Of a stretch of 64,000 nt of DNA, positions 1-64,000 are shown piece by piece (within the stretch, counting starts at the first letter, position 1; each line of letters begins with the position of its first letter). This DNA comes from Acidobacteriota bacterium (GTDB lineage: Bacteria; Acidobacteriota; Terriglobia; Acidiferrales; UBA7541): contig JABDEK010000003.1 of assembly GCA_013287135.1 (NCBI GenBank), forward strand, positions 1-64,000, given 5' to 3'. The notes below the pieces were generated by a model that saw only the letters and a program-made list of their open reading frames with translations, was not told the DNA's origin and ran no database searches. A program made the position numbers and the translations under genes.

Positions 1-489
1 CAAGCGCCGCCAGTTGACCAGGATTATCGGCGCTACGATAACAATCCGAACCCGGTAACTGGAAATGTGGCGGCAACCACGCCAACCGTTTTGATCTATC
101 TTAGCGACGGAACTACCCTGGCTGCGAGCGACTACTGGCTAGCAGACGGCCAGCTGCATTACTACGTGAACTATGGCGGCGAAAATAGCGTCGACATGAG
201 TCAGGTGGATTTGCAGCGTACGGTGAACGAAAACGCGAAGCGCGGTGTGCGATTCTCGTTGAAGCCGAATCCAGACAGTGCGAACCCGGCGCCGTCTTCA
301 AACGATTTCAGGCCTCGCTACGAGAACAAGCCTCGAACTCCGAACGCTAATCCGAATATCAACCCGAACAGCACCACTTCAAACCAGAATAACAACAAGC
401 AGACTGCGCCGGCGACGAATCCCGCTCCGCCTGCTCAGCCTGAACCACGAATGGAGACTACGTCTCAAACGGCACTCTCGCATTCGTAG
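1..489 (+). CDS. Hypothetical secreted-type protein, 5' end cut off by window
   Basis: The reading frame is already open at base 1 and runs to TAG at 487-489, so the true start lies outside the window; the GTG at 67 is only the first start-like codon inside it. The visible part has a compact domain (VLIYLSDGTTLAASDYWL, then LHYYVNYGGENSV and VDLQRTVNENAKRGV), followed by a disordered Asn/Pro/Thr-rich tail from about base 270. Proteins with this DYWL...LHYV..YGGE core are, from memory, common as uncharacterised exported proteins in Acidobacteriota. No function can be assigned. A strong intrinsic terminator follows at 515-549, so this is the last gene of its transcript. Confidence 0.7.
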   Translation, partial: QAPPVDQDYRRYDNNPNPVTGNVAATTPTVLIYLSDGTTLAASDYWLADGQLHYYVNYGGENSVDMSQVDLQRTVNENAKRGVRFSLKPNPDSANPAPSSNDFRPRYENKPRTPNANPNINPNSTTSNQNNNKQTAPATNPAPPAQPEPRMETTSQTALSHS

Positions 490-514
490 ACTGAACGCTC
501 TAACGAAAATAACA

Positions 515-549
515 GGGCCTCACATCCATGCGATGGGAGGCCCTTTTTT
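515..549 (+). terminator. Rho-independent terminator after the truncated gene
   Basis: GGGCCTC at 515-521 pairs perfectly with GAGGCCC at 537-543 across a 15-base loop and is followed directly by six T residues (544-549). It lies 26 bases after the stop codon of the upstream gene, and the next gene is on the other strand. Confidence 0.85.
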
Positions 550-567
550 GCATGCAATTAATTCGAA

Positions 568-942
568 TTAGAAGGTATATCGGTCGACAGACTCGTCGGC
601 GACACGGACGTGTTTCAGTCCAACTAGAGTGCCGTACACGTGCCAAAAATCGCCTTCGGTGTGCGTGAATTCAACTCCGACCTTATTGTGAGTCCAAAGA
701 CTGCGGCCTACGAAGACTACGCGACACTCGCGCTCTTCTTCCGTGACACTGTTCACGAGCAGAAGCGTTTGACCGGTTTTCACTTTTACGCCCAATGACA
801 ACAGCCCGCCATGAACGCTTACGGCTCTGGTCTCGGCATCGTGCCGGAAAGGCCGGTCATCGGCGGTGCGTCCGTACACTCGAACCGGGATGGATAAAGG
901 TAAACGCTTGCTGCGTCGCTGCCTCGCAAGAGACGGCGCCAT
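568..942 (-). CDS. PilZ-like domain protein
   Basis: A 124-residue protein of PilZ size and layout: an Arg-rich N-terminus (RQRRSKRLPL, giving the RxxxR signature), then the strand-turn segment AVSVHGGLLSL, then a beta-barrel with ECRVVFVG and KVGVEF. PilZ domains bind cyclic di-GMP and alter motility, exopolysaccharide or gene expression. The second PilZ signature, (D/N)xSxxG, reads AxSxxG here, so ligand binding may be weak or lost. The start at 942 is chosen because AAAGGAGG precedes it at good spacing. It stands alone, divergent from the DedA gene, so no partner is indicated. Confidence 0.7.
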   Translation of the reverse strand: MAPSLARQRRSKRLPLSIPVRVYGRTADDRPFRHDAETRAVSVHGGLLSLGVKVKTGQTLLLVNSVTEEERECRVVFVGRSLWTHNKVGVEFTHTEGDFWHVYGTLVGLKHVRVADESVDRYTF

Positions 943-981
943 TCATCCTCCTTTGCCCAATGAAGGATTGATGCTCTACTG

Positions 982-1010
982 AAAATAATGGGGCGGATCG
1001 CTTACGGCAA
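982..1010 (-). promoter_or_regulatory. Candidate sigma70 promoter for the PilZ-like gene
   Basis: On the minus strand TTGCCG (1010-1005) and TATTTT (987-982) are separated by 17 bases. Transcription would start near 975, about 30 bases before the start codon, leaving room for the AGGAGG ribosome site. Judged by eye only. Confidence 0.35.
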
Positions 1011-1104
1011 TAGTACTTTTCCTGGAATAGAAGTAACCGGACTGCGACATTGGCAGTCTTATTGTTTACCGCCAACATAGGATTCAGAGGCCGGATCCAG
1101 CGAA

Positions 1105-1770
1105 ATGGAAAGTAACGCCATCATCGTGCTTTTGACTTTTCAAGCGACGAAGAAAGTCTCGCATTGGATTTTTCATCTCGGCGCGTTTGGGCTGATTCCG
1201 CTCGGTATACTGGATGCCTCCGTTATTCCGCTGCCGGGAAGTATGGATGTGCTCACCATTGTGTTGGCCACCAAACAGCCGGATTGGTGGTTTATTTACG
1301 CGCTAATCGCCACTGTAGGATCCGTACTGGGTAATTTCTTAACCTATCGGCTCGCGCGCAAGGGAGGTAAGGAAACGCTGGAGAAGAGACTTTCGCACAA
1401 GAACATGGAGCGGGTGACGGAGACTTTTGAGCGTTGGGGATTTGGGGCGATTGCTATTCCGGCGTTGTTGCCGCCTCCGATGCCCATGATTCCTTTTGTT
1501 CTAGCCGCCGGCGCGACTAAATATTCGCTCAGAAAATTTCTCGCGGCCATGACTTTGGGACGACTTGCCAGGTACAGCATATTTGCTATGTTGGCAGCTC
1601 GGTATGGCCACGGAATCATCAGATTCATTCACCAGCACGGTCATCCGGTGGTGCTTTCAGCCATCGGAATCGCGGCAGTTGTTGCGGTAATTTTCCTGGT
1701 GCTTCATTACGGCAAGAAAGACACGCGTGCGCGTTCTCCAAAACAACGGCCAGCAAAAAGTAAGGCGTAA
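1105..1770 (+). CDS. DedA family (VTT domain) inner-membrane protein
   Basis: A 221-residue polytopic membrane protein with the hallmarks of the DedA/SNARE-associated (VTT) family: an N-terminal re-entrant segment containing IPLPGSMDVLTIVLA, a membrane segment with GSVLGNFLTYRLARKGG, and the conserved LPPPMPMIPFVLAAG loop. A long C-terminal hydrophobic helix (about residues 180-203) ends in a Lys/Arg-rich cytoplasmic tail. DedA proteins support membrane homeostasis, and some are linked to undecaprenyl-phosphate or phospholipid flipping; which substrate applies here cannot be read from the sequence. The ATG at 1105 is the first in the frame but has no clear Shine-Dalgarno sequence. Single gene, divergent from the PilZ gene. 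Confidence 0.85.
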   Translation: MESNAIIVLLTFQATKKVSHWIFHLGAFGLIPLGILDASVIPLPGSMDVLTIVLATKQPDWWFIYALIATVGSVLGNFLTYRLARKGGKETLEKRLSHKNMERVTETFERWGFGAIAIPALLPPPMPMIPFVLAAGATKYSLRKFLAAMTLGRLARYSIFAMLAARYGHGIIRFIHQHGHPVVLSAIGIAAVVAVIFLVLHYGKKDTRARSPKQRPAKSKA

Positions 1771-1937
1771 GTCAAAATTAGCTCTGTCATTTCGCCATCT
1801 CTCTTTTTGGTCGTTTCTCTCCTTTCGGCAATCCTTAATACAGCGATTGCGGTATAGCCTCACAGCTAGGCACGCCGTAGACTTTCGCGCGTCACTGACC
1901 CGTTCTGATCTGCTTGATGAATCCACAGGAGGACTTC

Positions 1938-2276
1938 TTGAAAACAACGAATGCTTGGAGGCATCGCAGTTTGCTTCAGACTTTAGTTGCGTTCGCAACG
2001 ATGAGCGCATTCTTATTCCTGGTCGCCGCGCCTCGTGCACATGCCGACGAGAGAGATAAATGCCGTCAGCGGATTGAGAAAGCGGAAGCCAAGCTAAACG
2101 CTGCGGTCGCCAAACACGGCGCCAATAGCCCGGAAGCCCGCGACCGTTGGCACGAGCTGCGCGCTGAACGAGAACATTGCTGGACCGCATACCACCAGTG
2201 GTGGGACGGTCGAGACCGTAGGTGGCGCACCGATCCGGATTGGGACCATGATGATCGCTGGCCCGAACACCACTAA
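1938..2276 (+). CDS. Small secreted protein of unknown function
   Basis: The TTG at 1938 is chosen as start because AGGAGG (1927-1932) sits five bases upstream; an in-frame TTG at 1914 would destroy that arrangement. The 112-residue product has a basic N-terminus, a hydrophobic stretch ending FLVAAPRAHA, and a predicted signal-peptidase site after AHA. The mature part is about 80 residues, mostly helical and charged (CRQRIEKAEAKLNAA, then RDRWHELRAEREHCW), with two cysteines and a His/Asp/Trp-rich end. It may bind metal or a surface, but I do not recognise a characterised family. A terminator follows at 2323-2366, so it is monocistronic. Confidence 0.65.
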   Translation: MKTTNAWRHRSLLQTLVAFATMSAFLFLVAAPRAHADERDKCRQRIEKAEAKLNAAVAKHGANSPEARDRWHELRAEREHCWTAYHQWWDGRDRRWRTDPDWDHDDRWPEHH

Positions 2277-2322
2277 TGGCATTTAAAGTTTCACTTTAAG
2301 AGATTGATTTTTGGAATTCAGG

Positions 2323-2366
2323 CGCGGACTCTGGCTTTTTCAGCAGGCTCGGAGTCCGCGTTTTTT
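2323..2366 (+). terminator. Rho-independent terminator
   Basis: CGCGGACTC (2323-2331) pairs with GAGTCCGCG (2352-2360), a perfect nine-base stem with a 20-base loop, followed by six T residues at 2361-2366. It closes the small secreted-protein transcript 46 bases after its stop. Confidence 0.88.
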
Positions 2367-2406
2367 ATTATTTGCGTGCCTCATTTTGTCGCTGTATTCG
2401 CCCGCG

Positions 2407-2435
2407 TTGACACTGGTTGGGTCGCGTGTTAGTTT
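2407..2435 (+). promoter_or_regulatory. Sigma70 promoter predicting a near-leaderless transcript
   Basis: A perfect TTGACA at 2407-2412, a 17-base spacer and TAGTTT at 2430-2435. Transcription is expected near 2442, only two bases before the ATG at 2444, and no Shine-Dalgarno sequence precedes that ATG. Confidence 0.5.
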
Positions 2436-2443
2436 CGCGAGCC

Positions 2444-3538
2444 ATGACACAAGCGAGTTCATCCGCTCCGAATAAAAAACGTATCGCAATTATCCCCGGT
2501 GATGGCATAGGCAAAGAAGTAATTCCTGCGAGTGTTCAAGTACTAAAATCTGCTGCCGCCTCGGGAGGGCGCGAAGTTGCGGTGACTGAGTTTGACTGGG
2601 GCGCCGACCGTTATCTTCGCGATGGCACTACTTTGCCCTCCGACGCGGTGGAAATGTTCCATCGCGATTTCGACGCCATCCTGCTCGGCGCCATGGGGGA
2701 TCCGCGCGTTCCGACAAACGTCCATGCTGCCGATATTCTGCTGGGCTTGCGTTTTAAGTTAGACCTCTACGTTAACGCCCGCCCCTGCGTTCTTTTCGAC
2801 AAGCGGTTCACGCCGCTGAAAGATCGCACCGAGAAAGACATCCACTTTATGGTCTTTCGGGAAAACACCGAGGGCCTTTACGTTGGAATGGGCGGGAATT
2901 TCAAGAAGGGAACAGCCGACGAAGTTGCAGTACAAGAAGATTTGAATACGCGCAAGGGCGTGGAGCGCATCATCCGCTACGCCTTTGAATATGCGAAGGC
3001 CCGCGACCTCAAGCGCGTGTGCATGAGCGATAAATCCAACGCGATGACGTTTGCCCATGACCTTTGGCAGCGCGTGTTCAAGCAAGTTAAAGCGGAGTAC
3101 CCGGAGATCGAATCCAGCCACCAATACATCGACAACCTCCTGATGCAAATGGTTCGCGACCCTTCGCAGTTCGACGTGATCGTGACTGGTAATTTATTTG
3201 GCGACATCGCAAGCGACTTGGGCGCGCAACTCGCTGGAGGCTTAGGCCTGGCCCCCTCGGGCAATATTCATCCCGGACAAGTTTCACTGTTCGAGCCCGT
3301 GCACGGTTCGGCTCCAGCGATTGCTGGGAAGAATATTGCGAATCCAATGGGAGCGGTTCTCACCGCGGGAATGATGTTCGAGTATTTGGGCTGGAAGCCC
3401 GAGGCGCAAGCAATCGTAGCCGCAGTCCACGCTGCTCTGCGGGAAGGGAAGACACCCGCCGAGTTAGGTGGCTCGATGGGTACGCGCGAGCTCGGAGATT
3501 GGTTAAGTAGTTTCGTTGCCAAAGCTGGCGTCCGGTAG
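2444..3538 (+). CDS. Isocitrate/isopropylmalate dehydrogenase family protein
   Basis: A 364-residue member of the NAD(P)-dependent beta-decarboxylating dehydrogenases, which oxidise a 2-hydroxy acid and remove the adjacent carboxylate. Seen: the N-terminal IAIIPGDGIGKEV motif; the substrate loop RFKLDLYVNARP; FRENTEGLYVG; the metal-binding stretch around NLFGDIASDLGAQ; and the nucleotide site HGSAPAIAGKNIANP. The substrate loop is closer to 3-isopropylmalate dehydrogenase (LeuB) than to isocitrate dehydrogenase, which carries a phosphorylatable Ser there. No leuC or leuD is nearby, so a role in leucine synthesis, homoisocitrate or tartrate metabolism cannot be decided. ATG 2444 is preferred over an in-frame TTG at 2417 because of the promoter position. 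Confidence 0.85.
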   Translation: MTQASSSAPNKKRIAIIPGDGIGKEVIPASVQVLKSAAASGGREVAVTEFDWGADRYLRDGTTLPSDAVEMFHRDFDAILLGAMGDPRVPTNVHAADILLGLRFKLDLYVNARPCVLFDKRFTPLKDRTEKDIHFMVFRENTEGLYVGMGGNFKKGTADEVAVQEDLNTRKGVERIIRYAFEYAKARDLKRVCMSDKSNAMTFAHDLWQRVFKQVKAEYPEIESSHQYIDNLLMQMVRDPSQFDVIVTGNLFGDIASDLGAQLAGGLGLAPSGNIHPGQVSLFEPVHGSAPAIAGKNIANPMGAVLTAGMMFEYLGWKPEAQAIVAAVHAALREGKTPAELGGSMGTRELGDWLSSFVAKAGVR

Positions 3539-3702
3539 ACCCTCAGCCATTAGTTGAGCTATTTTTCCGACCAGCTTCCGCTTGTATATTGACGCGAACT
3601 TTAACTTCCACTTCACTTGTCGGCAGGTCGACTCGGATTTCTAAAGTAAGTTCACGGCGCACTCTTCGATTTAACATCGCCAGTGTAACTTAGGGCGTAA
3701 CT

Positions 3703-4335
3703 TTAATTCTGCTTGATGGCAGGAGGAGCCTGCGTAATGCTGCCCGCAACCAGATCGGTCTTCAAGGTGATTTTTTGTTTCGGCAAAAGCTTCACATCCG
3801 TATTGAATTCCTGATATCCCGCTAAGGCAATTTTGATGTGATGATCGCCCGGGCTCACGAGCATTCCACGTCCCATCCCGCCGAACTGCTTCACGTAGCC
3901 TACGAAAGAGCCGTCGACGAATACGGCCGCGCGTTCGGGCGTGACCTTGAGCTTTATTTCCGAAGTAACGGTCGAGTATTCAGCCTTAGGATCTTTGTCC
4001 AGCCTCACGGTGACGATTAGTTTTTTGCCAGGCTCGACAACGAATGACTGCGTGGAATCTAGATAGCCTGTTTGGCGAAAGGAGATTTCGTGCGTGCCGG
4101 GCAGCAGCATCACCTTCTTGTCGTCTTTCAGCTCTGCGACGTAGCCCACGTATTGGCCGTCGATCCACACGCCCGCAGTTTTCTCAGCTTTGTCAGGCCC
4201 GATGAACTGTACTTCGCCCAAGACTTGGTTCGGTGCTTGCGCTTTTTGATTCTGGGCCGAAGCAACGAGCGGAATGAGGATGAGCGAAAGGAAGACCATT
4301 GGGATAGCTACAAATCCGCGCTTGATGATTTTCAT
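3703..4335 (-). CDS. Secreted protein with two PEGA domains
   Basis: A 210-residue exported protein. The start at 4335 is supported by CAGGAGTTGCC immediately upstream on the minus strand; a longer in-frame extension to 4446 lacks one. A signal peptide (KIIKRGFVAIPMVFLSLILIPL, cut after ASA) is followed by two similar beta-rich repeats: GVWIDGQYVGYV...LLPGTHEISFRQTGY at about residues 45-110, and AVFVDGSFVGYV...VSPGDHHIKIALAGY at about 125-185. This is the PEGA repeat, a surface-exposed beta-sandwich often attached to cell-wall or pilus-associated proteins. The last residues are Pro/Gln rich. Divergent from the CocE-like hydrolase gene. The biological partner is unknown. Confidence 0.8.
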   Translation of the reverse strand: MKIIKRGFVAIPMVFLSLILIPLVASAQNQKAQAPNQVLGEVQFIGPDKAEKTAGVWIDGQYVGYVAELKDDKKVMLLPGTHEISFRQTGYLDSTQSFVVEPGKKLIVTVRLDKDPKAEYSTVTSEIKLKVTPERAAVFVDGSFVGYVKQFGGMGRGMLVSPGDHHIKIALAGYQEFNTDVKLLPKQKITLKTDLVAGSITQAPPAIKQN

Positions 4336-4499
4336 GGCAACTCCTGTAATCAAAATTGAACTGGAATATCTAACCATATTTTCTGCTGAGCGGGACATTG
4401 AAACTACAAGCTCGAAGTATTTTCTTAGTTTTCCTGCTTGCATCAAACCTCAACCGCCGGTAGAACTGTCGGCCATACGACTCCAAAGCTCGAAACCAC

Positions 4500-4528
4500 T
4501 TGACCTTGAATTCGCTAAATTGTAGGGT
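4500..4528 (+). promoter_or_regulatory. Candidate sigma70 promoter for the CocE-like gene
   Basis: TTGACC (4500-4505), a 17-base spacer and TAGGGT (4523-4528). The predicted transcript start near 4535 lies about 33 bases before ATG 4568 and leaves GGAGG at 4555-4559 as ribosome site. Confidence 0.4.
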
Positions 4529-4567
4529 CTGCATGCACAAATCGGCCATCTCTTGGAGGCGGTCTTG

Positions 4568-6499
4568 ATGCGGCGTTCGGCGCCATATTTAATCTTCATC
4601 TTGATGCTTGTGTTTGTTCCACGCGTTTGGACGCGTGCTCACGCGGACTCCGCGCCAGAATTTAATGTAAAGGAACACTACACAAAATTTGAATTCCGGA
4701 TTCCCATGCGCGACGGGAAACTCCTCTTCACCTCGGTTTACGTTCCCAAGGATTCATCACGCAGCTATCCATTCATGGTCGACCGCACGCCCTACAGTGT
4801 CGCTCCGTACGGCGTCGATCAATACCGAAAGACGCTCGGACCTTCCGACGAGTTTCAGCGCGCTGGCTATATTTTCGTTTATCAAGATGTGCGCGGACGC
4901 TATATGTCGGAAGGAACATTTGTGGAGATGCGGCCGCACGTCGACGTCAAGAAATCCAAGGACGATGTGGACGACAGTAGCGACATGTATGACACGGTTG
5001 ATTGGCTGCTGAAAAACATTCCGAACAATAATGGCAAAGTGGGGATATGGGGAATCTCTTACCCGGGGTTTTACACCTCCGCCAGCATCATTGACTCGCA
5101 TCCGGCGATTAAAGCCGCTTCACCCGAAGCGCCCATGACCGACCTGTTCATGGGTGATGATGCGTATCACGGTGGTGCGTTCATGCTCGCTGCGAATTTT
5201 GGCTTTTACACTTTTTTCCGGCCGCAGCCCGTGCCGATCTTGCCGCAAAAAAACTCGCAGAGATTCGACTTCGGCACAGCCGATGGATACGATTTTTTCC
5301 TGAGAATGGGCTCGCTATCGGACGCGAAGGCTCTTTACTTCAAAGATCCCAACTGGCTCTGGGATGACCAGGTCGCTCATGATACTTACGACGATTACTG
5401 GAAAGCTCGCAATCTCGCGCCGCGCATGAAGAACATCCATTGTGCGGTGCTCACGGTGGGCGGCTGGTTTGACGCGGAAGATTTGCAGGGACCTTTTTCA
5501 ACACATGCCGCGATCGGCCGCAATAATCCGGACATCTACAACGGAATTGTAGTGGGCCCCTGGGTACATGGTGGTTGGTCGCGCTACGAGGGGAATCACC
5601 TCGGCAGTGTAAACTTCGCGTCCAATACAGGGCAATTTTTCCGAAGCCAAATCCTTTTTCCATTCTTCGAGCAGTACTTGAAGGGTGGCGCTGACGCGAA
5701 ATTGCCCGCGGCCTACGTGTTTGAAACGGGAACTAACACTTGGAGAGAGTATTCAACTTGGCCACCGAAGAATACTGAACCCAAAACATTATATTTTCGT
5801 GCGCATGGAAAACTTTCATTCGATGCACCAGGCGAGGTGGCGGGAGCGGCAGACGAATATGTCAGCGACCCAAATCGCCCGGTGCCGTTCGTCGGCTATC
5901 CGGCCACTTCCGTGCCCCAGGAATATATGGTCGCGGACCAACGGTTCGCCACGACCCGGCCCGATGTCCTGGTATTTCAGACCGAGCCGCTTGAGCAGGA
6001 CGTTACGATTGTTGGTCCGGTATCACCTAGGCTTTTTGTATCGACTTCCAGCACCGATTCGGACTGGGTTGTGAAACTGATCGACGTGTATCCCGAGGAC
6101 TATCCCGATGAGGCCGTACCCAACGCGACGCCGCCCAACGACGTAGGTCCACCAACAATTAAGGTTGCCGGCTTTGAGCAGCTAATTCGCGGGGAACCCA
6201 TGCGCGGGAAATTTCGGAAGAGCTTCGAGCATCCCGAAGCGTTTACTCCGGGCGAGGTTGAAAAAGTGGATTTCACCATGCCAGACATAAATCATACTTT
6301 CCGCCGAGGACATCGGATCATGGTGCAGGTGCAAAGTTCATGGTTTCCCTTGATCGATCGGAACCCTCAAGTTTTCGAAAATATCCCTGACGCCAAGCCT
6401 GCAGATTTCCAGAAAGCTACCGAGCGAGTGTATCGAAGTAAAGATCAACCCTCGGGAATTAAAGTTCAAGTGCTGCCTTCGAGCGCTGGCGGCGGTTAA
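4568..6499 (+). CDS. CocE/NonD family hydrolase (X-Pro dipeptidyl-peptidase type), exported
   Basis: A 643-residue alpha/beta hydrolase of the S15/CocE family, which cleaves esters or acyl-amide bonds (cocaine esterase, glutaryl acylase, X-Pro peptidases). The start at ATG 4568 follows GGAGG (4555-4559). A signal peptide ends near RAHADS. The nucleophile elbow is GIWGISYPG, with Ser at about residue 164. Candidate acid and base are in GGWFDAED and GPWVHGGW. The family's C-terminal jelly-roll domain is recognisable from PLEQDVTIVGPVSPRLFVST to FRRGHRIMVQVQSSWFP. The natural substrate cannot be predicted; scavenging of peptides or esters outside the cytoplasm fits the signal peptide. It forms a single-gene unit, convergent with the rhomboid gene. 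Confidence 0.88.
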   Translation: MRRSAPYLIFILMLVFVPRVWTRAHADSAPEFNVKEHYTKFEFRIPMRDGKLLFTSVYVPKDSSRSYPFMVDRTPYSVAPYGVDQYRKTLGPSDEFQRAGYIFVYQDVRGRYMSEGTFVEMRPHVDVKKSKDDVDDSSDMYDTVDWLLKNIPNNNGKVGIWGISYPGFYTSASIIDSHPAIKAASPEAPMTDLFMGDDAYHGGAFMLAANFGFYTFFRPQPVPILPQKNSQRFDFGTADGYDFFLRMGSLSDAKALYFKDPNWLWDDQVAHDTYDDYWKARNLAPRMKNIHCAVLTVGGWFDAEDLQGPFSTHAAIGRNNPDIYNGIVVGPWVHGGWSRYEGNHLGSVNFASNTGQFFRSQILFPFFEQYLKGGADAKLPAAYVFETGTNTWREYSTWPPKNTEPKTLYFRAHGKLSFDAPGEVAGAADEYVSDPNRPVPFVGYPATSVPQEYMVADQRFATTRPDVLVFQTEPLEQDVTIVGPVSPRLFVSTSSTDSDWVVKLIDVYPEDYPDEAVPNATPPNDVGPPTIKVAGFEQLIRGEPMRGKFRKSFEHPEAFTPGEVEKVDFTMPDINHTFRRGHRIMVQVQSSWFPLIDRNPQVFENIPDAKPADFQKATERVYRSKDQPSGIKVQVLPSSAGGG

Positions 6500-6680
6500 T
6501 CCTTCTCTTCGATTGTCGACAAGTCGTCGCGGAGTAGAATCGCCAAGCACGATGTTCTGAGTTCAAGTGAATGTTCAAATATTACTTGATCACTTGCGAG
6601 TGTTCTTCAAGCTTAAAAATCATTTTGTGAGTCGCTCGTTTTGTTCAACCGTTACCGCAACTGTCGGCCTGACGACGATC

Positions 6681-7379
6681 TTAATCGTAAATCGCGCTTC
6701 GCTCCGCTGGCTTGATTGCCCGAGCTAGGAGCATCCCCGTGAGGAACCCGCCCACGTGAGCCCACCAAGCCACCCCTCCCAATGAGGCGGCGCGCGGATC
6801 GTTAAGCGAACCGATTCCGCTCATGAATTGCACCAGAAACCAAAGCCCGATAAAGATCAGCGCCGGAATTTGCCAGGTGAACCAGATGATGAACAGCGGG
6901 ACGAGCGTTAGTATGCGAGAAGAAGGGAAGAACACGATATACGCACCGAGTATGCCGGAAATCGCTCCGCTAGCGCCGATGGACGGCAAGTGCGAGCCCC
7001 AGGAAAATATGGTCTGTATAAGCCCGGATGATATTCCGCAGACTAGGTAGAAAGCTAAATAGCCAAGCGTACCAAGCCGATCCTCCACATTTCCGCCAAA
7101 GATCCACAAGAACCACATGTTACCGATAATATGAAGCCAGCCGCCGTGAAGAAACATGCAGGTGAAGAGGGGCATTAGCGCGCCGGCTAGACTGTAATGC
7201 TGACCGGCAAGCGCGAGCTGTATCTTCGCAGGGACTAAGCCGTAAATCCGGACGAACGCTTCGGCCTGCGCGGGCGGCAACGATACTTGGTGGAGAAACA
7301 CAATCACGTTGATAACGATAAGGACCAATGTCATCACCGGCACCGAACGGCGCCGGGTCATGTCTCGAAGCGGTATCAT
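6681..7379 (-). CDS. Rhomboid family intramembrane serine protease
   Basis: A 232-residue membrane protein with about six to seven helices. The rhomboid catalytic dyad is visible: GASGAISG with Ser137 and the final-helix HVGGFLTG with His208. The conserved FLHGGWLHIIGNMWF segment (His83, Asn87) supplies the oxyanion region. Rhomboids cut single-pass membrane proteins within the bilayer; the substrate is unknown. ATG 7379 is preferred over an upstream in-frame TTG at 7409 because AGGAAGAG lies just before it. Single gene, convergent with the CocE-like hydrolase. Confidence 0.9.
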   Translation of the reverse strand: MIPLRDMTRRRSVPVMTLVLIVINVIVFLHQVSLPPAQAEAFVRIYGLVPAKIQLALAGQHYSLAGALMPLFTCMFLHGGWLHIIGNMWFLWIFGGNVEDRLGTLGYLAFYLVCGISSGLIQTIFSWGSHLPSIGASGAISGILGAYIVFFPSSRILTLVPLFIIWFTWQIPALIFIGLWFLVQFMSGIGSLNDPRAASLGGVAWWAHVGGFLTGMLLARAIKPAERSAIYD

Positions 7380-7658
7380 TTGCTCTTCCTGCGCCGGCGA
7401 CTCAAACAATTCGCGTCATACGAAATCGATCTTATGCTTTACATTAATTCTTAAAGTTATCGGAGACCCGATCGAGAATAGCACTGTAGCTGAGGCGCTA
7501 TAGATTTCAAGTTTAGAAGCGGCTGGCGCGAATGTTTAGCAATTGCGCGGCGTGCGTCGCTATGATAAACATTTTTGTTTCACCTGCGTGCGGTAACAGC
7601 CGTGAGCGCGTTATGTCGACTCAACGGCGCACCCTGAATTGCCGCCACATGAACGCTG

Positions 7659-8405
7659 ATGCCATTACGCGAATCCGAAGCAATTGTTTTGCAAAGCTAT
7701 CCGCTCGGTGAAGCTGATCGCCTGGTGAGCTTTTTGTCGCGCAGCATCGGAAGGGTGCGCGGAGTTGCCTCGGGCGCTCGCAGAACGAAGAGCCGTTTTG
7801 GCTCTACGCTGGAGCGTCTTTCGTACGTGCGCATATGGTTTTTCGAAAAGGAAACGCGCGAGCTTGTGCGTATCAGCCAGTGCGAATTGATCGAGTCGTT
7901 CCTTGACGCATTCAAGGATTACGAATCGGGCGTCGGCTTGGCCATTATTAGCGAGGTTACTGAAGCGGTTTTACCGGACCGCGAGGCCTCAGACGCGAAT
8001 TTTCGACTTTTGCTGTTGACTGCGCAAGCGGTGAAACGCACGAGTAAGTGGGAAGTGCCGCTGGCTTATTTCGCGTTGTGGACAGTAAAGCTTGGCGGAT
8101 GGCTTCCGCCGTTGGATGTTTGTTCGAGGTGCGGGACGGTGCTTAGCTCCAACGAGCCGGCCTATTTTTCGCGGAGTTCTTCGGCGCTATTTTGCGCGAA
8201 GTGTCGCAAACCGGGGTTACGCGTCATCCCGGCTACAGCGTTGGTAGTTGCGCGCAAGATGCTCGCACAGCGGTTAGACAAGTTTGCACAAGGCGAGATT
8301 TCCGACTCCGCCGCCCGAGAGTTGACCGATATCACGCTCGACGTGATTGAACGGCAGATAGATCGCAAATTGAAATCTCGAGAACTTCTGGAGCCCACGG
8401 CGTGA
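7659..8405 (+). CDS. recO: DNA repair protein RecO
   Basis: 248 residues, normal RecO length. The N-terminal OB fold ([22 protein letters not shown], then [15 protein letters not shown]) binds single-stranded DNA and SSB. The central helical part carries a four-cysteine zinc site (DVCSRCG and FCAKC, about residues 150-185). RecO works with RecR to load RecA on gapped DNA. The gene overlaps glyQ by four bases, so they are translationally coupled; the recO-glyQ-glyS arrangement occurs in several bacterial phyla. Confidence 0.93.
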
Positions 8406-9385
8406 AGACGGAATTTGCTAAAGTAGGGGATACATTTTCTCCAGCCCAGCGCAACATGGAAACCAGAGGATTGTCTTTTCAGGACCTTCTACTAACACTT
8501 GAACATTATTGGACGGCTCAGGATTGCATTCTGCAGCAGCCGTATGATGTGGAAGTCGGCGCGGGTACCATGCACCCTGAAACTTTTTTGCGCGTACTTG
8601 GACCCGATCCGTATCGTGTCGTTTATGCGCAACCGAGCCGGCGCCCCGCTGACGGTCGATATGGCGAAAATCCGAATCGTTTGTATAAACACACTCAGCT
8701 TCAAGTAATACTTAAGCCATCGCCGGCGAATGCGCAGGACCTTTATCTCAACAGTTTGGCCGCTGTGGGCATTAACTTGAAAGAACACGATATTCGGTTT
8801 GAAGAGGACAACTGGGAATCCCCGACGCTAGGAGCGTGGGGGATCGGTTGGCAGGTTCTTCTCGACGGACTTGAGATAACCCAGTTCACATATTTTCAGC
8901 AGAGCGGCGGAATCAACCTTGATCCTATATCCGTTGAACTGACCTACGGCTTAGACCGCATCGCTGCCTACTTGCAAGGCGTGGACAACGTATTTGATGT
9001 GCGTTGGTCGAAAAATAAAACGTATCGTGAAGTACGCTTGGCTGAAGAGCGTCAGTTTTCCGCTTATAGCTTCGATTACGCGGATGCAGCATCCACGCGC
9101 AAGCAATTTGAGTTGAACGAAGCCGAAGCAAAACGAATTCTGGATGCTTGGCCAAAGTCGGAGACCAAAAATCTCAATAGATTTCCGATTCTGGCGGCTT
9201 ATGACCTGACTCTGAAGTGTTCCCACCTTTTTAATTTGCTTGATGCGCGCGGAGCCATCTCGGTAACCGAGCGCGCTGGCATGATTGGCCGCGTCCGCAG
9301 GCTAGCCGTTCGCGTTGCGGAACTTTGGTTGCGGCAGCAGTCGGGGACGGCCCTCGCGCCTGAACCGCCCGGGAGGGGCGCATGA
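8402..9385 (+). CDS. glyQ: Glycyl-tRNA synthetase alpha subunit
   Basis: The catalytic alpha subunit of the heterotetrameric (alpha2beta2) bacterial glycyl-tRNA synthetase, which charges tRNA-Gly. Clear family landmarks: [30 protein letters not shown], the class II motif region [19 protein letters not shown], and [16 protein letters not shown]. At 327 residues it is slightly longer than the usual ~300. The excess lies at the N-terminus, and an in-frame ATG at 8456 (METRGLSF) could be the true start; GTG 8402 is kept because it overlaps the recO stop as GTGA. Followed by glyS with a four-base overlap. Confidence 0.95.
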
Positions 9386-11589
9386 GCTCGCCTCTCAAAT
9401 CAAAATCACCAAAACCTTCCGCTTTGAAAGCTAGCGGCGACCTTCTTTTCGAGATTGGATGCGAAGAAATTCCTGCGGGAATGATTTTGAAGGCGTCCGC
9501 AGAGCTTAAAGCGATACTTCAGAAATATTTTGTATCGCACGGACTGCTGGCGGAAGAACAATCCGGAACTTCTATTGACACTTTCGGCGCGCCTCGAAGA
9601 TTAGTCGCCATTGTTCGCAAGATTCGTTTGCGTCAGGAAGATGTAACGCGTGAAGTCACTGGCCCGCCGAAATCTGTCGCGTACGACAATGTCGGCGAGC
9701 CGACGCGTGCAGCCATGAGCTTTGCCGAGAAGCAGGGGATTCCTGTTTCAAAACTTTCAATCGTGAACACGCCGAAAGGCGAATACGTCGCCGCCAAGCA
9801 AATTGTAGTTGGAAAGCCCGCTGCGGAAATTCTCGCCACAGTTCTGCCTCAAGCCATTCAAGAAATTTCATGGCCGCGTTCGATGTACTGGACTAGAGCC
9901 GACTCGTCTCGGTTCATACGGCCCATTCGTTGGATCGTGGCAGTGTTCGCCGGCCGAGTGGCTCCCTTTTCGTTTGCCAGCGTTCATGCAGGCAATCAAA
10001 CCGAGGGGCATCGCTTTCTGGGAAAGAAAAACATTCCAGTTAGCGGCCCGGATGATTATGAAGAAAAGTTAAAGAAGAACTTTGTATTGTGCCGTCCCGA
10101 GGCTCGGCGCAAGAAAATTGAAGCCGAGATTCACACGCTGACTGCTCGGAAACAGTTGCGCGCGCACGAGGATGCGGATCTCCTAAAGCTCGTGACTTAC
10201 TTGAACGAGTATCCCAGCGTAATCATGGGAGAATTCGATTCTTCCTTCCTGGCCTTGCCGGAAGAGATTCTTATAACCGTGATGCGCGGCCACCAGAAGT
10301 ACTTCGGCTTGGAAACTCGCAATGGGGAACTCGCGCCGCATTTTCTCGCCATAATTAATTTGCCCGGCGACACGAAAGGCATGGTCCGCGCCGGCCATGA
10401 GCGCGTGCTGCGTGCCCGTTTCTCCGATGCCCAATTTTTCTGGGAGACCGACCTCAAGCGTCCGCTGGGAGATTATTTGCCGAAGCTCGCAGCCGTTACA
10501 TACGAGTCCCGCCTTGGCAGTTACGCCGACAAAGTGGACCGCATGCGCGAACTGGCGCGTTGGCTCGCCGAGCAATGGTTCAGTGGAGGCGTTTCCCATG
10601 CGGACGTGGCAGGTTCTGATCGTGCAGCCGAACTCGCAAAATGTGACTTGGTGACGGAGATGGTGCGTGAATTTCCGGAGCTGCAAGGAATTGTAGGAGG
10701 ACTCTATGCCCGGGATCAGCATGAACCCGAGGAAATCTGGCAAGCTGTTTACGATCATTACAAGCCCTCGGGTATGGACGATGCGTTGCCACGCAACTTG
10801 ACCGGTTGCGCTGTTTCGCTCGCCGACAAACTTGATTCTCTAGTGGCATGCTTCGCAGTGGGTGCGGTTCCGACGGGCTCTAGCGATCCTTTTGCTTTGC
10901 GGCGGGCGGCTCTGGGAGTTGCGAAGATAATTCTGGAACGAAAACTGCCGCTGTCCCTTTCCGCCGCAATTTCCGCAGCGTCAAAGTCGTTGAAAGACCA
11001 CGCCCCCAAGATCGAAGTTTCGGAAGCTGTGCAGAAGCAAGTCCTCGATTTCCTTTTGGAGCGCGCCCGTTTCCTGCTGAAAGAGAAGCGCGGATTCGCA
11101 TACGACGAAATCAACGCGGCGTTTGCAGCCAGCGCGGACGACCTGGTGGACGCGGCCGAGCGGATAGTTGCCGTAAAAGCAATTCGCAATACGAAGAATT
11201 TTATTCCGCTGGCGGCTTCCTTCAAGCGCATCCGCAACATACTGGAAAAGTCAGCGGGTAAGCTTGATAAAGCGCAGCTTGAAGTGGAACCTGAGCTTCT
11301 TTGGGAACCCGCGGAGCGTGAACTTCACGCGTCGGCTCAAAAGATTGGAGCCGAAGCGACACGTCGAAAGAAAGCCGGCAAGTATCGAGAAGCACTTGAA
11401 GTAATATCCGAGCTTCGTCCGTCGGTGGATAAATTTTTCGACAACGTTCTAGTGATGGTTGAAGACTCCCGAGTCCGAAAAAATAGGCTTGCGCTGTTGG
11501 GGAATTTGCTAAAGGAGTTTTCCACGATCGCAGACTTCTCCGAATTAGTTTCAGAGGATGCTAAAGATTTATCTCAACAATCGCATTAA
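9382..11589 (+). CDS. glyS: Glycyl-tRNA synthetase beta subunit
   Basis: 735 residues. The N-terminus [15 protein letters not shown] is diagnostic for GlyS. The middle contains the HD-like domain characteristic of the beta subunit, and the C-terminal anticodon-binding (DALR-like) domain is visible at [20 protein letters not shown]. The subunit recognises tRNA-Gly and is required for activity with GlyQ. ATG 9382 overlaps the glyQ stop (ATGA), so the subunits are co-translated. About 30 residues at the N-terminus (Ser/Lys rich) precede the conserved core. Confidence 0.95.
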
Positions 11590-11723
11590 TGAGCAAGATT
11601 CGACTGGCGCCACATTAAAGCAAGAGCTTAGCTGTTGGCGCGCCGACAATATTTGCTCACGGATCGGTCACATGCAACTGGAAGGTCAAGATTCTAAACG
11701 GAAACTAAAATCTCGAGGCGAAA

Positions 11724-14423
11724 ATGAAATACGTCTATTTCTTTGGAGCGGGAAAAGCCGACGGCGACGGCGAGATGAAAGACTTGCTCGGCGGCAAGGG
11801 CGCTGGTTTGGCCGAAATGACTCGCATCGGCCTTCCAGTTCCTTCAGGATTTACTATTACTACCGAGACTTGCGACTTCTATTTTAAGCACAACCGCCAG
11901 TTCCCGAAAGACCTGCGAGCGGAGGTCGAAAAGAATCTCAAGCGTCTTGAGAACCTCACCAAGAAGAAGTTGGGAGATGCGAAAGATCCTTTGCTCGTAA
12001 GCGTCCGCTCCGGCTCAGCCCGCTCCATGCCCGGAATGATGGAGACAATTTTGAATCTCGGATTGAATGACGCCTCCGTTGCCGGCTTGGCGCGTGCCAC
12101 AAGGAATGAGCGTTTCGCCTTCGACGCCTACCGGCGTTTCGTGCAGATGTATTCCAGCGTAGTAATTGGCCTGCCGAAAGATGATTTTGAGTCCCGCTTG
12201 CGCGCGTTGAAGAAAAGACTCGGAGTAAAAGACGATACCGAAGTCTCCGCCGAGGGCTGGCGCGAATTAATCGGCGAATATAAACGGTACTTTCAGGAAA
12301 AAACCGGAAAGCCATTCCCTGAGAATCCGCACGAACAGCTTTGGGGCGCCATTGGGGCGGTTTTCGAATCCTGGATGGGAGAAAAAGCGCAGACCTATCG
12401 GCGCGTGGAAAAGATTACAGGTCTTCTCGGGACTGCGGTGAATGTGGTCCAGATGGTGTACGGAAATACGGGAGATGATTCCGGGACGGGTGTGTGTTTT
12501 ACACGCGATCCCTCCACTGGCGAGAAAACTTTCTTCGGCGATTTTCTCCTCAATGCTCAGGGAGAAGATGTGGTGGCGGGAATTCGCACGCCCATGCACT
12601 TAGGCGAGCTTTCCAAGCGCATGCCAAAAGTTTACAAACAACTTGAACGTGTCCGGCGGACGCTGGAAAGACATTATCGGGACATGCAGGACCTGGAGTT
12701 CACGGTTGAGCACGGCACTCTATATATGTTGCAAACGCGTACCGGCAAACGCACTCCATCGGCCGCGTTTCAAATCGCCGTGGATATGGTTGACGAGGGT
12801 CTGATAGAAGTTGAAGAAGCACTTGAAAGAATTAAATCGGATGACGTCGAGCGACTTTTCTATCCCGTGATTGATCCGCGAATGAATCGCGCCGAACTGT
12901 CGTCTCGCAAAGTCGTCGAAGGCATCAACGCAGTCCCTGGCGCGGCTGTGGGTAAAGCTGTCTTCACCGCCGAGGATGCGGAATCGTGGGCGGCGCGCGG
13001 CGAGAAAGTGATCCTCGTGCGCCATGAGACCAGTCCCGAGGACGTCGGCGGCATGAACGTCGCGCAAGGAATTTTGACCGCCACCGGAGGCAAGACGAGT
13101 CACGCCGCAGTGGTCGCGCGCGGCTGGGGCAAATGCTGCATCGTTGGGGCGGAGAAGCTCGACATCGACCTGCAGAAGAAAACGATGAGTTCAAACGGGC
13201 ATGCGGTCCGCGAGGGCGAGTGGATCACACTAGATGGCAGTGATGGAAGCGTATACGGTGGCCAAATTGATCTGATACGTCCGGAGCCTCCCAAAGCCTT
13301 CTATACGCTTCTAAAGTGGGCCGATAAAGTGCGCAAACTTGGCGTTCGCACCAACGCCGACACTCCGCAAGATGCCCGAGTGGCCCGCGAAATGGGCGCA
13401 GAAGGTATCGGCCTAGTCCGAACGGAGCATATGTTTTTCAAGGACTTTGAGCATCCTGAGAAAAGCGGCGAGCGGCAACTAGCTATTCAGGAAATGATTT
13501 TGGCGGATACGTCGGATGCTCGCAAAGCAGCTCTCGCAAAACTACTTCCGTTTCAGCGTGGGGACTTCGTCGGAATCTTCAAGGCCATGGATGGCCTTCC
13601 GGTCACGATACGCCTACTCGATCCTCCGCTTCACGAGTTCGTCCCGCACGACCCGGCGAAGCAGGCGGAGCTAGCACGAAAAATAGGTTTGTCGCCGGAG
13701 GCTGTTGCGCGGCGCGTAGAGCAATTACACGAAGCGAACCCGATGCTCGGCCATCGCGGTTGCAGGTTGTGCATTACATATCCTGAGATTCTCGAAATGC
13801 AGATTCGAGCGATCATCGAAGCAGCCATCGAATGTCAAAAAAACAAGATTAAAGTGATACCTGAGATCATGCATCCGCTCACCATGGACAAAAAAGAGAT
13901 GCAAATTCTCGATCAGGCCACGCGTCGTGTGGCAGACGAGATTATTGCGAAAGCTAAAGTTAAGGTTGAATACACTGTCGGGACCATGATCGAACTTCCT
14001 CGCGCGGCTTTACTGGCGGACCAAATTGCCGAAGTCGCGGAATTCTTCTCGTTCGGGACAAACGACCTGACGCAAACGACGATGGGTCTTTCTCGCGATG
14101 ATGCGGGACGGTTCCTTCCGGAATACGTGGATGAGCGCAAGGCAGGCATCTTCACCTCCGACCCATTTCAAACGATTGATGAGGCGGGCGTGGGCCTGCT
14201 CGTCGAATGGGGCATCGAACGAGGACGAAAGACCCGGCCGAACTTGAAAATTGGAATATGTGGCGAGCATGGCGGCGACGCCGAGAGCGTGAAATTCTGT
14301 CACCGCGTGGGCATGGATTATGTGAGTGCGTCTCCGTTTCGCCTCGGCGTTGCCAGGCTGGCGGCGGCTCAGGCGGTTCTTGAAGAACGACAAAAGGACA
14401 AAGCAAAGAAATCCAGGAACTAA
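11724..14423 (+). CDS. ppdK: Pyruvate, phosphate dikinase
   Basis: 899 residues, full length for the family. It interconverts pyruvate + ATP + phosphate with phosphoenolpyruvate + AMP + pyrophosphate. The N-terminal ATP-grasp domain starts VYFFGAGKADGDGEMKDLLG. The swivelling phosphohistidine domain has TGGKTSHAAVVARGWG, with the phospho-accepting His within SHAA. The C-terminal TIM barrel has GAEGIGLVRTEHMFF and the catalytic Cys in KIGICGEHGGD. It can run as a pyrophosphate-linked glycolytic or a gluconeogenic step. A 134-base gap separates it from glyS, so it may have its own promoter. CGAGGCGA precedes the ATG. Confidence 0.96.
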   Translation: MKYVYFFGAGKADGDGEMKDLLGGKGAGLAEMTRIGLPVPSGFTITTETCDFYFKHNRQFPKDLRAEVEKNLKRLENLTKKKLGDAKDPLLVSVRSGSARSMPGMMETILNLGLNDASVAGLARATRNERFAFDAYRRFVQMYSSVVIGLPKDDFESRLRALKKRLGVKDDTEVSAEGWRELIGEYKRYFQEKTGKPFPENPHEQLWGAIGAVFESWMGEKAQTYRRVEKITGLLGTAVNVVQMVYGNTGDDSGTGVCFTRDPSTGEKTFFGDFLLNAQGEDVVAGIRTPMHLGELSKRMPKVYKQLERVRRTLERHYRDMQDLEFTVEHGTLYMLQTRTGKRTPSAAFQIAVDMVDEGLIEVEEALERIKSDDVERLFYPVIDPRMNRAELSSRKVVEGINAVPGAAVGKAVFTAEDAESWAARGEKVILVRHETSPEDVGGMNVAQGILTATGGKTSHAAVVARGWGKCCIVGAEKLDIDLQKKTMSSNGHAVREGEWITLDGSDGSVYGGQIDLIRPEPPKAFYTLLKWADKVRKLGVRTNADTPQDARVAREMGAEGIGLVRTEHMFFKDFEHPEKSGERQLAIQEMILADTSDARKAALAKLLPFQRGDFVGIFKAMDGLPVTIRLLDPPLHEFVPHDPAKQAELARKIGLSPEAVARRVEQLHEANPMLGHRGCRLCITYPEILEMQIRAIIEAAIECQKNKIKVIPEIMHPLTMDKKEMQILDQATRRVADEIIAKAKVKVEYTVGTMIELPRAALLADQIAEVAEFFSFGTNDLTQTTMGLSRDDAGRFLPEYVDERKAGIFTSDPFQTIDEAGVGLLVEWGIERGRKTRPNLKIGICGEHGGDAESVKFCHRVGMDYVSASPFRLGVARLAAAQAVLEERQKDKAKKSRN

Positions 14424-14436
14424 GCGTTAGCATATT

Positions 14437-15111
14437 GTGCGGATCGACGTGACGCCGCGGAAAACCGGACCAGATATTCGCCCATTCGAAAACAGGCCGC
14501 TAATAATCGGCATATGCGGAGGCTCGGGATCGGGAAAGACCACGATCACGCGCCGAATTATCGAAGCACTCTCCTCCAGCAACGTCATCGTTTTGCAGCA
14601 AGACAATTACTACAAAGACTTTCCCGGCTTGCCGTTTAAAGAGCGTATCAAACTGAATTTTGACCATCCTGATTCGATGGACACGCTCTTGCTTGCAGAG
14701 CATGTGCGCCGGTTGCGCGCGGGGGAGACTATCCAACGCCCGACCTATGATTTTGCCGATTATAGGCGGCTGAGCGAGGCCGTCGAAATTCCTCCGCGCT
14801 CCAGCATTATTGTGGAAGGAATTTTGATCTTCGACGATGAAGCTCTCCGCAGTTTGATGGACATTAAAATTTTCGTAGATACCGACGCCGATTTAAGATT
14901 TATTCGGCGTTTGGTGCGCGATATCCGCGAAAGAGGACGCACCATGGATATGGTCGTTAAGCAATATATGGCGACTGTGAGGCCTATGCACATGGAATTC
15001 GTCGAGCCTTCAAAGCGGTATGCCGACGTTATTATTCCGGAGGGCGGATATAACGAGGTGGGAATCGATCTGGTGATTCAAAAGATCAAATCGCTAGCGC
15101 CTAGGGGCTAG
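14437..15111 (+). CDS. udk: Uridine kinase
   Basis: 224 residues with the P-loop GICGGSGSGKTT at residues 25-36, followed by LQQDNYYKDF and FDHPDSMDTLLL, all typical of uridine/cytidine kinase, which phosphorylates uridine and cytidine with ATP or GTP in pyrimidine salvage. The lid region RLVRDIRERGRTMD is also present. The GTG start at 14437 lies 13 bases after the ppdK stop, so it probably shares that transcript. The first 20 residues are a short extension before the conserved core. Confidence 0.93.
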   Translation: MRIDVTPRKTGPDIRPFENRPLIIGICGGSGSGKTTITRRIIEALSSSNVIVLQQDNYYKDFPGLPFKERIKLNFDHPDSMDTLLLAEHVRRLRAGETIQRPTYDFADYRRLSEAVEIPPRSSIIVEGILIFDDEALRSLMDIKIFVDTDADLRFIRRLVRDIRERGRTMDMVVKQYMATVRPMHMEFVEPSKRYADVIIPEGGYNEVGIDLVIQKIKSLAPRG

Positions 15112-15251
15112 CAGCGAGAGCCTCGCCTCCCAAGTAGCTCGCCCCGACGGATCTAGTGTGCAATCTCGGTTGCAGCCGTGGAACGAAATTACTGGCTGAT
15201 GCGTATCATCTCATGACTCGAGAGCAGAGATAAAAGTTAGGAGGTGCGATA

Positions 15252-15455
15252 GTGGGGTTCTTACTTTGGTGCATATTGTTGGTCCTATGCTGGCCGCTGG
15301 CGTTGCTGGCCCTGGTCATCTACCCAATCGTTTGGCTAATTCTTTTGCCATTTCGAATTTTAGGAATCGCGGTTGAAGGAGTGCTCGAACTCTTTCGCGC
15401 GATCATTTTGCTTCCAGCGCGAATTCTACGCGGGCCACGCACAGCTCGAGTTTAG
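15252..15455 (+). CDS. Small hydrophobic membrane protein of unknown function
   Basis: A 67-residue protein, almost entirely hydrophobic, with two predicted helices (LLWCILLVLCWPLALLALVI, then an amphipathic-looking second half with LLPFRILG, LFRAII and LLPARILRG). The real-gene case rests on an ideal ribosome site, AGGAGG at 15239-15244, seven bases before GTG 15252, and on the repeated LLPFRIL / LLPARIL pattern. From memory, similar short proteins occur in other acidobacterial genomes. Function unknown. It is isolated between udk and the convergent lptF-lptG gene. Confidence 0.6.
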   Translation: MGFLLWCILLVLCWPLALLALVIYPIVWLILLPFRILGIAVEGVLELFRAIILLPARILRGPRTARV

Positions 15456-15621
15456 GCGACGGTGAGCTGGAGAAATACTTCAACTGTGGAACAGCCGACA
15501 ATTGCAGTGGGACTTCAAGCTTTCTCCGCGTGGTGCGACAAAGAGAAACTGGGAACTTAGGGAATCGGTTTTCGCTGCGGACTTCTTGCACCATCCCGCG
15601 TTCAACGAACACTTCAAAAGT

Positions 15622-17985
15622 CTAAGTCGGCATTTTCAAGAAGAAGTAAACCGCTAGGAAACCGAAGATCGCATCCGGCGCCCACCCGGCAAGCAATGGC
15701 GGCAACTGTCCAACCGATCCCATGGCCTCGAAGAGCGCGGCGGTCGCCCAATAGACAATTCCAATGCAGACGGCGACAGCCAGTCCTCCGACCGCGCCGC
15801 GAGTCCCGACCAGAAAAGCAAATGGCGCGCCGAGGAACACGATAATCGCCGCGATTAGAGGGAACGCGAACTTCTTTTGCCATTGGACAGACAGCCGCGA
15901 AGTATCGAAACCTGCCTGGCGCAGACTTGCGATGTACTGTCCTAATTGCCGCCAATTCATCTGAGCCGACTGGCGAACCTCTCTGCGGAAATAGCTGGGT
16001 GCTTCGGTTAGTTCAGGAAGCGAGTTGACCTTAAATGGCGTATAGCGCGTGACCTTGTTGCCATCGAAATCGCGGATCCATCCACCTGTGAGTACCCAAG
16101 CGTTCTCGGTGGCCTCCCAAGTGGCGCGCGTGGCAAAAACGCGGCGGCGCATCTGGAAAGTATTGGGATCGAGCTCGAAAATGCTCAGCCCGCCGAAAAG
16201 CTGGCGCTCCCAATCGAAAAGTTCGTAATTAAAAATTTTGTCATTCTCCCCGAATATCCACTGGTGCGCGGGTTGAAAATACGTTTGTGCCGGACGTCCC
16301 TTAATTTCGTTGCGAAGAGCGTCCTGCCGCTGATTTGCGTAGGGGAGAAAGGTGTCATCCAGAAGAAACATTCCAGCCGCGATGATGCAGCCTGCCAACG
16401 TGAGCGGAAGGACAATTCGGTAGAGACTCACGCCACTGGCCTTGAAGGCTATTACTTCATTATTTTTCGCCAGAACAGCGAGTGTCACCAACGTGGCTAC
16501 CAGCGATGCTAGCGGCGAAAGCTGATACACCATGAGCGGCACGAGGTATCGAAAATAATTGAGGACCATGAATGCCGGAATGTGGTTCTTGGAAATATCG
16601 CCCAAGAGATCGAATAGCGTGAACGCATCGAAGATCAGCACGAAACCTGCGAGCAGCACGAGAAAGTAGTAAAAGAACTGCTGCAGTAAATACATGTCCA
16701 TCAGCATGGGGAACGCTACAGAGCTGCCGGCGCCTGTTTCCTGTCGAACTTTGAGTGCGGGGGCAACCAGGCTCGCTGAGCCATTCGAGATCGGACCATT
16801 CGATATACGGATGGGTGCTGCATCGGATTCCAGGCGCTGGGACTTTCGCTGCCGCGAAAAAATGGATTCCAACGCGCCGGTGATGCGGTTCGGCTTGCGA
16901 ATGTTTTCAATTCGACGCAGAAAGATAAATCCTACGATTGCGGCCACGATGTTCGCTTCCCAAATGCCGGCCCAGGGAGCGAGCGATCCTTGCTGCGCCA
17001 TGTGCGCGCCGGTGACAAAAAGAAAATAATAGCCACCGATCAGCACCAAGGTGAGAACCAGTCCAGCCGCTCGGCCCCCGCGGCGAGGCCGCACTCCAAC
17101 CGGAACGCCCAAGAGCGCGAAAATCAAGCACGCGGCGGGGAAAGCGATACGTCGATGAAACTCCACGCGCGCGTCGCGCCAGTTTGGCCCTTTATCCGCC
17201 AAAAGCCCGGAGACGGATTTCTCAGCATCGGTAAACGCTGTGGACTTGATGGCGCTTGTGGAAGCCGAAATGTCGATGGGAATATCGCTTTTGCCGAAGG
17301 TGGTGACACTATAATGGTCCGGCTCGTGGGGATCGTAATCGTGCGTGCCGCCGGGGCCGAGATGAAGTTCTATCTGGTCCCGTTGCGGTCCGGCCACTAC
17401 TTGCGCGTCCTGTGCCAGCGTTATATTCGATGTGGCACTAGCTTGAGCCGACGAGGCCAGGAAAACGCCGCGCCAACGTGTGGCCGCGGCTTCCACATCT
17501 TGTACGTATAATACGAAGTGCGGAAAGCGCTCGTCGAACACACGCGGCTGCACCGCAAAAGGCACTTGGGAAGAAAGAACCTTTTGTTCAAGTTTGCCGA
17601 GTGTGCGCCAGGATAGCGGGATGATCCAGAACGTAAGCACCAGAGTCAGGAGCCCGCAGCTCGCTGCTACGAATCCGATGGGAAGTAGCAGCCGGCGCAT
17701 GCTGATGCCGGAAGCGTGAATGGCGACGATCTCGCTATCGGCAGAAAGCCGGCCGAGCCCGATAAGAACTCCCACGAGCACAGCCATCGGAATGGTGAAT
17801 GCGAGCACCGGCGCCAGCGAACAGAGAAACAAAAGAGCGACTGTTCCGATGCCACCAGAGTGGCGAACGACCAAATCCATCAAGCGTACAAGTTGCGGCA
17901 CGAAGAAAACGAAAGTGAAGACAGCGAGGCCAAGGATGGAATGCGAGGCTACTTCGCGGCCAATATATTTATCAAGCAGGCGCAT
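15622..17985 (-). CDS. LptF-LptG fusion: LPS export ABC transporter permease
   Basis: A 787-residue protein made of two complete YjgP/YjgQ permease domains. The first (about 1-355) starts LLDKYIGREVASHSILG and contains AIHASGISMRRLLLP. The second (about 405-787) starts MDMYLLQQFFYYFLV and contains AFKASGVSLYRIVLP. Each half has the family's N-terminal helices, a periplasmic jelly-roll domain and C-terminal helices, joined by a Ser/Asn-rich linker at about 360-405. In most bacteria LptF and LptG are separate proteins of 350-390 residues that heterodimerise and, with LptB2 and LptC, extract LPS from the inner membrane. No lptB, lptC or lptA is in the window. Transcribed divergently from the GH57 gene. 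Confidence 0.9.
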   Translation of the reverse strand: MRLLDKYIGREVASHSILGLAVFTFVFFVPQLVRLMDLVVRHSGGIGTVALLFLCSLAPVLAFTIPMAVLVGVLIGLGRLSADSEIVAIHASGISMRRLLLPIGFVAASCGLLTLVLTFWIIPLSWRTLGKLEQKVLSSQVPFAVQPRVFDERFPHFVLYVQDVEAAATRWRGVFLASSAQASATSNITLAQDAQVVAGPQRDQIELHLGPGGTHDYDPHEPDHYSVTTFGKSDIPIDISASTSAIKSTAFTDAEKSVSGLLADKGPNWRDARVEFHRRIAFPAACLIFALLGVPVGVRPRRGGRAAGLVLTLVLIGGYYFLFVTGAHMAQQGSLAPWAGIWEANIVAAIVGFIFLRRIENIRKPNRITGALESIFSRQRKSQRLESDAAPIRISNGPISNGSASLVAPALKVRQETGAGSSVAFPMLMDMYLLQQFFYYFLVLLAGFVLIFDAFTLFDLLGDISKNHIPAFMVLNYFRYLVPLMVYQLSPLASLVATLVTLAVLAKNNEVIAFKASGVSLYRIVLPLTLAGCIIAAGMFLLDDTFLPYANQRQDALRNEIKGRPAQTYFQPAHQWIFGENDKIFNYELFDWERQLFGGLSIFELDPNTFQMRRRVFATRATWEATENAWVLTGGWIRDFDGNKVTRYTPFKVNSLPELTEAPSYFRREVRQSAQMNWRQLGQYIASLRQAGFDTSRLSVQWQKKFAFPLIAAIIVFLGAPFAFLVGTRGAVGGLAVAVCIGIVYWATAALFEAMGSVGQLPPLLAGWAPDAIFGFLAVYFFLKMPT

Positions 17986-18099
17986 ATTTGCGCGCGGTCA
18001 TTCTAGCATGGTAAGAGAATGGGGCGCAGAAACGGGAAGCAGCTTTAGATTGCGCCGAGAATTTATTGAGGTGTCGATGCAGACGGAAGGCCCGCTCTT

Positions 18100-20301
18100 T
18101 TGAGCCGCGTTAATCTCGCCATCCTTTGGCACATGCATCAACCGCAGTACCGCGAGCCGTTCACCGGACGCTACATGCTGCCGTGGACGCGTTTGCACGC
18201 ACTCAAAGACTACTGGGGCATGGTGAAAATTCTGGGAGAATTCCCCGGGGTACATGCGACTTTCAATTTCGTCCCGCTACTCGCTGCGCAAATTGAGGAA
18301 TACGCCAGCGGCAAGTTTCAGGAACCGTGGTTCGAGCTGGCCTTTGCGCCAACGGAATCGCTCGAGCCTCCGCAGAAACGCGAAATACTCGAGCGCGCAT
18401 TTCAAGTGAACGAAAACTTCGTGCGACGCTGGCCGCGATTTGCCGAGCTGCAAGCACAAGTTAGAACAGCCGGCGTGGAATCCTGCGTTGCGCGGTTCGA
18501 CCTGCGCGATTGGCGCGATTTGCAATTGCTTTCGCAACTCGCCTGGATGGACGAGGAGTACATCGCGAAAGATCCGGTAGTAACCGAATTGTCGCGTAAA
18601 GGCGCTAATTACGCGGAAAAAGACAAGGCTGCTCTGCGAGACAAGCAACTGGAACTGCTCGGCGCTGTGTTACCGGAGTACAGGCTGGCCGCAGAGCGAG
18701 GCCAGATCGAAATTTCTACCACGCCCTATTATCATCCGATCCTTCCTCTACTTTGTGACACGGACATCGCGCGAGTATCGAATCCGCAGTCGCCATTGCC
18801 GCATCCGGCATTTCGGCATCCGGAAGATGCGCGTGAACAGTTGCTGCGCTCGCGGCAATATCACGAGCGCGTCTTTGGAAAACCGCCGGTGGGATTATGG
18901 CCCTCGGAAGGATCGGTTTCCGATCAAGCGCTCGAAATTGCCATGGAACTCGGCTTCAAATGGTTTGCCACGGACGAAGGTGTGCTCGGCCGGACGCGAA
19001 ACATTGGCTTCTGGCGCGACGCTTCCGGCTATCCGCAAAACGGTCCGGATCTATATTCACCTTGGAATTTGCAACGCGGCGGAAAAACGCTCACTGGATT
19101 CTTCAGGGATCATTACGTGTCCGACCTCGTTGGCTTTGTGTACAGCCGCATGGGAGCGACAGCGGCGGCTGAAGACCTACATCGCAGAATCCGCGCGATT
19201 GGCGACCGCCAGCCCGCAGGCAGCCCGGCGACCGTCAGCATTGTTCTGGACGGAGAAAATGCCTGGGAATTTTACGCTGAGAACGGCCGGGATTTTCTGC
19301 GGCAATTTTACCGCCGCGTGCAGGACGATCCCGAGATTCATGCCTTAACCATGAGCGAAGCGGCGGAAGCGCGCCCCGACGCTCCGAAACTCGACGGAAT
19401 TTTCCCGGCTTCCTGGATCAATGCGAATTTCGACGTGTGGATCGGCCACCCGGAAGATGTTCGCGCTTGGGATTTGCTGCGCGACGCGCGCGATACGTAC
19501 GAAAAGATCGTACAGCGCGCCGCTTCAAACGATGCAGTCGCGCCGGCCAGCTCTACGTTATCAGCCGACTCCGCGACGCGCGCCTACGAAGCACTGCTGG
19601 CCGCAGAAGGCAGCGACTGGTGCTGGTGGTACGGCCCGGAACATGCTTCCGCCAACGATGCGGAATTCGACGAGCTATATCGCCAACATCTCAAGGAAGT
19701 TTACATCGCGCTCGGTGAACATGTTCCCGACGCTCTTCTGCATCCCATCAAACGTGCGCCGGAACGCGCGCATCGTGAATCTCCGCAAACTTTCTTAGAC
19801 GTCAAAGTGGACGGCCGCGAGAGCAGCTACTTCGAATGGCTAGGCGCCGGATTTTATGTTACCGACCAGCGCAGCGGCAGCATGCACGGACGCAGTTGCG
19901 TCCTAGGCCAATTGCATTACGGATTCGGGCCCGAGCATTTCTACCTGCGTGTTGACCCTACCGAAGCGATCGCCGATATTCCCGATTTTCAATTCCGCTT
20001 AACCCTATGGGATTCGCGAGAAACCCACCTTACTGTGCGTGTGACCAGAGGCAAATTCGCAGGCTGCATCCTGGAACAAGGGGGAGCCTGTTTGTTGCGC
20101 CCAGAATCGGTAGTATCGGCGGCCTACGACAAAATCATTGAAGTGAGCCTAGCGCGCGAATTGTTTGACCTGAAGAATCGCAAATCTTTGCTACTAAGCG
20201 TTGCATTATGGGAAGGCGGCCTCCCCATTGATGTCCTGCCCATCGACGGAATGCTCGAGCTGAATTTAGGTGAAGAGAATTTTGCCTGGAGCGCCACCTG
20301 A
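18100..20301 (+). CDS. Glycoside hydrolase family 57 protein
   Basis: 733 residues. GH57 landmarks: motif 1 HMHQP near the N-terminus (residues 11-15); GLWPSEGSVSD with the likely nucleophile Glu270; and IVLDGENAWEFY with the likely acid Asp384. These enzymes hydrolyse or transfer alpha-1,4 or alpha-1,6 glucan bonds (amylopullulanase, branching enzyme, glucanotransferase). After the TIM-barrel-like domain come helical segments and a beta-rich C-terminal domain (about 570-733). No signal peptide, so it probably acts on cytoplasmic glycogen-like glucans. TTG 18100 is used because the protein begins exactly at the conserved RVNLAILWHMHQP strand; GGAAGG lies upstream. Confidence 0.88.
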   Translation: MSRVNLAILWHMHQPQYREPFTGRYMLPWTRLHALKDYWGMVKILGEFPGVHATFNFVPLLAAQIEEYASGKFQEPWFELAFAPTESLEPPQKREILERAFQVNENFVRRWPRFAELQAQVRTAGVESCVARFDLRDWRDLQLLSQLAWMDEEYIAKDPVVTELSRKGANYAEKDKAALRDKQLELLGAVLPEYRLAAERGQIEISTTPYYHPILPLLCDTDIARVSNPQSPLPHPAFRHPEDAREQLLRSRQYHERVFGKPPVGLWPSEGSVSDQALEIAMELGFKWFATDEGVLGRTRNIGFWRDASGYPQNGPDLYSPWNLQRGGKTLTGFFRDHYVSDLVGFVYSRMGATAAAEDLHRRIRAIGDRQPAGSPATVSIVLDGENAWEFYAENGRDFLRQFYRRVQDDPEIHALTMSEAAEARPDAPKLDGIFPASWINANFDVWIGHPEDVRAWDLLRDARDTYEKIVQRAASNDAVAPASSTLSADSATRAYEALLAAEGSDWCWWYGPEHASANDAEFDELYRQHLKEVYIALGEHVPDALLHPIKRAPERAHRESPQTFLDVKVDGRESSYFEWLGAGFYVTDQRSGSMHGRSCVLGQLHYGFGPEHFYLRVDPTEAIADIPDFQFRLTLWDSRETHLTVRVTRGKFAGCILEQGGACLLRPESVVSAAYDKIIEVSLARELFDLKNRKSLLLSVALWEGGLPIDVLPIDGMLELNLGEENFAWSAT

Positions 20302-20580
20302 GCCACTTGGAATCTGCGACGCCATTATATTAATACCTGCGTTTGCAGGCTTGTTCCCAGTCAGAATGATTTACCTGACGCAGGGGTTTCTGATGCTCTT
20401 GATACTTGCCCTTGCGATGTCGGCTTCTGGCGGCGAGAACGGATCCATCGGCACGCAAGCCACCACTTAATCGCTTAGCTGACCGCAACTTCAGGGGGAG
20501 CAACTCGCACGACCGCGCATTGACTCTGATTGTTCAGTAGGGAATCGGCTCCAGAGCTAATGGAAAATCCAACGGTATCA

Positions 20581-21702
20581 CTAGAAAATTTTGATCGCCA
20601 AGTCGCGAGGCCGGCCACCCACGGGAATCAGCGTTATTAAGGCGGATGTTTTCGCGCGAATCACCGCCAAATCATTGGACGCAACATCAACAACCAAAAG
20701 AATGTCTCCTCCAGGCGTGAGCAGGCATGTGCGCGGATTTTGGCCAACGGGGATCGGACGACCGGCTTGGCGGACACCCACAGCGATCGGAATTACGTGT
20801 CCCGATGCCGAGTCTGAAATGTAAAGCTCCTGATCGTGATTAGAAAATGTACCGGACGCAGGCGACATCCCCAGCAGCATGAAATCACCAACCTCGTTCG
20901 TTAGCGTGTTGACGATTACAAGGCCGTGCGCGTCGGCCGACGGAATGTAAAGCTCGCCTCCATCGGGTTTTAAAATTAGATCGCCGGGTGTTCCGCCCAA
21001 CGAAAGATTCGTGAGCAACACATTCCGATTCAGATCCACCACGGAGATTTGATTCGTTGTACCGGAGGTGACAAATACTTTGGAACTGTCGGGGAGAATA
21101 GCCAACTGTTCCGGCTGCTTCGCTACTGGAACCACTGCGAGCGAAGCCAAGGTCGCCGCGTCCAGAATAGAAATGGACGAATCATCCCGGTTTGAAACGA
21201 CTATGATTTTCCCCGATGGAGCGACGCGAGCAATCCACGGACGGCGTCCCGCGCTTCCTCGTGCCACAACCTGTTTCGTAGCGCAGTCAATGGCAATGAT
21301 AGCGTTTGATCCCGAGGCAGCTATGTACGCGCGACGGCCATCCCGGGAAAAATCAAGTGCGTAGGGTTCAGAACCGACAGGAATTTTAGCTACGATGCGA
21401 TTTGACTTTGCATCGAGCACCCATACGTATCCGCCGGCCGAGCTCAACCCCCAAATTTCATCGCGAGTAGGATGTGAGCGCAGGCCACTTGGCCCCGGGC
21501 CAACCGGAATCGCCGAGACCGTGGACAATTTCACCAGATCGACGGCCGTCAGCGTTCCGTCGGCAGTATTTCCCACATAGGCGAAAAGATGAAGTCCCGG
21601 CCGTAAGAAAGACGGCCGCAATTCCAGCGCGACCTCGCGGAAAGCTAGCCCGCCAAGAAGCAGTAGTAGAAAGATAAAGCGCGCGTTGACGCGAAGTTTC
21701 AT
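20581..21702 (-). CDS. YVTN-type beta-propeller repeat protein, membrane anchored or exported
   Basis: 373 residues. A single hydrophobic N-terminal helix (RFIFLLLLLGGLAF) is followed by about seven repeats of the YVTN/NHL type, each with a pattern such as RDGRRAYIAASGSNAIIAID, DSSKVFVTSGTTNQISVVDL and DGGELYIPSADAHGLVIVN. This predicts a seven-bladed propeller facing the periplasm. Such proteins serve as surface or binding scaffolds, and no catalytic residues are evident. It follows aroF on the same strand with a 58-base gap, so a shared transcript is possible, but the two have no obvious functional link. Confidence 0.78.
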   Translation of the reverse strand: MKLRVNARFIFLLLLLGGLAFREVALELRPSFLRPGLHLFAYVGNTADGTLTAVDLVKLSTVSAIPVGPGPSGLRSHPTRDEIWGLSSAGGYVWVLDAKSNRIVAKIPVGSEPYALDFSRDGRRAYIAASGSNAIIAIDCATKQVVARGSAGRRPWIARVAPSGKIIVVSNRDDSSISILDAATLASLAVVPVAKQPEQLAILPDSSKVFVTSGTTNQISVVDLNRNVLLTNLSLGGTPGDLILKPDGGELYIPSADAHGLVIVNTLTNEVGDFMLLGMSPASGTFSNHDQELYISDSASGHVIPIAVGVRQAGRPIPVGQNPRTCLLTPGGDILLVVDVASNDLAVIRAKTSALITLIPVGGRPRDLAIKIF

Positions 21703-21760
21703 CTCAATTGCGGAAGTATATGTGGAGAGGCCCGTTCATAGACAAAAAATCGCTGATCGC

Positions 21761-22789
21761 TCAGTTGATTGTGCGTCCTAAAACCTCAGCGATCTGGCGG
21801 ACTTCGTGGATCAATTGGTTCAGCTCGTCGGGCAGTATCGATTGAGGTCCATCGGAAAGCGCATGGTCCGGATCGTGATGAACTTCCACAAGAATTCCAT
21901 TGGCTCCGGCCGCCACGGCCGCGCGAGAAAGCGGCAAAACTTTATTCCGCCGACCAGTTCCGTGCGAAGGATCAACCACGATCGGCAAATGGCTGCGCCG
22001 TTGCACCGCCGGAACAATGCTCAGGTCGAGTGTGTTTCGCGTGTAATCAGAAAAGGTGCGCACGCCGCGCTCGCATAGGATTACGTTGTAATTGCCTTCG
22101 GACATTAAGTATTCAGCCGCCATCAAGAATTCATCCAGCGTAGCGGACATTCCGCGTTTTAGCAGCACCGGCTTTTGAGAACGTCCGGCGCGTTTCAGCA
22201 ATGAAAAATTTTGCATGTTGCGTGCGCCGATCTGGATCACATCCGCATATTTTTCCACCAGGTCGAGCGATTCGTTGTCGATCGCTTCGGTTACGATGCC
22301 GAGCCCGTATTCTTCCCGCACTTGCGCCAGAATTTTCAGTCCGGGCTCGCCAAGACCCTGAAAGCTATAGGGAGAAGTGCGAGGCTTGTAAGCGCCACCT
22401 CGGAACAAACGTGCACCCGAAGCGCTCACATGCCCTGCGATTCTAAGAGTTTGCTCGCGACTTTCCACCGCGCAAGGGCCCGCGACCATGGCCACTTGCG
22501 TTCCGCCGAATACTACGTCGCCCAAATGAGTCGGAATTCGCACGACCGTGTCCTCTAGTTTTACGTCTCGGCTGACCAGCTTGTAGGGTTTGCTTACCGG
22601 AATGCATTCAATTACTCCAGGCATGGTTTCGACTGAAGCAATGTCCACGGTGCCGGTATTTCCTGTGATTCCAATCGCCGTACGGCCCGCGCCGGGAATG
22701 GGGTGCGCCTTATATCCCAACGACTCAATACGATCGCAGACCGCTCGGATCTGCTCCTCGGTCGCCTGAGATTGCATCACCACCAACAT
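21761..22789 (-). CDS. aroF: 3-deoxy-7-phosphoheptulonate synthase (DAHP synthase, type I beta)
   Basis: 342 residues. It condenses phosphoenolpyruvate and erythrose-4-phosphate, the first step of the shikimate pathway. The N-terminal ~70 residues ([21 protein letters not shown]) form the ferredoxin-like regulatory domain of the Thermotoga-type enzyme, which mediates feedback by aromatic amino acids. The catalytic barrel contains [44 protein letters not shown] and [15 protein letters not shown] precedes the ATG at a suitable distance. No other aro or trp gene is nearby and I see no attenuator with Trp/Phe/Tyr codons upstream. Confidence 0.94.
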
Positions 22790-23016
22790 GAAAGCCCCCT
22801 GTGCTGATTGGAATCGAGAAGTTTACTGTATCGGGGAATCAACCTGCAAATGGCTCGGCAGTCGATTATTTCCATAGGCGGTCGACGGTGGCTAAACACC
22901 TAGCCGCTACACAACTCTGGCGTTGTGCAGTGACGGGCTCTTACTTGCAGCCGTTTCCCAACAATAACGCGCCCGGGAATACAAAAGTCCTTAAAATGTC
23001 TGCAGGGCATGAATTC

Positions 23017-23448
23017 ATGAAAAACTCCAACCGCCTCAAAGGATCTCAAATCTTCACCCTGAAGATAAAAACTATGCGGCGAACGGAACTCCAGGATGTA
23101 ACCGAACAGATCCGCGCAACCGTAAACGAGTCAAATTGCCAAAATGGCCTGTGCTGCCTTTATGTGCCTCATACCACAGCGGGCGTTTTGATGAATGAGG
23201 GATATGACCCCGCGGTAGCCCGAGAAATTGAAGCAGCCTTCGACCGACTGGTTCCCAAGGTCGCCTATTCCAAACATGAGGAAGGAAATTCCGACTCCCA
23301 CATCAAGACCGCCCTAACCTCGTCCTCCCAAACTTTATGGATCGACAACGGGAAGTTATTGCTGGGAAGGTGGCAGGTTATTTTCTTTGCGGAGTTTGAT
23401 GGTCCGCGAAACCGTGAACTTCGCGTTAAGATCGTTTCCGATGCCTAA
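23017..23448 (+). CDS. YjbQ family protein (secondary thiamine-phosphate synthase type)
   Basis: 143 residues from ATG 23017; the frame stays open back to 22801 but the extra 72 residues are unlike the family, whose members are 130-140 residues. Conserved YjbQ features: the TELQDVTEQIRATV strand-helix, LYVPHTTAGVLMNEGYDP with the conserved His, SDSHIKTALTSSS, and LLLGRWQVIFFAEFDGPRNRE. E. coli YjbQ shows weak thiamine-phosphate synthase activity, but the cellular role remains unsettled. It is followed after 41-50 bases by hemW on the same strand. Confidence 0.87.
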   Translation: MKNSNRLKGSQIFTLKIKTMRRTELQDVTEQIRATVNESNCQNGLCCLYVPHTTAGVLMNEGYDPAVAREIEAAFDRLVPKVAYSKHEEGNSDSHIKTALTSSSQTLWIDNGKLLLGRWQVIFFAEFDGPRNRELRVKIVSDA

Positions 23449-23489
23449 GGTAGTCGCGCCAGACCGTGCTTGAGTGTAGCTGATGTACA

Positions 23490-24686
23490 ATGCGAACGAT
23501 GACGCAAGGTATATACATCCAGGTACCGTTCTGCCAGAGCAAGTGTACTTACTGTAATTTTCACACGGGTGTGGTGTCGCGCGACCGCTATCTGCCTTAT
23601 GCTGAGGCGCTTTGCCGCGAGATTGAAACTCACCGATCGCTCAACAATCATCTTGACTCTGTCGGGTTCGCGCATGAGATTCGCGCCGTCGCTTCGGCGC
23701 GTCCGTTGACCGTTGATACGGTTTACTTCGGCGGTGGAACCCCGAGTCTCCTTGACGCAACGCTTCTACGAAAAATTCTCGACTCGCTTTATCGCAATTT
23801 TTCCTCAGAATCGATGGAAGTTACGTTGGAGGCCGACCCAGAAACTATCACGCCGGAGAAAGCGAGCGCGTGGAGGGACGCGGGATTTAATCGAATTAGT
23901 CTAGGGGCGCAATCTTTCAACGACACTGAATTGCAGGCGGCAGGGCGTATGCATCGGCGTGCGGATATTTTTTCGGCTAACACGATTTTGCGCGACGCCG
24001 GATTTCAAAATATCAGCCTGGACCTGATTTCAGGATTGCCACATCAAACCGCCGAAACGTGGGAAGAGTCAGTCGCGCAAATTTTGCAAATGCGGCCGGA
24101 ACATTTATCGATTTACATGCTTGAAATTGATGAGGGAAGCAAACTGGGTGCGGAATCTTTGGCAGGCGGCAAGCGGTACAGCGCGGCTGAGATTCCTGCC
24201 GACGATTCGATTGCGGATTTTTACGACTCCGCGTGCGCGCGGCTGGCAGCAGCGGGATACGAGCATTACGAAATTTCAAACTGGGCGGCGCCGGGGATGC
24301 GGTCGCGCCACAATTCGAAGTACTGGCAGCGCAAACCATATCTTGGTTTCGGCGCCGGGGCGCATTCGTTTGACGGCGAGAAGCGTTGGTCCAACCTGCA
24401 CGATTCAGCCCGCTACGTGACCTGCATCGAGCAGGGAATTTCGCCGCGCGAACAAATTGAAACGGTGACATCGGCACAAGCGCTGGAAGAAGAATTGTTC
24501 TTGGGTCTGCGGCAACTTGACGGAGTTGACCTGGAGCGGATCGAGCGTGAGTATGACGTAAACTTACGGAATCGCATCGCTCCGCTGGCTGAACAGGGAT
24601 TTTTGCAATTGAATGGCGCGCAGTTGCGGCTCGCACCAGACCGTTTGTCTATTTCGAATGATGTTTTTGTCGAATTGCTGGGTTAA
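23490..24686 (+). CDS. hemW: Radical SAM haem chaperone HemW (coproporphyrinogen oxidase-like)
   Basis: 398 residues. The radical SAM cluster motif CQSKCTYC (Cys15, 19, 22 from the first start) is followed by VYFGGGTPSLL, LEADPETIT and ISLGAQSF, and by the HemW-specific HNxxYW motif in RSRHNSKYWQRKPYLG. HemW proteins bind haem and are thought to deliver it to target enzymes; older annotations call them oxygen-independent coproporphyrinogen III oxidase. The residue normally His in the IHIPFC start reads Gln here (YIQVPFC). ATG 23499 is an equally good start. ltaE begins nine bases after the stop. Confidence 0.9.
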   Translation: MRTMTQGIYIQVPFCQSKCTYCNFHTGVVSRDRYLPYAEALCREIETHRSLNNHLDSVGFAHEIRAVASARPLTVDTVYFGGGTPSLLDATLLRKILDSLYRNFSSESMEVTLEADPETITPEKASAWRDAGFNRISLGAQSFNDTELQAAGRMHRRADIFSANTILRDAGFQNISLDLISGLPHQTAETWEESVAQILQMRPEHLSIYMLEIDEGSKLGAESLAGGKRYSAAEIPADDSIADFYDSACARLAAAGYEHYEISNWAAPGMRSRHNSKYWQRKPYLGFGAGAHSFDGEKRWSNLHDSARYVTCIEQGISPREQIETVTSAQALEEELFLGLRQLDGVDLERIEREYDVNLRNRIAPLAEQGFLQLNGAQLRLAPDRLSISNDVFVELLG

Positions 24687-24695
24687 GGAGCTAGC

Positions 24696-25793
24696 GTGCA
24701 CACAGCTTCGCAAGAAAACAAAAGCACGGCAGATTTTGTAGATCTTCGCAGCGACACGGTCACGCGGCCGTCTGCTGCGATGCGTCGCGCCATGGCAGAA
24801 GCCGAAGTCGGCGACGATGTTTACGGCGAGGACCCTACCGTTAATCGCTTGCAGGAACGCGCCGCCGAAATTTTTGAGCGCGAGGCGGCGTTGTTTGTCC
24901 CCAGCGGATCGATGGGAAACCTGATCGCGATCAAAACCTGGACGCAACCCGGCATGGAAATAATATGCGAGCAGCGCGCGCACGTGAATCAGTATGAGCT
25001 CGCCTCCATGTCCGCCATTGCCGGATGCATGCCGCGTACCACTCCTGCGCCGGATGGAATTCTTACCTGGGACTTGATTGAGCCGCTGGTCCGTCCCAAA
25101 ACCTACTATTACTCCCAAAGCGCACTGGTCACGCTGGAGAATACTCACAATATGCATGGCGGCACGGTATATCCGCCCGCGGTGACCGAGGACGTATGCC
25201 AGCGGGCGCACGCAGCGGGGCTCAAAGTGCATCTGGACGGTGCACGCATTTTCAATGCCGCGGTTGCGCTGGGGAAAAGCGTCGCAGCTCTCACGAGGAA
25301 TTGTGACTCGGTTATGTTTTGCTTGTCCAAGGGTTTGGGCGCGCCAGTGGGGTCCATGCTGGTTGGATCACAGGAGTTTATTCAGAAAGCGCATATCGCG
25401 CGCAAGCTGTTGGGTGGCGGCATGCGCCAGGCAGGCGTCCTTGCCGCGGCCGGACTGATTGCATTGGAAGAGTCTCCCAAGAATTTGCACCTCGATCACG
25501 AAAACGCGACGTTTCTAGCGAACGGACTGGCAAACATAAAAGGTATCTCGCTGGATCCGAAAAAAGTCCTTACTAATATCGTGATTTTTGACGTTCGCGG
25601 AACGGGTCGTACGGCGGCGGAAATTTCCACTGACCTTGGCAAAAAGAAAATTCTGTGCGGGCCGACAGATAAATATTCCATTCGTATGGTTACACATTGC
25701 GATGTGCAGCGCGCTGGGGTCGAGAGAGCGTGGGCGGCCATGAACGATGTTCTGAGCGTGCGCGCAAGTGCGCCTGCAGCGGCGCATCACTAA
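24696..25793 (+). CDS. ltaE: Low-specificity L-threonine aldolase
   Basis: 365 residues, PLP-dependent fold type I. It cleaves L-threonine or L-allo-threonine to glycine and acetaldehyde. Seen: DLRSDTVTRPSAAMRRAM at the N-terminus, VGDDVYGEDPTVN, the glycine-rich PSGSMGNLIA, and the PLP lysine Lys212 in CLSKGLGAPVGS. GTG 24696 follows AAGGAG by a proper distance and lies just after the hemW stop, so the genes are cotranscribed. It could supply glycine. The C-terminal tail is Ala-rich and not conserved. Confidence 0.93.
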   Translation: MHTASQENKSTADFVDLRSDTVTRPSAAMRRAMAEAEVGDDVYGEDPTVNRLQERAAEIFEREAALFVPSGSMGNLIAIKTWTQPGMEIICEQRAHVNQYELASMSAIAGCMPRTTPAPDGILTWDLIEPLVRPKTYYYSQSALVTLENTHNMHGGTVYPPAVTEDVCQRAHAAGLKVHLDGARIFNAAVALGKSVAALTRNCDSVMFCLSKGLGAPVGSMLVGSQEFIQKAHIARKLLGGGMRQAGVLAAAGLIALEESPKNLHLDHENATFLANGLANIKGISLDPKKVLTNIVIFDVRGTGRTAAEISTDLGKKKILCGPTDKYSIRMVTHCDVQRAGVERAWAAMNDVLSVRASAPAAAHH

Positions 25794-25839
25794 TGGGGTC
25801 TAATCGGGGTAACTGACTCCATCGGAGAAAACCATAGCG

Positions 25840-27741
25840 ATGAGTTCTCAGGAGTTTTCCAAGCGTAGGGCGGCCACTCTAGGAATATTTTGCCTGATCA
25901 TCGCATCTAGTTTGGTGGCGGCGAGGAGAACTAACAACATAATGACAATTGATACTGCAAATCCTAAGAGCGCGGCAGCAACCAAGCCCGCGCAAATGAA
26001 ATCAGCGGCGCCCACCGCGGAGGAGGCCCGCCAATTTGTGGAGGCCGCGGAAAACCGGCTGTTGCCGCTATGGGTCGGGGCCCAACGCGCGTCGTGGGTG
26101 CAAGAGACATTTATTACGCCAGACACGGAGGAGATGGCCGCAGAAGCGGACCAAGCCGTGAAGGCGGCCACTGCCGAACTCGCTGCGCAGGCCCGACGTT
26201 ACGAGGGTTTGCAACTTCCCGAAGACGTAGCCCGCAAACTGAAATTAATAAGATTTTCAGTGGACATTCCCGCACCACGCGACACCGCCGAGAGTACCGA
26301 GCTTTCGCAGCTTAATGCATCGTTGCAAAGCGATTATGGAAAAGGAAAGTGGTGCCCCGATGCTCCGCAAGGAAAATGCCTTTCGTTGAGCGACCTCGAT
26401 CACTTGATGGCCACCAGCCGCGATCCCAAAGAACTTCAGCGTGCTTGGGAAGGCTGGCATGCGATTGCGCCTCCGATGCGCAAACGTTATGCGCGAATGG
26501 TTGCACTGGCGAATAAAGGCGCGCACGAGACAGGGTTCGCCGATGTCGGTGCGATGTGGCGATCGAATTACGATATGGCGCCGGATGCGTTCGCCGCGGA
26601 ACTCGACCGTCTTTGGCAGCAGGTTCGACCGCTCTATGTTTCGCTGCACGCCTACGTTCGCTGGAATCTCGAAAAGAAGTATGGTCCAGTTGTGGTCAGC
26701 GAAGACCGTCCGATTCCCGCGCACTTGCTGGGAAATATGTGGTCGCAGGACTGGACTAATATTTATCCGCTGGTGGCCCCGGCCGATGCCGATCCCGGGT
26801 ACGATCTAACAGAGATTTTGAAAGCCAAGCAAATCGAACCGGTGGGAATGGTGCACTACGGTGAACGCTTCTTCATGTCCTTGGGCTTCGCCGCGCTTCC
26901 TGAAACATTTTGGGAACGCTCGATGTTTACCAAACCGCGCGATCGCGAGGTGGTTTGCCACGCCAGCGCTTGGGACATCGATTACGTCGAGGACTTGCGC
27001 ATCAAGATGTGCATCGAGCAAAAGGCTGACGATTTCACCACCATTCACCATGAGCTGGGCCACAACTTTTATCAGCGCGCGTACGACAAGCAGCCTCCGC
27101 TATTTCGCAACAGCGCGAATGACGGATTCCATGAAGCCATTGGCGACACCATAGCCCTGTCCGTCACGCCCGAGTACCTGAAAGAAATTGGTTTGCTAGA
27201 AAATGTTCCGCCGGCATCTTCTGATATTGGCTTGCTCATGAAACGAGCTTTGGACAAAGTGGCGTTCCTGCCCTTTGGCCTGCTGATTGATAAATGGCGC
27301 TGGGAAGTTTTCTCTGGCAAGGTGACGCCGGAAAACTACAACAAAGCCTGGTGGGAACTCCGCGAGAAGTATCAAGGCATCGCGCCGAGTTCGCTACGCA
27401 GCGAGGAAGATTTCGATCCGGGTGCCAAGTATCACGTGGCCGCGAACGTTCCCTACGCACGTTATTTTCTTGCGGCGATTCTCCAATACCAATTTCACCG
27501 CGCATTGTGCCGCGAGTCGGGTTACAAAGGGCCGCTGCATCGCTGCTCGATTTACAATAATAAAGAAGCGGGCGCGCGTCTGAACAAAATGCTCGCCATG
27601 GGACAGAACCGTCCGTGGCCAGAAGCTCTGGAAGTATTAACCGGCGAGAAGCAAATGGATGCGACCGCCATTCTCGAATACTACGCGCCATTGAAGCAGT
27701 GGCTAGACCAGCAAAACAAAGGCCACAAAGTCGATTGGTAG
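25840..27741 (+). CDS. M2 family peptidyl-dipeptidase (ACE-like), exported
   Basis: 633 residues. An N-terminal hydrophobic segment ([16 protein letters not shown]) suggests export. The zinc site HHELGHNFY gives HExxH with His404, Glu405 and His408, and the third ligand is Glu432 in GFHEAIGD, the arrangement of family M2 (angiotensin-converting-enzyme type). These enzymes release dipeptides from peptide C-termini. Length and the helical bundle layout agree with bacterial M2 proteins. The gene starts 46 bases after ltaE and may share its transcript. Two cysteine pairs (Cys172/Cys180 and Cys373/Cys391) could form disulfides in the periplasm. Confidence 0.92.
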
Positions 27742-28118
27742 GCCCGTGAAACGCGGTTCAATTGTCCGATGGCGCTATTCGGCGCACCAGGAGCTGCATG
27801 TTGTGAAGCCTTCCTCAACTTTGTAGCGAGTGCATGGTTTGCCGATCTAGTCCCCAGCGTCTTCAGATATTAGGCAACCAGCCGTATTCGGCGCAAATGT
27901 ATACGGAGCTCTCGCCCTATTGCCATTTCTGACGACCATCCTGATTCTTGTTCCCAATGTGCGATGGTGTGGTCGCGCACGAAGCGCAGATACTATCGTG
28001 CGTCCAGACCACCGGCGGTGAGGTTCCGACGGGGGCGGCGCGATTATCTGCGCACAAACTCCTATGGTATAAAAGAGATGCATCCTGGAATCAATTTGCT
28101 CTATTTTTGCGAGGTGAT
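27742..28118. other. 377-base intergenic region
   Basis: No credible gene is seen. It contains a perfect six-base inverted repeat CCGTAT (27882-27887) / ATACGG (27901-27906) without a T-run, and the extended -10 promoter at 28065-28073 that probably drives the following operon. Open frames crossing it on both strands lack ribosome sites and recognisable sequence. Confidence 0.6.
28065..28073 (+). promoter_or_regulatory. Extended -10 promoter for the acyl-CoA dehydrogenase operon
   Basis: TGGTATAAA at 28065-28073 fits TGnTATAAT in all but the last base. There is no good -35, as expected for an extended -10 promoter. The start near 28080 would give a leader of about 39 bases before GTG 28119. 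Confidence 0.5.
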
Positions 28119-29285
28119 GTGGAGTTTTCGCTAACGGACGAACAACAGCAGCTTCGGCGAACGGTTCGAGCGTTTGCCGAGGGTGAAATCCTTCCTCATG
28201 TAATGGAATGGGACGAAGCATCCCATTTTCCCACCGAGATTATTCCCAAACTGGCTGAGATGGGCTTTCTGGGTGTGATATTTCCGGAAAAGTATGGCGG
28301 CGCGGGAATGGGGTACATCGAGTACGCCATCATTATTGAAGAATTATCGCGGGTGGACGGATCGATGGGCATTATTGTGGCCGCGCATAATTCGCTATGC
28401 ACCAACCACATTTATAAATTTGGAACGGAAGAACAGAAAAAGAAATACGTGGTGCCGTTGGCACAGGGCAAGAAGCTGGGCTGTTGGTCGCTTACGGAGC
28501 CGGAAGCTGGCTCTGATGCCGGGGGGACGCGCACGTCCGCGTTGAAGAAAGATGGCCGATGGCTGATCAACGGCTCAAAGACGTTCACTACGAACGGCCA
28601 TTATGCGGATGTGTGCGTCGCCATGGCGGTAACGGACCCCGCGAAGAAAAGCCATGGGATTTCAGCATTCATCATCGAGAAAGGAACTCCCGGGTTCCGG
28701 CCAGGCAAAAAAGAAAACAAACTTGGTCTGCGTGCAAGCGACACCAGTGAGGTGGTTTTTAGTGATTGCGAAGTGCCGGCAGAAAATCTGCTGGGAAAAG
28801 AAGGCGAAGGCTTTGTAAACAGCCTGCAAATTCTTGACGGCGGCCGCATCTCGATCGCTTCTCTCGGGCTGGGAATGGCGCAGGGCGCCTACGAAGCCTC
28901 CGTACGGTACGCAAAGCAACGCAAACAATTCGGCAAGGCGATTGCGGAATTTCAAGCGATTCAGTTCAAGCTCGCGGATATGGCCATGGAGATCGAAGCA
29001 GCGCGGCTGCTCACGTATCAAGCTGCCTGGCTTGCGGACCAAGCCATTGCTGCGGGAAATTACGATACGCGGTTTACGCGCGAGTCGAGCATGGCGAAAC
29101 TCTATGCCGGTGAGGTGGCTGTGCGCGTGGCGAACGAAGCCGTGCAGATTCATGGCGGGTACGGTTTTATTAAGGATTATCCGGCCGAGAAATTCTATCG
29201 CGATGTGAAGTTGTGCACGATAGGTGAAGGTACCAGCGAAATCCAAAGGCTGGTAATCGCGCGACAGGTTTTGGGAAAAGGTTAA
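28119..29285 (+). CDS. Acyl-CoA dehydrogenase
   Basis: 388 residues from GTG 28119, where the family's usual N-terminus begins ([20 protein letters not shown]). The frame extends upstream to 27948, but that part has no family similarity and spans the promoter. FAD-dependent introduction of a trans-2 double bond into acyl-CoA. Seen: [58 protein letters not shown], and the catalytic Glu in IGEGTSEIQ. Chain-length preference cannot be read, though it resembles short or branched-chain enzymes. First gene of a run including meaB, which hints at pathways ending in propionyl-CoA. Confidence 0.93.
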
Positions 29286-29370
29286 ATTTGGTGCCTGCAA
29301 AAACCACGCCTGGTTCTGCGCCGTTCGCTCTACGCTGCCGATTCCTCTCTGAGCTGATCGCCTAATTCTG

Positions 29371-30336
29371 ATGACCGTTTCTGTCGACAATTGGGCCGAG
29401 CAGGTGCGCGCCGGTGATGTACGCGCGATATCGCGGGCGGTTTCCGCAATTGAAAATCGAGAGCGCGAGGCGGAGGAAATACTCCGCCAGCTATTTCCGT
29501 ATACGGGGCATGCCTACCGGGTTGGAATCACCGGCGCACCGGGAACCGGCAAGAGCACTTTGGTGGATCGTCTGGCTAGTCATTATCGTGGCGAGAAAAA
29601 GACTGTCGGGATTATTGCCGTGGATCCGTCAAGCCCTTTTACTGGCGGAGCGATCTTAGGCGACCGCGTGCGAATGCAAGGTCACGCAACCGACTCGGGC
29701 ATATTTATCCGCTCGATGGCGACGAGAGGTTTCCTCGGCGGATTGGCGCAAGCTACTAGAGACACCGCGCTGTTGATGGACGCGGCCGGAAAACAAATGA
29801 TTTTGATCGAGACAGTGGGCGTAGGACAGGGCGAAATCGAAATCGTTCGTCTGGCTGACTGTACGATTGTCGTGCTGATGCCCGGGATGGGTGATGACGT
29901 CCAAAGTCTAAAAGCCGGATTGATGGAAATTGGCGACATTTTCGTGCTGAACAAATGTGACCGCGAAGGCGCGGATCGTTACGAACAGCAACTGCGAGGC
30001 ATCTTGCAACTGGTGCCGGAGAGACAAGGATGGAAGCCGCCAGTCGTGCGCACTGTGGCTACGGAAAACAAAGGTGTGGACGAATTGGCCCGACAGATCG
30101 CTCTTTTCAAAACCCATTTCGAGCAAACTCACGATCGGAAAGCGCGAGAAATTTCGCATTGGAAAGAATGGATTCTTCAACTACTTGAGGCGCGATTAAT
30201 GGAACGCGTCGTCGGTGACCAACTCGGCGAACGCGAACTCGATAGAATTGCTTCGCAGGTAGCGGAGCGAAAAATGGATCCTTACGGCGCAGTGAATCAA
30301 ATTCTGTCACGCGCGGGACTCGGAGATAAATCTTGA
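29371..30336 (+). CDS. meaB: Methylmalonyl-CoA mutase-associated GTPase MeaB
   Basis: 321 residues of the G3E GTPase family (MeaB/ArgK/MMAA). The P-loop is GITGAPGTGKST at residues 52-63, followed by VGIIAVDPSSPFTGGAILGDR, ETVGVGQGEIE, MPGMGDDVQSLKAGLMEI and NKCD. MeaB protects and reloads adenosylcobalamin-dependent methylmalonyl-CoA mutase. The mutase itself is not in the window. The gene lies 85 bases after the acyl-CoA dehydrogenase and overlaps the next gene by four bases. Confidence 0.93.
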   Translation: MTVSVDNWAEQVRAGDVRAISRAVSAIENREREAEEILRQLFPYTGHAYRVGITGAPGTGKSTLVDRLASHYRGEKKTVGIIAVDPSSPFTGGAILGDRVRMQGHATDSGIFIRSMATRGFLGGLAQATRDTALLMDAAGKQMILIETVGVGQGEIEIVRLADCTIVVLMPGMGDDVQSLKAGLMEIGDIFVLNKCDREGADRYEQQLRGILQLVPERQGWKPPVVRTVATENKGVDELARQIALFKTHFEQTHDRKAREISHWKEWILQLLEARLMERVVGDQLGERELDRIASQVAERKMDPYGAVNQILSRAGLGDKS

Positions 30337-31172
30337 AACTTGGGCAACTGGAATTTCACGTTTTGGTGGACGGCCATTTGGGGCTGGATGGTGGCGCAAT
30401 GTTCGGCGTCATTCCAAAGCCCCTGTGGGAAAAGAAAATTCCGGCGGATGGCAGGAACCGAATCAAGTTGGCGATGAATTGTCTGCTGGTGCGTGCGGGT
30501 GGCAAGACCATTTTGGTGGAGACGGGCGCTGGCGAAAAATGGGACGAAAAGGGGCGCGATATTTATGCGCTGGACGGCCCGCATTTGACCGAGAGGCTGC
30601 GCGATTACGGCGTGCATCCGCACGAAATCGATATCGTGATCAACACGCATCTGCACTTCGATCATTGCGGCGGAAACACGCGCGTGGAAAAAGATAAAGT
30701 CGTTACTGCATTTCCACACGCCCGGTATGTGGTTCAGCGCGGTGAGTACGAGCACGCCAAAAATCCGAACGAGCGAGATCGCGCAAGCTACCTGCTCGAA
30801 AATTATGTCCCGCTTGAGGCGGCCGGCAAATGGTCCCTTCTGGTCGACGACCGCGCGATAGCGCCTGGAGTGGAATTGATTCGCGTCCCAGGACACACCG
30901 CAAACATGCAGTGCGTGAAGCTCAGCGGCGGCGGTCAAACTGCGTTTTTCTTCGCCGATCTTGTGCCCACTACGGCTCACCTGGCGCTGCCGTGGATCAT
31001 GGGATTCGACTTGTATCCGGTGACCACGCTCGAAAACAAAAAGAAATGGATTCCGGAGGCGGTGAAAGAGGGATGGATTGCGCTCTTTGCCCATGATGCC
31101 AAAGTGCCGGCGGGGTATTTGCGCGAGCGCGACGGCAGATGGGAAGCGGAACCGGTGACGATTGATTCGTAG
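30333..31172 (+). CDS. Metallo-beta-lactamase fold hydrolase
   Basis: 279 residues. The metal motif THLHFDH (HxHxDH) is present, with further ligand candidates in FPHARYVV, PGHTANMQCV, FFADLVPT and the C-terminal LFAHDAKVP. The layout (LVDGHLGLDGGAMFG...LVETGAGEKW) resembles the AHL-lactonase-like branch and other small-ester hydrolases; a specific substrate cannot be given. The TTG at 30333 overlaps the meaB stop (TTGA), so translation is coupled. mtnP starts 12-18 bases after the stop. Confidence 0.86.
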   Translation: MKLGQLEFHVLVDGHLGLDGGAMFGVIPKPLWEKKIPADGRNRIKLAMNCLLVRAGGKTILVETGAGEKWDEKGRDIYALDGPHLTERLRDYGVHPHEIDIVINTHLHFDHCGGNTRVEKDKVVTAFPHARYVVQRGEYEHAKNPNERDRASYLLENYVPLEAAGKWSLLVDDRAIAPGVELIRVPGHTANMQCVKLSGGGQTAFFFADLVPTTAHLALPWIMGFDLYPVTTLENKKKWIPEAVKEGWIALFAHDAKVPAGYLRERDGRWEAEPVTIDS

Positions 31173-31184
31173 ACGAATCGAAAG

Positions 31185-32093
31185 GTGAAAATGGCGAGAA
31201 AGGTAAGGAAGAAAAAGAATAAAAGCGTAAAAGAAGAGATTCGCATCGGGATTATTGGGGGAAGCGGTCTCTACTCGATGCCGGGACTCACGGATGTCCG
31301 CGAGACGCGGGTGCCAACGCCGTTCGGCGATCCGTCTGACCCAATCCTGATCGGCACGCTCGAAGGACGCCGCGTGGCCTTCCTGGCGCGACATGGGCGC
31401 GGCCACCGCTTAACGCCGAGCGAGATAAATTACCGCGCAAATATATGCGCGCTGAAGATGCTTGGAGTGGAGCGAATTCTGTCTGTCAGCGCAGTCGGTT
31501 CGCTTCGAGATGATTTGCCGCCGCTCGATTTCGTGATTCCCGATCAATTCTTCGATCGCACACGCCTGCGTGTCGCAACGTTTTTTGGTGGCGGAGTCGT
31601 GGCGCACGTGGGGTTCGACAAGCCTACTTGCACGATTTTGGCCGCGCACATTGCTGATGCGTGCGACGGGGCCGGCGTGAAAGCGCATCGTTCCGGAACA
31701 TACGTTTGCATGGAAGGTCCGCAATTTTCGACCTTGGCCGAATCGCATACGTACCGACAGCTTGGCTTCGACGTGATTGGGATGACCAATTTGACGGAGG
31801 CGAAGCTGGCGCGCGAAGCGGAGATTTGCTACGCCACGATCGCCATGGTTACGGATTACGATTGCTGGCACCCTAACCATGACGCCGTTACCTTGGACGA
31901 AATTATTCAGAATTTAAATCGCAATACCTCGAACGTGCAGCGCGTGTTGCGCGAAGTAGTGCGCGAACTGCCGGAGGCGCGAAGTTGCAAGTGCGGTTCG
32001 GCTCTTGCGCACGCGATTCTTACACACCGCGCAGCGATTTCTGCCGCCGCGAAAAAAAGGCTCGCACCCATCATCGGCAAATATATTTCCTAA
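31185..32093 (+). CDS. mtnP: S-methyl-5'-thioadenosine phosphorylase
   Basis: 302 residues. It phosphorolyses 5'-methylthioadenosine to adenine and 5-methylthioribose-1-phosphate. Family landmarks: IGIIGGSGLYSMPGL, FLARHGRGHRLTPSEINYRAN, CMEGPQFSTLAES, IGMTNLTEAKLARE and TDYDCWH. An N-terminal Lys-rich stretch of about 18 residues (RKVRKKKNKSVKEE) precedes the core; GTG 31185 or ATG 31191 may be used. A PfkB kinase gene starts 11 bases downstream. No other methionine-salvage gene (mtnA, B, C, D) is visible nearby. Confidence 0.93.
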   Translation: MKMARKVRKKKNKSVKEEIRIGIIGGSGLYSMPGLTDVRETRVPTPFGDPSDPILIGTLEGRRVAFLARHGRGHRLTPSEINYRANICALKMLGVERILSVSAVGSLRDDLPPLDFVIPDQFFDRTRLRVATFFGGGVVAHVGFDKPTCTILAAHIADACDGAGVKAHRSGTYVCMEGPQFSTLAESHTYRQLGFDVIGMTNLTEAKLAREAEICYATIAMVTDYDCWHPNHDAVTLDEIIQNLNRNTSNVQRVLREVVRELPEARSCKCGSALAHAILTHRAAISAAAKKRLAPIIGKYIS

Positions 32094-32104
32094 ACGGAGA
32101 GTGA

Positions 32105-33013
32105 ATGTCACTACTGGTTGTTGGTTCGGTCGCTTTCGACGCCTTGGAGACGCCGCATGGCAAAGTGGAACGCACCTTGGGGGGAGCCGCGAGTTATTTC
32201 GCGCTTGCCGCCAGCCATTTCACGCCCGTTCGCGTGGTAGCTATTGTGGGAGACGATTTTACTGCTAAAGACAAGGCTGTCTTTCACGGTCGGAAAATCG
32301 ACCTGGAAGGTCTGGAGCATGCCACGGGGAAGACGTTTTTTTGGTCCGGGCGGTACAGCAAGGACATGAACGAGCGCACGACGCTGGCGACCGATTTAAA
32401 TGTGTTTGCAAATTTCAGGCCCACTTTGCCGGGAACGTATTGTGATTCGTCATTTATTTTCTTGGGCAACATCGATCCGACGCTGCAGCGATCGGTTCTG
32501 AAGCAAATGAAATGCAAGCCGAAAGTGGTAGGGCTCGACACCATGAATTATTGGATCGAGCGCACCCCTGCCGAATTACGCGAAACTCTTAAACACACCC
32601 AGATTTTGATGATTAATGATGATGAAACGCGCCAGCTAACCGGCGAGCATAATTTGATGCGCGCAGCCAAACACGTTTTCAAAATGGGCCCGCGGACTCT
32701 GGTGATTAAACGCGGTGAACATGGCGCTTTGATGGTGCACAATAACTTTCTGTTTTCGGTGCCGGGATTCCCATTGGAAGAGGTGCACGATCCTACAGGC
32801 GCTGGGGACAGTTTTGCGGGTGGTTTCATGGGCTACTTGGCGGGCGAAGGGCGAATTAATGACCAAACGCTTCGCCGCGCGATGGTTTACGGCTCCGTGC
32901 TCGGAAGTTTCGCCGTTGAACGCTTCGGGCTTGAGCGCCTGACCAAACTAACGCGCCGAGAAATAACCGAACGGGCGCGTCGCTTTCTGAAACTTACAAC
33001 GTTCAAACTTTAG
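32105..33013 (+). CDS. PfkB family carbohydrate/nucleoside kinase
   Basis: 302 residues of the ribokinase-like superfamily. The N-terminal glycine-containing LGGAASYFALAASHF and the C-terminal PfkB signature DPTGAGDSFAGGFMGYLA, with its catalytic Asp, are clear. The substrate is unknown: candidates are ribose, adenosine or another purine nucleoside, given that it sits 11 bases behind MTA phosphorylase. The known methylthioribose kinase belongs to another fold, so that activity should not be assumed. mgtC starts immediately after the stop. Confidence 0.85.
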   Translation: MSLLVVGSVAFDALETPHGKVERTLGGAASYFALAASHFTPVRVVAIVGDDFTAKDKAVFHGRKIDLEGLEHATGKTFFWSGRYSKDMNERTTLATDLNVFANFRPTLPGTYCDSSFIFLGNIDPTLQRSVLKQMKCKPKVVGLDTMNYWIERTPAELRETLKHTQILMINDDETRQLTGEHNLMRAAKHVFKMGPRTLVIKRGEHGALMVHNNFLFSVPGFPLEEVHDPTGAGDSFAGGFMGYLAGEGRINDQTLRRAMVYGSVLGSFAVERFGLERLTKLTRREITERARRFLKLTTFKL

Positions 33014-33673
33014 TTGAGCAAATTTATGCTGCACGATTTGAATTCTTACATCGTTGCCCGCTTGTTGCTCGCAGGTGCGCTCGGCGGAGTGGTCGGGCTC
33101 GAGCGTGAGTTACGTCACAAGCCGGCCGGCCTGCGCACCAACATGCTGATTTGTTTTGGCGCCGCGCTGTTTACGATCATTTCCTACGAAATGGCGGGAA
33201 GCGTGGGCGGCGATCACACGCGCATTGCGGCGCAAATTATTCCGGGAATCGGATTTATTGGGGCCGGAGTGGTGATTCGCGGGCGCGGAGGCGTGGTGGG
33301 AATCACCAGCGCGGCGACAATTTTCGTAATGGCCAGTGTGGGCATGGCGGTCGGCGCCGGCATGTTGATGACTGCCATTTTCTCGACGCTGATTCTTTTG
33401 GTCGCGCTAGTATTTCTTGGCGTCGCAGAGGAGCGTTTTGGATTCCACATGCGTCTGGTGACTTTCCGATTGACCAGCGAGGATCCGACATTGCTCCCGC
33501 GAGCGCATCAGATCGTTGAACAGTCCGGGATTCCGGCCCACCGCTGGCACAATCATCGCAGTGAGGAAGGGATCGTTGTAGAGTTCGACGCAGACGTGAC
33601 CTATCCGCAAGAACGCGATTTGATGGAAAAGCTAGCCGCTTTGAAAGTTCGCTGCGATGTGCGGCCTGTTTGA
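33014..33673 (+). CDS. MgtC/SapB family membrane protein
   Basis: 219 residues with four to five membrane helices. Seen: LLAGALGGVVGLERELRHKPAGLRTNML, the MgtC signature, and TRIAAQIIPGIGFIGAGVVIRGRGGVVGITSAA. The C-terminal ~75 residues form a soluble ACT-like domain. MgtC proteins affect magnesium homeostasis or F-ATPase activity; the role here is open. TTG 33014 directly abuts the pfkB stop, and ATG 33026 is an alternative start. Last gene of its run. Confidence 0.85.
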   Translation: MSKFMLHDLNSYIVARLLLAGALGGVVGLERELRHKPAGLRTNMLICFGAALFTIISYEMAGSVGGDHTRIAAQIIPGIGFIGAGVVIRGRGGVVGITSAATIFVMASVGMAVGAGMLMTAIFSTLILLVALVFLGVAEERFGFHMRLVTFRLTSEDPTLLPRAHQIVEQSGIPAHRWHNHRSEEGIVVEFDADVTYPQERDLMEKLAALKVRCDVRPV

Positions 33674-33790
33674 GGGATAGATTCTTCTGATGTCCTTATG
33701 TACACGACACGCTTTGACGGCCAACCAATGCCGGTAAAATTGAATCCGAGTTGACGGACTGCGCATGGGGTGCTATCAATTCTAGGTCTT

Positions 33791-33799
33791 TGTTATATT
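33791..33799 (+). promoter_or_regulatory. Extended -10 promoter for the propeller lipoprotein gene
   Basis: TGTTATATT at 33791-33799 matches TGnTATAAT except one base. No good -35 is present. The leader would be about 85 bases and ends with AGGAGG before ATG 33891. Confidence 0.4.
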
Positions 33800-33890
33800 T
33801 TCAGGCGTTTCGGTTTTCCCGTTCCGCTCGACCAGTTTGTCACCATGTGCGGCCGCAGGGTTCCGTGCAAATTATAGGAGGACGTAACTG

Positions 33891-35969
33891 ATGCGTTTGC
33901 GGTGGACTGCTTTGCTGGCACTCCTCCTATGCGCCTTGCCGCTCGGGAGCTGCTCGAGCACGAGCACCACAGCGATCACCTATCCTACGCCGGTTATCAC
34001 CGGCCTATTTCCGTCCAGCATCACAGCGGGCAGTCAAACGTTCACTCTGTTTATTTCTGGCACCGGCTTTATTAGCAAGCCCCAGTCGCAAGTTTTTTGG
34101 AACGGCTCGATGCGCACGAGCGTTCTGAATACCACTACGCAGCAACTCGCCGTCACGATTATGGCCTCGGACGTGGCAAGCGCAGGCATTGCCGCAGTTA
34201 CAGCGTCGAACCCGGAACCCGGCGGTCCGTCCCTTGCAGCCACTTTTGTAATTAACGGCTTACAGAACGGCACACCATTCATCGCGAGTCTCTCGCCGCC
34301 AAGCGCTTCTCCCGGTAGTGGCAATTTCGTTCTTACGGTGAACGGTTCGGGATACGTCGCGCCGGTGGTTGTCAACGGTGTGACGCAAATAGCTGGCTCG
34401 ACTGTGGCGTGGAACGGCGCACCGCTTACGACTACCTTCGTGAGTTCCATTCAATTAACCGCTAGCGTAGCGGGATCTAATATCGCTTCTCCTGGATTCG
34501 CGAGCATAAGCGTTTACAACACGACGCCTGGCGACACGCAGTTGTATTCACCTTCCGTGGATTTCAACTATACGACGAGCGGTTCCGCTTTCCCCAAGGT
34601 GGCATCCGTGAGTGCGACGAGTGGTGCCGCTGACGGAGCGAGTGCGGCGCCGGCGATAAGCAGCTATGGCCGATACGTCGCGTTCTTCTCGAGAGCAAGA
34701 AATATAGTGGCGCACGGCGCTCGTGGAAATATTTTCGTGCGCGACACATGCATGAGCGCTACCGGCTGTGCCGCTAAGACCATCGCTGTTGACCTTGCGC
34801 CGGATGGAAGCGCGCCCAATGCGGAGGCAGGCAATCAGGTGGCAATGAGCGCGGAGGGCAGGTTCGTCGTCTTCGAATCCAAAGCCACGAATCTTGTCTC
34901 GAGCTTGCATACCTCTTCCGAGTCTAGCGCCAGCACGATGAATCTTTTTGTGCGCGACCTTTGTAACGGAGCTAACGTGCCATCTGGGTGCGCCGCCCAT
35001 ACCGAAGCGGTATCGGTAGATGCTTCCGGAGAATTAGCAAGCGGCGGGGATAGCGGATTCGCCTCGATCAGCGCCGACGGCCGCTTCATCGCCTTCGCTT
35101 CAGCGGCTGCGAATCTGGTCGCCAAGAAAACGGGGGCGGGGTCTCAGGTGTTTGTGCGCGACATGTGCGCCGGGCCAACCGCCTCGAAGTCGTGCGTCCC
35201 CAGAACGGAGCAGATTCCTGTCGAGGCAAAATATGCCGCCAGCGGATCTCAAGGTGAAAATCCTTCCATTTCCGCAGACGGGCGATATGTCGCGTTTGTG
35301 GTGTTCGGAACCAATTCATCGCCAGAGCCATCTCAGGTGCTGCTCCAGGATACTTGTGCGGGATGGGATGCTCCGGCTTCTTGTGTTCCTTCGGCTGTTG
35401 CAATTTCAGTGTCTTCCACCGGCAAGCCTGCTGACGGGCAAAGCGGAACCCCGGTTGTGAACGGTGATGGCCGCTTCGTAGTCTTTCAATCCAGCGCGTC
35501 CAACCTTGTGGCCGAGAGCTCGAAATCAAAGACGAATGTTTTTCTGCGTGACACCTGTTTAGGCGCGACAGCTTCAGATGGATGCACTCCGGCGACAACT
35601 TTAATCAGTCCTGAAACCGCCGGTGTCTCAACGAATTCCGATGCATTCGCGCCTTGGATCAGCTCTTCCGGCCGCTACATCAGCTTCCTTTCCGGAATTT
35701 CGATGATCGCGAAGCGCCCGTACTCTGTGGAAACATATCTCTTCGTGCGCGACACCTGCTTCGGTGTGACCAGTTCCTGCACAGCTCGCACCGTCGCGGT
35801 CGCAACTCCGGCGAATGCGTCGCACGCTACGCCATTGCGCGTTGATCAATTTTCGCCCGTATCGATTATTGCAAGCGGTCGTGTCGCGGGTTTTTCTTCC
35901 AGTTCGCCTGTTCCCACCGCGCCCACTAGCGGATACGGAGACGTAGTGCTCACCCTGACTACCTTCTGA
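33891..35969 (+). CDS. Lipoprotein with IPT/TIG domains and a disulfide-rich PD40-like propeller
   Basis: 692 residues. The signal peptide ends at a lipobox-like LGSC, giving Cys21 as lipid anchor. Two IPT/TIG immunoglobulin-like domains follow (about 33-123, starting PVITGLFPSSITAGSQTFTL, and 130-228, starking similar with SLSPPSASPGSGNFVLTV). Residues 235-692 contain six repeats with an S-x-DGR(Y/F)(V/I)AF strand, as in TolB/PD40 propellers. Every repeat also has an F(V/L)RDxC turn with a second Cys six to nine residues later: 287/293, 358/367, 426/435, 489/498, 556/565, 623/630. AGGAGG precedes the ATG. Surface or periplasmic binding protein of unknown ligand; monocistronic as far as visible. 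Confidence 0.75.
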   Translation: MRLRWTALLALLLCALPLGSCSSTSTTAITYPTPVITGLFPSSITAGSQTFTLFISGTGFISKPQSQVFWNGSMRTSVLNTTTQQLAVTIMASDVASAGIAAVTASNPEPGGPSLAATFVINGLQNGTPFIASLSPPSASPGSGNFVLTVNGSGYVAPVVVNGVTQIAGSTVAWNGAPLTTTFVSSIQLTASVAGSNIASPGFASISVYNTTPGDTQLYSPSVDFNYTTSGSAFPKVASVSATSGAADGASAAPAISSYGRYVAFFSRARNIVAHGARGNIFVRDTCMSATGCAAKTIAVDLAPDGSAPNAEAGNQVAMSAEGRFVVFESKATNLVSSLHTSSESSASTMNLFVRDLCNGANVPSGCAAHTEAVSVDASGELASGGDSGFASISADGRFIAFASAAANLVAKKTGAGSQVFVRDMCAGPTASKSCVPRTEQIPVEAKYAASGSQGENPSISADGRYVAFVVFGTNSSPEPSQVLLQDTCAGWDAPASCVPSAVAISVSSTGKPADGQSGTPVVNGDGRFVVFQSSASNLVAESSKSKTNVFLRDTCLGATASDGCTPATTLISPETAGVSTNSDAFAPWISSSGRYISFLSGISMIAKRPYSVETYLFVRDTCFGVTSSCTARTVAVATPANASHATPLRVDQFSPVSIIASGRVAGFSSSSPVPTAPTSGYGDVVLTLTTF

Positions 35970-36056
35970 CGCATTGATCAGCGCTGCTGGGATGTAAACC
36001 TGGCGCGCTTGTCGGCTGGACTACCTGTCGGAAATTCCTTATTCTCGTTTGCGCCC

Positions 36057-37007
36057 ATGCCGCAGACACTTAAGCCTCCCGTGCTTGAACCAGAGAATGT
36101 TGTTCGCATCATTTCTCTAGCAAGTCCCGTGGATGGCAATCGGCTCGAAGCAGGCAGCGGCGAACTTGCGCGATTGGGTTACAAGATTAAATTTGACGAA
36201 ACCAGCACTCTGGCACGCGATGGCTTTTTTGCGGGACCGGCGGCCGATCGCGTGACGGCGTTAAAAGAAGCGCTCACAGAGACTGACTCGCGGGCTATTT
36301 TCTGCACGCGCGGCGGCTACGGATCGAATTATTTGCTCGATGGGCTGAGCGTGGCGCTCGCTGCGCCGAAAATCTTGCTCGGTTACAGCGATCTCACATC
36401 GCTGCAAATTTTTCTGTGGCAGAAATTTCGCTGGGTTACTTTTTATGGGCCCATGGTTGCTTCCGGATTCGACAAGGGAGAAGGTGCTCCCGAAGGATAC
36501 CATCGCGAAAGTTTCACGAACGCTATTTCCGAAACGCGACATGGCTGGGTAATCGACTTGGAGGGTACTGAAACACTGGTTCCCGGAAAAGTTGACGGCA
36601 CGCTGCTGGGCGGCTGTCTTACTCTGATTGAAACGACTTTGGGCACTGCTTGGGAACTCGATACGCACGGCTCAATTCTGGTTCTTGAAGATCGAGGCAT
36701 GAAGCCTTGGCAAGTGGACCGTGCGCTGATGCATCTTAAACAGGCAGGGAAATTTCGCGGAGTATCCGCCGTGGTCCTCGGAGAATTTCCCGAATGCGAA
36801 GGGCCGGCCGGAACAGAAACCGTCAAAGACGTGGCGGAGCGCATACTGAATTTCTTTGGATTTCCTGTCGTGTGGGGCGCGGCTATCGGGCACACCACGC
36901 GGCCGATGTTGACTCTGCCGTTAGGCGTTCGTGCGCGACTCTTTGCGAACGATGCGGATGGCAAAGGCGCAAGGCTCGAAACACTGGAAGCGGCCTGCAG
37001 AGCATGA
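36057..37007 (+). CDS. ldcA: LD-carboxypeptidase (muramoyltetrapeptide carboxypeptidase, family S66)
   Basis: 316 residues from ATG 36057 (the frame reaches back to a TTG at 36009 but the extra part is not conserved). It removes the terminal D-Ala from murein tetrapeptides in the cytoplasm. Seen: IISLASPVDGNRLEAG, CTRGGYGSNYLLDGL, the nucleophile GYSDLTSLQ (Ser about residue 111), and the Glu and His of the triad in VLEDRGMKPWQVDR and GHTTRP. mpl begins 25 bases downstream, and the two enzymes act in succession in murein recycling. Confidence 0.92.
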   Translation: MPQTLKPPVLEPENVVRIISLASPVDGNRLEAGSGELARLGYKIKFDETSTLARDGFFAGPAADRVTALKEALTETDSRAIFCTRGGYGSNYLLDGLSVALAAPKILLGYSDLTSLQIFLWQKFRWVTFYGPMVASGFDKGEGAPEGYHRESFTNAISETRHGWVIDLEGTETLVPGKVDGTLLGGCLTLIETTLGTAWELDTHGSILVLEDRGMKPWQVDRALMHLKQAGKFRGVSAVVLGEFPECEGPAGTETVKDVAERILNFFGFPVVWGAAIGHTTRPMLTLPLGVRARLFANDADGKGARLETLEAACRA

Positions 37008-37032
37008 GAACGCAATTGTCAGCGAGGCAGGA

Positions 37033-38463
37033 ATGCTAGGCCAGAAACCCGAACACATACATGTACTGGGCGTCGCCGGTTCAGCGATGGCACCGGTCGC
37101 GGGAATGTTAAAAGAGAGCGGATTTCGCGTTACAGGCTCCGACCTGAATGTGTACCCGCCTGCATCCACCTTGCTGGACTCCCTGGGCATTCGATGGAAC
37201 GAAGGATTTCTTGAGGAGAATTTACAGCCGGCACCGGACCTGGCGGTGGTTGGCAATATTGTGGCGCGAGGCAACCCGGAGATCGAGTACATTCTCGACG
37301 AAAAAATTCCGTATTGTTCGATGCCGGAGCTTCTGGAGCAATATTTCATTCCCGGGCATACGTCCATCGTGGTGGCCGGAACGCACGGTAAAACCACCAC
37401 CACCGCGATGCTTGCGTGGATTTTTCATATGGCGGGCCGCCGTCCGGATTTTCTGGTGGGTGGCGTGATCCCGAATTTCAATGACAAAAGCTACGGACTT
37501 GGCGGCGGGGAAGAGTTCATCATCGAAGGCGACGAGTACGAGACGGCCTTCTTCGATCGCGGCCCCAAGTTCCTGCACTATCATCCGGACGAATTGATTC
37601 TTACTTCGCTGGAATACGACCACGCGGACATTTTCCCGGATCTAGCCGCAATCGCGTTGCAATTTCGCCGCTTGGTCAACCTGGTGCCTCGGCGCGGACG
37701 CATATTGATATGGGGCGAGAGCCCCGAGCTTCGAGACGTCAGTGCGAAAACGTTTTGTCCCCTGGAAACATTTGGACTCACGGCCGGTTGTGACTGGCAG
37801 GCGGGCGACCTCTTGTGGCAGGACTCCGCTACGGAATTTCGCGTGGTTTTTCGCGGAAGTGAAGTAACCCGCATACGAATGCCCTTGGCCGGAAGACATA
37901 ATGTGCTGGACGCTCTGGCGGCAACAGCTCTGGCATACGGGCGCGGCGTGGAGTGCCAGGCCATCGAACAGGCGCTCGCCACATTCCAAGGCGTCCGCAA
38001 GCGGATGGAAATCAAAGGCGAAGCGCGAGGCGTGCTGGTTGTGGAGGATTTTGCGCACCATCCTACCGCCATCAAGCTAACGCTGGAGGCCACGCGCACA
38101 CGTTGGCCAGGACAAAAGATTTGGGCTGCGGTCGAGCCGCGTTCGAACACCATGCGCCGCAAAATATTTCAGGATGTTCTTCCCCAAGCGCTGATGGTTG
38201 CCGATGCGGTGTTAATCGGGCCCGTGAACCGCGCGCAACTCTTGGGAGAAGACCAGCGATTATCTCCCGAGCAGATCGCGGATTCGTTGCTCGAACGCGG
38301 ACGCCCGGCTAAGGCATTTGAGTCCGCTGACGAAATTGCTGAATATTTGGCAGAAAATGCGAAATCCGGAGATGTGGTGATGGTCATGTCGAACGGAAGC
38401 TTCGATGGCCTTTCCGGCAAGGTCCTTGAGAGACTGAAATCGCTCGCGGGAACGCGGCGATGA
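37033..38463 (+). CDS. mpl: UDP-N-acetylmuramate:L-alanyl-gamma-D-glutamyl-meso-diaminopimelate ligase
   Basis: 476 residues from ATG 37033, which has GAGGCAGGA upstream; the frame extends to 36931 inside ldcA but that part is not conserved. Mur ligase architecture: an N-terminal Rossmann domain starting HIHVLGVAGSAMAPVAGML, a central ATPase domain with the P-loop GTHGKTTTT, and a C-terminal domain with EDFAHHPTAI. VAGSAMAP and the NDKSYGLGGGEEFIIEGDEYE segment separate Mpl from MurC. It attaches recycled tripeptide to UDP-MurNAc, bypassing three synthesis steps. Overlaps the next gene by four bases. Confidence 0.93.
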   Translation: MLGQKPEHIHVLGVAGSAMAPVAGMLKESGFRVTGSDLNVYPPASTLLDSLGIRWNEGFLEENLQPAPDLAVVGNIVARGNPEIEYILDEKIPYCSMPELLEQYFIPGHTSIVVAGTHGKTTTTAMLAWIFHMAGRRPDFLVGGVIPNFNDKSYGLGGGEEFIIEGDEYETAFFDRGPKFLHYHPDELILTSLEYDHADIFPDLAAIALQFRRLVNLVPRRGRILIWGESPELRDVSAKTFCPLETFGLTAGCDWQAGDLLWQDSATEFRVVFRGSEVTRIRMPLAGRHNVLDALAATALAYGRGVECQAIEQALATFQGVRKRMEIKGEARGVLVVEDFAHHPTAIKLTLEATRTRWPGQKIWAAVEPRSNTMRRKIFQDVLPQALMVADAVLIGPVNRAQLLGEDQRLSPEQIADSLLERGRPAKAFESADEIAEYLAENAKSGDVVMVMSNGSFDGLSGKVLERLKSLAGTRR

Positions 38464-40271
38464 AAAAGAGTTCCGTTTGGGTCTTATCTTATTGCTGCGT
38501 TTCTGTTTTCCTTTTCAGCGCGCACCCCGCTTTTGGAACGATCGAGTACAAAATTTCGTTGAAGAATCCTGAGCAGCACTGCTTTCAAGTGACCATGACG
38601 ATTCCACACCTAGCTCCTGGGATTAAAGTGGCCGTTCCTGCGTGGAACGCGCTCTACCAGGTGCGCGATTTTTCGTATCGAGTGCGCGACCTGCAAGCCA
38701 ATACGTTGAGTGATCCTGGCAATGTCGGCGAGAAATTACAAGTTCGCAAGCTGGATAAGCAGACATGGGAGATTGGCGACGATGGAGCAGGCGCCAGTCC
38801 ATTTACGTCGATCAAGGTTCAGTATTCGATCCCATGGGACGATGCGGGACCGTTTAATTCGCAGTTGAACACCAAGCACGCCTTCGTGAATTTTGCAGAA
38901 GTTCTGATGTACATCCCGGACCGGCGCGGCGAAGACACTACTGTCGAATTTGACGATGTGCCCACTGGCTGGCGAGCAATTGCGGAATTGCCAGCTGGAA
39001 AGTCGCTGAATTCGTTTTCTGCGACGAGTTACGACACCCTGGTGGACGCGCCTGCCGAAATTGGGAAATTTGAAGATTTCGGATTCGATGAAGGCGGCGC
39101 GCACTTTCGCGTGGTAGTAGATGCGAAAGAGTGGCGTCGCGACCGGTTGGAGAATTATCTGCGGCACATTACTTCGTATGAAATGCAATTGATGGGCGGG
39201 GCGCCGTTTCAGGAGTACACATTTTTTTTCCACATTGGGCCATATCCGGAAGCCGGCGGTGGAGGGATGGAGCACGCCAACTGCACCGCGATTGGAGCTT
39301 CCTCGGTTGAAGGCGCGATCACCATAGCTGCGCATGAATTTTTCCACGCATGGAACGTAAAACGCATACGTCCTCAGACTCTTGAGCCCGTGGATTTCAC
39401 AAAAGAACAATACACGCGGGCGCTGTGGTTTGCCGAAGGTGTGACGAATACCTATGCCAGTTACACGCTTGAGCGGACAGGAATTTGGCCGAAAGAAAGA
39501 TTGTATGCCGACTTAGCTGCGCAAATTGGCGAACTGGATTCGCGCCCCGCGCACCTGTGGCAGAGCGTGGAGGAATCCAGCCTGGATGCCTGGCTAGAAA
39601 AATACGACGATTATCGGCAGCCAGAGAGAAGTATTTCGTACTACAACAAGGGACAGATCATCGGAGAAATGCTGGACTTGGTCATCCGCGACGCCACGGA
39701 TGGGCACAAGTCTCTCGATAGCGTGCTGACGCGCATGAACGAGACTTATGCGAAGCAGGGGAAATATTATGACGATACGGAAGGCGTTCGAGCTGTGGCG
39801 GAAGAAGTTGCGGGGAGAAATTTGCACGATTTCTTCCGCGGATTTGTCTCCGGTGTGGACGAGATACCGTACCACAAATTTCTAGGCGCTGCCGGTTTGG
39901 AATTAAAAGTTGAAACACACAACATGGCAGACCTTGGTTTCTGGACCGTGGGCGGGCGCGGCGGAGGCGCCACCGCGGTGGTGTCGCAGGTCGTCCCGGG
40001 CAGCACAGCGGAAGCGGCTGGTCTTCTGGTCGGTGACGTCCTACTGGAGCTCAACGGCGAGGCGGTGCCGGCATTTTTTCCGCAGTGGGTGCGGCAGCAT
40101 TCGCCGGGAGAAATCGTAAAGTTGCGTGTACACAGAGATGGCAAAGAATTGGATATTTCGTTCGCGCTCGGATCGAATGAAACGAAGAAATATTCGATTT
40201 TCGAGGTCGCGCACGTTTCTGACAGGCAGAAACGAATTCGGGAAGGCTGGCTGCGCGGGACTGTAAATTAA
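38460..40271 (+). CDS. M61 family metallopeptidase with C-terminal PDZ domain, exported
   Basis: 603 residues. A signal peptide (VLSYCCVSVFLFSAHPAFG) is followed by the M61 N-terminal beta domain, then the zinc site AAHEFFHAWNVKRIRP with His292, Glu293 and His296. The GGGGMEH segment lies just before it, and ALWFAEGVTNTYASY probably supplies the third ligand. A PDZ domain (about 500-580; VVSQVVPGSTAEAAGLLVGDVLLELNG) ends the protein. The type member is the glycyl aminopeptidase of Sphingomonas. The ATG overlaps the mpl stop, so it is translated with the recycling enzymes although it acts outside the cytoplasm. Confidence 0.92.
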   Translation: MKKSSVWVLSYCCVSVFLFSAHPAFGTIEYKISLKNPEQHCFQVTMTIPHLAPGIKVAVPAWNALYQVRDFSYRVRDLQANTLSDPGNVGEKLQVRKLDKQTWEIGDDGAGASPFTSIKVQYSIPWDDAGPFNSQLNTKHAFVNFAEVLMYIPDRRGEDTTVEFDDVPTGWRAIAELPAGKSLNSFSATSYDTLVDAPAEIGKFEDFGFDEGGAHFRVVVDAKEWRRDRLENYLRHITSYEMQLMGGAPFQEYTFFFHIGPYPEAGGGGMEHANCTAIGASSVEGAITIAAHEFFHAWNVKRIRPQTLEPVDFTKEQYTRALWFAEGVTNTYASYTLERTGIWPKERLYADLAAQIGELDSRPAHLWQSVEESSLDAWLEKYDDYRQPERSISYYNKGQIIGEMLDLVIRDATDGHKSLDSVLTRMNETYAKQGKYYDDTEGVRAVAEEVAGRNLHDFFRGFVSGVDEIPYHKFLGAAGLELKVETHNMADLGFWTVGGRGGGATAVVSQVVPGSTAEAAGLLVGDVLLELNGEAVPAFFPQWVRQHSPGEIVKLRVHRDGKELDISFALGSNETKKYSIFEVAHVSDRQKRIREGWLRGTVN

Positions 40272-40280
40272 GCAAGATTC

Positions 40281-41021
40281 ATGATTCGCACAATCCTCGC
40301 TGTCGTTTACCTCGCGCTTGGAATTCTTCTGGTGCTGCCGTGGCTAATTCTGTGGAGCTTGTTGACAGGCAGCGCGGATTTTATGTATCGCGCGACGATG
40401 AAGGTTGTCGCGTCATCGGTGCGACTCGCGGGTGTTCACGTGCGGGTCGAAGGCGCGGAAAATATCCCCGCGGGTGTCTGCATTTTTGCGGCGAACCATG
40501 TTTCGAACATGGACCCGCTGGCGTTCGTTCCGATGATTCCGCGGCGCGTTGGATTGTTGGTTAAAAGCGAATTGTTTCGCGTCCCAATCCTTTCGAAAGC
40601 CATGCGCCTGGCACACTTCGTTCCGGTAGAGCGCGAAAACAGGGAAGCGGCCGCGGCGAGCGTGGAGACGGCATTACGATATCTAAAAGAAGGTTTGTCA
40701 TTTGCCGTGTATCCGGAGGGAACGCGCAGCCGTGACGGGCGCATGCTGCCGTTCAAGAAGGGAACATTCCTGATGGCGGTGCGCGCAAAAGTCCCGGTGG
40801 CACCGGTGTCGATCGTCGGAGCACAGGATTTAATGCGTCCGGGAGAATGGGCCGTGCGTCCGGGAGAAGTCACAATACGTTTTGGACCTGCTGTGGACGC
40901 CTCGGCCTACACTTTGGAACAGCGTGCGGATTTGCTTGCGCGTGTAGAAGAACTTGTCGCTGCGGGGTTGCCGGAGGAACAAAAGCCGCGAAAAGAAGCA
41001 GACGATTCGGAGAACGAATAA
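40281..41021 (+). CDS. plsC: 1-acyl-sn-glycerol-3-phosphate acyltransferase
   Basis: 246 residues. An N-terminal membrane helix (AVVYLALGILLVLPWLILWSL) is followed by the acyltransferase motifs NHVSNMD (HxxxxD), PVEREN, YPEGTRSRDG and PVAPVSIVG. It makes phosphatidic acid from lysophosphatidic acid, a step in phospholipid synthesis at the inner membrane. Starts nine bases after the M61 peptidase stop and ends the operon. The last 20 residues are charged and variable. Confidence 0.92.
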   Translation: MIRTILAVVYLALGILLVLPWLILWSLLTGSADFMYRATMKVVASSVRLAGVHVRVEGAENIPAGVCIFAANHVSNMDPLAFVPMIPRRVGLLVKSELFRVPILSKAMRLAHFVPVERENREAAAASVETALRYLKEGLSFAVYPEGTRSRDGRMLPFKKGTFLMAVRAKVPVAPVSIVGAQDLMRPGEWAVRPGEVTIRFGPAVDASAYTLEQRADLLARVEELVAAGLPEEQKPRKEADDSENE

Positions 41022-41070
41022 GTTCACAGACCAGGGAAGCTAGCACCCGAGCGGATCGCAATTCTGTTAA

Positions 41071-42096
41071 TTAGCGCCGCTCAGTTAATTTCGAGACAAC
41101 TTCGCGCAGTTCACGCACTTCTTTCTGAAGCTCCGGCAATCGATGAAAGACGGTCACCGATTTGCGCCACGCTAAGTTTTCCATGGCCGGGTAGCCGGAA
41201 TAAACCACTCCAGCCGGTACATCATTCGGGACGCCTGTCTGCGCTGTCAGCGTGGAACCGTCACCGATCGTGAGATGACCGGCGACGCCGACCTGACCGG
41301 CGAGAATGCACCCATTTCCGACGCGCGTCGTGCCAGCGAGTCCGACTTGGCCGCAAAGCAGGGTATCTTCGCCAACTTTGCACGCATGGCCCACTTGCAC
41401 CAGGTTGTCTATTTTTGTGCCGCGACCGATGCGTGTTTCACCGATGGTCGCACGGTCAATCACGCTGTTGGCTTGAATCTCCACATCGTCCTCGATCACG
41501 GTTACACCGGATTGGCGGATTTTGTACCAAGGTCCGGCCGTTTGACGCGCGAATCCGTAGCCGTCGCTTCCAATCACGACACCGTTTTGCAGAAGCACGT
41601 GATTTCCGATGCGCGAGCCTTCACGCACCGTTACGCGGGAGTGAGCAAAGAAATCATCGCCGATTTTTGCGCCGCGATAAACGCTGACGAGGCTGTGCAG
41701 CACCGCGTTCGACCCGATCTGAACGTCTTCGTCAATAAAACAGTAAGGACCAATGTGAGCCGCTGCGCCGATTTTCGCGGATTTCGCAATGACAGCCGTC
41801 GGGTGAACACCAGGCTCATACCCAGGGGCGGCGTGGAAGAGCTCGATGGCCCTCGCGAAATCCAATTGTGGATTCGCCGAAAGCAACTTAGCGACCTGAC
41901 CAGAGCCAGAATCTTCTTTAGCCACAATGATGGCGGAGGCGCCCGTAGTTGCTAGCAAAGGGCGATATTTTCGATTGGCGAGAAACGTCAACTCGCCCGC
42001 TTTCGCATCCTCAATTCCCGCGACACCGGTGATCTCGATATGCGAGTCACCGTTAAGTTCGCAGCCCAGCTTTCGGGCGATATCGCCAAGTTTCAT
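41071..42096 (-). CDS. lpxD: UDP-3-O-acylglucosamine N-acyltransferase
   Basis: 341 residues from ATG 42096, chosen because GAGGAG lies upstream on the minus strand; 16 extra codons are possible. The N-terminal uridine-binding domain (LGDIARKLGCELNG, GELTFLANRKYRPLL) leads into a long left-handed beta helix of hexapeptide repeats (GAAAHIGPYCFIDEDVQIG and many more) and a C-terminal helix. It adds the second acyl chain in lipid A synthesis. The catalytic His candidate is in VQVGHACKVG. lpxD usually lies with lpxA/fabZ/bamA; here it is alone behind an unrelated gene. Confidence 0.94.
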   Translation of the reverse strand: MKLGDIARKLGCELNGDSHIEITGVAGIEDAKAGELTFLANRKYRPLLATTGASAIIVAKEDSGSGQVAKLLSANPQLDFARAIELFHAAPGYEPGVHPTAVIAKSAKIGAAAHIGPYCFIDEDVQIGSNAVLHSLVSVYRGAKIGDDFFAHSRVTVREGSRIGNHVLLQNGVVIGSDGYGFARQTAGPWYKIRQSGVTVIEDDVEIQANSVIDRATIGETRIGRGTKIDNLVQVGHACKVGEDTLLCGQVGLAGTTRVGNGCILAGQVGVAGHLTIGDGSTLTAQTGVPNDVPAGVVYSGYPAMENLAWRKSVTVFHRLPELQKEVRELREVVSKLTERR

Positions 42097-42134
42097 GATT
42101 TGATTCTCCTCGTAAGCTCGTTGCCCACAGCCAA

Positions 42135-42163
42135 TGTATAACAAGAGGAGCGTCCGCTGCTAA
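42135..42163 (-). promoter_or_regulatory. Promoter for lpxD with extended -10
   Basis: On the minus strand TTAGCA (42163-42158), a 17-base spacer whose end supplies TGT, and TATACA (42140-42135). It lies in the 93-base gap between the upstream gene and lpxD, with about 30 bases of leader. Confidence 0.5.
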
Positions 42164-42189
42164 GCGGCGATCGCGAGCGGCTTTAGTGC

Positions 42190-42747
42190 TTACTCGGTGA
42201 ACAGTTTGGATTGAGATGCAGCGGCCCGGGAATCGGCTGGCGCTCGGCGGGCGACGCCCACCACGCCCAAGACCCTCACTTCTGCAAGTGCCGAGCGCGG
42301 AATAAAAATACGCAGAGTGTTGCCGTGTAGATCTGGCGGAGTGAGTTGAACGCCTTTGTCCAACAGATCGAGCAAGTCGTTGGCGACAATGCCTTCCATC
42401 ACATCCTCATCTCGAAACCTCAAACGTACCCAAAGCCCATCGAGTTTAGGGCGGCTTAAGAAAGTCTTCCGCTCAGGTGCAAGCGCGTCGAGGAACTCCC
42501 GCACAAAGTGGATCGATTTAACATCCTGAAGATCGATTGCACGATGCTCTCCCTCAGCCGACAGCAGGTCAATCTTTTCTGCCGAGCCTAGTGAACCCGG
42601 ATTTAGGTAGCCTTTCACTGACCTACCGTCGACCAGCAGTACGATAACTTTCTTATGAGTAGAGGCGGTGGCTAGGCTTTTTGCACGTGGCATGCTTTTC
42701 TTCACCGTAACGCCAGCCTTGGCGTGAAAACGCTGTTTTTGGGGCAT
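42190..42747 (-). CDS. Uncharacterised protein with an internally duplicated beta-rich domain
   Basis: 185 residues, no signal peptide. Residues about 32-85 (KKVIVLLVDGRSVKGYL...IDLLSAEGEHRAIDLQDVKSIHFV) and about 105-165 (LWVRLRFRDEDVMEGIV...VQLTPPDLHGNTLRIFIPRSALAEVRVL) share the same order: two strands around a (D)xxxxG turn, a hydrophobic strand, then a strand ending in a conserved small helix. This suggests two copies of one small barrel. Similar single units occur, from memory, in proteins of unknown function in Acidobacteriota. The N-terminal 30 residues are basic. Start uncertain: no ribosome site before 42747, and ATG 42693 is an alternative. Confidence 0.6.
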   Translation of the reverse strand: MPQKQRFHAKAGVTVKKSMPRAKSLATASTHKKVIVLLVDGRSVKGYLNPGSLGSAEKIDLLSAEGEHRAIDLQDVKSIHFVREFLDALAPERKTFLSRPKLDGLWVRLRFRDEDVMEGIVANDLLDLLDKGVQLTPPDLHGNTLRIFIPRSALAEVRVLGVVGVARRAPADSRAAASQSKLFTE

Positions 42748-42771
42748 TTTATTGCTATGGCCACCCAGGTT

Positions 42772-42799
42772 ATGTTATCCTTACGTGAATTTTTGTCAA
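42772..42799 (-). promoter_or_regulatory. Sigma70 promoter for the 185-residue protein gene
   Basis: On the minus strand a perfect TTGACA (42799-42794), a 16-base spacer and TAACAT (42777-42772). Transcription near 42765 gives a leader of only about 18 bases. It lies in the short divergent region with murJ. Confidence 0.5.
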
Positions 42800-42840
42800 G
42801 TCGTTGGTGTTTAAAGGGTTAGCGACGGAGCAACCGCCGA

Positions 42841-44475
42841 TTGACCGTTAAAGGACAGATTCTAAAGTCTGCTTCCCTGATAGCCCTAGTTACAGTTATC
42901 AGCCGCATTTTCGGCTACTTACGGGATCAACGCGTGGCCCTGCTCCTAGGTACGTCGCCCGCGGCTGATGCCTTCATCCTGGCTTTTCGCTTTCCCAATA
43001 TGATCCGTCGAATGACCGGGGAGGGAGCGCTGGGAGCGTCGTTTATCCCGGTTTTCACCGGCTACCTTCGGGGCCAAACACGGGCTGAGGCTTGGGAGTT
43101 TGCACAAAAGATATTTTGGGATATGGCGGCGATTTTGGCGGTCGTCGCTGTGCTTGGGTGTGTATTCTCGAAACAAGTGATCGGCATTTTTACGTTGCTA
43201 GGCGCCAGTAGTCTTCATTGGGATTTGGCAATTTTTTTGAATCGCATCATCTTCCCATGTGTTTTTTTTATGGGCCTGGCGGCGCTGGCGGCGGCCATTC
43301 TGAATAGCTTTCATGTGTTCGGACTGCCCGCATCCACTTCGGTCCTGTTTAATTTGGTCTTTATTGTTTTTTCGCTCGGGGTCGTTTACAAGCCGATCCT
43401 TCGCCTGGCTCCAGAAGCCTATCGTACTCCGGCACTGGCGTTAGCCCTCGGAGTACTGTTGGGATCGGCGCTGCAACTTGCGATGCAAATCCCGGCGCTG
43501 CGGAATCGCGGGATGCGTTTTCGCCCGGATGTTTCGTTTCAGGACCCAGGCGTGCGCAAGGTGGGGAAATTGATGGCGCCGGTTTTTTTTGGAATGGGCA
43601 TCTTTCAGGTGAATGCTTTAGTCGATACGATATTTGCGCTATCTCCGCGGATGCCGATCGGCAGCGTTACATCGCTGTATATTGCAGATCGCGTGATGGA
43701 ACTGGTCTTAGGCGCGTACGCCATGGCGTTGTCGACTGCTATTTTTCCGACTATGGCTCAGCAAGTCGCCGATGGAAAATTTGACGAGATGAAGCGTACG
43801 TTTGAGTTTGCGGTCCGCGTGGTTTCTTTCATCACGATTCCGGCCTCCGTGGGTTTGATTCTGCTACGTGTGCCGATAACCAAAGTTTTATTTCAGCACG
43901 GCAACTTCTTGTCGAAGTCGACCGCGCTCACCGCGCATGCCCTGCTGTATTACTCGCTGGGCCTGCCGGCGTTCGCCGCTATCAAGTTGATCACGCCCAT
44001 GTATTATTCGACTCACGACACGATGACGCCGACGCGCGTCGGCGTTTACTCGCTCGGCTTGCACATCGCGCTCAACGTTATCTTGCTGTTCGCTTTTTCG
44101 CGCTACTTGTGGAACGCCAGCCCAGCGCTGGCCAGTTCGCTCGCCGCGTATTTTAATTTCGCCCTGCTGTTTTACATATTCCGCGGACGGTACGGAGCAT
44201 TGGGAGCGCGCGCAATGGTAGCCTCGATCGCGAAGATGGGTATCTGCGCCGCAGTGATGGCCGGAGCGTGTTTTGCGGCGCTTCGGTTTTCCGGCTTTGC
44301 AAACATCGAACGCGTTCTGTCGCAGGCCGGGTTGTTGGCGGCCATGATCGTCGGATCCGTCGCGATTTACTTTGGCTTGGCTTGGATTTTGCGCTGCGAA
44401 GAATTACCCGAATTATTTCTGATGTTGCGTCGCGCGGAACCCGGAGCTGTTTCCGCCGGAGGAATAGAAGTCTGA
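42841..44475 (+). CDS. murJ: Lipid II flippase MurJ (MviN family)
   Basis: 544 residues with about 14 predicted membrane helices. The MOP-family N-terminus (LKSASLIALVTVISRIFGYLRDQRVALLLG, ADAFILAFRFPN) is conserved, including the positively charged central cavity residues near RRMTGEGALGASFIPVF. It moves lipid-linked peptidoglycan precursor across the inner membrane. TTG 42841 is used as start since homologues begin at this point. xerD follows after 40 bases. Confidence 0.92.
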   Translation: MTVKGQILKSASLIALVTVISRIFGYLRDQRVALLLGTSPAADAFILAFRFPNMIRRMTGEGALGASFIPVFTGYLRGQTRAEAWEFAQKIFWDMAAILAVVAVLGCVFSKQVIGIFTLLGASSLHWDLAIFLNRIIFPCVFFMGLAALAAAILNSFHVFGLPASTSVLFNLVFIVFSLGVVYKPILRLAPEAYRTPALALALGVLLGSALQLAMQIPALRNRGMRFRPDVSFQDPGVRKVGKLMAPVFFGMGIFQVNALVDTIFALSPRMPIGSVTSLYIADRVMELVLGAYAMALSTAIFPTMAQQVADGKFDEMKRTFEFAVRVVSFITIPASVGLILLRVPITKVLFQHGNFLSKSTALTAHALLYYSLGLPAFAAIKLITPMYYSTHDTMTPTRVGVYSLGLHIALNVILLFAFSRYLWNASPALASSLAAYFNFALLFYIFRGRYGALGARAMVASIAKMGICAAVMAGACFAALRFSGFANIERVLSQAGLLAAMIVGSVAIYFGLAWILRCEELPELFLMLRRAEPGAVSAGGIEV

Positions 44476-44515
44476 ATTTGAGTTTTCGAAGACCAAGAGA
44501 AAGGAAGGCTAAGCG

Positions 44516-45403
44516 TTGGAACCTGAGATTCGATCGTTCTTAAACTATCTGCGCGTCGAAAAGGCGCTCTCGCAGAATACGATCGACGCCTATCGCCGAG
44601 ATCTCTCTAAATTCGTTGAATACGCTGCCAAAAAGGGACTGCGGAAGCCGGCGCAGGTAAAGCGCGGGGACATCGTTGATTTTCTTGGCGCTCTGTATGC
44701 CCGAAAACTCGATGCGCGGTCCGTGGCGCGTCATCTCGTTTCCATACGCCAATTCTTCCGCTTCCTTTTAACGGATGAATTGATCCAGGACGATCCTGCC
44801 ACTAGCGTGGAATCGCCAAAATTCCGCCAAAGTTTGCCGGAATTTCTGAGTGTGGAGGAAGTTGAGCGACTACTCGCGCAGCCCGATGTGTCCGCGGCGG
44901 TCGGCTTGCGCGACAAAGCGATGATCGAACTGCTTTATTCGGCGGGCCTGCGCGTTTCAGAACTCTGCGGCCTCGCCGTAGATGACTTGCACGCGGAAGC
45001 AGGATCGTTGCGATGCATTGGAAAAGGGAACAAGGAACGCCTGGTACCGGTTGGGCGCAGAGCGCTAGCCGTTATTCGGGAGTATTTGAAAAAGGCCCGC
45101 CCGGAAATTCTCGGAGAACGGACCTCAAAATATCTGTTTGTTAATCGCAACGCCAACAAATTGGACCGCATAGGCTTTTGGAAATTGTTGGCGTTGTATG
45201 GGCGCAAAGCGGGACTTCGAAAGTCCCTGAAGCCTCACATGCTACGGCATAGCTTTGCTACGCATCTTCTCGATCGGGGCGGCGATCTTCGTTCCGTGCA
45301 ATTGATGTTGGGCCATTCGGATATTTCTACCACGCAGATTTATACCCACGTGGTTGAAGAGCGATTGAAAAAAGTTTACAAGGCGCATCATCCGCGCGCC
45401 TGA
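44516..45403 (+). CDS. xerD: Tyrosine recombinase XerD
   Basis: 295 residues. The N-terminal SAM-like DNA-binding domain (IRSFLNYLRVEKALSQNTIDAYRRDL) and the catalytic domain are intact. Active-site residues are visible: Arg in SAGLRVSELCGL, HMLRHSFATHLLDRG (HxxR), GHSDISTTQIYTHV with the nucleophilic Tyr. Length and sequence fit XerD, which resolves chromosome dimers with XerC at dif, rather than a mobile-element integrase. TTG start at 44516 with AAGGAAGG upstream. Confidence 0.9.
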   Translation: MEPEIRSFLNYLRVEKALSQNTIDAYRRDLSKFVEYAAKKGLRKPAQVKRGDIVDFLGALYARKLDARSVARHLVSIRQFFRFLLTDELIQDDPATSVESPKFRQSLPEFLSVEEVERLLAQPDVSAAVGLRDKAMIELLYSAGLRVSELCGLAVDDLHAEAGSLRCIGKGNKERLVPVGRRALAVIREYLKKARPEILGERTSKYLFVNRNANKLDRIGFWKLLALYGRKAGLRKSLKPHMLRHSFATHLLDRGGDLRSVQLMLGHSDISTTQIYTHVVEERLKKVYKAHHPRA

Positions 45404-45437
45404 ATAATTGGCGTGCCCTTAGGAGGCATAGAAACTC

Positions 45438-47030
45438 ATGCCCGATTATATGTACTTGCTGGAAAGCCGGTTGTCGCCCGAGCAGCGCGCTGTACTCGAG
45501 CGCGTACAGGAGCTATCGCGGTCGCAGGACGTGAATATTTATCTGACCGGGGGCGCCGTTCGCGACTTGATTTCCGGCATGCCGATCCGCGACTTGGATT
45601 TTACCGTGGAAGGGAATCCGCTTCGTATGGTGAAGGAACTGGAAAAAGGCGGAGCTCGCATAGTTTGGGAAACTGAAAAGCTGCGACATTACGAGTTGAT
45701 TTTTGCCGGCGATGTGGACGGATCCATAAGTGGTGCGCGAGAGGATGTTTACGAACGGCCAGGCGCCAAGCCGGAATATCGCTTCTCCAGCGTCATGGAA
45801 GATCTTCGCCGCCGGGATTTCGGAGTGAATGCCATCGCCATTTCGTTGAATACGCAGTCGCGCGGACTCTTGCTTGATCCGATGAATGGACTCGCCGATC
45901 TTGAGAAACAGGAAATTCGTTCTTTATCCATTCATGGATTTACGAATCAACCTATCCGTTTGATGCGCATTTTGCGTTACTGCGCGCGCATGGGATTCAA
46001 AATGGAGCCGCGCACTCAGGAATGGTTTGATCTGGCCATGCAGCGCGACATGCAGAAAAATATTCAACAGGAAGACGTTGGACATGAATTGCGCGCCCTT
46101 GCGCGTGAAGACAATCCAGTCGCAACCCTGAAGGAGTGGGAAAAGCATGACTTGCTTGGGTTGATTCATCCAAGTCTGCAGAAGCGCAAACCAGATTACG
46201 ACAGCCTAAACAAATTGGCGAAAGTACGAACGAATCTTTACTCCGCAGGGCTGCGTCCACGTCTCCAATATCCCGTGTTGTACTACACGCTAGGGCGTTT
46301 GAAGTCGCGGGAAGCGGCATCGGCAATGCGTAATATGGATTTTCGGTCGCGTGAGATCGAGGCGATTGCTGATCTCGTCCCCGAGGCGCAGAAAGTCGTC
46401 AAGATATTGAAAGGACGAAAAACGAATGCTCCGAAGGACGCTTATTTTTACGTTGCGTCGCTTCCACCCGAGATGATGGCTTTTATCGAAACGGAAATGC
46501 CCAATCCGAAAGCGGTATCAAAGTTTCGCAGCTACTTACAGAAATGGCGCCCGTTGCGGCAATCCCTTCCTATGGCGGAGCTCGACGCGCTAGGAGTTGC
46601 GCGTGGTCCCAAGTTTGACAAAGTGATCGAGCAATTGTTTGAGATGCAGTTGCGTGGGAAGGGGAAGTTACCTGAAGAGCGCACGAAAATTCTGCGCAAT
46701 CTTGCGGGAATCAAGGACGAACCCAAGAAAATCGAGAAACCGGAAAAGAAGCGCAAGGCAGAGAAGGGCGAACGAAAATCCGCCGCTGCTGAAACAAAGG
46801 AGCAGGATAAGTCTAAGCCGGCGGCCGCGGCTACAGCATCTGCGGGCTCAGCGAAGAGCACTCCGGATGTTGCGAAACAATCGCAGTCGGCTTCTGCGGC
46901 AATTGGAGCCAGGGCCCGCGCAAAACATGCCAAGGCTGAAAGCGAATCCAAGGCGTCAACAGGCAAGAAACGAGGGCATGCAAGCGGCAAAGCAAAGTCG
47001 CGCACAGCAAAAAAATCGGGACGCCGCTGA
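45438..47030 (+). CDS. cca: CCA tRNA nucleotidyltransferase/poly(A) polymerase family protein with basic tail
   Basis: 530 residues. The nucleotidyltransferase head has TGGAVRDLISG and the metal-binding RDLDFTVEG, then RRDFGVNAIA. The RNA-binding neck and body domains continue to about residue 425. These enzymes add or repair the CCA end of tRNA, or in some species add poly(A); the choice is not certain from sequence alone. The last ~105 residues are a Lys/Ala/Ser-rich low-complexity tail with repeated KKRK, KSAAA and SKAST patches. TAGGAGG precedes the ATG. Lies between xerD and dnaE. Confidence 0.87.
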   Translation: MPDYMYLLESRLSPEQRAVLERVQELSRSQDVNIYLTGGAVRDLISGMPIRDLDFTVEGNPLRMVKELEKGGARIVWETEKLRHYELIFAGDVDGSISGAREDVYERPGAKPEYRFSSVMEDLRRRDFGVNAIAISLNTQSRGLLLDPMNGLADLEKQEIRSLSIHGFTNQPIRLMRILRYCARMGFKMEPRTQEWFDLAMQRDMQKNIQQEDVGHELRALAREDNPVATLKEWEKHDLLGLIHPSLQKRKPDYDSLNKLAKVRTNLYSAGLRPRLQYPVLYYTLGRLKSREAASAMRNMDFRSREIEAIADLVPEAQKVVKILKGRKTNAPKDAYFYVASLPPEMMAFIETEMPNPKAVSKFRSYLQKWRPLRQSLPMAELDALGVARGPKFDKVIEQLFEMQLRGKGKLPEERTKILRNLAGIKDEPKKIEKPEKKRKAEKGERKSAAAETKEQDKSKPAAAATASAGSAKSTPDVAKQSQSASAAIGARARAKHAKAESESKASTGKKRGHASGKAKSRTAKKSGRR

Positions 47031-47126
47031 AGAGAATCACGTCGCAAGTCCGGTGTACCAAGGCAATTTGTTAAAGGCTCAATTGGCGATGCTCGAATCT
47101 GTCAACTGGTTTAGAATAGTTCAGGC

Positions 47127-50100
47127 ATGAATTCTTCAAACTTTGTTCATCTTCATTTACATACGGACTACTCTCTTCTCGATGGCGCCTGCGAAATCGG
47201 TGAATTAACAGCGGAAGCGGCGCGCCGCGGTATGCCGGCCGTTGCCGTCACGGACCACGGCAACCTGTTCGCGGCGGCGAATTTCTACCACGAAGCTACC
47301 ACGCATGGTGTGAAGCCGATCATTGGCTGCGAGATGTATGTCGCTCCGGATAATCACAAGAACCGCGGTACGGAAGCGGAACGCTCCAACCATCTTGTGC
47401 TGCTTTGTGAAAATGATGAAGGATATCGAAATTTGATGAAGCTGGTTTCGACTGGCTATCTGGATGGTTTTTATTACAAGCCGCGAGTCGATCATGAGCT
47501 TCTCGCAAAACACAGCAAAGGCCTCATTGCGCTTTCCGCGTGCCTTCGCGGCGAAGTGGCGGACGCGCTGTTGGCGGACAAATACGAACAGGCTAAGACC
47601 AGCGCGTACCGCCTTCGCGACATTTTCGGCAAAGGCAATTTCTTCCTCGAGGTTCAAGACCAGGGGCTCGAACAGGATATTCGCGTAAACCGCGAGTTGG
47701 TCAAGCTCTCCAAAGAGAGTGGCATTCCGCTGGTGGCTACCAACGATTGCCACTATCTCACCCAGTCCGATTCGCACGCGCAGGAAGTTTTGATGTGCAT
47801 TCAGACTGGCAAGACCATGAGCGACGGCCAGCGCATGAAATTTGCGACAGACCAGTTTTATTTCAAGACCGCCGAAGAGATGGCGCAAGTTTTTCGCGAG
47901 TTGCCTGACGCAGTGACGCGCACTGTGGCCATTGCCGAACGCTGCAACGTCAAGATACAGCGCGTCAACAATCCGTTTCCGGAATTCAAAGTGCCGGAAG
48001 GCGATACCGCCGATTCCTATTTCGAAAAAACGGTACGCGAAGGTTTTCAATCACGCGCGCCCCAAATCGATCGGCTGGTGAAAGAAAACCGCCTGCGGCA
48101 TTCGCTGGCGGAATATGAAAAGCGGCTTACCGACGAAATTGAAATGATCAAGAAGATGCGCTTCTCCAGTTACTTCCTGATCGTTTGGGATTTCATCCAT
48201 TACGCGCGCGCTCAGGGCGTGCCGGTCGGGCCCGGACGAGGATCGGCGGCTGGAAGCTTGGTGAGCTACTCGCTGCACATTACCGACGTTGATCCGCTGC
48301 AATACGACTTGCTCTTCGAGCGCTTTCTAAATCCCGAACGAATTTCCATGCCTGATATTGATATTGATTTCTGCATGCGCCGTCGCGGCGAAGTGATTGA
48401 TTACGTGCGGCAAAAATACGGATCGGAAAACGTAGCGCAAATTATTACGTTTGGAACGATGGCGGCTAAAGCGGTGCTGAAAGACGCTGGTCGCGCGCTT
48501 GATATGGCCTATGGCGACGTAGATCGCCTGGCCAAATTTATCCCGCTCACGCTGAATATTTCGCTGGAAGAAGCGCTGAAGCAATCGCCACAGCTTGAAG
48601 CCGCGCGAAAAGATGAAAAGGTAAAAGAGTTAATCGAAGTGGCCCTGCGCCTGGAAGGTCTGGCACGTCACGCCTCTACGCACGCGGCCGGGGTTGTGAT
48701 TTCACCGCAGCCGCTTACGGAAATCGTCCCGCTCTACAAGTCCAGCAAGGATGAAATCACGACGCAGTACGACATGAATGCCCTGGGGCGCATCGGGCTC
48801 TTGAAGATGGATTTTCTGGGCCTGACCACTCTGACGATTCTTGAAGACGCCGTTTACATGATCAAACAGAATCGCGGCGTAGACTTCGATTTGACCACGC
48901 TTCCGCTCGATGACGCCGAGACCTACGCGTTGTTCGCTCGTGGGGATACCAGCGGAATATTTCAGTTTGAGTCGCATGGGATGCGCGACATTCTCAAGCG
49001 CTATCAGCCCACGCGTATCGAAGATCTCACGGCGCTGAATGCGCTCTATCGCCCGGGTCCCATTCAGGGCGGAATGATCGATGAATTTCTCGCGCGCAAG
49101 CACGGTAAGAAAAAGGTCACTTATGACCTCCCGGAACTCGAGGAGATCCTTTCGGAAACCTGGGGAGTAATTGTTTTTCAAGAGCAGGTGATGAAGATCG
49201 CCAACCGCATCGCTGGCTTTACGCTTGGCGAAGCGGACATTCTGCGCAGCGCCATGGGCAAGAAAAAAGTGGAAGTGATGGCGGCGCAGCGCGAAAAATT
49301 CCTGACGGGTTGTGCTGCGCGAAAAGTTCCGGCGAAGAAAGCTGAAAAGCTTTTCGACTTGATGGAAGAATTCGCGCGCTACGGTTTCCCCAAAGCTCAC
49401 GCCTGCGCCTATGCTTTGCTGGCTTATCAGACGGCGTATCTGAAAGTTCATTTTCCGGTAGAGTTTATGGCTGCCATGCTCAGCTCGGAAGCAGGGAACA
49501 CCGAGAAAGTTGTGAAATACATCAATGAGGCTCGCGGTCTGGGCATTCGGGTTTTGCCGCCTTGTGTCCAGGAAAGTGGACTGTACTTCACGCCCGTCGG
49601 TGACGACATTCGATTCGGTTTGGCGGCGATTAAGAACGTCGGTGAGAACACGGCCAAAGCGATCTGCGAAGCCCGGAAAGACGGCGTTCGTTTCCAAAGT
49701 CTTTTCAGTTTTTGCGAGGCCATCGAGCCTCGATGCCTGAACAAGCGCGTGCTCGAAAGTTTGGTGAAGGCAGGCGCGCTCGATTGCTTGGGAGCTTCTC
49801 GTGGCCGGCTTTTTGCAGCAATCGACCAGGCAATTGCGCGCGGCCAAAAGAGCGTGCAGGCGCGGGCCGTCGGACAGGGTGGACTTTTCATGCCTAGTGT
49901 CGGCTCTGCTCAGCATGTCTCTGAATCCTGGAATGAGAATTCATTGCCCGAAGCCGGCGAGTGGACGGAAGAACAACTTCTCGCCGGAGAATATGCAACT
50001 TTGGGCTTTTACATTTCCGGCCATCCAATGGATCGTTATGCCGGTCGCTTAAAAGACTTGAACGCAGTTGAACTTTCCACCATGGAAACGCGTCGCAACG

Positions 50101-50597
50101 GCGAAGATGTTCTTGTAGCCGGTATCATAGTGCAATCGCGGCCCATGCGATCGAGGCGCGGCGCGCGCTGGGCCATCTTGACTTTGCAAGACCGCACTGG
50201 CGTGATCGAAGCGCTCGTCTTTCCTGAGGCCTATCAGAAACTGGAGATGATTCTGAAGACCAATACGCCTTTGCTCGCTAAGGGCCGTGTTGCGATTGAA
50301 GATGTCGGCACGCGACTTATTGTTTCAGACGCGCGTCTTCTCGACCAAATCACAGACCGCGCTCCAAGCTTGCTGCGCGTACGCGTCGATCTCGGATCTG
50401 TGGACCCCAGCGCGCTCGAATCATTGAAGGAGCTTTTTTCAAGCAGGCCGGGACGTTGCCGCGTGGCGTTCGACTTGGTGAACTCCGACGGCACGGAAGC
50501 CACCATGGAAACGGGAAGCGCTGTTCAAGCCGATCGAGAATTGCTGGAGCGCGTGCGCGAAATCTGCGGTACTGACTCGGTCGCGGTGGTGCCATGA
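47127..50597 (+). CDS. dnaE: DNA polymerase III subunit alpha
   Basis: 1156 residues, standard DnaE1 length. An N-terminal PHP domain (HLHLHTDYSLLDGACE) is followed by the palm with the catalytic PDIDIDFCMRRRGEVIDYV and GPGRGSAAGSLVSY, then fingers, the helix-hairpin-helix region and a C-terminal OB fold (VLVAGIIVQSRPMRSRRG). Replicative polymerase of the chromosome. The stop overlaps the next ORF (ATGA), coupling accA to it. Confidence 0.97.
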   Translation: MNSSNFVHLHLHTDYSLLDGACEIGELTAEAARRGMPAVAVTDHGNLFAAANFYHEATTHGVKPIIGCEMYVAPDNHKNRGTEAERSNHLVLLCENDEGYRNLMKLVSTGYLDGFYYKPRVDHELLAKHSKGLIALSACLRGEVADALLADKYEQAKTSAYRLRDIFGKGNFFLEVQDQGLEQDIRVNRELVKLSKESGIPLVATNDCHYLTQSDSHAQEVLMCIQTGKTMSDGQRMKFATDQFYFKTAEEMAQVFRELPDAVTRTVAIAERCNVKIQRVNNPFPEFKVPEGDTADSYFEKTVREGFQSRAPQIDRLVKENRLRHSLAEYEKRLTDEIEMIKKMRFSSYFLIVWDFIHYARAQGVPVGPGRGSAAGSLVSYSLHITDVDPLQYDLLFERFLNPERISMPDIDIDFCMRRRGEVIDYVRQKYGSENVAQIITFGTMAAKAVLKDAGRALDMAYGDVDRLAKFIPLTLNISLEEALKQSPQLEAARKDEKVKELIEVALRLEGLARHASTHAAGVVISPQPLTEIVPLYKSSKDEITTQYDMNALGRIGLLKMDFLGLTTLTILEDAVYMIKQNRGVDFDLTTLPLDDAETYALFARGDTSGIFQFESHGMRDILKRYQPTRIEDLTALNALYRPGPIQGGMIDEFLARKHGKKKVTYDLPELEEILSETWGVIVFQEQVMKIANRIAGFTLGEADILRSAMGKKKVEVMAAQREKFLTGCAARKVPAKKAEKLFDLMEEFARYGFPKAHACAYALLAYQTAYLKVHFPVEFMAAMLSSEAGNTEKVVKYINEARGLGIRVLPPCVQESGLYFTPVGDDIRFGLAAIKNVGENTAKAICEARKDGVRFQSLFSFCEAIEPRCLNKRVLESLVKAGALDCLGASRGRLFAAIDQAIARGQKSVQARAVGQGGLFMPSVGSAQHVSESWNENSLPEAGEWTEEQLLAGEYATLGFYISGHPMDRYAGRLKDLNAVELSTMETRRNGEDVLVAGIIVQSRPMRSRRGARWAILTLQDRTGVIEALVFPEAYQKLEMILKTNTPLLAKGRVAIEDVGTRLIVSDARLLDQITDRAPSLLRVRVDLGSVDPSALESLKELFSSRPGRCRVAFDLVNSDGTEATMETGSAVQADRELLERVREICGTDSVAVVP

Positions 50598-51694
50598 GCA
50601 AGCGCCGGGAAGCTCGGGAACGGCTGCGACGCAGGCGCGAGTTAGCCAAATCGCGAAAACTCCAGACCAAGATCGAGCAATTTGCCCCACCCAAACCTCC
50701 GGAACCTCGCGATAATCTGAACGCTGCCGCGGTCACAAATAAAAACGCAGTTGCCCGCGAACGGCAATCGGAGATTGACGCTCTCGAGCGTGATGTGGCG
50801 GAACTGAGCAGGCTCGCTACCCCAACCGCAGAGACCACGGTCGAAATCGAACGTATCCGCCGCGAGGTAGAAGAATTGAAACACGACTTTTACACGCACC
50901 TGGGAGCCTGGCAGCGATTGCAGCTAGCCCGGCACCCGCAACGCCCTTACACCGATGATTACATTCGAATTCTGTTTGAAAATTTCAGCGAAATTCATGG
51001 CGACCGTAATTTTTCAGACGATCCCGCGCTGATTACTGGAATGGCTACGTTTCACGGCAAGCCGGTGATGATTGTCGGAAATCAAAAAGGACGCGACACC
51101 AAGCAACGCCTGGCTCGCAATTTCGGTCAAGCCAAGCCCGAAGGATACCGGAAGGCAATACGCGCTATGGAACTCGCCGCAAAATTCCGCCGTCCTATTT
51201 TGATTTTCGTCGACACGCAAGGCGCCTACCCCGGCGTGGACGCCGAAGAGCGCGGCCAGGCGGAAGCCATTGCCTTCAACTTGCGCGAGATGTCCCGTCT
51301 GCCTGTCCCGATCATAGTCACGATTACTGGCGAGGGCGGTTCGGGCGGCGCGCTGGCCATCGCAGTGGGCGATCGCGTTTACATGCTCGAGAATTCCGTT
51401 TATTCGGTCATATCGCCGGAGGGATGCGCGTCCATTATGTGGCGCGATCCGAGCAAGGCCGAAGTAGCGGCGGAAGCGTTGAAGATTACAGCCCCGGATC
51501 TGCTCGAAATGAAATTGATCGACGAAATCGTTCCCGAGCCGGATGGCGGCGCACAGAACGACCATCAGGCAGCCGCTAGGTTGCTCGAGCCGGTGCTAGC
51601 GCGCTCGTTAAACGAACTGTCCCAGCTAACTCCCGAGCGCTTAGTCGAGCAGCGATATCAGAAATTCCGTCACATGGGCCAGTTTTTCGCCTAA
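50594..51694 (+). CDS. accA: Acetyl-CoA carboxylase carboxyltransferase subunit alpha
   Basis: 366 residues against about 320 in E. coli. The core matches well: LGAWQRLQLARHPQRPYTDDYI, EIHGDRNFSDDPALITGMA, VGNQKGRDTKQ, EGYRKAIRAMELA, DTQGAYPGVDAEERGQAEAIA, TITGEGGSGGALAIAVGD and VISPEGCASIMWRD. The N-terminal ~50 residues are an Arg/Lys-rich extension (KRREARERLRRRRELAKSRK) unlike the standard protein. It transfers carboxyl from biotin to acetyl-CoA, first step of fatty acid synthesis, with AccD, which is not in the window. ATG 50594 overlaps the dnaE stop. Confidence 0.94.
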   Translation: MSKRREARERLRRRRELAKSRKLQTKIEQFAPPKPPEPRDNLNAAAVTNKNAVARERQSEIDALERDVAELSRLATPTAETTVEIERIRREVEELKHDFYTHLGAWQRLQLARHPQRPYTDDYIRILFENFSEIHGDRNFSDDPALITGMATFHGKPVMIVGNQKGRDTKQRLARNFGQAKPEGYRKAIRAMELAAKFRRPILIFVDTQGAYPGVDAEERGQAEAIAFNLREMSRLPVPIIVTITGEGGSGGALAIAVGDRVYMLENSVYSVISPEGCASIMWRDPSKAEVAAEALKITAPDLLEMKLIDEIVPEPDGGAQNDHQAAARLLEPVLARSLNELSQLTPERLVEQRYQKFRHMGQFFA

Positions 51695-51786
51695 GCCAAT
51701 GCGGGCTGCTCGCAACTTTCGCGTCGTAACCTTCTCATGAATAATGTCCTCTAATGATATGAAAAATGTAGCTTCGCGAAAACTGG

Positions 51787-52173
51787 ATGGATGCAGTGCC
51801 AACATCGATTGAACCTGAGGGAACGTACCGGACTCTCGGCGTACTATGGTTGTTCTACGCCATTCTCAGATTTGCTGGCGCTGTCTTCCTTCTGATATAT
51901 AGCGCTACCCTCACGCTGATGTGGGGAGCGCTGATCACGCGCGTGCCCAACCCTTTTGCTCTTATGTCATTTTTTCACGTCTTCCTAGTGTTCGCGATGG
52001 TGCTCAACATCGTCGCCGGAATATTTGCGCTTCTAGCCGCACTTGCGTTACTAGGACGGACCGGCGCCAGTCGCCTGACGGCGCTCGTAGCCAGTGTCTT
52101 CGCTTTGATCGACGGACCTCTTGGCATCGCGCTAGGAGCTTACACTCTTGTGGTTTTCGTCCCTGGTAGCTAG
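51787..52173 (+). CDS. Small polytopic membrane protein of unknown function
   Basis: 128 residues with three to four predicted membrane helices (VLWLFYAILRFAGAVFLLIYS, SFFHVFLVFAMVLNIVAGIFALLAALALL, LTALVASVFALIDGPLGIALGAYTLVVF). Gly and Ala are frequent at helix faces. I recognise no characterised family. It stands 92 bases behind accA and 168 bases ahead of the ferredoxin-like gene, so it may be its own unit. Confidence 0.65.
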   Translation: MDAVPTSIEPEGTYRTLGVLWLFYAILRFAGAVFLLIYSATLTLMWGALITRVPNPFALMSFFHVFLVFAMVLNIVAGIFALLAALALLGRTGASRLTALVASVFALIDGPLGIALGAYTLVVFVPGS

Positions 52174-52341
52174 GCCCCCTAAGGAAATCTCACCAGATCT
52201 CGTTCATCGTTCGCCTCCGAAAGGAGCATAATAGACTTGCCATTGGAGTATTGAGCACGCCCCAGCCTGTTTCCATTGCTCCGCGCCTCCCCGTGATTTA
52301 GCTTAGTTGCACATCAAAATTAACGGGGTAGGGAGCAGCCG

Positions 52342-52740
52342 GTGGCAAACACGGGGACACCTCTCATGTCGGACGTCTTTCGACCGTACGAAAAGCTTGT
52401 GGAGATCAGCATCCTTGGAAAAACGTTTCTGGTGCCCGAGCGAAATTCGCTCCTGCGCGCTTTTCAGTTCATTAGCCCTGAAACAATTCCGTATGGCCGC
52501 TTTTGTTGGAACCAGGACTGCCAATATTGCCGGGTCGATTGCCAGTTGTCTGATGATGACCAGCCTCGCCCAATCTTAAGCTGCAAGTTCCTGGTTTCTG
52601 AAGGTATGGCCATTTCAAATTTGGCGCCTGAACTAGTGGGGTGCCTCCGCGCAAAATTGGGGAAGACCGCGCCTAGTTCGGAATCATTGGCTGAAGCCCC
52701 TGCCGTTACCGCCGCCCCTCGCGACGAAGAAAGTCACTAA
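52342..52740 (+). CDS. [2Fe-2S] ferredoxin-like protein
   Basis: 132 residues. The spacing Cys55-x4-Cys60-x2-Cys63 and Cys81 is that of plant-type [2Fe-2S] ferredoxins, set in an appropriate ubiquitin-like context (VEISILGKTFLVPERNSLLRAF before, RPILSCKFLVSEGMAI after); Cys67 is an extra. The C-terminal 40 residues are Ala/Pro/Glu rich. GTG 52342 has GGGAG seven to eight bases upstream. The usual small-residue loop before the first Cys is replaced by PYGRFCWNQDCQYC, so this is a divergent branch. The partner reductase or oxidoreductase is not in the window. Confidence 0.7.
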   Translation: MANTGTPLMSDVFRPYEKLVEISILGKTFLVPERNSLLRAFQFISPETIPYGRFCWNQDCQYCRVDCQLSDDDQPRPILSCKFLVSEGMAISNLAPELVGCLRAKLGKTAPSSESLAEAPAVTAAPRDEESH

Positions 52741-52836
52741 ACGGAGGCCCTCGTAGGCGCCTTTCACGGGCACGTTTGCACAAAATTCCTGGTCGTGCCA
52801 TCCTTCGTAATCGGATTTCATCATCGAGGAAGAAAA

Positions 52837-53436
52837 ATGCCCGTTTGTGATGGTTGCGGTATGGCAGCCGACGACGCCCACATCCGTCGCCGCATCGAGC
52901 GATTAGAACTCGCCACGCGATTCCGCCCCATTCATATTCAGGTGCTCTTGATTGACGCCGCTCCACCGTCGCGCTCAGAGGATTATTTTTATCGGCCTGC
53001 CGGCAATCGCGAGGAACGTTCAAAAAATTCCTGGCACTATTTCGACGAGATTGTGAGATGTTCCGGCTTGGCCCCGGATTCCGAAATGACCGAAGAATCC
53101 GCTCTCGCTGAATTCCAACGTCGTGGATTTTATCTAGCGAATGCGGTGGAATGTCCAATCGAACCTCCCGATGCGCTGGCCGCTTCCATGGAACGCGCTG
53201 GACCAGTTCTGATCAAGCGCATTGAAAAATCATATAAACCGAAATACGTCGCGCTGCTCTCCGCTTCCTTGGCCAAAGTGATCCCGCTTTTCGAACGAAG
53301 TGAACTGCGCGACCGACTGCTGCTTAACCATGGCGTACCTTTTTCGTCGCCTATTGGAATGTCTGAGGTAACTACCACTGGGCGCGCTCCTTCGTTGAGC
53401 GATCAACTCTCCGCCGCGCTGCCGCACTCGATCTAA
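52837..53436 (+). CDS. Uncharacterised protein, possibly uracil-DNA-glycosylase-like
   Basis: 199 residues from ATG 52837, preceded by GAGGAAG; an in-frame start at 52795 lacks one. The N-terminus has CDGC (Cys4, Cys7), followed by a helix and a domain with HIQVLLIDAAPPSRSEDYFYRP, EFQRRGFYLANAVECPIEPP, KPKYVALLSASLAKVIPLF and LLNHGVPFSSP. The order (strand ending in APP, then a GFYL-(x)N-(x)CP strand, then a Rossmann-like strand) recalls the uracil-DNA glycosylase superfamily, but the identification is tentative and the catalytic motifs are not assured. It lies 96 bases after the ferredoxin-like gene. Confidence 0.5.
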   Translation: MPVCDGCGMAADDAHIRRRIERLELATRFRPIHIQVLLIDAAPPSRSEDYFYRPAGNREERSKNSWHYFDEIVRCSGLAPDSEMTEESALAEFQRRGFYLANAVECPIEPPDALAASMERAGPVLIKRIEKSYKPKYVALLSASLAKVIPLFERSELRDRLLLNHGVPFSSPIGMSEVTTTGRAPSLSDQLSAALPHSI

Positions 53437-53490
53437 TTTCTCTCCCGCCGATGCGTCTGCGCCACTTGAGGACCTTTACCTGCTTCGCGC

Positions 53491-53499
53491 TGCTATAAT
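53491..53499 (+). promoter_or_regulatory. Extended -10 promoter for the decarboxylase gene
   Basis: TGCTATAAT at 53491-53499 is a perfect extended -10 element. No good -35 at 17 bases. Transcription near 53506 gives a leader of about 45 bases ending in AAGGAG before GTG 53552. Confidence 0.6.
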
Positions 53500-53551
53500 T
53501 GCGCGCTTGTTTTGCAGGTATTGGATCGCCCGTTGTGATTAAGGAGACATC

Positions 53552-54997
53552 GTGGAACCCTCCCGGCACATGACCTCGCAACAATTCCGTGACGCTGGCA
53601 AGCGCCTAATCGATTGGATCGCGGATTACTATGAGCGAGTCGAACGCTATCCAGTCTTGGCGCAAGTTGTCCCCGGTCAGATTCGCCAGTCGTTGCCGCC
53701 CGACCCTCCACAGTCAGGAGAAAAGTTCGACGCGATTCTCGCCAGCGTGAATGCGAAAATCATGCCGGGTGTAACACATTGGCAATCTCCGAACTTCTTT
53801 GCCTACTTTCCTGCGAATACATCCGAGCCTTCCGTGCTCGGAGATTTGCTCTCTACCGGGCTGGGAGTGCAGGGAATGCTGTGGGCTACCAGCCCCGCAT
53901 GCACCGAGCTCGAAACGCTCGTTCTGGATTGGCTGGCCAAGATGCTCGCACTACCTGAGGCGTTTCTCTCGAGCGGAAAAGGCGGCGGCGTGATCCAAGA
54001 CTCGGCTTCGAGTTCGTCGCTTTGCGCTGTTCTGGCCGCGAGAGAACGCGCCACAGGTTTTCGCAGCAACGAAGACGGCTGTCGTGACGAATTGGTGGCG
54101 TACACTTCCACCCAAGCCCACTCCTCCATCGAAAAGGACGTGAAGGTTGCCGGAATCGGAAGACGCAATCTGCGTTTGATCGATGTGGATTCGAACTTCG
54201 CTATGCGCCCGGATTTGCTCGAGAAAGCGATCGAGGAAGACAAGCACGCCGGCAAGATTCCCTTTATCGTATGCGCGACGATCGGAACCACCTCCTCGCT
54301 GGCACTCGATCCCCTGGAATCTATCGGAGGGATCTGCAAGAAACACAATCTGTGGATGCATGTGGACGCAGCCATGGCCGGAACTGCCGCACTCTGCCCG
54401 GAATTTAGACACATCCAACAGGGCTTAGAACTCGCTGACAGCTATTGCTTCGATGCCCACAAATGGATGTTCACGAATTTCGATTGCAGTTGTTTTTACG
54501 TAGCTGATCGCGAAACGCTGACGCGAAGTCTCGACGTGCTGCCGGAATATCTGCGGAATCAGGCGAGCGGATCGGATGCTGTCTTCGAATATCGCAATTG
54601 GCACGTGCCGTTGGGCCGGAGGTTTCGAGCGCTGAAACTGTGGTTCGTCATACAACATTACGGTGTGGAGGGACTTCAGTGGCTGATCCGGCGCCATGTT
54701 GAGTTGGCCCAAACATTTTTGCGCTGGGTTCGCGATGATCAGCGTTTCGAACTAATCGCGCCAGCCGCGCTGAACTTGATCTGTTTTCGACTCAAAGCCT
54801 CTGACGAACTGAACGAGAAACTTTTGCGGCGGCTGAATCACAGCGGCAAGCTTTACTTGTCGCACACACGGCTAAACGGCAAGTACACGATTCGGTTTTG
54901 CGTGGCCCAAACCAAAACAGAACTGCCACACATTCAACGTGCCTGGGATGCTATTCGCACAGAAGCGGACGCTTTGGTCGGCTCTTCACAGCCCTGA
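53552..54997 (+). CDS. PLP-dependent group II decarboxylase (aromatic-L-amino-acid decarboxylase type)
   Basis: 481 residues. Characteristic sequences: SPNFFAYFPANTSEPSVLGDLL, TSPACTELETLVLDWLAKML, SSSSLCAVLAARERA, Tyr/Ser/His of YTSTQAHSSIEKD (His190 stacking on PLP), HVDAAMAG (Asp272) and the PLP lysine Lys304 in DAHKWMFTNFDCS. The family decarboxylates Trp, Tyr, Phe or DOPA to the amines; the FAYFPANTS stretch fits aromatic substrates, but the exact one is unknown. GTG 53552 follows AAGGAG. Its own promoter and the next promoter at 55047 indicate a single-gene unit directly ahead of the ccm operon. Confidence 0.92.
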   Translation: MEPSRHMTSQQFRDAGKRLIDWIADYYERVERYPVLAQVVPGQIRQSLPPDPPQSGEKFDAILASVNAKIMPGVTHWQSPNFFAYFPANTSEPSVLGDLLSTGLGVQGMLWATSPACTELETLVLDWLAKMLALPEAFLSSGKGGGVIQDSASSSSLCAVLAARERATGFRSNEDGCRDELVAYTSTQAHSSIEKDVKVAGIGRRNLRLIDVDSNFAMRPDLLEKAIEEDKHAGKIPFIVCATIGTTSSLALDPLESIGGICKKHNLWMHVDAAMAGTAALCPEFRHIQQGLELADSYCFDAHKWMFTNFDCSCFYVADRETLTRSLDVLPEYLRNQASGSDAVFEYRNWHVPLGRRFRALKLWFVIQHYGVEGLQWLIRRHVELAQTFLRWVRDDQRFELIAPAALNLICFRLKASDELNEKLLRRLNHSGKLYLSHTRLNGKYTIRFCVAQTKTELPHIQRAWDAIRTEADALVGSSQP

Positions 54998-55046
54998 AAC
55001 AGCGTATTTAGAGAATGTAAGACATATCGAGCCTGCCCTACCATTG

Positions 55047-55055
55047 TGCTAGAAT
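55047..55055 (+). promoter_or_regulatory. Extended -10 promoter for the ccm operon
   Basis: TGCTAGAAT at 55047-55055 matches TGnTATAAT with one change. Transcription near 55062 gives a leader of about 44 bases and leaves AGGAGAAGG before ATG 55106. Confidence 0.5.
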
Positions 55056-55105
55056 CCCGCTGTTGTTCCCGTTTATCCGGATGGGTGTGGGTCAGGAGAA
55101 GGAAA

Positions 55106-55564
55106 ATGAAAGTCCGCTCTAAATTCCTCGTAGGCTCGGCAATTATCGTGGCCACGCTCGTGTCTCTCGCCTACGTCGGGTTCACGCAGAGCAAGACTTA
55201 TTACCACACGATCTCGGAGCTTTCCGGGCTTAGCGGATCGACGCTGCATCAGCGGATGCGCGTCTCAGGCAATGTGCGCAACGGAAGCATTTCACATGTC
55301 CCGGGCGGTGTTGATTTTGTCCTCACCGAGCAAGGCAAGGATCTGGCGGTTAGTTACCTTGGGCGCGACCCTCTTCCCGATACATTCAAAGATGGGGCGC
55401 AGGCTTTAGTCGAAGGCAAGTTGCGGCCGGACAATCGCTTCGTAGCCGAGCAGGTGCAGGCGAAGTGCGCATCGAAGTACGAGGCGACCCCCGGACAAAC
55501 GGCCGGCGGCCCGCAGCCTGCGCAAACGTCGAATGCGCCAGCGGAGCGCTCCGCAGCGAATTAG
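55106..55564 (+). CDS. ccmE: Cytochrome c maturation haem chaperone CcmE, cysteine variant
   Basis: 152 residues from ATG 55106 (AGGAGAAGG upstream). An N-terminal membrane anchor (KFLVGSAIIVATLVSLAYVG) precedes the OB-fold domain: MRVSGNVRNGSI, VDFVLTEQGKDLAVSYLG, DGAQALVEGKL, FVAEQVQAK. CcmE carries haem covalently in the periplasm between CcmC and CcmF. In E. coli the haem His lies in LAKHDENY; here the aligned stretch is QAKCASKY, so Cys121 replaces the His and Tyr125 is kept (CxxxY). This is the form described for the Ccm variant of Desulfovibrio and some archaea. The tail is Pro/Ala/Gln rich. First gene of the operon. Confidence 0.92.
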   Translation: MKVRSKFLVGSAIIVATLVSLAYVGFTQSKTYYHTISELSGLSGSTLHQRMRVSGNVRNGSISHVPGGVDFVLTEQGKDLAVSYLGRDPLPDTFKDGAQALVEGKLRPDNRFVAEQVQAKCASKYEATPGQTAGGPQPAQTSNAPAERSAAN

Positions 55565-55602
55565 TTTTGTCATAACGGGGAATCGATCGGCGGGGGATTT
55601 CA

Positions 55603-57672
55603 TTGGACATCTTGGGATCTTTTGCGCTTGTGCTCGCCTTGCTGGCTGCGGTGTATGCGATAGGCGCTGGCATAGCGGGCATCGTGACGCGTAAGACTCT
55701 GCTGACGAAGAGCGCGCGCAATGCTGGATTGGCAGTTTTTATCCTGGTCACTATCGCGGTCGGCTGCCTCGAGTACTATTTCTTTACTGATAATTTTTCC
55801 ATGGCGTATGTAGCGGCGCACAGCAATCGCGCTCTGCCTTTCTATTACAAGTTCGCCGCTCTGTGGGCCGGCCAGGAAGGCTCGCTGCTTTTGTGGACCT
55901 GGCTGCTTTCCACCTACGCGTTTTTCGCTCTTCTCGTCAATCGCAACAAACATCCGGAGCTGATGCCCTACGTAGGCGTCGTGCTGGCAGGCGTCCAGAC
56001 ATTTTTCCTCACGCTAAATAATTTCGTAGCTAGCCCTTTTGCTGTTCTCGCTGGCGCCGATCCATCCGGTGTGATGAGAGTCTCGGCGCTGTCCGATGGC
56101 CACGGTTTGAACCCCTTGCTCCAATATCCGGAGATGGTGATACATCCGCCGATGCTCTACCTTGGCTACACCGGATTCACGGTCCCATTTGCTTTTGCTC
56201 TGGCGGCGCTGCTCGGCAGATATCCCGGAGAGAAATGGATACACATCACGCGGCGCTGGACCATGATCGCGTGGTGCTTCCAAAGCGTGGGGATTTTGCT
56301 CGGCGCGCATTGGGCATACGCGGTGCTCGGTTGGGGCGGATATTGGGCGTGGGATCCGGTCGAAAACGCCTCGCTGCTACCCTGGATCACCGGAACAGCG
56401 TTTTTGCATTCCGTGATGATGCAGGAAAAGCGCGGCATGATGAAGGTGTGGAATATTTGGCTGGTCTTCACCACCTTCATGCTGTGCATTCTCGGGACGC
56501 TACTGACGCGCTCGGGCTTGGTCAGTTCGGTGCATGCCTTCGCGCAATCTTCGATAGGGAACTGGTTCGTCGGATTTCTTGTCTTGGTGTTCGTCGTATG
56601 TTTCGCGTCCTACTGGAAGAATCGCGATTACCTGCGAAGCGACAATCAACTGGACTCGCTGGTGTCCCGCGAATCGAGCTTCCTCTTTAACAATTTGATT
56701 TTGCTCGCGGCCTGTTTTGCAGTCCTGTGGGGAACGCTCTTCCCGGTGCTTTCCGAATGGGTAGTGGGAAGCAAAATCAGCGTGGGCCCTCCGTTTTTCA
56801 ACAAGGTGAATATACCCATCGCGTTGTTTCTCCTATTGCTCACAGGTGTCGGGCCGTTGCTTGCGTGGCGAAAGACTTCTTTTGACGCTCTAAAACGAAA
56901 CTTTGCGTGGCCTCTGCTCGGCGGTGTCGTCGCGGGAGCAGTTGCGTTGATTTTCGGTTTTCGAGATATCTACTCGCTCATTTGCCTGATTCTCGGTGTG
57001 TTTGTAACGTTGACCATTCTTTCGGAATTTTTCCGCGGTGCACGAGTAATTGCTGCGCGAGACGGCTCAAACCTGATTTCTGCCGTGGGCGAATTGACTA
57101 TGCGCAATACTCGCCGCTACGGCGGGTACGTGGTGCATTTTGGAATGGTGCTAATCTTCATTGGTATCGCGGGCGTGCCGTTCAATAAAGACGTCCAGAA
57201 GGAAATGGCGATCGGGCAATCGCTGAATATCGGGCCCTACTCGATTCTTTGCCAGAATTTCGACCGCGTCGCGAATGCAAATTACGATTCCGAGCGCGCT
57301 ACGCTGGAAGTGTTCCGCAACGGCAAGTCGGAAATGATGCTCTACCCGGAGCGACGGTTTTTTCTCTCCAGCCAGGTGACGGAAACGATGGTTGCGGTTC
57401 AAAGCTCGCCGCTGCGCGATCTTTATATTGTGTATGCGGGACGCAGTCCTGAAAATGGCCAGCCGGTGATCCACGCGTATCTCAATCCACTTGTAAAATG
57501 GATTTGGTTTGGCGGCATTGTGGTGGTTCTCGGCACAGGACTCGCCATGTTGCCGAATCGGCGGACGGTTTTAGTTCTCCGACCGGTAGCTGAACAGTCC
57601 TGGGGCGAGCGAGTTTCGACGACTACGGCGCCGATCGGTGCCATTGCTCAAAGAGGTGACGCTAGTGATTAG
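55603..57672 (+). CDS. ccmF: Cytochrome c haem lyase subunit CcmF
   Basis: 689 residues, about 14-15 membrane helices. The haem-handling WWD segment reads WGGYWAWDPVENASLLPW, flanked by HPPMLYLGYTGFTVPFAFAL and the His-containing GTAFLHSVMMQEKRG. Near the C-terminus, NTRRYGGYVVHFGMVLIFIG is typical. CcmF takes haem from CcmE and attaches it to apocytochrome CxxCH motifs. TTG 55603 is the start that gives the normal N-terminus. It lies 38 bases after ccmE; the ccmH frame overlaps its end. Confidence 0.94.
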   Translation: MDILGSFALVLALLAAVYAIGAGIAGIVTRKTLLTKSARNAGLAVFILVTIAVGCLEYYFFTDNFSMAYVAAHSNRALPFYYKFAALWAGQEGSLLLWTWLLSTYAFFALLVNRNKHPELMPYVGVVLAGVQTFFLTLNNFVASPFAVLAGADPSGVMRVSALSDGHGLNPLLQYPEMVIHPPMLYLGYTGFTVPFAFALAALLGRYPGEKWIHITRRWTMIAWCFQSVGILLGAHWAYAVLGWGGYWAWDPVENASLLPWITGTAFLHSVMMQEKRGMMKVWNIWLVFTTFMLCILGTLLTRSGLVSSVHAFAQSSIGNWFVGFLVLVFVVCFASYWKNRDYLRSDNQLDSLVSRESSFLFNNLILLAACFAVLWGTLFPVLSEWVVGSKISVGPPFFNKVNIPIALFLLLLTGVGPLLAWRKTSFDALKRNFAWPLLGGVVAGAVALIFGFRDIYSLICLILGVFVTLTILSEFFRGARVIAARDGSNLISAVGELTMRNTRRYGGYVVHFGMVLIFIGIAGVPFNKDVQKEMAIGQSLNIGPYSILCQNFDRVANANYDSERATLEVFRNGKSEMMLYPERRFFLSSQVTETMVAVQSSPLRDLYIVYAGRSPENGQPVIHAYLNPLVKWIWFGGIVVVLGTGLAMLPNRRTVLVLRPVAEQSWGERVSTTTAPIGAIAQRGDASD

Positions 57673-58201
57673 GCATCGTCGAGCAAAGTTTCGTTCCTCG
57701 CGTGTGAAGGCGCTGCTCATCGCGTTCGCCGCTCTCTTAGTCGCGATGCAGGCGCCGTTTACGTCTCCGTTGCGCGCCCAACAGACCGAGCGCGGAAAAG
57801 AGCTCGGCAGGCGCGTGAAATGCATGTGCGGGGGGTGCCAGGATTCCGCCACGGGGTGCAATCACACGGGCGGCTCATTTTCGGGTCCGTGTGACACCGC
57901 CAAGGGAATGCAAAAAGAAATCAACGAGCGCGTGAACCGCAATGAATCCGACGACCTCACCTTGCAGGCTTTCGTGCAGGAATATGGGCCGACCGTGCTG
58001 ATCGTCCCGCCTGCCAGAGGATTCAACCTGGCAGCTTGGGTTACTCCCGTTGTTATGCCGATCTTAGCGCTGATTCTCGTCTGGTTTGTGGTGCGCCGCT
58101 GGCGGAATAGGGCCACGCTCGCGACAGCGTCCGGGCCGGGCGTTTCCTCCGAATTTCTCTCCCGCGCTCAGCGCGAATCCGGAAAAGAATACGATGAGTA
58201 A
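57665..58201 (+). CDS. ccmH: CcmH-like protein with five-cysteine cluster
   Basis: 178 residues from GTG 57665, which has AGAGG upstream; earlier in-frame GTGs at 57638 and 57656 are possible. A signal sequence (VKALLIAFAALLVAM) is followed by the CcmH-type domain and a C-terminal membrane helix (WVTPVVMPILALILVWFVVRRW). YGPTVLIVPPARG matches the conserved CcmH YGxxVLxxPP. Instead of LRCxxCQN the motif is VKCMCGGCQDSATGCNH...GPC, with Cys53, 55, 58, 65 and 76. CcmH reduces apocytochrome disulfides and presents the apoprotein to CcmF. The gene overlaps ccmF by eight bases and the next by eight. Confidence 0.85.
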   Translation: MIRHRRAKFRSSRVKALLIAFAALLVAMQAPFTSPLRAQQTERGKELGRRVKCMCGGCQDSATGCNHTGGSFSGPCDTAKGMQKEINERVNRNESDDLTLQAFVQEYGPTVLIVPPARGFNLAAWVTPVVMPILALILVWFVVRRWRNRATLATASGPGVSSEFLSRAQRESGKEYDE

Positions 58202-58523
58202 CGTCGATATCGCCGTGGCCTGCGCGTTACTCGCCGCTGCTACCGTCGTTTTTATTTTCATGGTGCAGCCGGAAGCTTCCGATTCAGCGCCGCATCGCAC
58301 GAAGCTCGACCAGTTGCTAGAGCGTCGCGACGCGATTTACGAGAACCTGCGTGACCTGCGATTTGAATACCGGGCTGGAAAATTTTCGGAAGCGGATTAC
58401 GAAGAAACCAAGCGATTGCTCGAAGTGGAAGCGGCTCGCGTACTGGCGGACATGGATCAATTGACCGGTGGAACTCCTACTCCGGCCACTCGTCAAGCGG
58501 CAACCTCAAAGGTGCAGCGTTAA
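58194..58523 (+). CDS. CcmI-like protein reduced to the N-terminal module
   Basis: 109 residues from ATG 58194. An N-terminal helix (IAVACALLAAATVVFIFMV) is followed by a charged coiled segment with LRDLRFEYRAGKFSEADYE, the layout of the CcmI N-terminal domain (a membrane helix then LxxLExDxxAGxLSxxEYE). Full CcmI continues with TPR repeats that hold apocytochrome c; those are absent. It overlaps ccmH upstream, and its stop overlaps the next start (TAATG), so it belongs to the ccm operon. Start at 58194 is the only one that fits the gene packing. Confidence 0.72.
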   Translation: MSNVDIAVACALLAAATVVFIFMVQPEASDSAPHRTKLDQLLERRDAIYENLRDLRFEYRAGKFSEADYEETKRLLEVEAARVLADMDQLTGGTPTPATRQAATSKVQR

Positions 58524-59881
58524 TGATTCTTCGGCTTTTTAAGTTTGAAATCGTACGCGTCGTTACGATTGTTCTGTTGGGACACGCAATGTCCGCCGCC
58601 TTAGCTCCCCTCGCTGCGGCCGGTTCGGTCTCGGGCACCGTAACAAACGGCACCACTGGCAAGCCCGCCTCTGGCGCAGAAGTAATTCTGATTCAATTGC
58701 AAGGTGGAATGCAGCCGGTAGCTAATACCAAAACAGATTCCACCGGACATTACTCGTTCGAAAATGCCGGCCTAGGCGCCGGGGCGCCAATGCTCATACG
58801 CGTAGTTTACCGCGGCGTGAATTATCACGAGCCAGTCCCACCGGGAAAGACTACCGCTGACGTGCAAGTTTTTGAACCCACGGACAGGCCCACCGCATTC
58901 GCGGTCAGCAATCATGCGATCATTGTGCAACCAAACGGAGCCGATCTGATGGTCGGCGAAGAATACGCCATCGAGAACAAGACACAGCCGCCCGTCGCGT
59001 TCTATCGCGCCGATGGATCGTTCAATTTTTCGATCCCCGACGGCGCAGACTTCAATCAAGCCTCTGCGTGGGGTTCAGCGGGAATGCCGGTGGTTCAAGG
59101 CACCATCGAAAAGGGCAAAAATAAGTGGGCTATCGCTTTTCCGTTTCGTCCCGGCGAAAGCGGCGTGCGCATCTCTTACAAAGTGCCCTATCCCGGCAAC
59201 CAGTTAACGCTGAAGAACACGTCCCCCTACGCGACTGACCGGTTAATTATCGCCGCGCCTCCAACCGTCCAGATCTCTGGTGACGGAATTACTCCCGCAG
59301 GTCAAGACCAGGGGTTTAATGTTTACACTAGAACTGCGGTCGCTGCAGACACCCCCCTAGCGATAAAAGTTTCCGGCACGGCGCCAATGCCTTCTGCGAG
59401 TCAGGGAACAAATGAAGGCGGCGCCTCGAGCCCGCCCGATGGATCCGCCAATGCGTCGGTGAATTCGCGCCTAGAAGCTTCCGGCGCTGAAGCGACGACG
59501 GCCGCGGCGACCACCGTGCCGGCCCGTCTCGACAGCCTGAAATGGATTCTTGTCGGTGGCTTCGCCTCCATTTTCGCGCTCGGCTTCGTTTATTTGTGGC
59601 GACGGCCGCAAATAATCATGCCAACCAACGGCGATGCTCCGGCCGTTGCAGCCGTGTCAGCGAAGGCTGCATTCCCCGCGGCTTCAAAACACTCGCCCGC
59701 GCCCGTTGTGACTGAAACCGTCGCCCAGGTAAATCGCGAAGTTCGAGGAAGCCTCGACGAATTAAAGGACAGCCTTTTCCGCCTGGAATTGCGCCGCCAA
59801 GCCGGGACCATCACGGAGACCGACTACGAGCGCGAGCGACAACAGTTGGAAAAAGTACTACGCGATTTAGTGAGAGGCTAA
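58523..59881 (+). CDS. Carboxypeptidase-regulatory-like periplasmic protein fused to a CcmI-like tail
   Basis: 452 residues. A signal peptide (ends [10 protein letters not shown]) leads into a CarboxypepD-regulatory-like beta domain at about 33-115 ([35 protein letters not shown]). A second beta-rich region spans about 120-290, followed by an Ala/Ser/Thr-rich linker, a single membrane helix ([19 protein letters not shown], about 338-357) and a cytoplasmic tail ending [26 protein letters not shown]. That tail has the same pattern as the CcmI-like protein just upstream (EYRAGKFSEADYE). It sits between the ccmI-like gene and ccmA, so a role in cytochrome c maturation or apoprotein handling is likely but unproven. 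I know of no named family. Confidence 0.7.
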
Positions 59882-59891
59882 GCGGAACGCC

Positions 59892-60635
59892 TTGCCCGCA
59901 ACCCGCTCCACTTCTCGTTCTGGCGTCTCCTTTCTTGGAGTTTCCTTCGCCGGCATTGAAAAACGTTTTGGATCTTTCTTTGCGTTGCGCGGAATCTCGC
60001 TTCAAATCCATTCCGGCGAATTTGTTGCGCTGTTAGGTCCAAACGGGGCGGGGAAAACCACCCTCTTGCGCACGGCCGCTCTGCTCGCAGCACCCACGCG
60101 CGGCAAAGTTCAATACACGAATAGTGAGCATCCCGGTCAACCACTGGATCCCTCGGCAACAAAAAGACAGCTTGGCATGGTGGGCCACACCACGTTGCTT
60201 TACGACGAATTGACCGCGGCCGAAAATCTCACACTATTCGGTCAACTTTACGGTCTCGATGATGTTTCTGCTCGTGTCACAAACGCACTGGGGACCTGTG
60301 GGCTGGGTTCCCGCGCCGTGAGTCTGGTGCGCACATTTTCCCGTGGTATGCGCCAACGCTTGGCAATTGCCCGCGCGCTGTTACACGGCCCGCGGGTTCT
60401 TTTGCTAGATGAGCCGGCCGCCGGACTGGATCGCGCGGGTCTTACATGGTTCAGCGCTACACTCGAGAATCTGCGCAAAGACGGTTGCACCGTAATAATG
60501 AGCACGCACGCCCGAAACGAATCGCTAGAATTGGCCACACGCGCGATAGTGTTGGCGGCCGGCACCGTACAGCACGACAGCGGGGAGCAAGGTGATCCAC
60601 GCCCATTACTTGCCGCGCTACGAGCGGACGCCTGA
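59892..60635 (+). CDS. ccmA: Haem exporter ATP-binding protein CcmA
   Basis: 247 residues. Walker [21 protein letters not shown], the signature [19 protein letters not shown], and Walker [13 protein letters not shown] are present, followed by the H-loop in TVIMSTHA. CcmA2 with CcmB forms the ABC module that uses ATP to release holo-CcmE from CcmC. TTG 59892 is used as start; a slightly later start is possible since conserved sequence begins near [11 protein letters not shown]. ccmB begins directly after the stop. Confidence 0.93.
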
Positions 60636-61310
60636 ATGAGTACGGCCCGCTCCTGCGCGATTCTCCTAGGCAAAGAACTTCGTCTGGAGTTCCGCACGCG
60701 CGAGCTTTTGAGCGCCACAATCGTCTTCGCCTTGGTTATCGTGGTGCTCTTCAGTTTCGCCTTCGATCCTACCGCGGCCGAATCCCGGCGTTACGGTCCC
60801 GGCCTTCTTTGGATCTCGTTTTTGTTCGCCGGCTCGCTCATGCTGAACCCGTCCTTCGCCAGAGAACGCCTCAACGACACCATGGACGCCCTGCGCCTGG
60901 CTCCGATTTCGCCTTTCGCCATTCTCTCCGCAAAAATGCTCGCGAATCTTATCTTTATGTCGTTGGTAGAAGTCGTGCTCGTTCCCGTTTTTTCGGTCTT
61001 GTACAACGTATCGCTGGCCGGCGTGGTCCTCCCGCTAATCCTCGTTTTGATCCTCGGCACCATCGGCCTAACCGTCACTGGAACCGTTTTCTCCGCAATT
61101 TCGTCACATGCGCGTCTTCGTGAATTGCTCTTGCCGCTTCTTTTGCTGCCGATCCTGACTCCCTTGCTCATCGCGGCCGTCGAAGCCACTGCCTCTTTGT
61201 TCGTGGAACAGCCCGAGCTCGACCGCACTTGGGTCGCGTTGCTTGCCGGATTTGATATCGTATTCCTGACGGCGTCCTGGCTTCTGTGCGATTATTTAAT
61301 TGAGGAATAA
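60636..61310 (+). CDS. ccmB: Haem exporter permease CcmB
   Basis: 224 residues with six membrane helices. The family N-terminus (LLGKELRLEFRTRELLSATIVFALVIVVLF), the conserved GPGLLWISFLFAGSLMLNPSFARERLNDTMDALRLAP region and the VLPLLLLPILTPLLIA helix are seen. Membrane partner of CcmA. ATG 60636 follows the ccmA TGA without a gap. Confidence 0.93.
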   Translation: MSTARSCAILLGKELRLEFRTRELLSATIVFALVIVVLFSFAFDPTAAESRRYGPGLLWISFLFAGSLMLNPSFARERLNDTMDALRLAPISPFAILSAKMLANLIFMSLVEVVLVPVFSVLYNVSLAGVVLPLILVLILGTIGLTVTGTVFSAISSHARLRELLLPLLLLPILTPLLIAAVEATASLFVEQPELDRTWVALLAGFDIVFLTASWLLCDYLIEE

Positions 61311-61323
61311 TGAGACGCATTCG

Positions 61324-62037
61324 ATGAAGGCTCGCTACGCAGCCACAATCCTCGTCGCCGGCCTGATTTTCTTCGCTGGATATGCGGCGCTTTTCATCGC
61401 GCCCGATGAAAGAACCATGCACCTCATCCAACGCATCTTTTATTTCCACGTTCCAAGTTGGATGGCGATGTTCACTGCGCTCTCCGTTGCTTTTATCGCG
61501 AACATCGCGTATTTAGCTACGCACAAACCTACGTGGGACTCCTGGGGCGTCTCGGCCGTAGAAGTTGGCGTAGTCTGCTGCACCATCGGCCTGGCCACTG
61601 GCCCGTTGTGGGCCAGGCCGGTGTGGGGAATATGGTGGACCTGGGATGCGCGCCTGACCACCACCTTCATCCTCTGGCTACTTTATATTGCCTATTTATT
61701 GTTGCGCGGCCTGCTGGATGATCCTGAAAAAAAGGCGACTCTTTCAGCCGTGTTCGGGATTTTCGCGTTCCTCGATGCGCCCCTGGTTTACGTTTCCAAT
61801 CGTTTATGGCGCACGCAACACCCGCAGCCAGTGATTCTGGGAGGTTCGGGATCCGGTCTGGACCCCGTGATTGGGAAAGTTCTTCTGCTTTGCGTCATCG
61901 CCGTCATGGGAGTGATGATTCTTGTCCTGATCGACCGTTACAGGCTCGAGCAGTTACGCCGGGAGTTTGAAGAACTTCGCATGGAGTATGAAACCCTGAA
62001 TCTTGAGCCGTCATCTATTGGTAAGGAGAGGCTATGA
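61324..62037 (+). CDS. ccmC: Haem transport protein CcmC
   Basis: 237 residues from ATG 61324 (an in-frame TTG at 61300 would overlap ccmB). Six membrane helices; haem ligand His in FYFHVPSWMAMF and, later, the periplasmic WWD segment WGIWWTWDARLTTTFILW, and the second His near RTQHPQPVILGG. It loads haem on CcmE. The C-terminal helix is followed by a cytoplasmic coiled segment (RLEQLRREFEELRMEYETLN) longer than usual. Overlaps the ccmD start by four bases (ATGA). Confidence 0.93.
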   Translation: MKARYAATILVAGLIFFAGYAALFIAPDERTMHLIQRIFYFHVPSWMAMFTALSVAFIANIAYLATHKPTWDSWGVSAVEVGVVCCTIGLATGPLWARPVWGIWWTWDARLTTTFILWLLYIAYLLLRGLLDDPEKKATLSAVFGIFAFLDAPLVYVSNRLWRTQHPQPVILGGSGSGLDPVIGKVLLLCVIAVMGVMILVLIDRYRLEQLRREFEELRMEYETLNLEPSSIGKERL

Positions 62038-62174
62038 AGAATTTCGAAAATTTGTTTGCTGCTTGGATGGTCGTGTGGGCCGTTTTTTTCGTGTATGAAG
62101 TATCTATAGCCCGGCGATTGGCGCGACTGCGTCAGGATATCGAAAGTTTGAAACAGCAAATGCGTGGGAGGTAG
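62034..62174 (+). CDS. ccmD: CcmD-like micro-protein
   Basis: 46 residues, too short for most gene finders. ATG 62034 overlaps the ccmC stop as ATGA, and AAGGAGAGG lies just upstream. The protein has one membrane helix (FAAWMVVWAVFFVYEVSIA) followed by a basic, heptad-like cytoplasmic helix (RRLARLRQDIESLKQQM), exactly the CcmD layout. CcmD stabilises the CcmABC-CcmE complex and its position after ccmC is standard. Confidence 0.85.
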   Translation: MKNFENLFAAWMVVWAVFFVYEVSIARRLARLRQDIESLKQQMRGR

Positions 62175-62192
62175 TTTTCTAAGGGGTGCGTT

Positions 62193-63185
62193 ATGGATGG
62201 GCCGAAGAAAATCGCCATCATATTATTTCAGTTGGGCGGACCCGATAACCAAGCTGCGGTCGAGCCCTTTCTCTATAGATTATTTTGCGATCCCGACATC
62301 ATAAATTTCCCCGGCGCATTCCTTGCGCGCAAGCCGCTTGCGAAACTTATTTCTACCACGCGCTCGAAAATCGTTCGCCAGCATTACGCGGAAATCGGCG
62401 GCGGCTCCCCCATTCGCCGTTTAACCGAGCAGCAAGCGATCGCGCTTCAGTTGGAGCTGCGCCCACATATTCACGCGCGAACAATCGTGGCGATGCGATA
62501 TTGGCATCCCGATACTCAAGAAGCGGTGGGCGCCTTGCAGAACACGCCGCACGACGAGCTTGTACTTGTTCCGCTCTACCCACACTTCTCCTTTGCCACC
62601 ACCGGCAGCAGCTTGAAGGAATGGAATCGCCTTTATAAAACTCAGGTGCCGGTCCATCTCGTCGATCACTTTTATGATCATCCTGACTACCTTGCGGCCA
62701 TCGTTGACCGCGTGAATGGTGTATTGCAGCAATGGCCGCACCCCGATGAAGTGCATCTTCTTTTCAGTGCCCATAGCCTGCCGCTCACCCTGGTCGAAAA
62801 GGGTGATCCTTACCCGAAACAAATTCAAGAAACGGTTCAGCTCGTTATGGAACTTGGCGCGTGGCCCAATCCTCACCTCTTGTGTTTTCAAAGCAAGGTA
62901 GGGCCGCAGAAATGGATTCAGCCTTCGCTCACCGATACCGTCGATAAGCTCGCCCGTAGCGGCATCAAGAGAGTTCTGGTGATTCCCATTTCGTTTCTAA
63001 CCGAACACATTGAAACCCTCCACGAAATTAATATCGAGGCACGAGCACATGCGGAATCTCTCGGCATCACAGAATTTCATATGATGCCGGCGCTGAATGA
63101 CTCGCCGCTTTTAATCCGGGCGCTGGCAGATTTGGTTCTTCGCGCTGTTGGAAAACGCAACGGCGTCTCCTCGGTAGTGTCTTAG
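62193..63185 (+). CDS. hemH: Ferrochelatase
   Basis: 330 residues. It inserts ferrous iron in protoporphyrin IX (or coproporphyrin III). Seen: ILFQLGGPDNQAAVEPFLYRLFCDP, YAEIGGGSPIRRLTEQQA, MRYWHPDT, the metal-binding His in LFSAHSLPLTLVEKGDPYP, CFQSKVGPQKWIQPS and the Glu in ISFLTEHIETLHEI. AAGGGG precedes ATG 62193, 18 bases after ccmD, so haem synthesis and cytochrome c maturation share a transcript. Confidence 0.95.
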   Translation: MDGPKKIAIILFQLGGPDNQAAVEPFLYRLFCDPDIINFPGAFLARKPLAKLISTTRSKIVRQHYAEIGGGSPIRRLTEQQAIALQLELRPHIHARTIVAMRYWHPDTQEAVGALQNTPHDELVLVPLYPHFSFATTGSSLKEWNRLYKTQVPVHLVDHFYDHPDYLAAIVDRVNGVLQQWPHPDEVHLLFSAHSLPLTLVEKGDPYPKQIQETVQLVMELGAWPNPHLLCFQSKVGPQKWIQPSLTDTVDKLARSGIKRVLVIPISFLTEHIETLHEINIEARAHAESLGITEFHMMPALNDSPLLIRALADLVLRAVGKRNGVSSVVS

Positions 63186-63375
63186 CCGCAATAACCCGCC
63201 CGCGATTGGCGTGCGAACGGCCGTCCACGATAAGAAAAGCCAGAAATATTTGTCACCGGAACGTTCGTAACCACTTGACACAGAGATTCCCACGGCATAT
63301 AAACCAATGTTCTTGCTTCGACTTCGTGTTGCCTTTATATTTTTTAGGATTTGATGACCGTAATTAAACGGGCCG

Positions 63376-63963
63376 ATGCCAGATATCTCTGACGGGAAGT
63401 CCGGGGAAACGACCAGCGCGCCCTCCAAGGCGCCGGCAGCAAATGCATCTGCTGCGCTGGACGCCAAATCGACGGTAAAAGCGGTGAACACGACCCGCCG
63501 TCGCGTCATTTGGGCGTGCATTTGGGGTTATCTCGGCGTCAATTTCCTGATGTTCCTCCGATTTTTCTTTCCTCGCGCGCTCTACGAACCCAATACCGTT
63601 TTCGACATCGGATTTCCTTCCGACTTCGCTTTGGGCATCGATCAACGCTTCTTGATGACCAACCGCGTGTGGGTGGTGCGGGAGCCGGACCGTCTTTTCG
63701 TTATTTTCGCGCGCTGCACGCACCTCGGTTGCACTCCGGAATGGAAGCCGGCGGAAAATAAATTCAAGTGCCCCTGCCACGGAAGCGGTTATGACAGTGA
63801 AGGCGTGAACTTTGAAGGTCCCGCGCCGCGTCCCATGGACCGTTCTTTTGTGCAGCTCGATCCTACCGGGAAAATTACGGTGGATACGAGCCGCTTGTTC
63901 GTGGACGATCCGCGTGCAGGCGTCAATCATTTCAACGATCCAGGAGCCTTTTTGAACGTGTAG
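63376..63963 (+). CDS. Rieske [2Fe-2S] protein of a cytochrome bc-type complex
   Basis: 195 residues. After a 40-residue disordered N-terminus comes one membrane anchor ([21 protein letters not shown]), then the Rieske fold with CTHLGC (Cys114, His116, Cys119) and CPCHGSGYD (Cys132, Cys134, His135). Cys114/Cys132 and the two His bind the cluster, and Cys119/Cys134 form the disulfide. GPAPRPMDR is the conserved proline loop. It transfers electrons from quinol to cytochrome c. The 190-base gap after hemH may contain its promoter; cytochrome b would be expected just past the window end. Confidence 0.92.
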
Positions 63964-64000
63964 GCTTGGTTTGCACCAAGGCGGCGTGAATTTGATCGCC

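Follow-up and report, generated by a model that had tools for sequence, protein, structure and literature searches.

LptF and LptG are fused in a single polypeptide encoded within the window (by which we mean the whole 64,000-nucleotide stretch of soil-bacterium DNA analysed here), and this fusion is general in the Acidobacteriota as sampled. Our interpretation, in which we place high confidence, is that one chain supplies both transmembrane subunits of the LPS-extracting ABC transporter LptB2FG, joined by a cytoplasmic basic linker, and that its partner is a chain in which LptC and LptA are fused as well. The domains and the machine are known, and proteins of such length are presumably already in public databases, for instance under the name LptF/LptG family permease; it is the covalent arrangement that is new. 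The features discussed below are collected in Table 1.

Table 1. Coordinates of the lptFG gene, its parts and neighbours, and the LptC-LptA fusion of the same genome (window positions unless a locus is named)
Feature	Position	Strand	Basis or description
lptFG fusion gene	15622..17985	-	One open frame, two PF03739 domains; 787 codons + stop
LptF-like half, residues 1-360	16906..17985	-	TIGR04407 over 3-357, hydropathy segments, tree
Linker, residues about 361-424	16714..16905	-	No TM segment, positively charged, poorly conserved
LptG-like half, residues 425-787	15625..16713	-	TIGR04408 over 429-784, tree
Glu85, column of E. coli LptF Glu84	17731..17733	-	Alignment
Glu510, column of E. coli LptG Glu88	16456..16458	-	Alignment
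Uridine kinase-like neighbour, non-lpt	14437..15111	+	
Glycoside hydrolase family 57 neighbour, divergent, non-lpt	18100..20301	+	
LptC-LptA fusion (L132)	4051-6387 of locus L132 (G000, contig C1)	-	One frame, about 780-788 codons

In the ORF reading of the window, the lptFG frame opens with an ATG and runs through 787 residues with no internal stops. A Pfam scan places PF03739 twice in the protein (whole-protein E 1.2e-155), and in a profile search of the genome the halves appear as separate matches of 266.1 and 264.1 bits (gathering score 27.9), the only two PF03739 copies found in the 4.38 Mb draft genome to which the window belongs. The intact frame and the doubled domain bear out the claim of the initial annotation that two full permease domains lie on one polypeptide. 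Its proposed domain search of each half, which finds PF03739 in both, also tells the halves apart: the N-terminal half scores 223.7 bits with the LptF model TIGR04407 versus 140.7 with the LptG model TIGR04408, and the C-terminal half scores 221.9 bits with TIGR04408 versus 108.9 with TIGR04407. The whole protein lies above both curated cut-offs (322.5 versus 230 for TIGR04407 and 351.6 versus 240 for TIGR04408), and each half taken singly lies slightly below its own equivalog cut-off (223.7 versus 230 for the N-terminal half with LptF, 221.9 versus 240 for the C-terminal half with LptG). A scan for promoters and terminators gave nothing beyond chance level.

To place the halves among known LptF and LptG proteins, we built a tree from 27 fusions, chosen for their spread over the phylum and split in halves, together with eight reference rows (LptF and LptG of E. 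coli, Sphingomonas, and Fusobacterium, LptF of Azospirillum, and LptF/G of Parabacteroides). Every N-terminal half falls with LptF and every C-terminal half with LptG, the split having a support of 99/91. The curated models and the tree thus agree on the order proposed initially, LptF-like first and LptG second, and by these comparisons the protein is a fusion of two old paralogues, LptF and LptG. Searches with solved structures are less uniform. All solved LptF sequences listed by phmmer match the N-terminal half (6mit_F over residues 4-349, E 3e-18). Of the solved LptG sequences listed, 9doh_G (429-781) and 8frl_G (445-746) match best in the C-terminal half, and the other six have their best-scoring stretch, in plain phmmer, at about residues 2-127 of the N-terminal half; phmmer alone would therefore not settle which half is LptG, which the curated models and the tree do.

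The tree fixes the identity of the halves, not the number of joining events. The C-terminal halves form one group (support 94/84). The N-terminal halves do not, and well-supported branches force two label changes, which counts against a single fusion event. L109_F, on a very long branch, lies outside the other N-terminal halves (owing to the position at which the script cut L109, its F part retains some LptG residues), and the LptF references stand among the rest with weak support. Many branches of the tree are long, and the program issued a general warning to that effect. As to how the genes could have been joined, in E. coli, where lptF precedes lptG as in the fusion, the overlap of the two genes is one base, so loss of the lptF stop together with a change of frame would suffice.

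The linker joins both domains as the initial annotation had described, at a length of about 65-70 residues (about 360-424) rather than the 45 given there. A frameshift or missed stop at residues 355-410, which by the initial annotation would have refuted the fusion, is not borne out: the linker proved open in 11 aligned sequences and in most genomes of the phylum. Between the window and its close relatives, identity is 36% over residues 366-424 and 79% over the remainder. Among 89 distinct phylum fusions with both boundaries aligned, linker length ranges from 24 to 83 residues (median 51), the composition is rich in Arg, Ala, Leu, Ser, Gly, and Pro, the mean net charge is +6.7, and a strongly hydrophobic stretch is absent from 88 linkers, the exception being L078. 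These 89 derive from 110 ORFs matched by both halves, a number that includes repeat views of one gene; in L105 and L106, which are additional ORFs, only the G half gave a match. The known topology of LptF and LptG requires a cytoplasmic place for the linker and, together with the basic charge and the lack of a TM segment, makes a cytoplasmic location most likely. The LptC helix lies between LptF TM5 and LptG TM1, on the side of LPS entry, according to the available text of PMC10094684. Because the linker runs from LptF TM6 to LptG TM1, it would span the cytoplasmic foot of this side. The 1:1 ratio of LptF to LptG put forward in the initial annotation would follow, provided that the chain stays uncut after translation.

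Glu84 of E. coli LptF and Glu88 of its LptG share one alignment column, and the residue at this position, we assume, faces or contacts LptB. Both halves of the window protein carry a Glu in this coupling region, and it is kept in the four other fusions aligned except in the C-terminal half of L087, which has Gln. The coupling helices are described in the portion of PMC6703430 available to us, in which that residue number is not mentioned. An AlphaFold2 model of the fusion, made with ten sequences, is poor (mean pLDDT 45.6), so the topology rests on homology and hydropathy; despite this, the secondary structure in the model runs helices-strands-helices, repeated twice. Each subunit would comprise six TM helices and a periplasmic β domain, with its ends in the cytoplasm, a plan on which hydropathy and homology agree.

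The phylogenetic range of the fusion, which the initial annotation had singled out for checking, extends through the phylum as sampled. Both domains lie in one open frame in 33 of the 36 related genomes with a match (41 were searched, up to class level) and in 62 of 63 genomes mainly from other families, this second set having been drawn mainly from families without frames listed in the phylum-wide search. Counted among the 62 is G331, in which the contig runs out after LptG position 100. The four exceptions overall comprise two cuts at contig ends (in G007 the match starts at the third base of the contig, and in G141 the contig stops after the first half), one frameshift (G019, with LptF and the first 115 LptG positions in one frame before the break), and one lone partial match (G036). 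Across the phylum, a match is present in 293 of 297 genomes, frames being seen for the best matches listed. When the three surveys are pooled, a fusion-length frame occurs in at least one genome for 88 of the 90 families (f1-f90); the other two, f9 with one partial match and f12 with none, are represented by one genome each. For families covered by the phylum-wide search only, some rows give one of the two matches, and we relied on a frame length of 756-909 codons.

Eleven of 12 relative loci (Acidobacteria, Candidatus Acidiferrales, and Terriglobia) match over residues 1-787; L070 has a frameshift in its LptG half, and L071 is a partial match. These loci lie partly on the same contigs as the surveyed genomes and are not counted as additional evidence. 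L070 and L071 were left out of alignment A1, and A2 was made without L069 (masked stretch) as well. The viral contigs scanned held no relative. Partial matches turned up in 10 plasmid records, in none of which did a single location cover as much as 80% of the query, so that this poor sample showed no fusion outside the phylum.

Individual genomes show further variation. G051 has a free-standing LptF/G copy of 362 codons (L073, G051:C48) in addition to the fused one, and G055 has fusion-length frames on two contigs, C163 and C134. Frames of about 890-940 codons in G051, G061, G046, and G048 (L115, L118, L075, and L074) encode fusions whose LptF half seems to carry long insertions. The LptFG fusions of family f33 (G066, G079, G136, and G221) are strongly divergent, with best PF03739 E values of 1e-19 to 1e-38; LptC was not detected in two of these genomes, G066 and G079.

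We also searched for the rest of the machine. LptB exceeds its cut-off in 23 of 26 relatives, including the genome of the window (G000:C1 23321-24031, 347 bits versus 240). The LptC search likewise has a match in 23 of the 26, in long frames save one (G015, 148). In the genome of the window, LptC and LptA share one frame on a different contig (C1) from lptFG, and lptB, rpoN, and rapZ come next. In the encoded protein, a single hydrophobic segment at the N terminus is accompanied by an LptC domain at 20-195 and four LptA/LptD_N stretches, and the protein exceeds the curated cut-offs for both LptC (TIGR04409, 67.9 versus 38) and LptA (TIGR03002, 73.1 versus 71.7). PF06835 and PF03968 both exceed their gathering scores in all 10 further proteins that we chose from 30 loci. 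Phylum-wide, an LptC match was obtained for 87 of the 149 genomes searched and none for the other 62; the frames concerned have 545-1349 codons save for G161 (300, in a frame that looks interrupted) and G078 (449), and a few weak LptC matches are probably LptD. Where LptC is detected, fusion to LptA-like domains is the usual state in the phylum, the fused proteins having about 600-850 residues.

The 30 loci were picked for their LptC match; in 28, a long frame is directly followed by an LptB frame, with stop-free spans ranging from a 248-base overlap to a 68-base gap. In L164 the long frame before LptB is not the LptC one, and in L157 and L162 LptB was not seen. No free-standing LptA was seen in 20 genomes, 17 of which have PF03968, always in frames of at least 648 codons. 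The PF03968 search had no match in G066, G136, and G146, and the LptC-bearing protein of G146 has the domain on direct scan; the search is thus not fully sensitive and may have overlooked a divergent free LptA. When 14 LptCA proteins are made into a profile, it hits solved LptA/LptH with passing stretches at positions 623-747 and 547-656 and solved LptD with one at 191-272. Additional LptA hits, at about 217-265, pass as whole sequences only. In several families, a distance of about 20-24 kb separates lptFG from lptCA on a shared contig (G146:C3, G164:C1, G081:C7, G067:C50, G182:C43, and G080:C36), a proximity that hints at an ancestral neighborhood.

In 27 of the 30 loci, the LptCA chain after its hydrophobic segment measures 567-832 residues (median 712), equivalent to LptC and a further 2.6-4.2 times the length of mature E. 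coli LptA. These figures were obtained without L164 (interrupted frame) and without L153 and L162 (below the hydrophobicity threshold; L162 is LptD-like). In the available text of PMC5575297, periplasmic LptF/G, LptC, one LptA, and LptD together span about 16 nm, or about 4 nm per unit, and the periplasm measures 21 nm. On this scale, the acidobacterial LptCA chain taken together with LptF and LptD would extend over about 22-29 nm, a rough estimate from chain length that insertions would shorten. The number of LptA units in the E. coli LPS bridge is presented as an open question in the parts of PMC10094684 and PMC5575297 at hand. We consider it an even call that the acidobacterial LPS bridge is made of two covalent fusions, LptF-LptG and LptC-LptA(n), in which the periplasmic part is one chain of fixed length, anchored in the membrane, that extends to LptD with no LptA oligomers involved, such that length and stoichiometry are encoded in the genes. 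A complex with a single LptA can bridge the typical E. coli intermembrane distance of 100 Å, as stated in the accessible portion of PMC6164715, which counts against the need for so long a bridge.

Several other explanations of the fused frame have to be weighed. The source genome is a draft (194 contigs, 79% complete), in which an assembly or sequencing error could have joined two genes, but the same fusion is found across the phylum in many other assemblies, some of them single-contig. This recurrence in the surveyed genomes refutes such an error, to which we assign a negligible chance. The nearly equal scores of the halves for the same Pfam family would suit a recent tandem duplication of one LptF/G gene, yielding a pseudo-homodimer. 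The halves, however, score best in different curated models and lie on opposite sides of the LptF/LptG split, and with both the TIGR models and the tree placement disfavoring it, a recent duplication is exceedingly improbable. One frame might also yield two proteins, an ordinary LptF and an ordinary LptG, through an internal LptG start in the linker or a protease cut. All 11 aligned sequences have Met427, which immediately precedes LptG TM1, and poor conservation of the linker is what a cleavable stretch could show. Yet when these 11 sequences were inspected by eye, nothing clearly resembling a Shine-Dalgarno motif appeared at the normal spacing upstream of Met427, just 27 of the 89 phylum fusions have a Met close to where LptG begins, and separate production of LptG would leave no need for the frame to stay open throughout the phylum. 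An internal LptG start is therefore not supported by either the upstream sequence or the distribution of Met, and we regard the production of two proteins as unlikely, although it is the least improbable of these alternatives.

A different kind of alternative concerns the cargo, which could be an envelope lipid other than LPS. An Lpt-like system exists in Borrelia, a bacterium without LPS (PMC10353723, available text), and neither LpxC nor LptD was found in the window's own incomplete genome. Against this, 23 of the 26 relatives have LpxC, which acts in lipid A synthesis, and 21 have LptD, and we judge another cargo to be very unlikely. The reading that we favor is thus a single LptF-LptG chain serving LPS export.

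For this single chain, we infer the topology, assembly, and transport of LPS as follows. The LptF part would contribute three TM helices, a periplasmic β domain, and three more TM helices, ending in the cytoplasm. From there, the flexible basic linker would lead to LptG TM1, and LptG would repeat the plan of LptF. Placed, by comparison with solved systems, on the side of LPS entry and of the LptC helix (LptF TM5/LptG TM1), the linker may hold this side together without blocking it. In the periplasm, LptC and several LptA-like β domains in one membrane-anchored chain would pass LPS on to LptD.

These fusions bear on published gene surveys. In the part of PMC8871954 available to us, lptF and lptG are "apparently lacking" in Acidobacteria; the criteria for retaining hits included E-value, length, and profile coverage. 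A double-length protein would easily be lost at a length criterion, and the fusion may explain the reported absence of lptF and lptG. LptF/LptG are reported in one acidobacterial clade in PMC8787282, whose available text does not mention a fusion. PMC11130926, which mentions LptF, LptG, fused, and Acidobacteriota, concerns other fusions in the sections available, and "lptCA" in the corresponding part of PMC4986956 denotes two E. coli genes. We found no description of a natural LptF-LptG or LptC-LptA fusion in the available text of the open-access literature searched. Surveys that infer the history of LPS or the outer membrane from gene presence should allow for fused genes. A phylum with one-chain LptC-LptA and LptF-LptG is also a naturally occurring case of fixed, measurable stoichiometry and length, and for structural work a single-chain LptFG could ease purification of a balanced complex.

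Three known systems come closest. The E. coli LptB2FGC complex (PDB 6mhu and others) has the same two domains in the same order, with full-length model matches and the coupling-region Glu; its LptF and LptG come from two overlapping genes, whereas the acidobacterial protein is one polypeptide with a basic linker. The contrast drawn initially with separate, adjacent genes in most Gram-negatives holds for E. coli, Sphingomonas, and Fusobacterium, the three in which we checked it: lptF and lptG overlap by four bases in Sphingomonas and lie in overlapping stop-free frames in Fusobacterium. Separate chains from adjacent genes characterize the well-studied members rather than the fold itself. The diderm Firmicutes resemble the Acidobacteriota in having one gene for the permease part, but according to the available text of PMC5007114 this is a single LptF/G homologue beside two OstA-domain proteins of about 200 amino acids, maybe LptA and LptC, whereas the acidobacterial chain has two domains. 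The LptCA region shares the order lptB, rpoN, rapZ with the E. coli series lptC-lptA-lptB-rpoN-hpf-ptsN-rapZ and differs from it in that lptC and lptA form one frame and hpf and ptsN are absent between rpoN and rapZ. The machine that exports LPS to the outer membrane, built from separate pieces in E. coli, thus consists of fewer, longer chains in the Acidobacteriota, apparently throughout the phylum.

Follow-up and report, generated by a model that had tools for sequence, protein, structure and literature searches.

A five-cysteine CcmH variant beside a System I*-type CcmE in a soil acidobacterium

The stretch of DNA analysed here (64,000 nucleotides, hereafter the window) comes from a soil acidobacterium and encodes, within a cytochrome c maturation (ccm) operon, a haem chaperone CcmE in which a cysteine occupies the place of the haem-binding histidine, together with a protein resembling CcmH. 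A preliminary description read this combination as a "mixture of two types" of Ccm system, the standard System I and the variant System I*. The question raised by the locus is whether it represents such a mixture, or a known variant system in which some other component is distinctive. The evidence favours the latter: the organism most likely assembles its cytochromes c by a known variant system with a Cys-type haem carrier, and what stands out is not the Cys-CcmE, the usual form in the phylum, but a five-Cys CcmH (here designated CcmH*), which is worth testing as a partner variant.

The cysteine of CcmE

55106..55564, + strand: ccmE, haem chaperone (Pfam CcmE, PF03100; 80.2 bits, E = 1.5e-22)
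55466..55468, + strand: TGC codon of Cys121, predicted covalent haem ligand, corresponding to His130 of E. coli CcmE when aligned with 1SR3

The CcmE product comprises 152 amino acids, with the motif QAKCASKY close to its C-terminus, and its match to PF03100 covers positions 2-98 of the 99 in the domain at a score far above the curated cut-off of 24.6 bits. In alignment with E. coli CcmE (structures 1SR3 and 8CE8), AKHDENY falls on AKCASKY, with Cys121 opposite His130, the haem ligand of the E. coli protein (PMC9084895), and no nearby histidine lies at the haem position. The replacement of histidine by cysteine claimed in the preliminary description is confirmed by the translation, by this alignment and by relatives of the protein; its statement that the two CcmE proteins align without gaps holds for the last ~35 residues, the whole alignment having two 2-residue gaps. 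KCASKY recurs in three relatives from other acidobacterial MAGs, whose CcmE are 86%, 81% and 74% identical to that of the window and whose genes are separated from it by 50-56 synonymous and 17-26 nonsynonymous codon changes. The nearest named relatives are acidobacterial MAGs, part of them labelled Terriglobia or Candidatus Acidiferrales, and among 90 CcmE sequences from acidobacteria, 79 have cysteine at the haem-binding position. Cys121 is a genuine conserved feature of this protein.

By this residue the window CcmE lacks the histidine that marks standard System I and possesses the cysteine in its place that marks System I*; its KCASKY bears out the earlier assignment of the CxxxY form to System I*. 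The source genome, a MAG of 4.4 Mb estimated to be 79% complete, yielded a single CcmE and a single CcmH match, and a second, His-type CcmE was sought elsewhere in this partial genome and not detected.

The operon and its CcmH variant

55603..57672, + strand: ccmF, cytochrome c synthase (Pfam CcmF_C and Cytochrom_C_asm; alignment with E. coli CcmF)
57665..58201, + strand: ccmH variant, CcmH* (Pfam CcmH, PF03918, 61 bits against 25; GTG start overlapping the ccmF stop)
58194..58523, + strand: small membrane protein with a coiled coil, CcmI-N-like, 109 aa (weak TIGR03142 CcmI match, 15 bits, below cut-off)
58523..59881, + strand: unnamed operon protein with beta-rich domains, one TM segment and a cytoplasmic coil (CarboxypepD_reg; AF2 pLDDT 84)
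59892..60635, + strand: ccmA, ABC ATPase (TIGR01189, 125 bits, slightly under cut-off; adjoins ccmB)
60636..61310, + strand: ccmB (Pfam CcmB, 123 bits)
61300..62037, + strand: ccmC (Pfam Cytochrom_C_asm; TIGR01191, 108 bits)
62034..62174, + strand: ccmD-like small membrane protein, 46 aa (TIGR04391 CcmD_alt_fam, E = 3.9e-5, 23.5 bits against a cut-off of 24)

The genes lie on the + strand in the order ccmE-F-H-CcmI-like-beta protein-A-B-C-D and are followed by genes for a ferrochelatase and a Rieske protein. No CcmG was found among the genes tested from ccmE to the Rieske gene, and a scan of the operon for promoters and terminators returned sites no more numerous than in shuffled sequence. Genome-wide there are 13 cytochrome c domain matches, potential substrates of the system, and a single DsbD/CcdA-type protein. 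CcmF retains, in alignment with its E. coli counterpart, the conserved Trp and the four haem-ligand histidines (182, 270, 312 and 513, equivalent to E. coli 173, 261, 303 and 491), the latter being conserved in both Cys-type and His-type loci.

The preliminary description was correct in noting a coexisting CcmH-like protein, since a CcmH homologue is encoded in the same operon; the five-Cys motif of that protein, which differs from the standard LRCxxCQ, went unmentioned. LRCxxCQ is absent from this CcmH, which has VKCMCGGCQDSATGCNH instead. The cysteines (Cys53, 55, 58, 65 and 76) form the motif CMCGGC-x6-C-x10-C, conforming to a general pattern C-x-C-(G)-x-C-x6-C-xn-C, as opposed to the two cysteines of LRCxxCQ CcmH. 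Across an alignment of 40 sequences, Cys53, Cys55 and Cys76 are invariant, while conservation of Cys58 and Cys65 reaches 90% or more. When distinct motifs were counted by pattern, 118 had all five cysteines and eight were scored otherwise; in six of the eight the pattern had hit unrelated upstream residues, leaving two real exceptions (L077 and L138). We found no description of a five-Cys CcmH in the open literature.

Despite its altered motif, CcmH* is a true CcmH homologue with the fold of the CcmH periplasmic domain. Its profile matches CcmH structures from E. coli (2KW0, 4.5e-8) and P. aeruginosa (2HL7, 2.5e-7) in the PDB, and aligns with LRCxxCQ CcmH in hhalign at a probability of 99.3 (E = 2.3e-20). 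An AF2 model (pLDDT 83) has 2HL7 as its best Foldseek match (probability 0.99, TM 0.59 by target length, E = 0.11), with 2KW0 also among the best fold matches (probability 0.98). The first cysteine and the cysteine before Q/N align with both redox cysteines of LRCxxC, the placement of cysteines beyond the first being less certain owing to insertions. CcmH* can accordingly be regarded as a variant for which no description was found in the open literature, standing beside a System I* CcmE of known kind. Natural fusions, in which ccmF and a five-Cys ccmH are joined in one frame of ~770-980 codons, occur at 20 loci in seven families (L125, L126, L127, L135, L139 and L145 among them) and support the working of CcmH* at CcmF.

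The two genes that follow ccmH* are also recurrent. The small CcmI-N-like protein occupies the same position in other Cys-type loci, and in 65 of 141 loci (for example L069, L126, L130, L146 and L211) it bears a C-terminal zinc ribbon (CxxC...CxxC); the idea that this ribbon stands in for a lost CcmH was rejected, as it is equally common with CcmH (50/110 loci) and without it (15/31). The protein encoded at 58523..59881, kept at this position in most Terriglobia-type loci, combines TTR/CarboxypepD-like beta domains, one TM segment and a CcmI-like coil; Foldseek returned generic beta-domain matches only, and the protein is possibly an apocytochrome holder that replaces the TPR part of CcmI. In loci L063-L073, which belong to the window's class (family f2), the operon is split, with ccmE-A-B-C apart from ccmF-H*-CcmI-like-beta protein.

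Distribution and ancestry of CcmE and CcmH types

Searches for CcmE and CcmH in 247 genomes of Acidobacteriota, at least 85% complete except for the window's own, gave 159 positives for CcmE and 125 for CcmH; DNA around many of the matches, and 80 related loci with record titles, were also taken in. The CcmE residue was typed in 130 genomes, as Cys in 112 and His in 18, and CcmH was present in 85 of the former and in all 18 of the latter. This is the survey that the preliminary description had proposed, and its outcome does not support the notion of a mixture: Acidobacteriota commonly possess both Cys-CcmE and a CcmH, and the combination, which had already appeared in the literature (PMC3601427), is neither unusual nor new as such. 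The 27 of 112 Cys-CcmE genomes in which CcmH went undetected imply that CcmH* is not generally needed for a Cys-CcmE system.

The residue of CcmE and the kind of CcmH go together. Cys-CcmE loci carry a multi-Cys CcmH in 101 instances, LRCxxCQ in none and an other or unclear type in three, with CcmH undetected in 38, some of which lie near contig ends; His-CcmE loci carry LRCxxCQ in 11 of 11 and a multi-Cys form in none. Counted by genome, the CcmH proteins fetched for Cys-CcmE genomes are of the CxC type in 61 and of a stand-alone APCC type in 11, again with no LRCxxCQ, the motif present in all 18 His-CcmE genomes. The five-Cys motif was found in this survey beside Cys-CcmE only. Gene order differs in parallel, being mostly E-F-H-x-x-A-B-C in the Cys type and A-B-(C)-E-F-(G)-H in the His type. 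E. coli and Methylophaga likewise pair His-CcmE with LRCxxCQ CcmH. A record labelled Krumholzibacteriota gave access to a second phylum, in which each of the ten CcmE has KCASKY and CcmH shows the five-Cys motif in some members and SP(Y/F)CPG in others.

Several further observations emerged from these loci. The APCC(W) form is a third CcmH type; it stands alone, at a distance from the ccm operon, and belongs to lineages with no CcmH in that operon (L156, L157, L301, L302 and L307-L309), and the SP(Y/F)CPG-x-x-L-x-x-C type of the second phylum also lies outside the operon (L333, L334 and L337). A record titled Acidimicrobiia bacterium (VFZK01000133.1; loci L210 and L266, genome G248) contains an acidobacterial-type ccm operon; its genome drew the same set of genomes as the window's phylum, it was not counted as an extra phylum, and it is probably a mislabelled MAG.

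The pairing may mean that two operon types were inherited, and not that CcmE and CcmH co-evolved repeatedly. In the CcmF tree, the window CcmF groups among Cys-type loci. A larger tree requires two Cys/His label changes; with the two most divergent rows removed, all His types fall on one side of a single branch (support 78, not starred). One deep split between the two types is thus compatible with the tree, and shared ancestry may account for the pairing. Independent repeats of the pairing were considered and set aside, one split being sufficient once the two divergent rows are omitted, and the pairing does not in itself demonstrate co-evolution. These comparisons draw mainly on Acidobacteriota with few loci from other phyla, and do not extend to Chloroflexota or to Desulfobacterota, the group that has supplied experimental tests of System I*.

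Proposed haem delivery and relation to known Ccm systems

We consider the most probable reading (roughly 0.82) to be a System I*-type CcmE that carries haem by a thioether and works with the CcmF synthase and the thiol-rich CcmH*. Under this scheme CcmABC(D) would load haem onto CcmE, which would carry it on Cys121, probably by a thioether link to a haem vinyl, Tyr125 being a likely ligand of the iron; holo-CcmE would hand the haem to CcmF for attachment to apocytochromes, and CcmH* would most likely keep the CXXCH thiols reduced and bring the apocytochrome to the active site of CcmF. Cysteine at this position binds haem covalently in the CcmE of D. desulfuricans (PMC3601427) and is needed in that of M. 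acetivorans (PMC9084895); we came across no biochemical study of a CcmE from an acidobacterium. Standard CcmH acts as a thiol reductant and aids acceptor binding, its CxxC lying near the CcmF active site in a predicted complex (PMC10663686). The five cysteines of CcmH* may play the same role as standard CcmH, bind metal, or take part in haem release from the thioether.

The alternative that retains most weight, at about one chance in three, is that these cysteines form a structural metal site (for zinc, for example) with no thiol chemistry, the pairing with Cys-CcmE being a matter of shared operon ancestry. CxC-G-C...C patterns do resemble metal sites, and the CcmF tree is compatible with a single Cys/His split; the correspondence of two of the cysteines with the redox pair of LRCxxC argues the other way, although a metal site would still be compatible with it. 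We think it rather doubtful that CcmH* and Cys-CcmE constitute a functional pair, in which the CcmH* thiols, placed at the active site of CcmF, would help in breaking or exchanging the thioether or keep the CcmE cysteine reduced; if true, this would represent a third Ccm mode in addition to System I in its standard form and System I* without CcmH. Somewhat less credible again is that Cys121 and Tyr125 hold haem non-covalently, in the way reported for the CcmE of D. vulgaris, which uses this cysteine (cited in PMC3884852), against which stands the covalent attachment in D. desulfuricans (PMC3601427). A hybrid, arising by gain of Cys-CcmE through gene transfer or mutation in a standard CcmH-containing operon, would explain the CcmH homologue in the operon and accords with a founding description of System I* that, to judge from its title, stressed the lack of CcmH (Allen 2006, via PMC3601427); it is nevertheless very improbable, as the same operon and CcmH variant recur throughout the phylum and also in another one, Cys-CcmE was never found with LRCxxCQ CcmH, and the window CcmF sits among Cys-type loci. 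A sequencing or assembly error at the Cys121 codon, conceivable in a draft MAG, has a negligible chance because relatives in independent genomes share the same cysteine within KCASKY.

How the stable haem-Cys thioether on CcmE is broken was described as an open question in a 2011 review (PMC3601427). Within one phylum, loci with Cys-CcmE and five-Cys CcmH, with Cys-CcmE and no CcmH, and with His-CcmE and LRCxxCQ CcmH provide a natural comparison set. Acidobacteriota are a large phylum with mostly Cys-CcmE, usually accompanied by a thiol-rich CcmH at the place of haem hand-over, and these data qualify the view, repeated for archaea in 2022, that a CxxxY CcmE accompanies CcmH loss (PMC9084895).

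Operation without CcmH, attributed to System I* in the preliminary description, is true to the original 2006 account, but it is not a defining trait: the 2011 review counts CcmH in about one-third of bacteria with Cys-CcmE and does not consider its absence characteristic (PMC3601427), and CcmH is present here. In Desulfovibrio and archaea, the CcmE of System I* (a CxxxY protein) resembles that of the window in family, in Cys for His and in the Tyr at +4; CPSKY is the prevailing motif there, against KCASKY in the window, and Desulfovibrio and nearly all archaea lack CcmH, of which the window encodes a homologue. In Desulfovibrio CcmG is missing as well. Bacterial System I* with CcmH (PMC3601427) shares the occurrence of both proteins in one genome; we found no description of its Cys motif, whereas the window CcmH has five conserved cysteines and not LRCxxCQ. 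The E. coli System I (CcmABCDEFGH) has in common with the window the CcmA, B, C, E and F families, the CcmF haem-ligand histidines and a CcmH homologue, from which the window departs in its Cys-CcmE, its gene order, the lack of LRCxxCQ and the lack of CcmG between ccmF and ccmH. System I*-type ccm operons are also borne on two plasmids in Bacillota, from Metabacillus and Cytobacillus (L268 and L312); they have the window's order, ccmE-F-H-small protein-second protein-A-B-C, with a Cys-CcmE (KCPSKY), but their CcmH carries PPGCTDSMTADYC in place of the five-Cys motif and a TlpA-like protein then follows.
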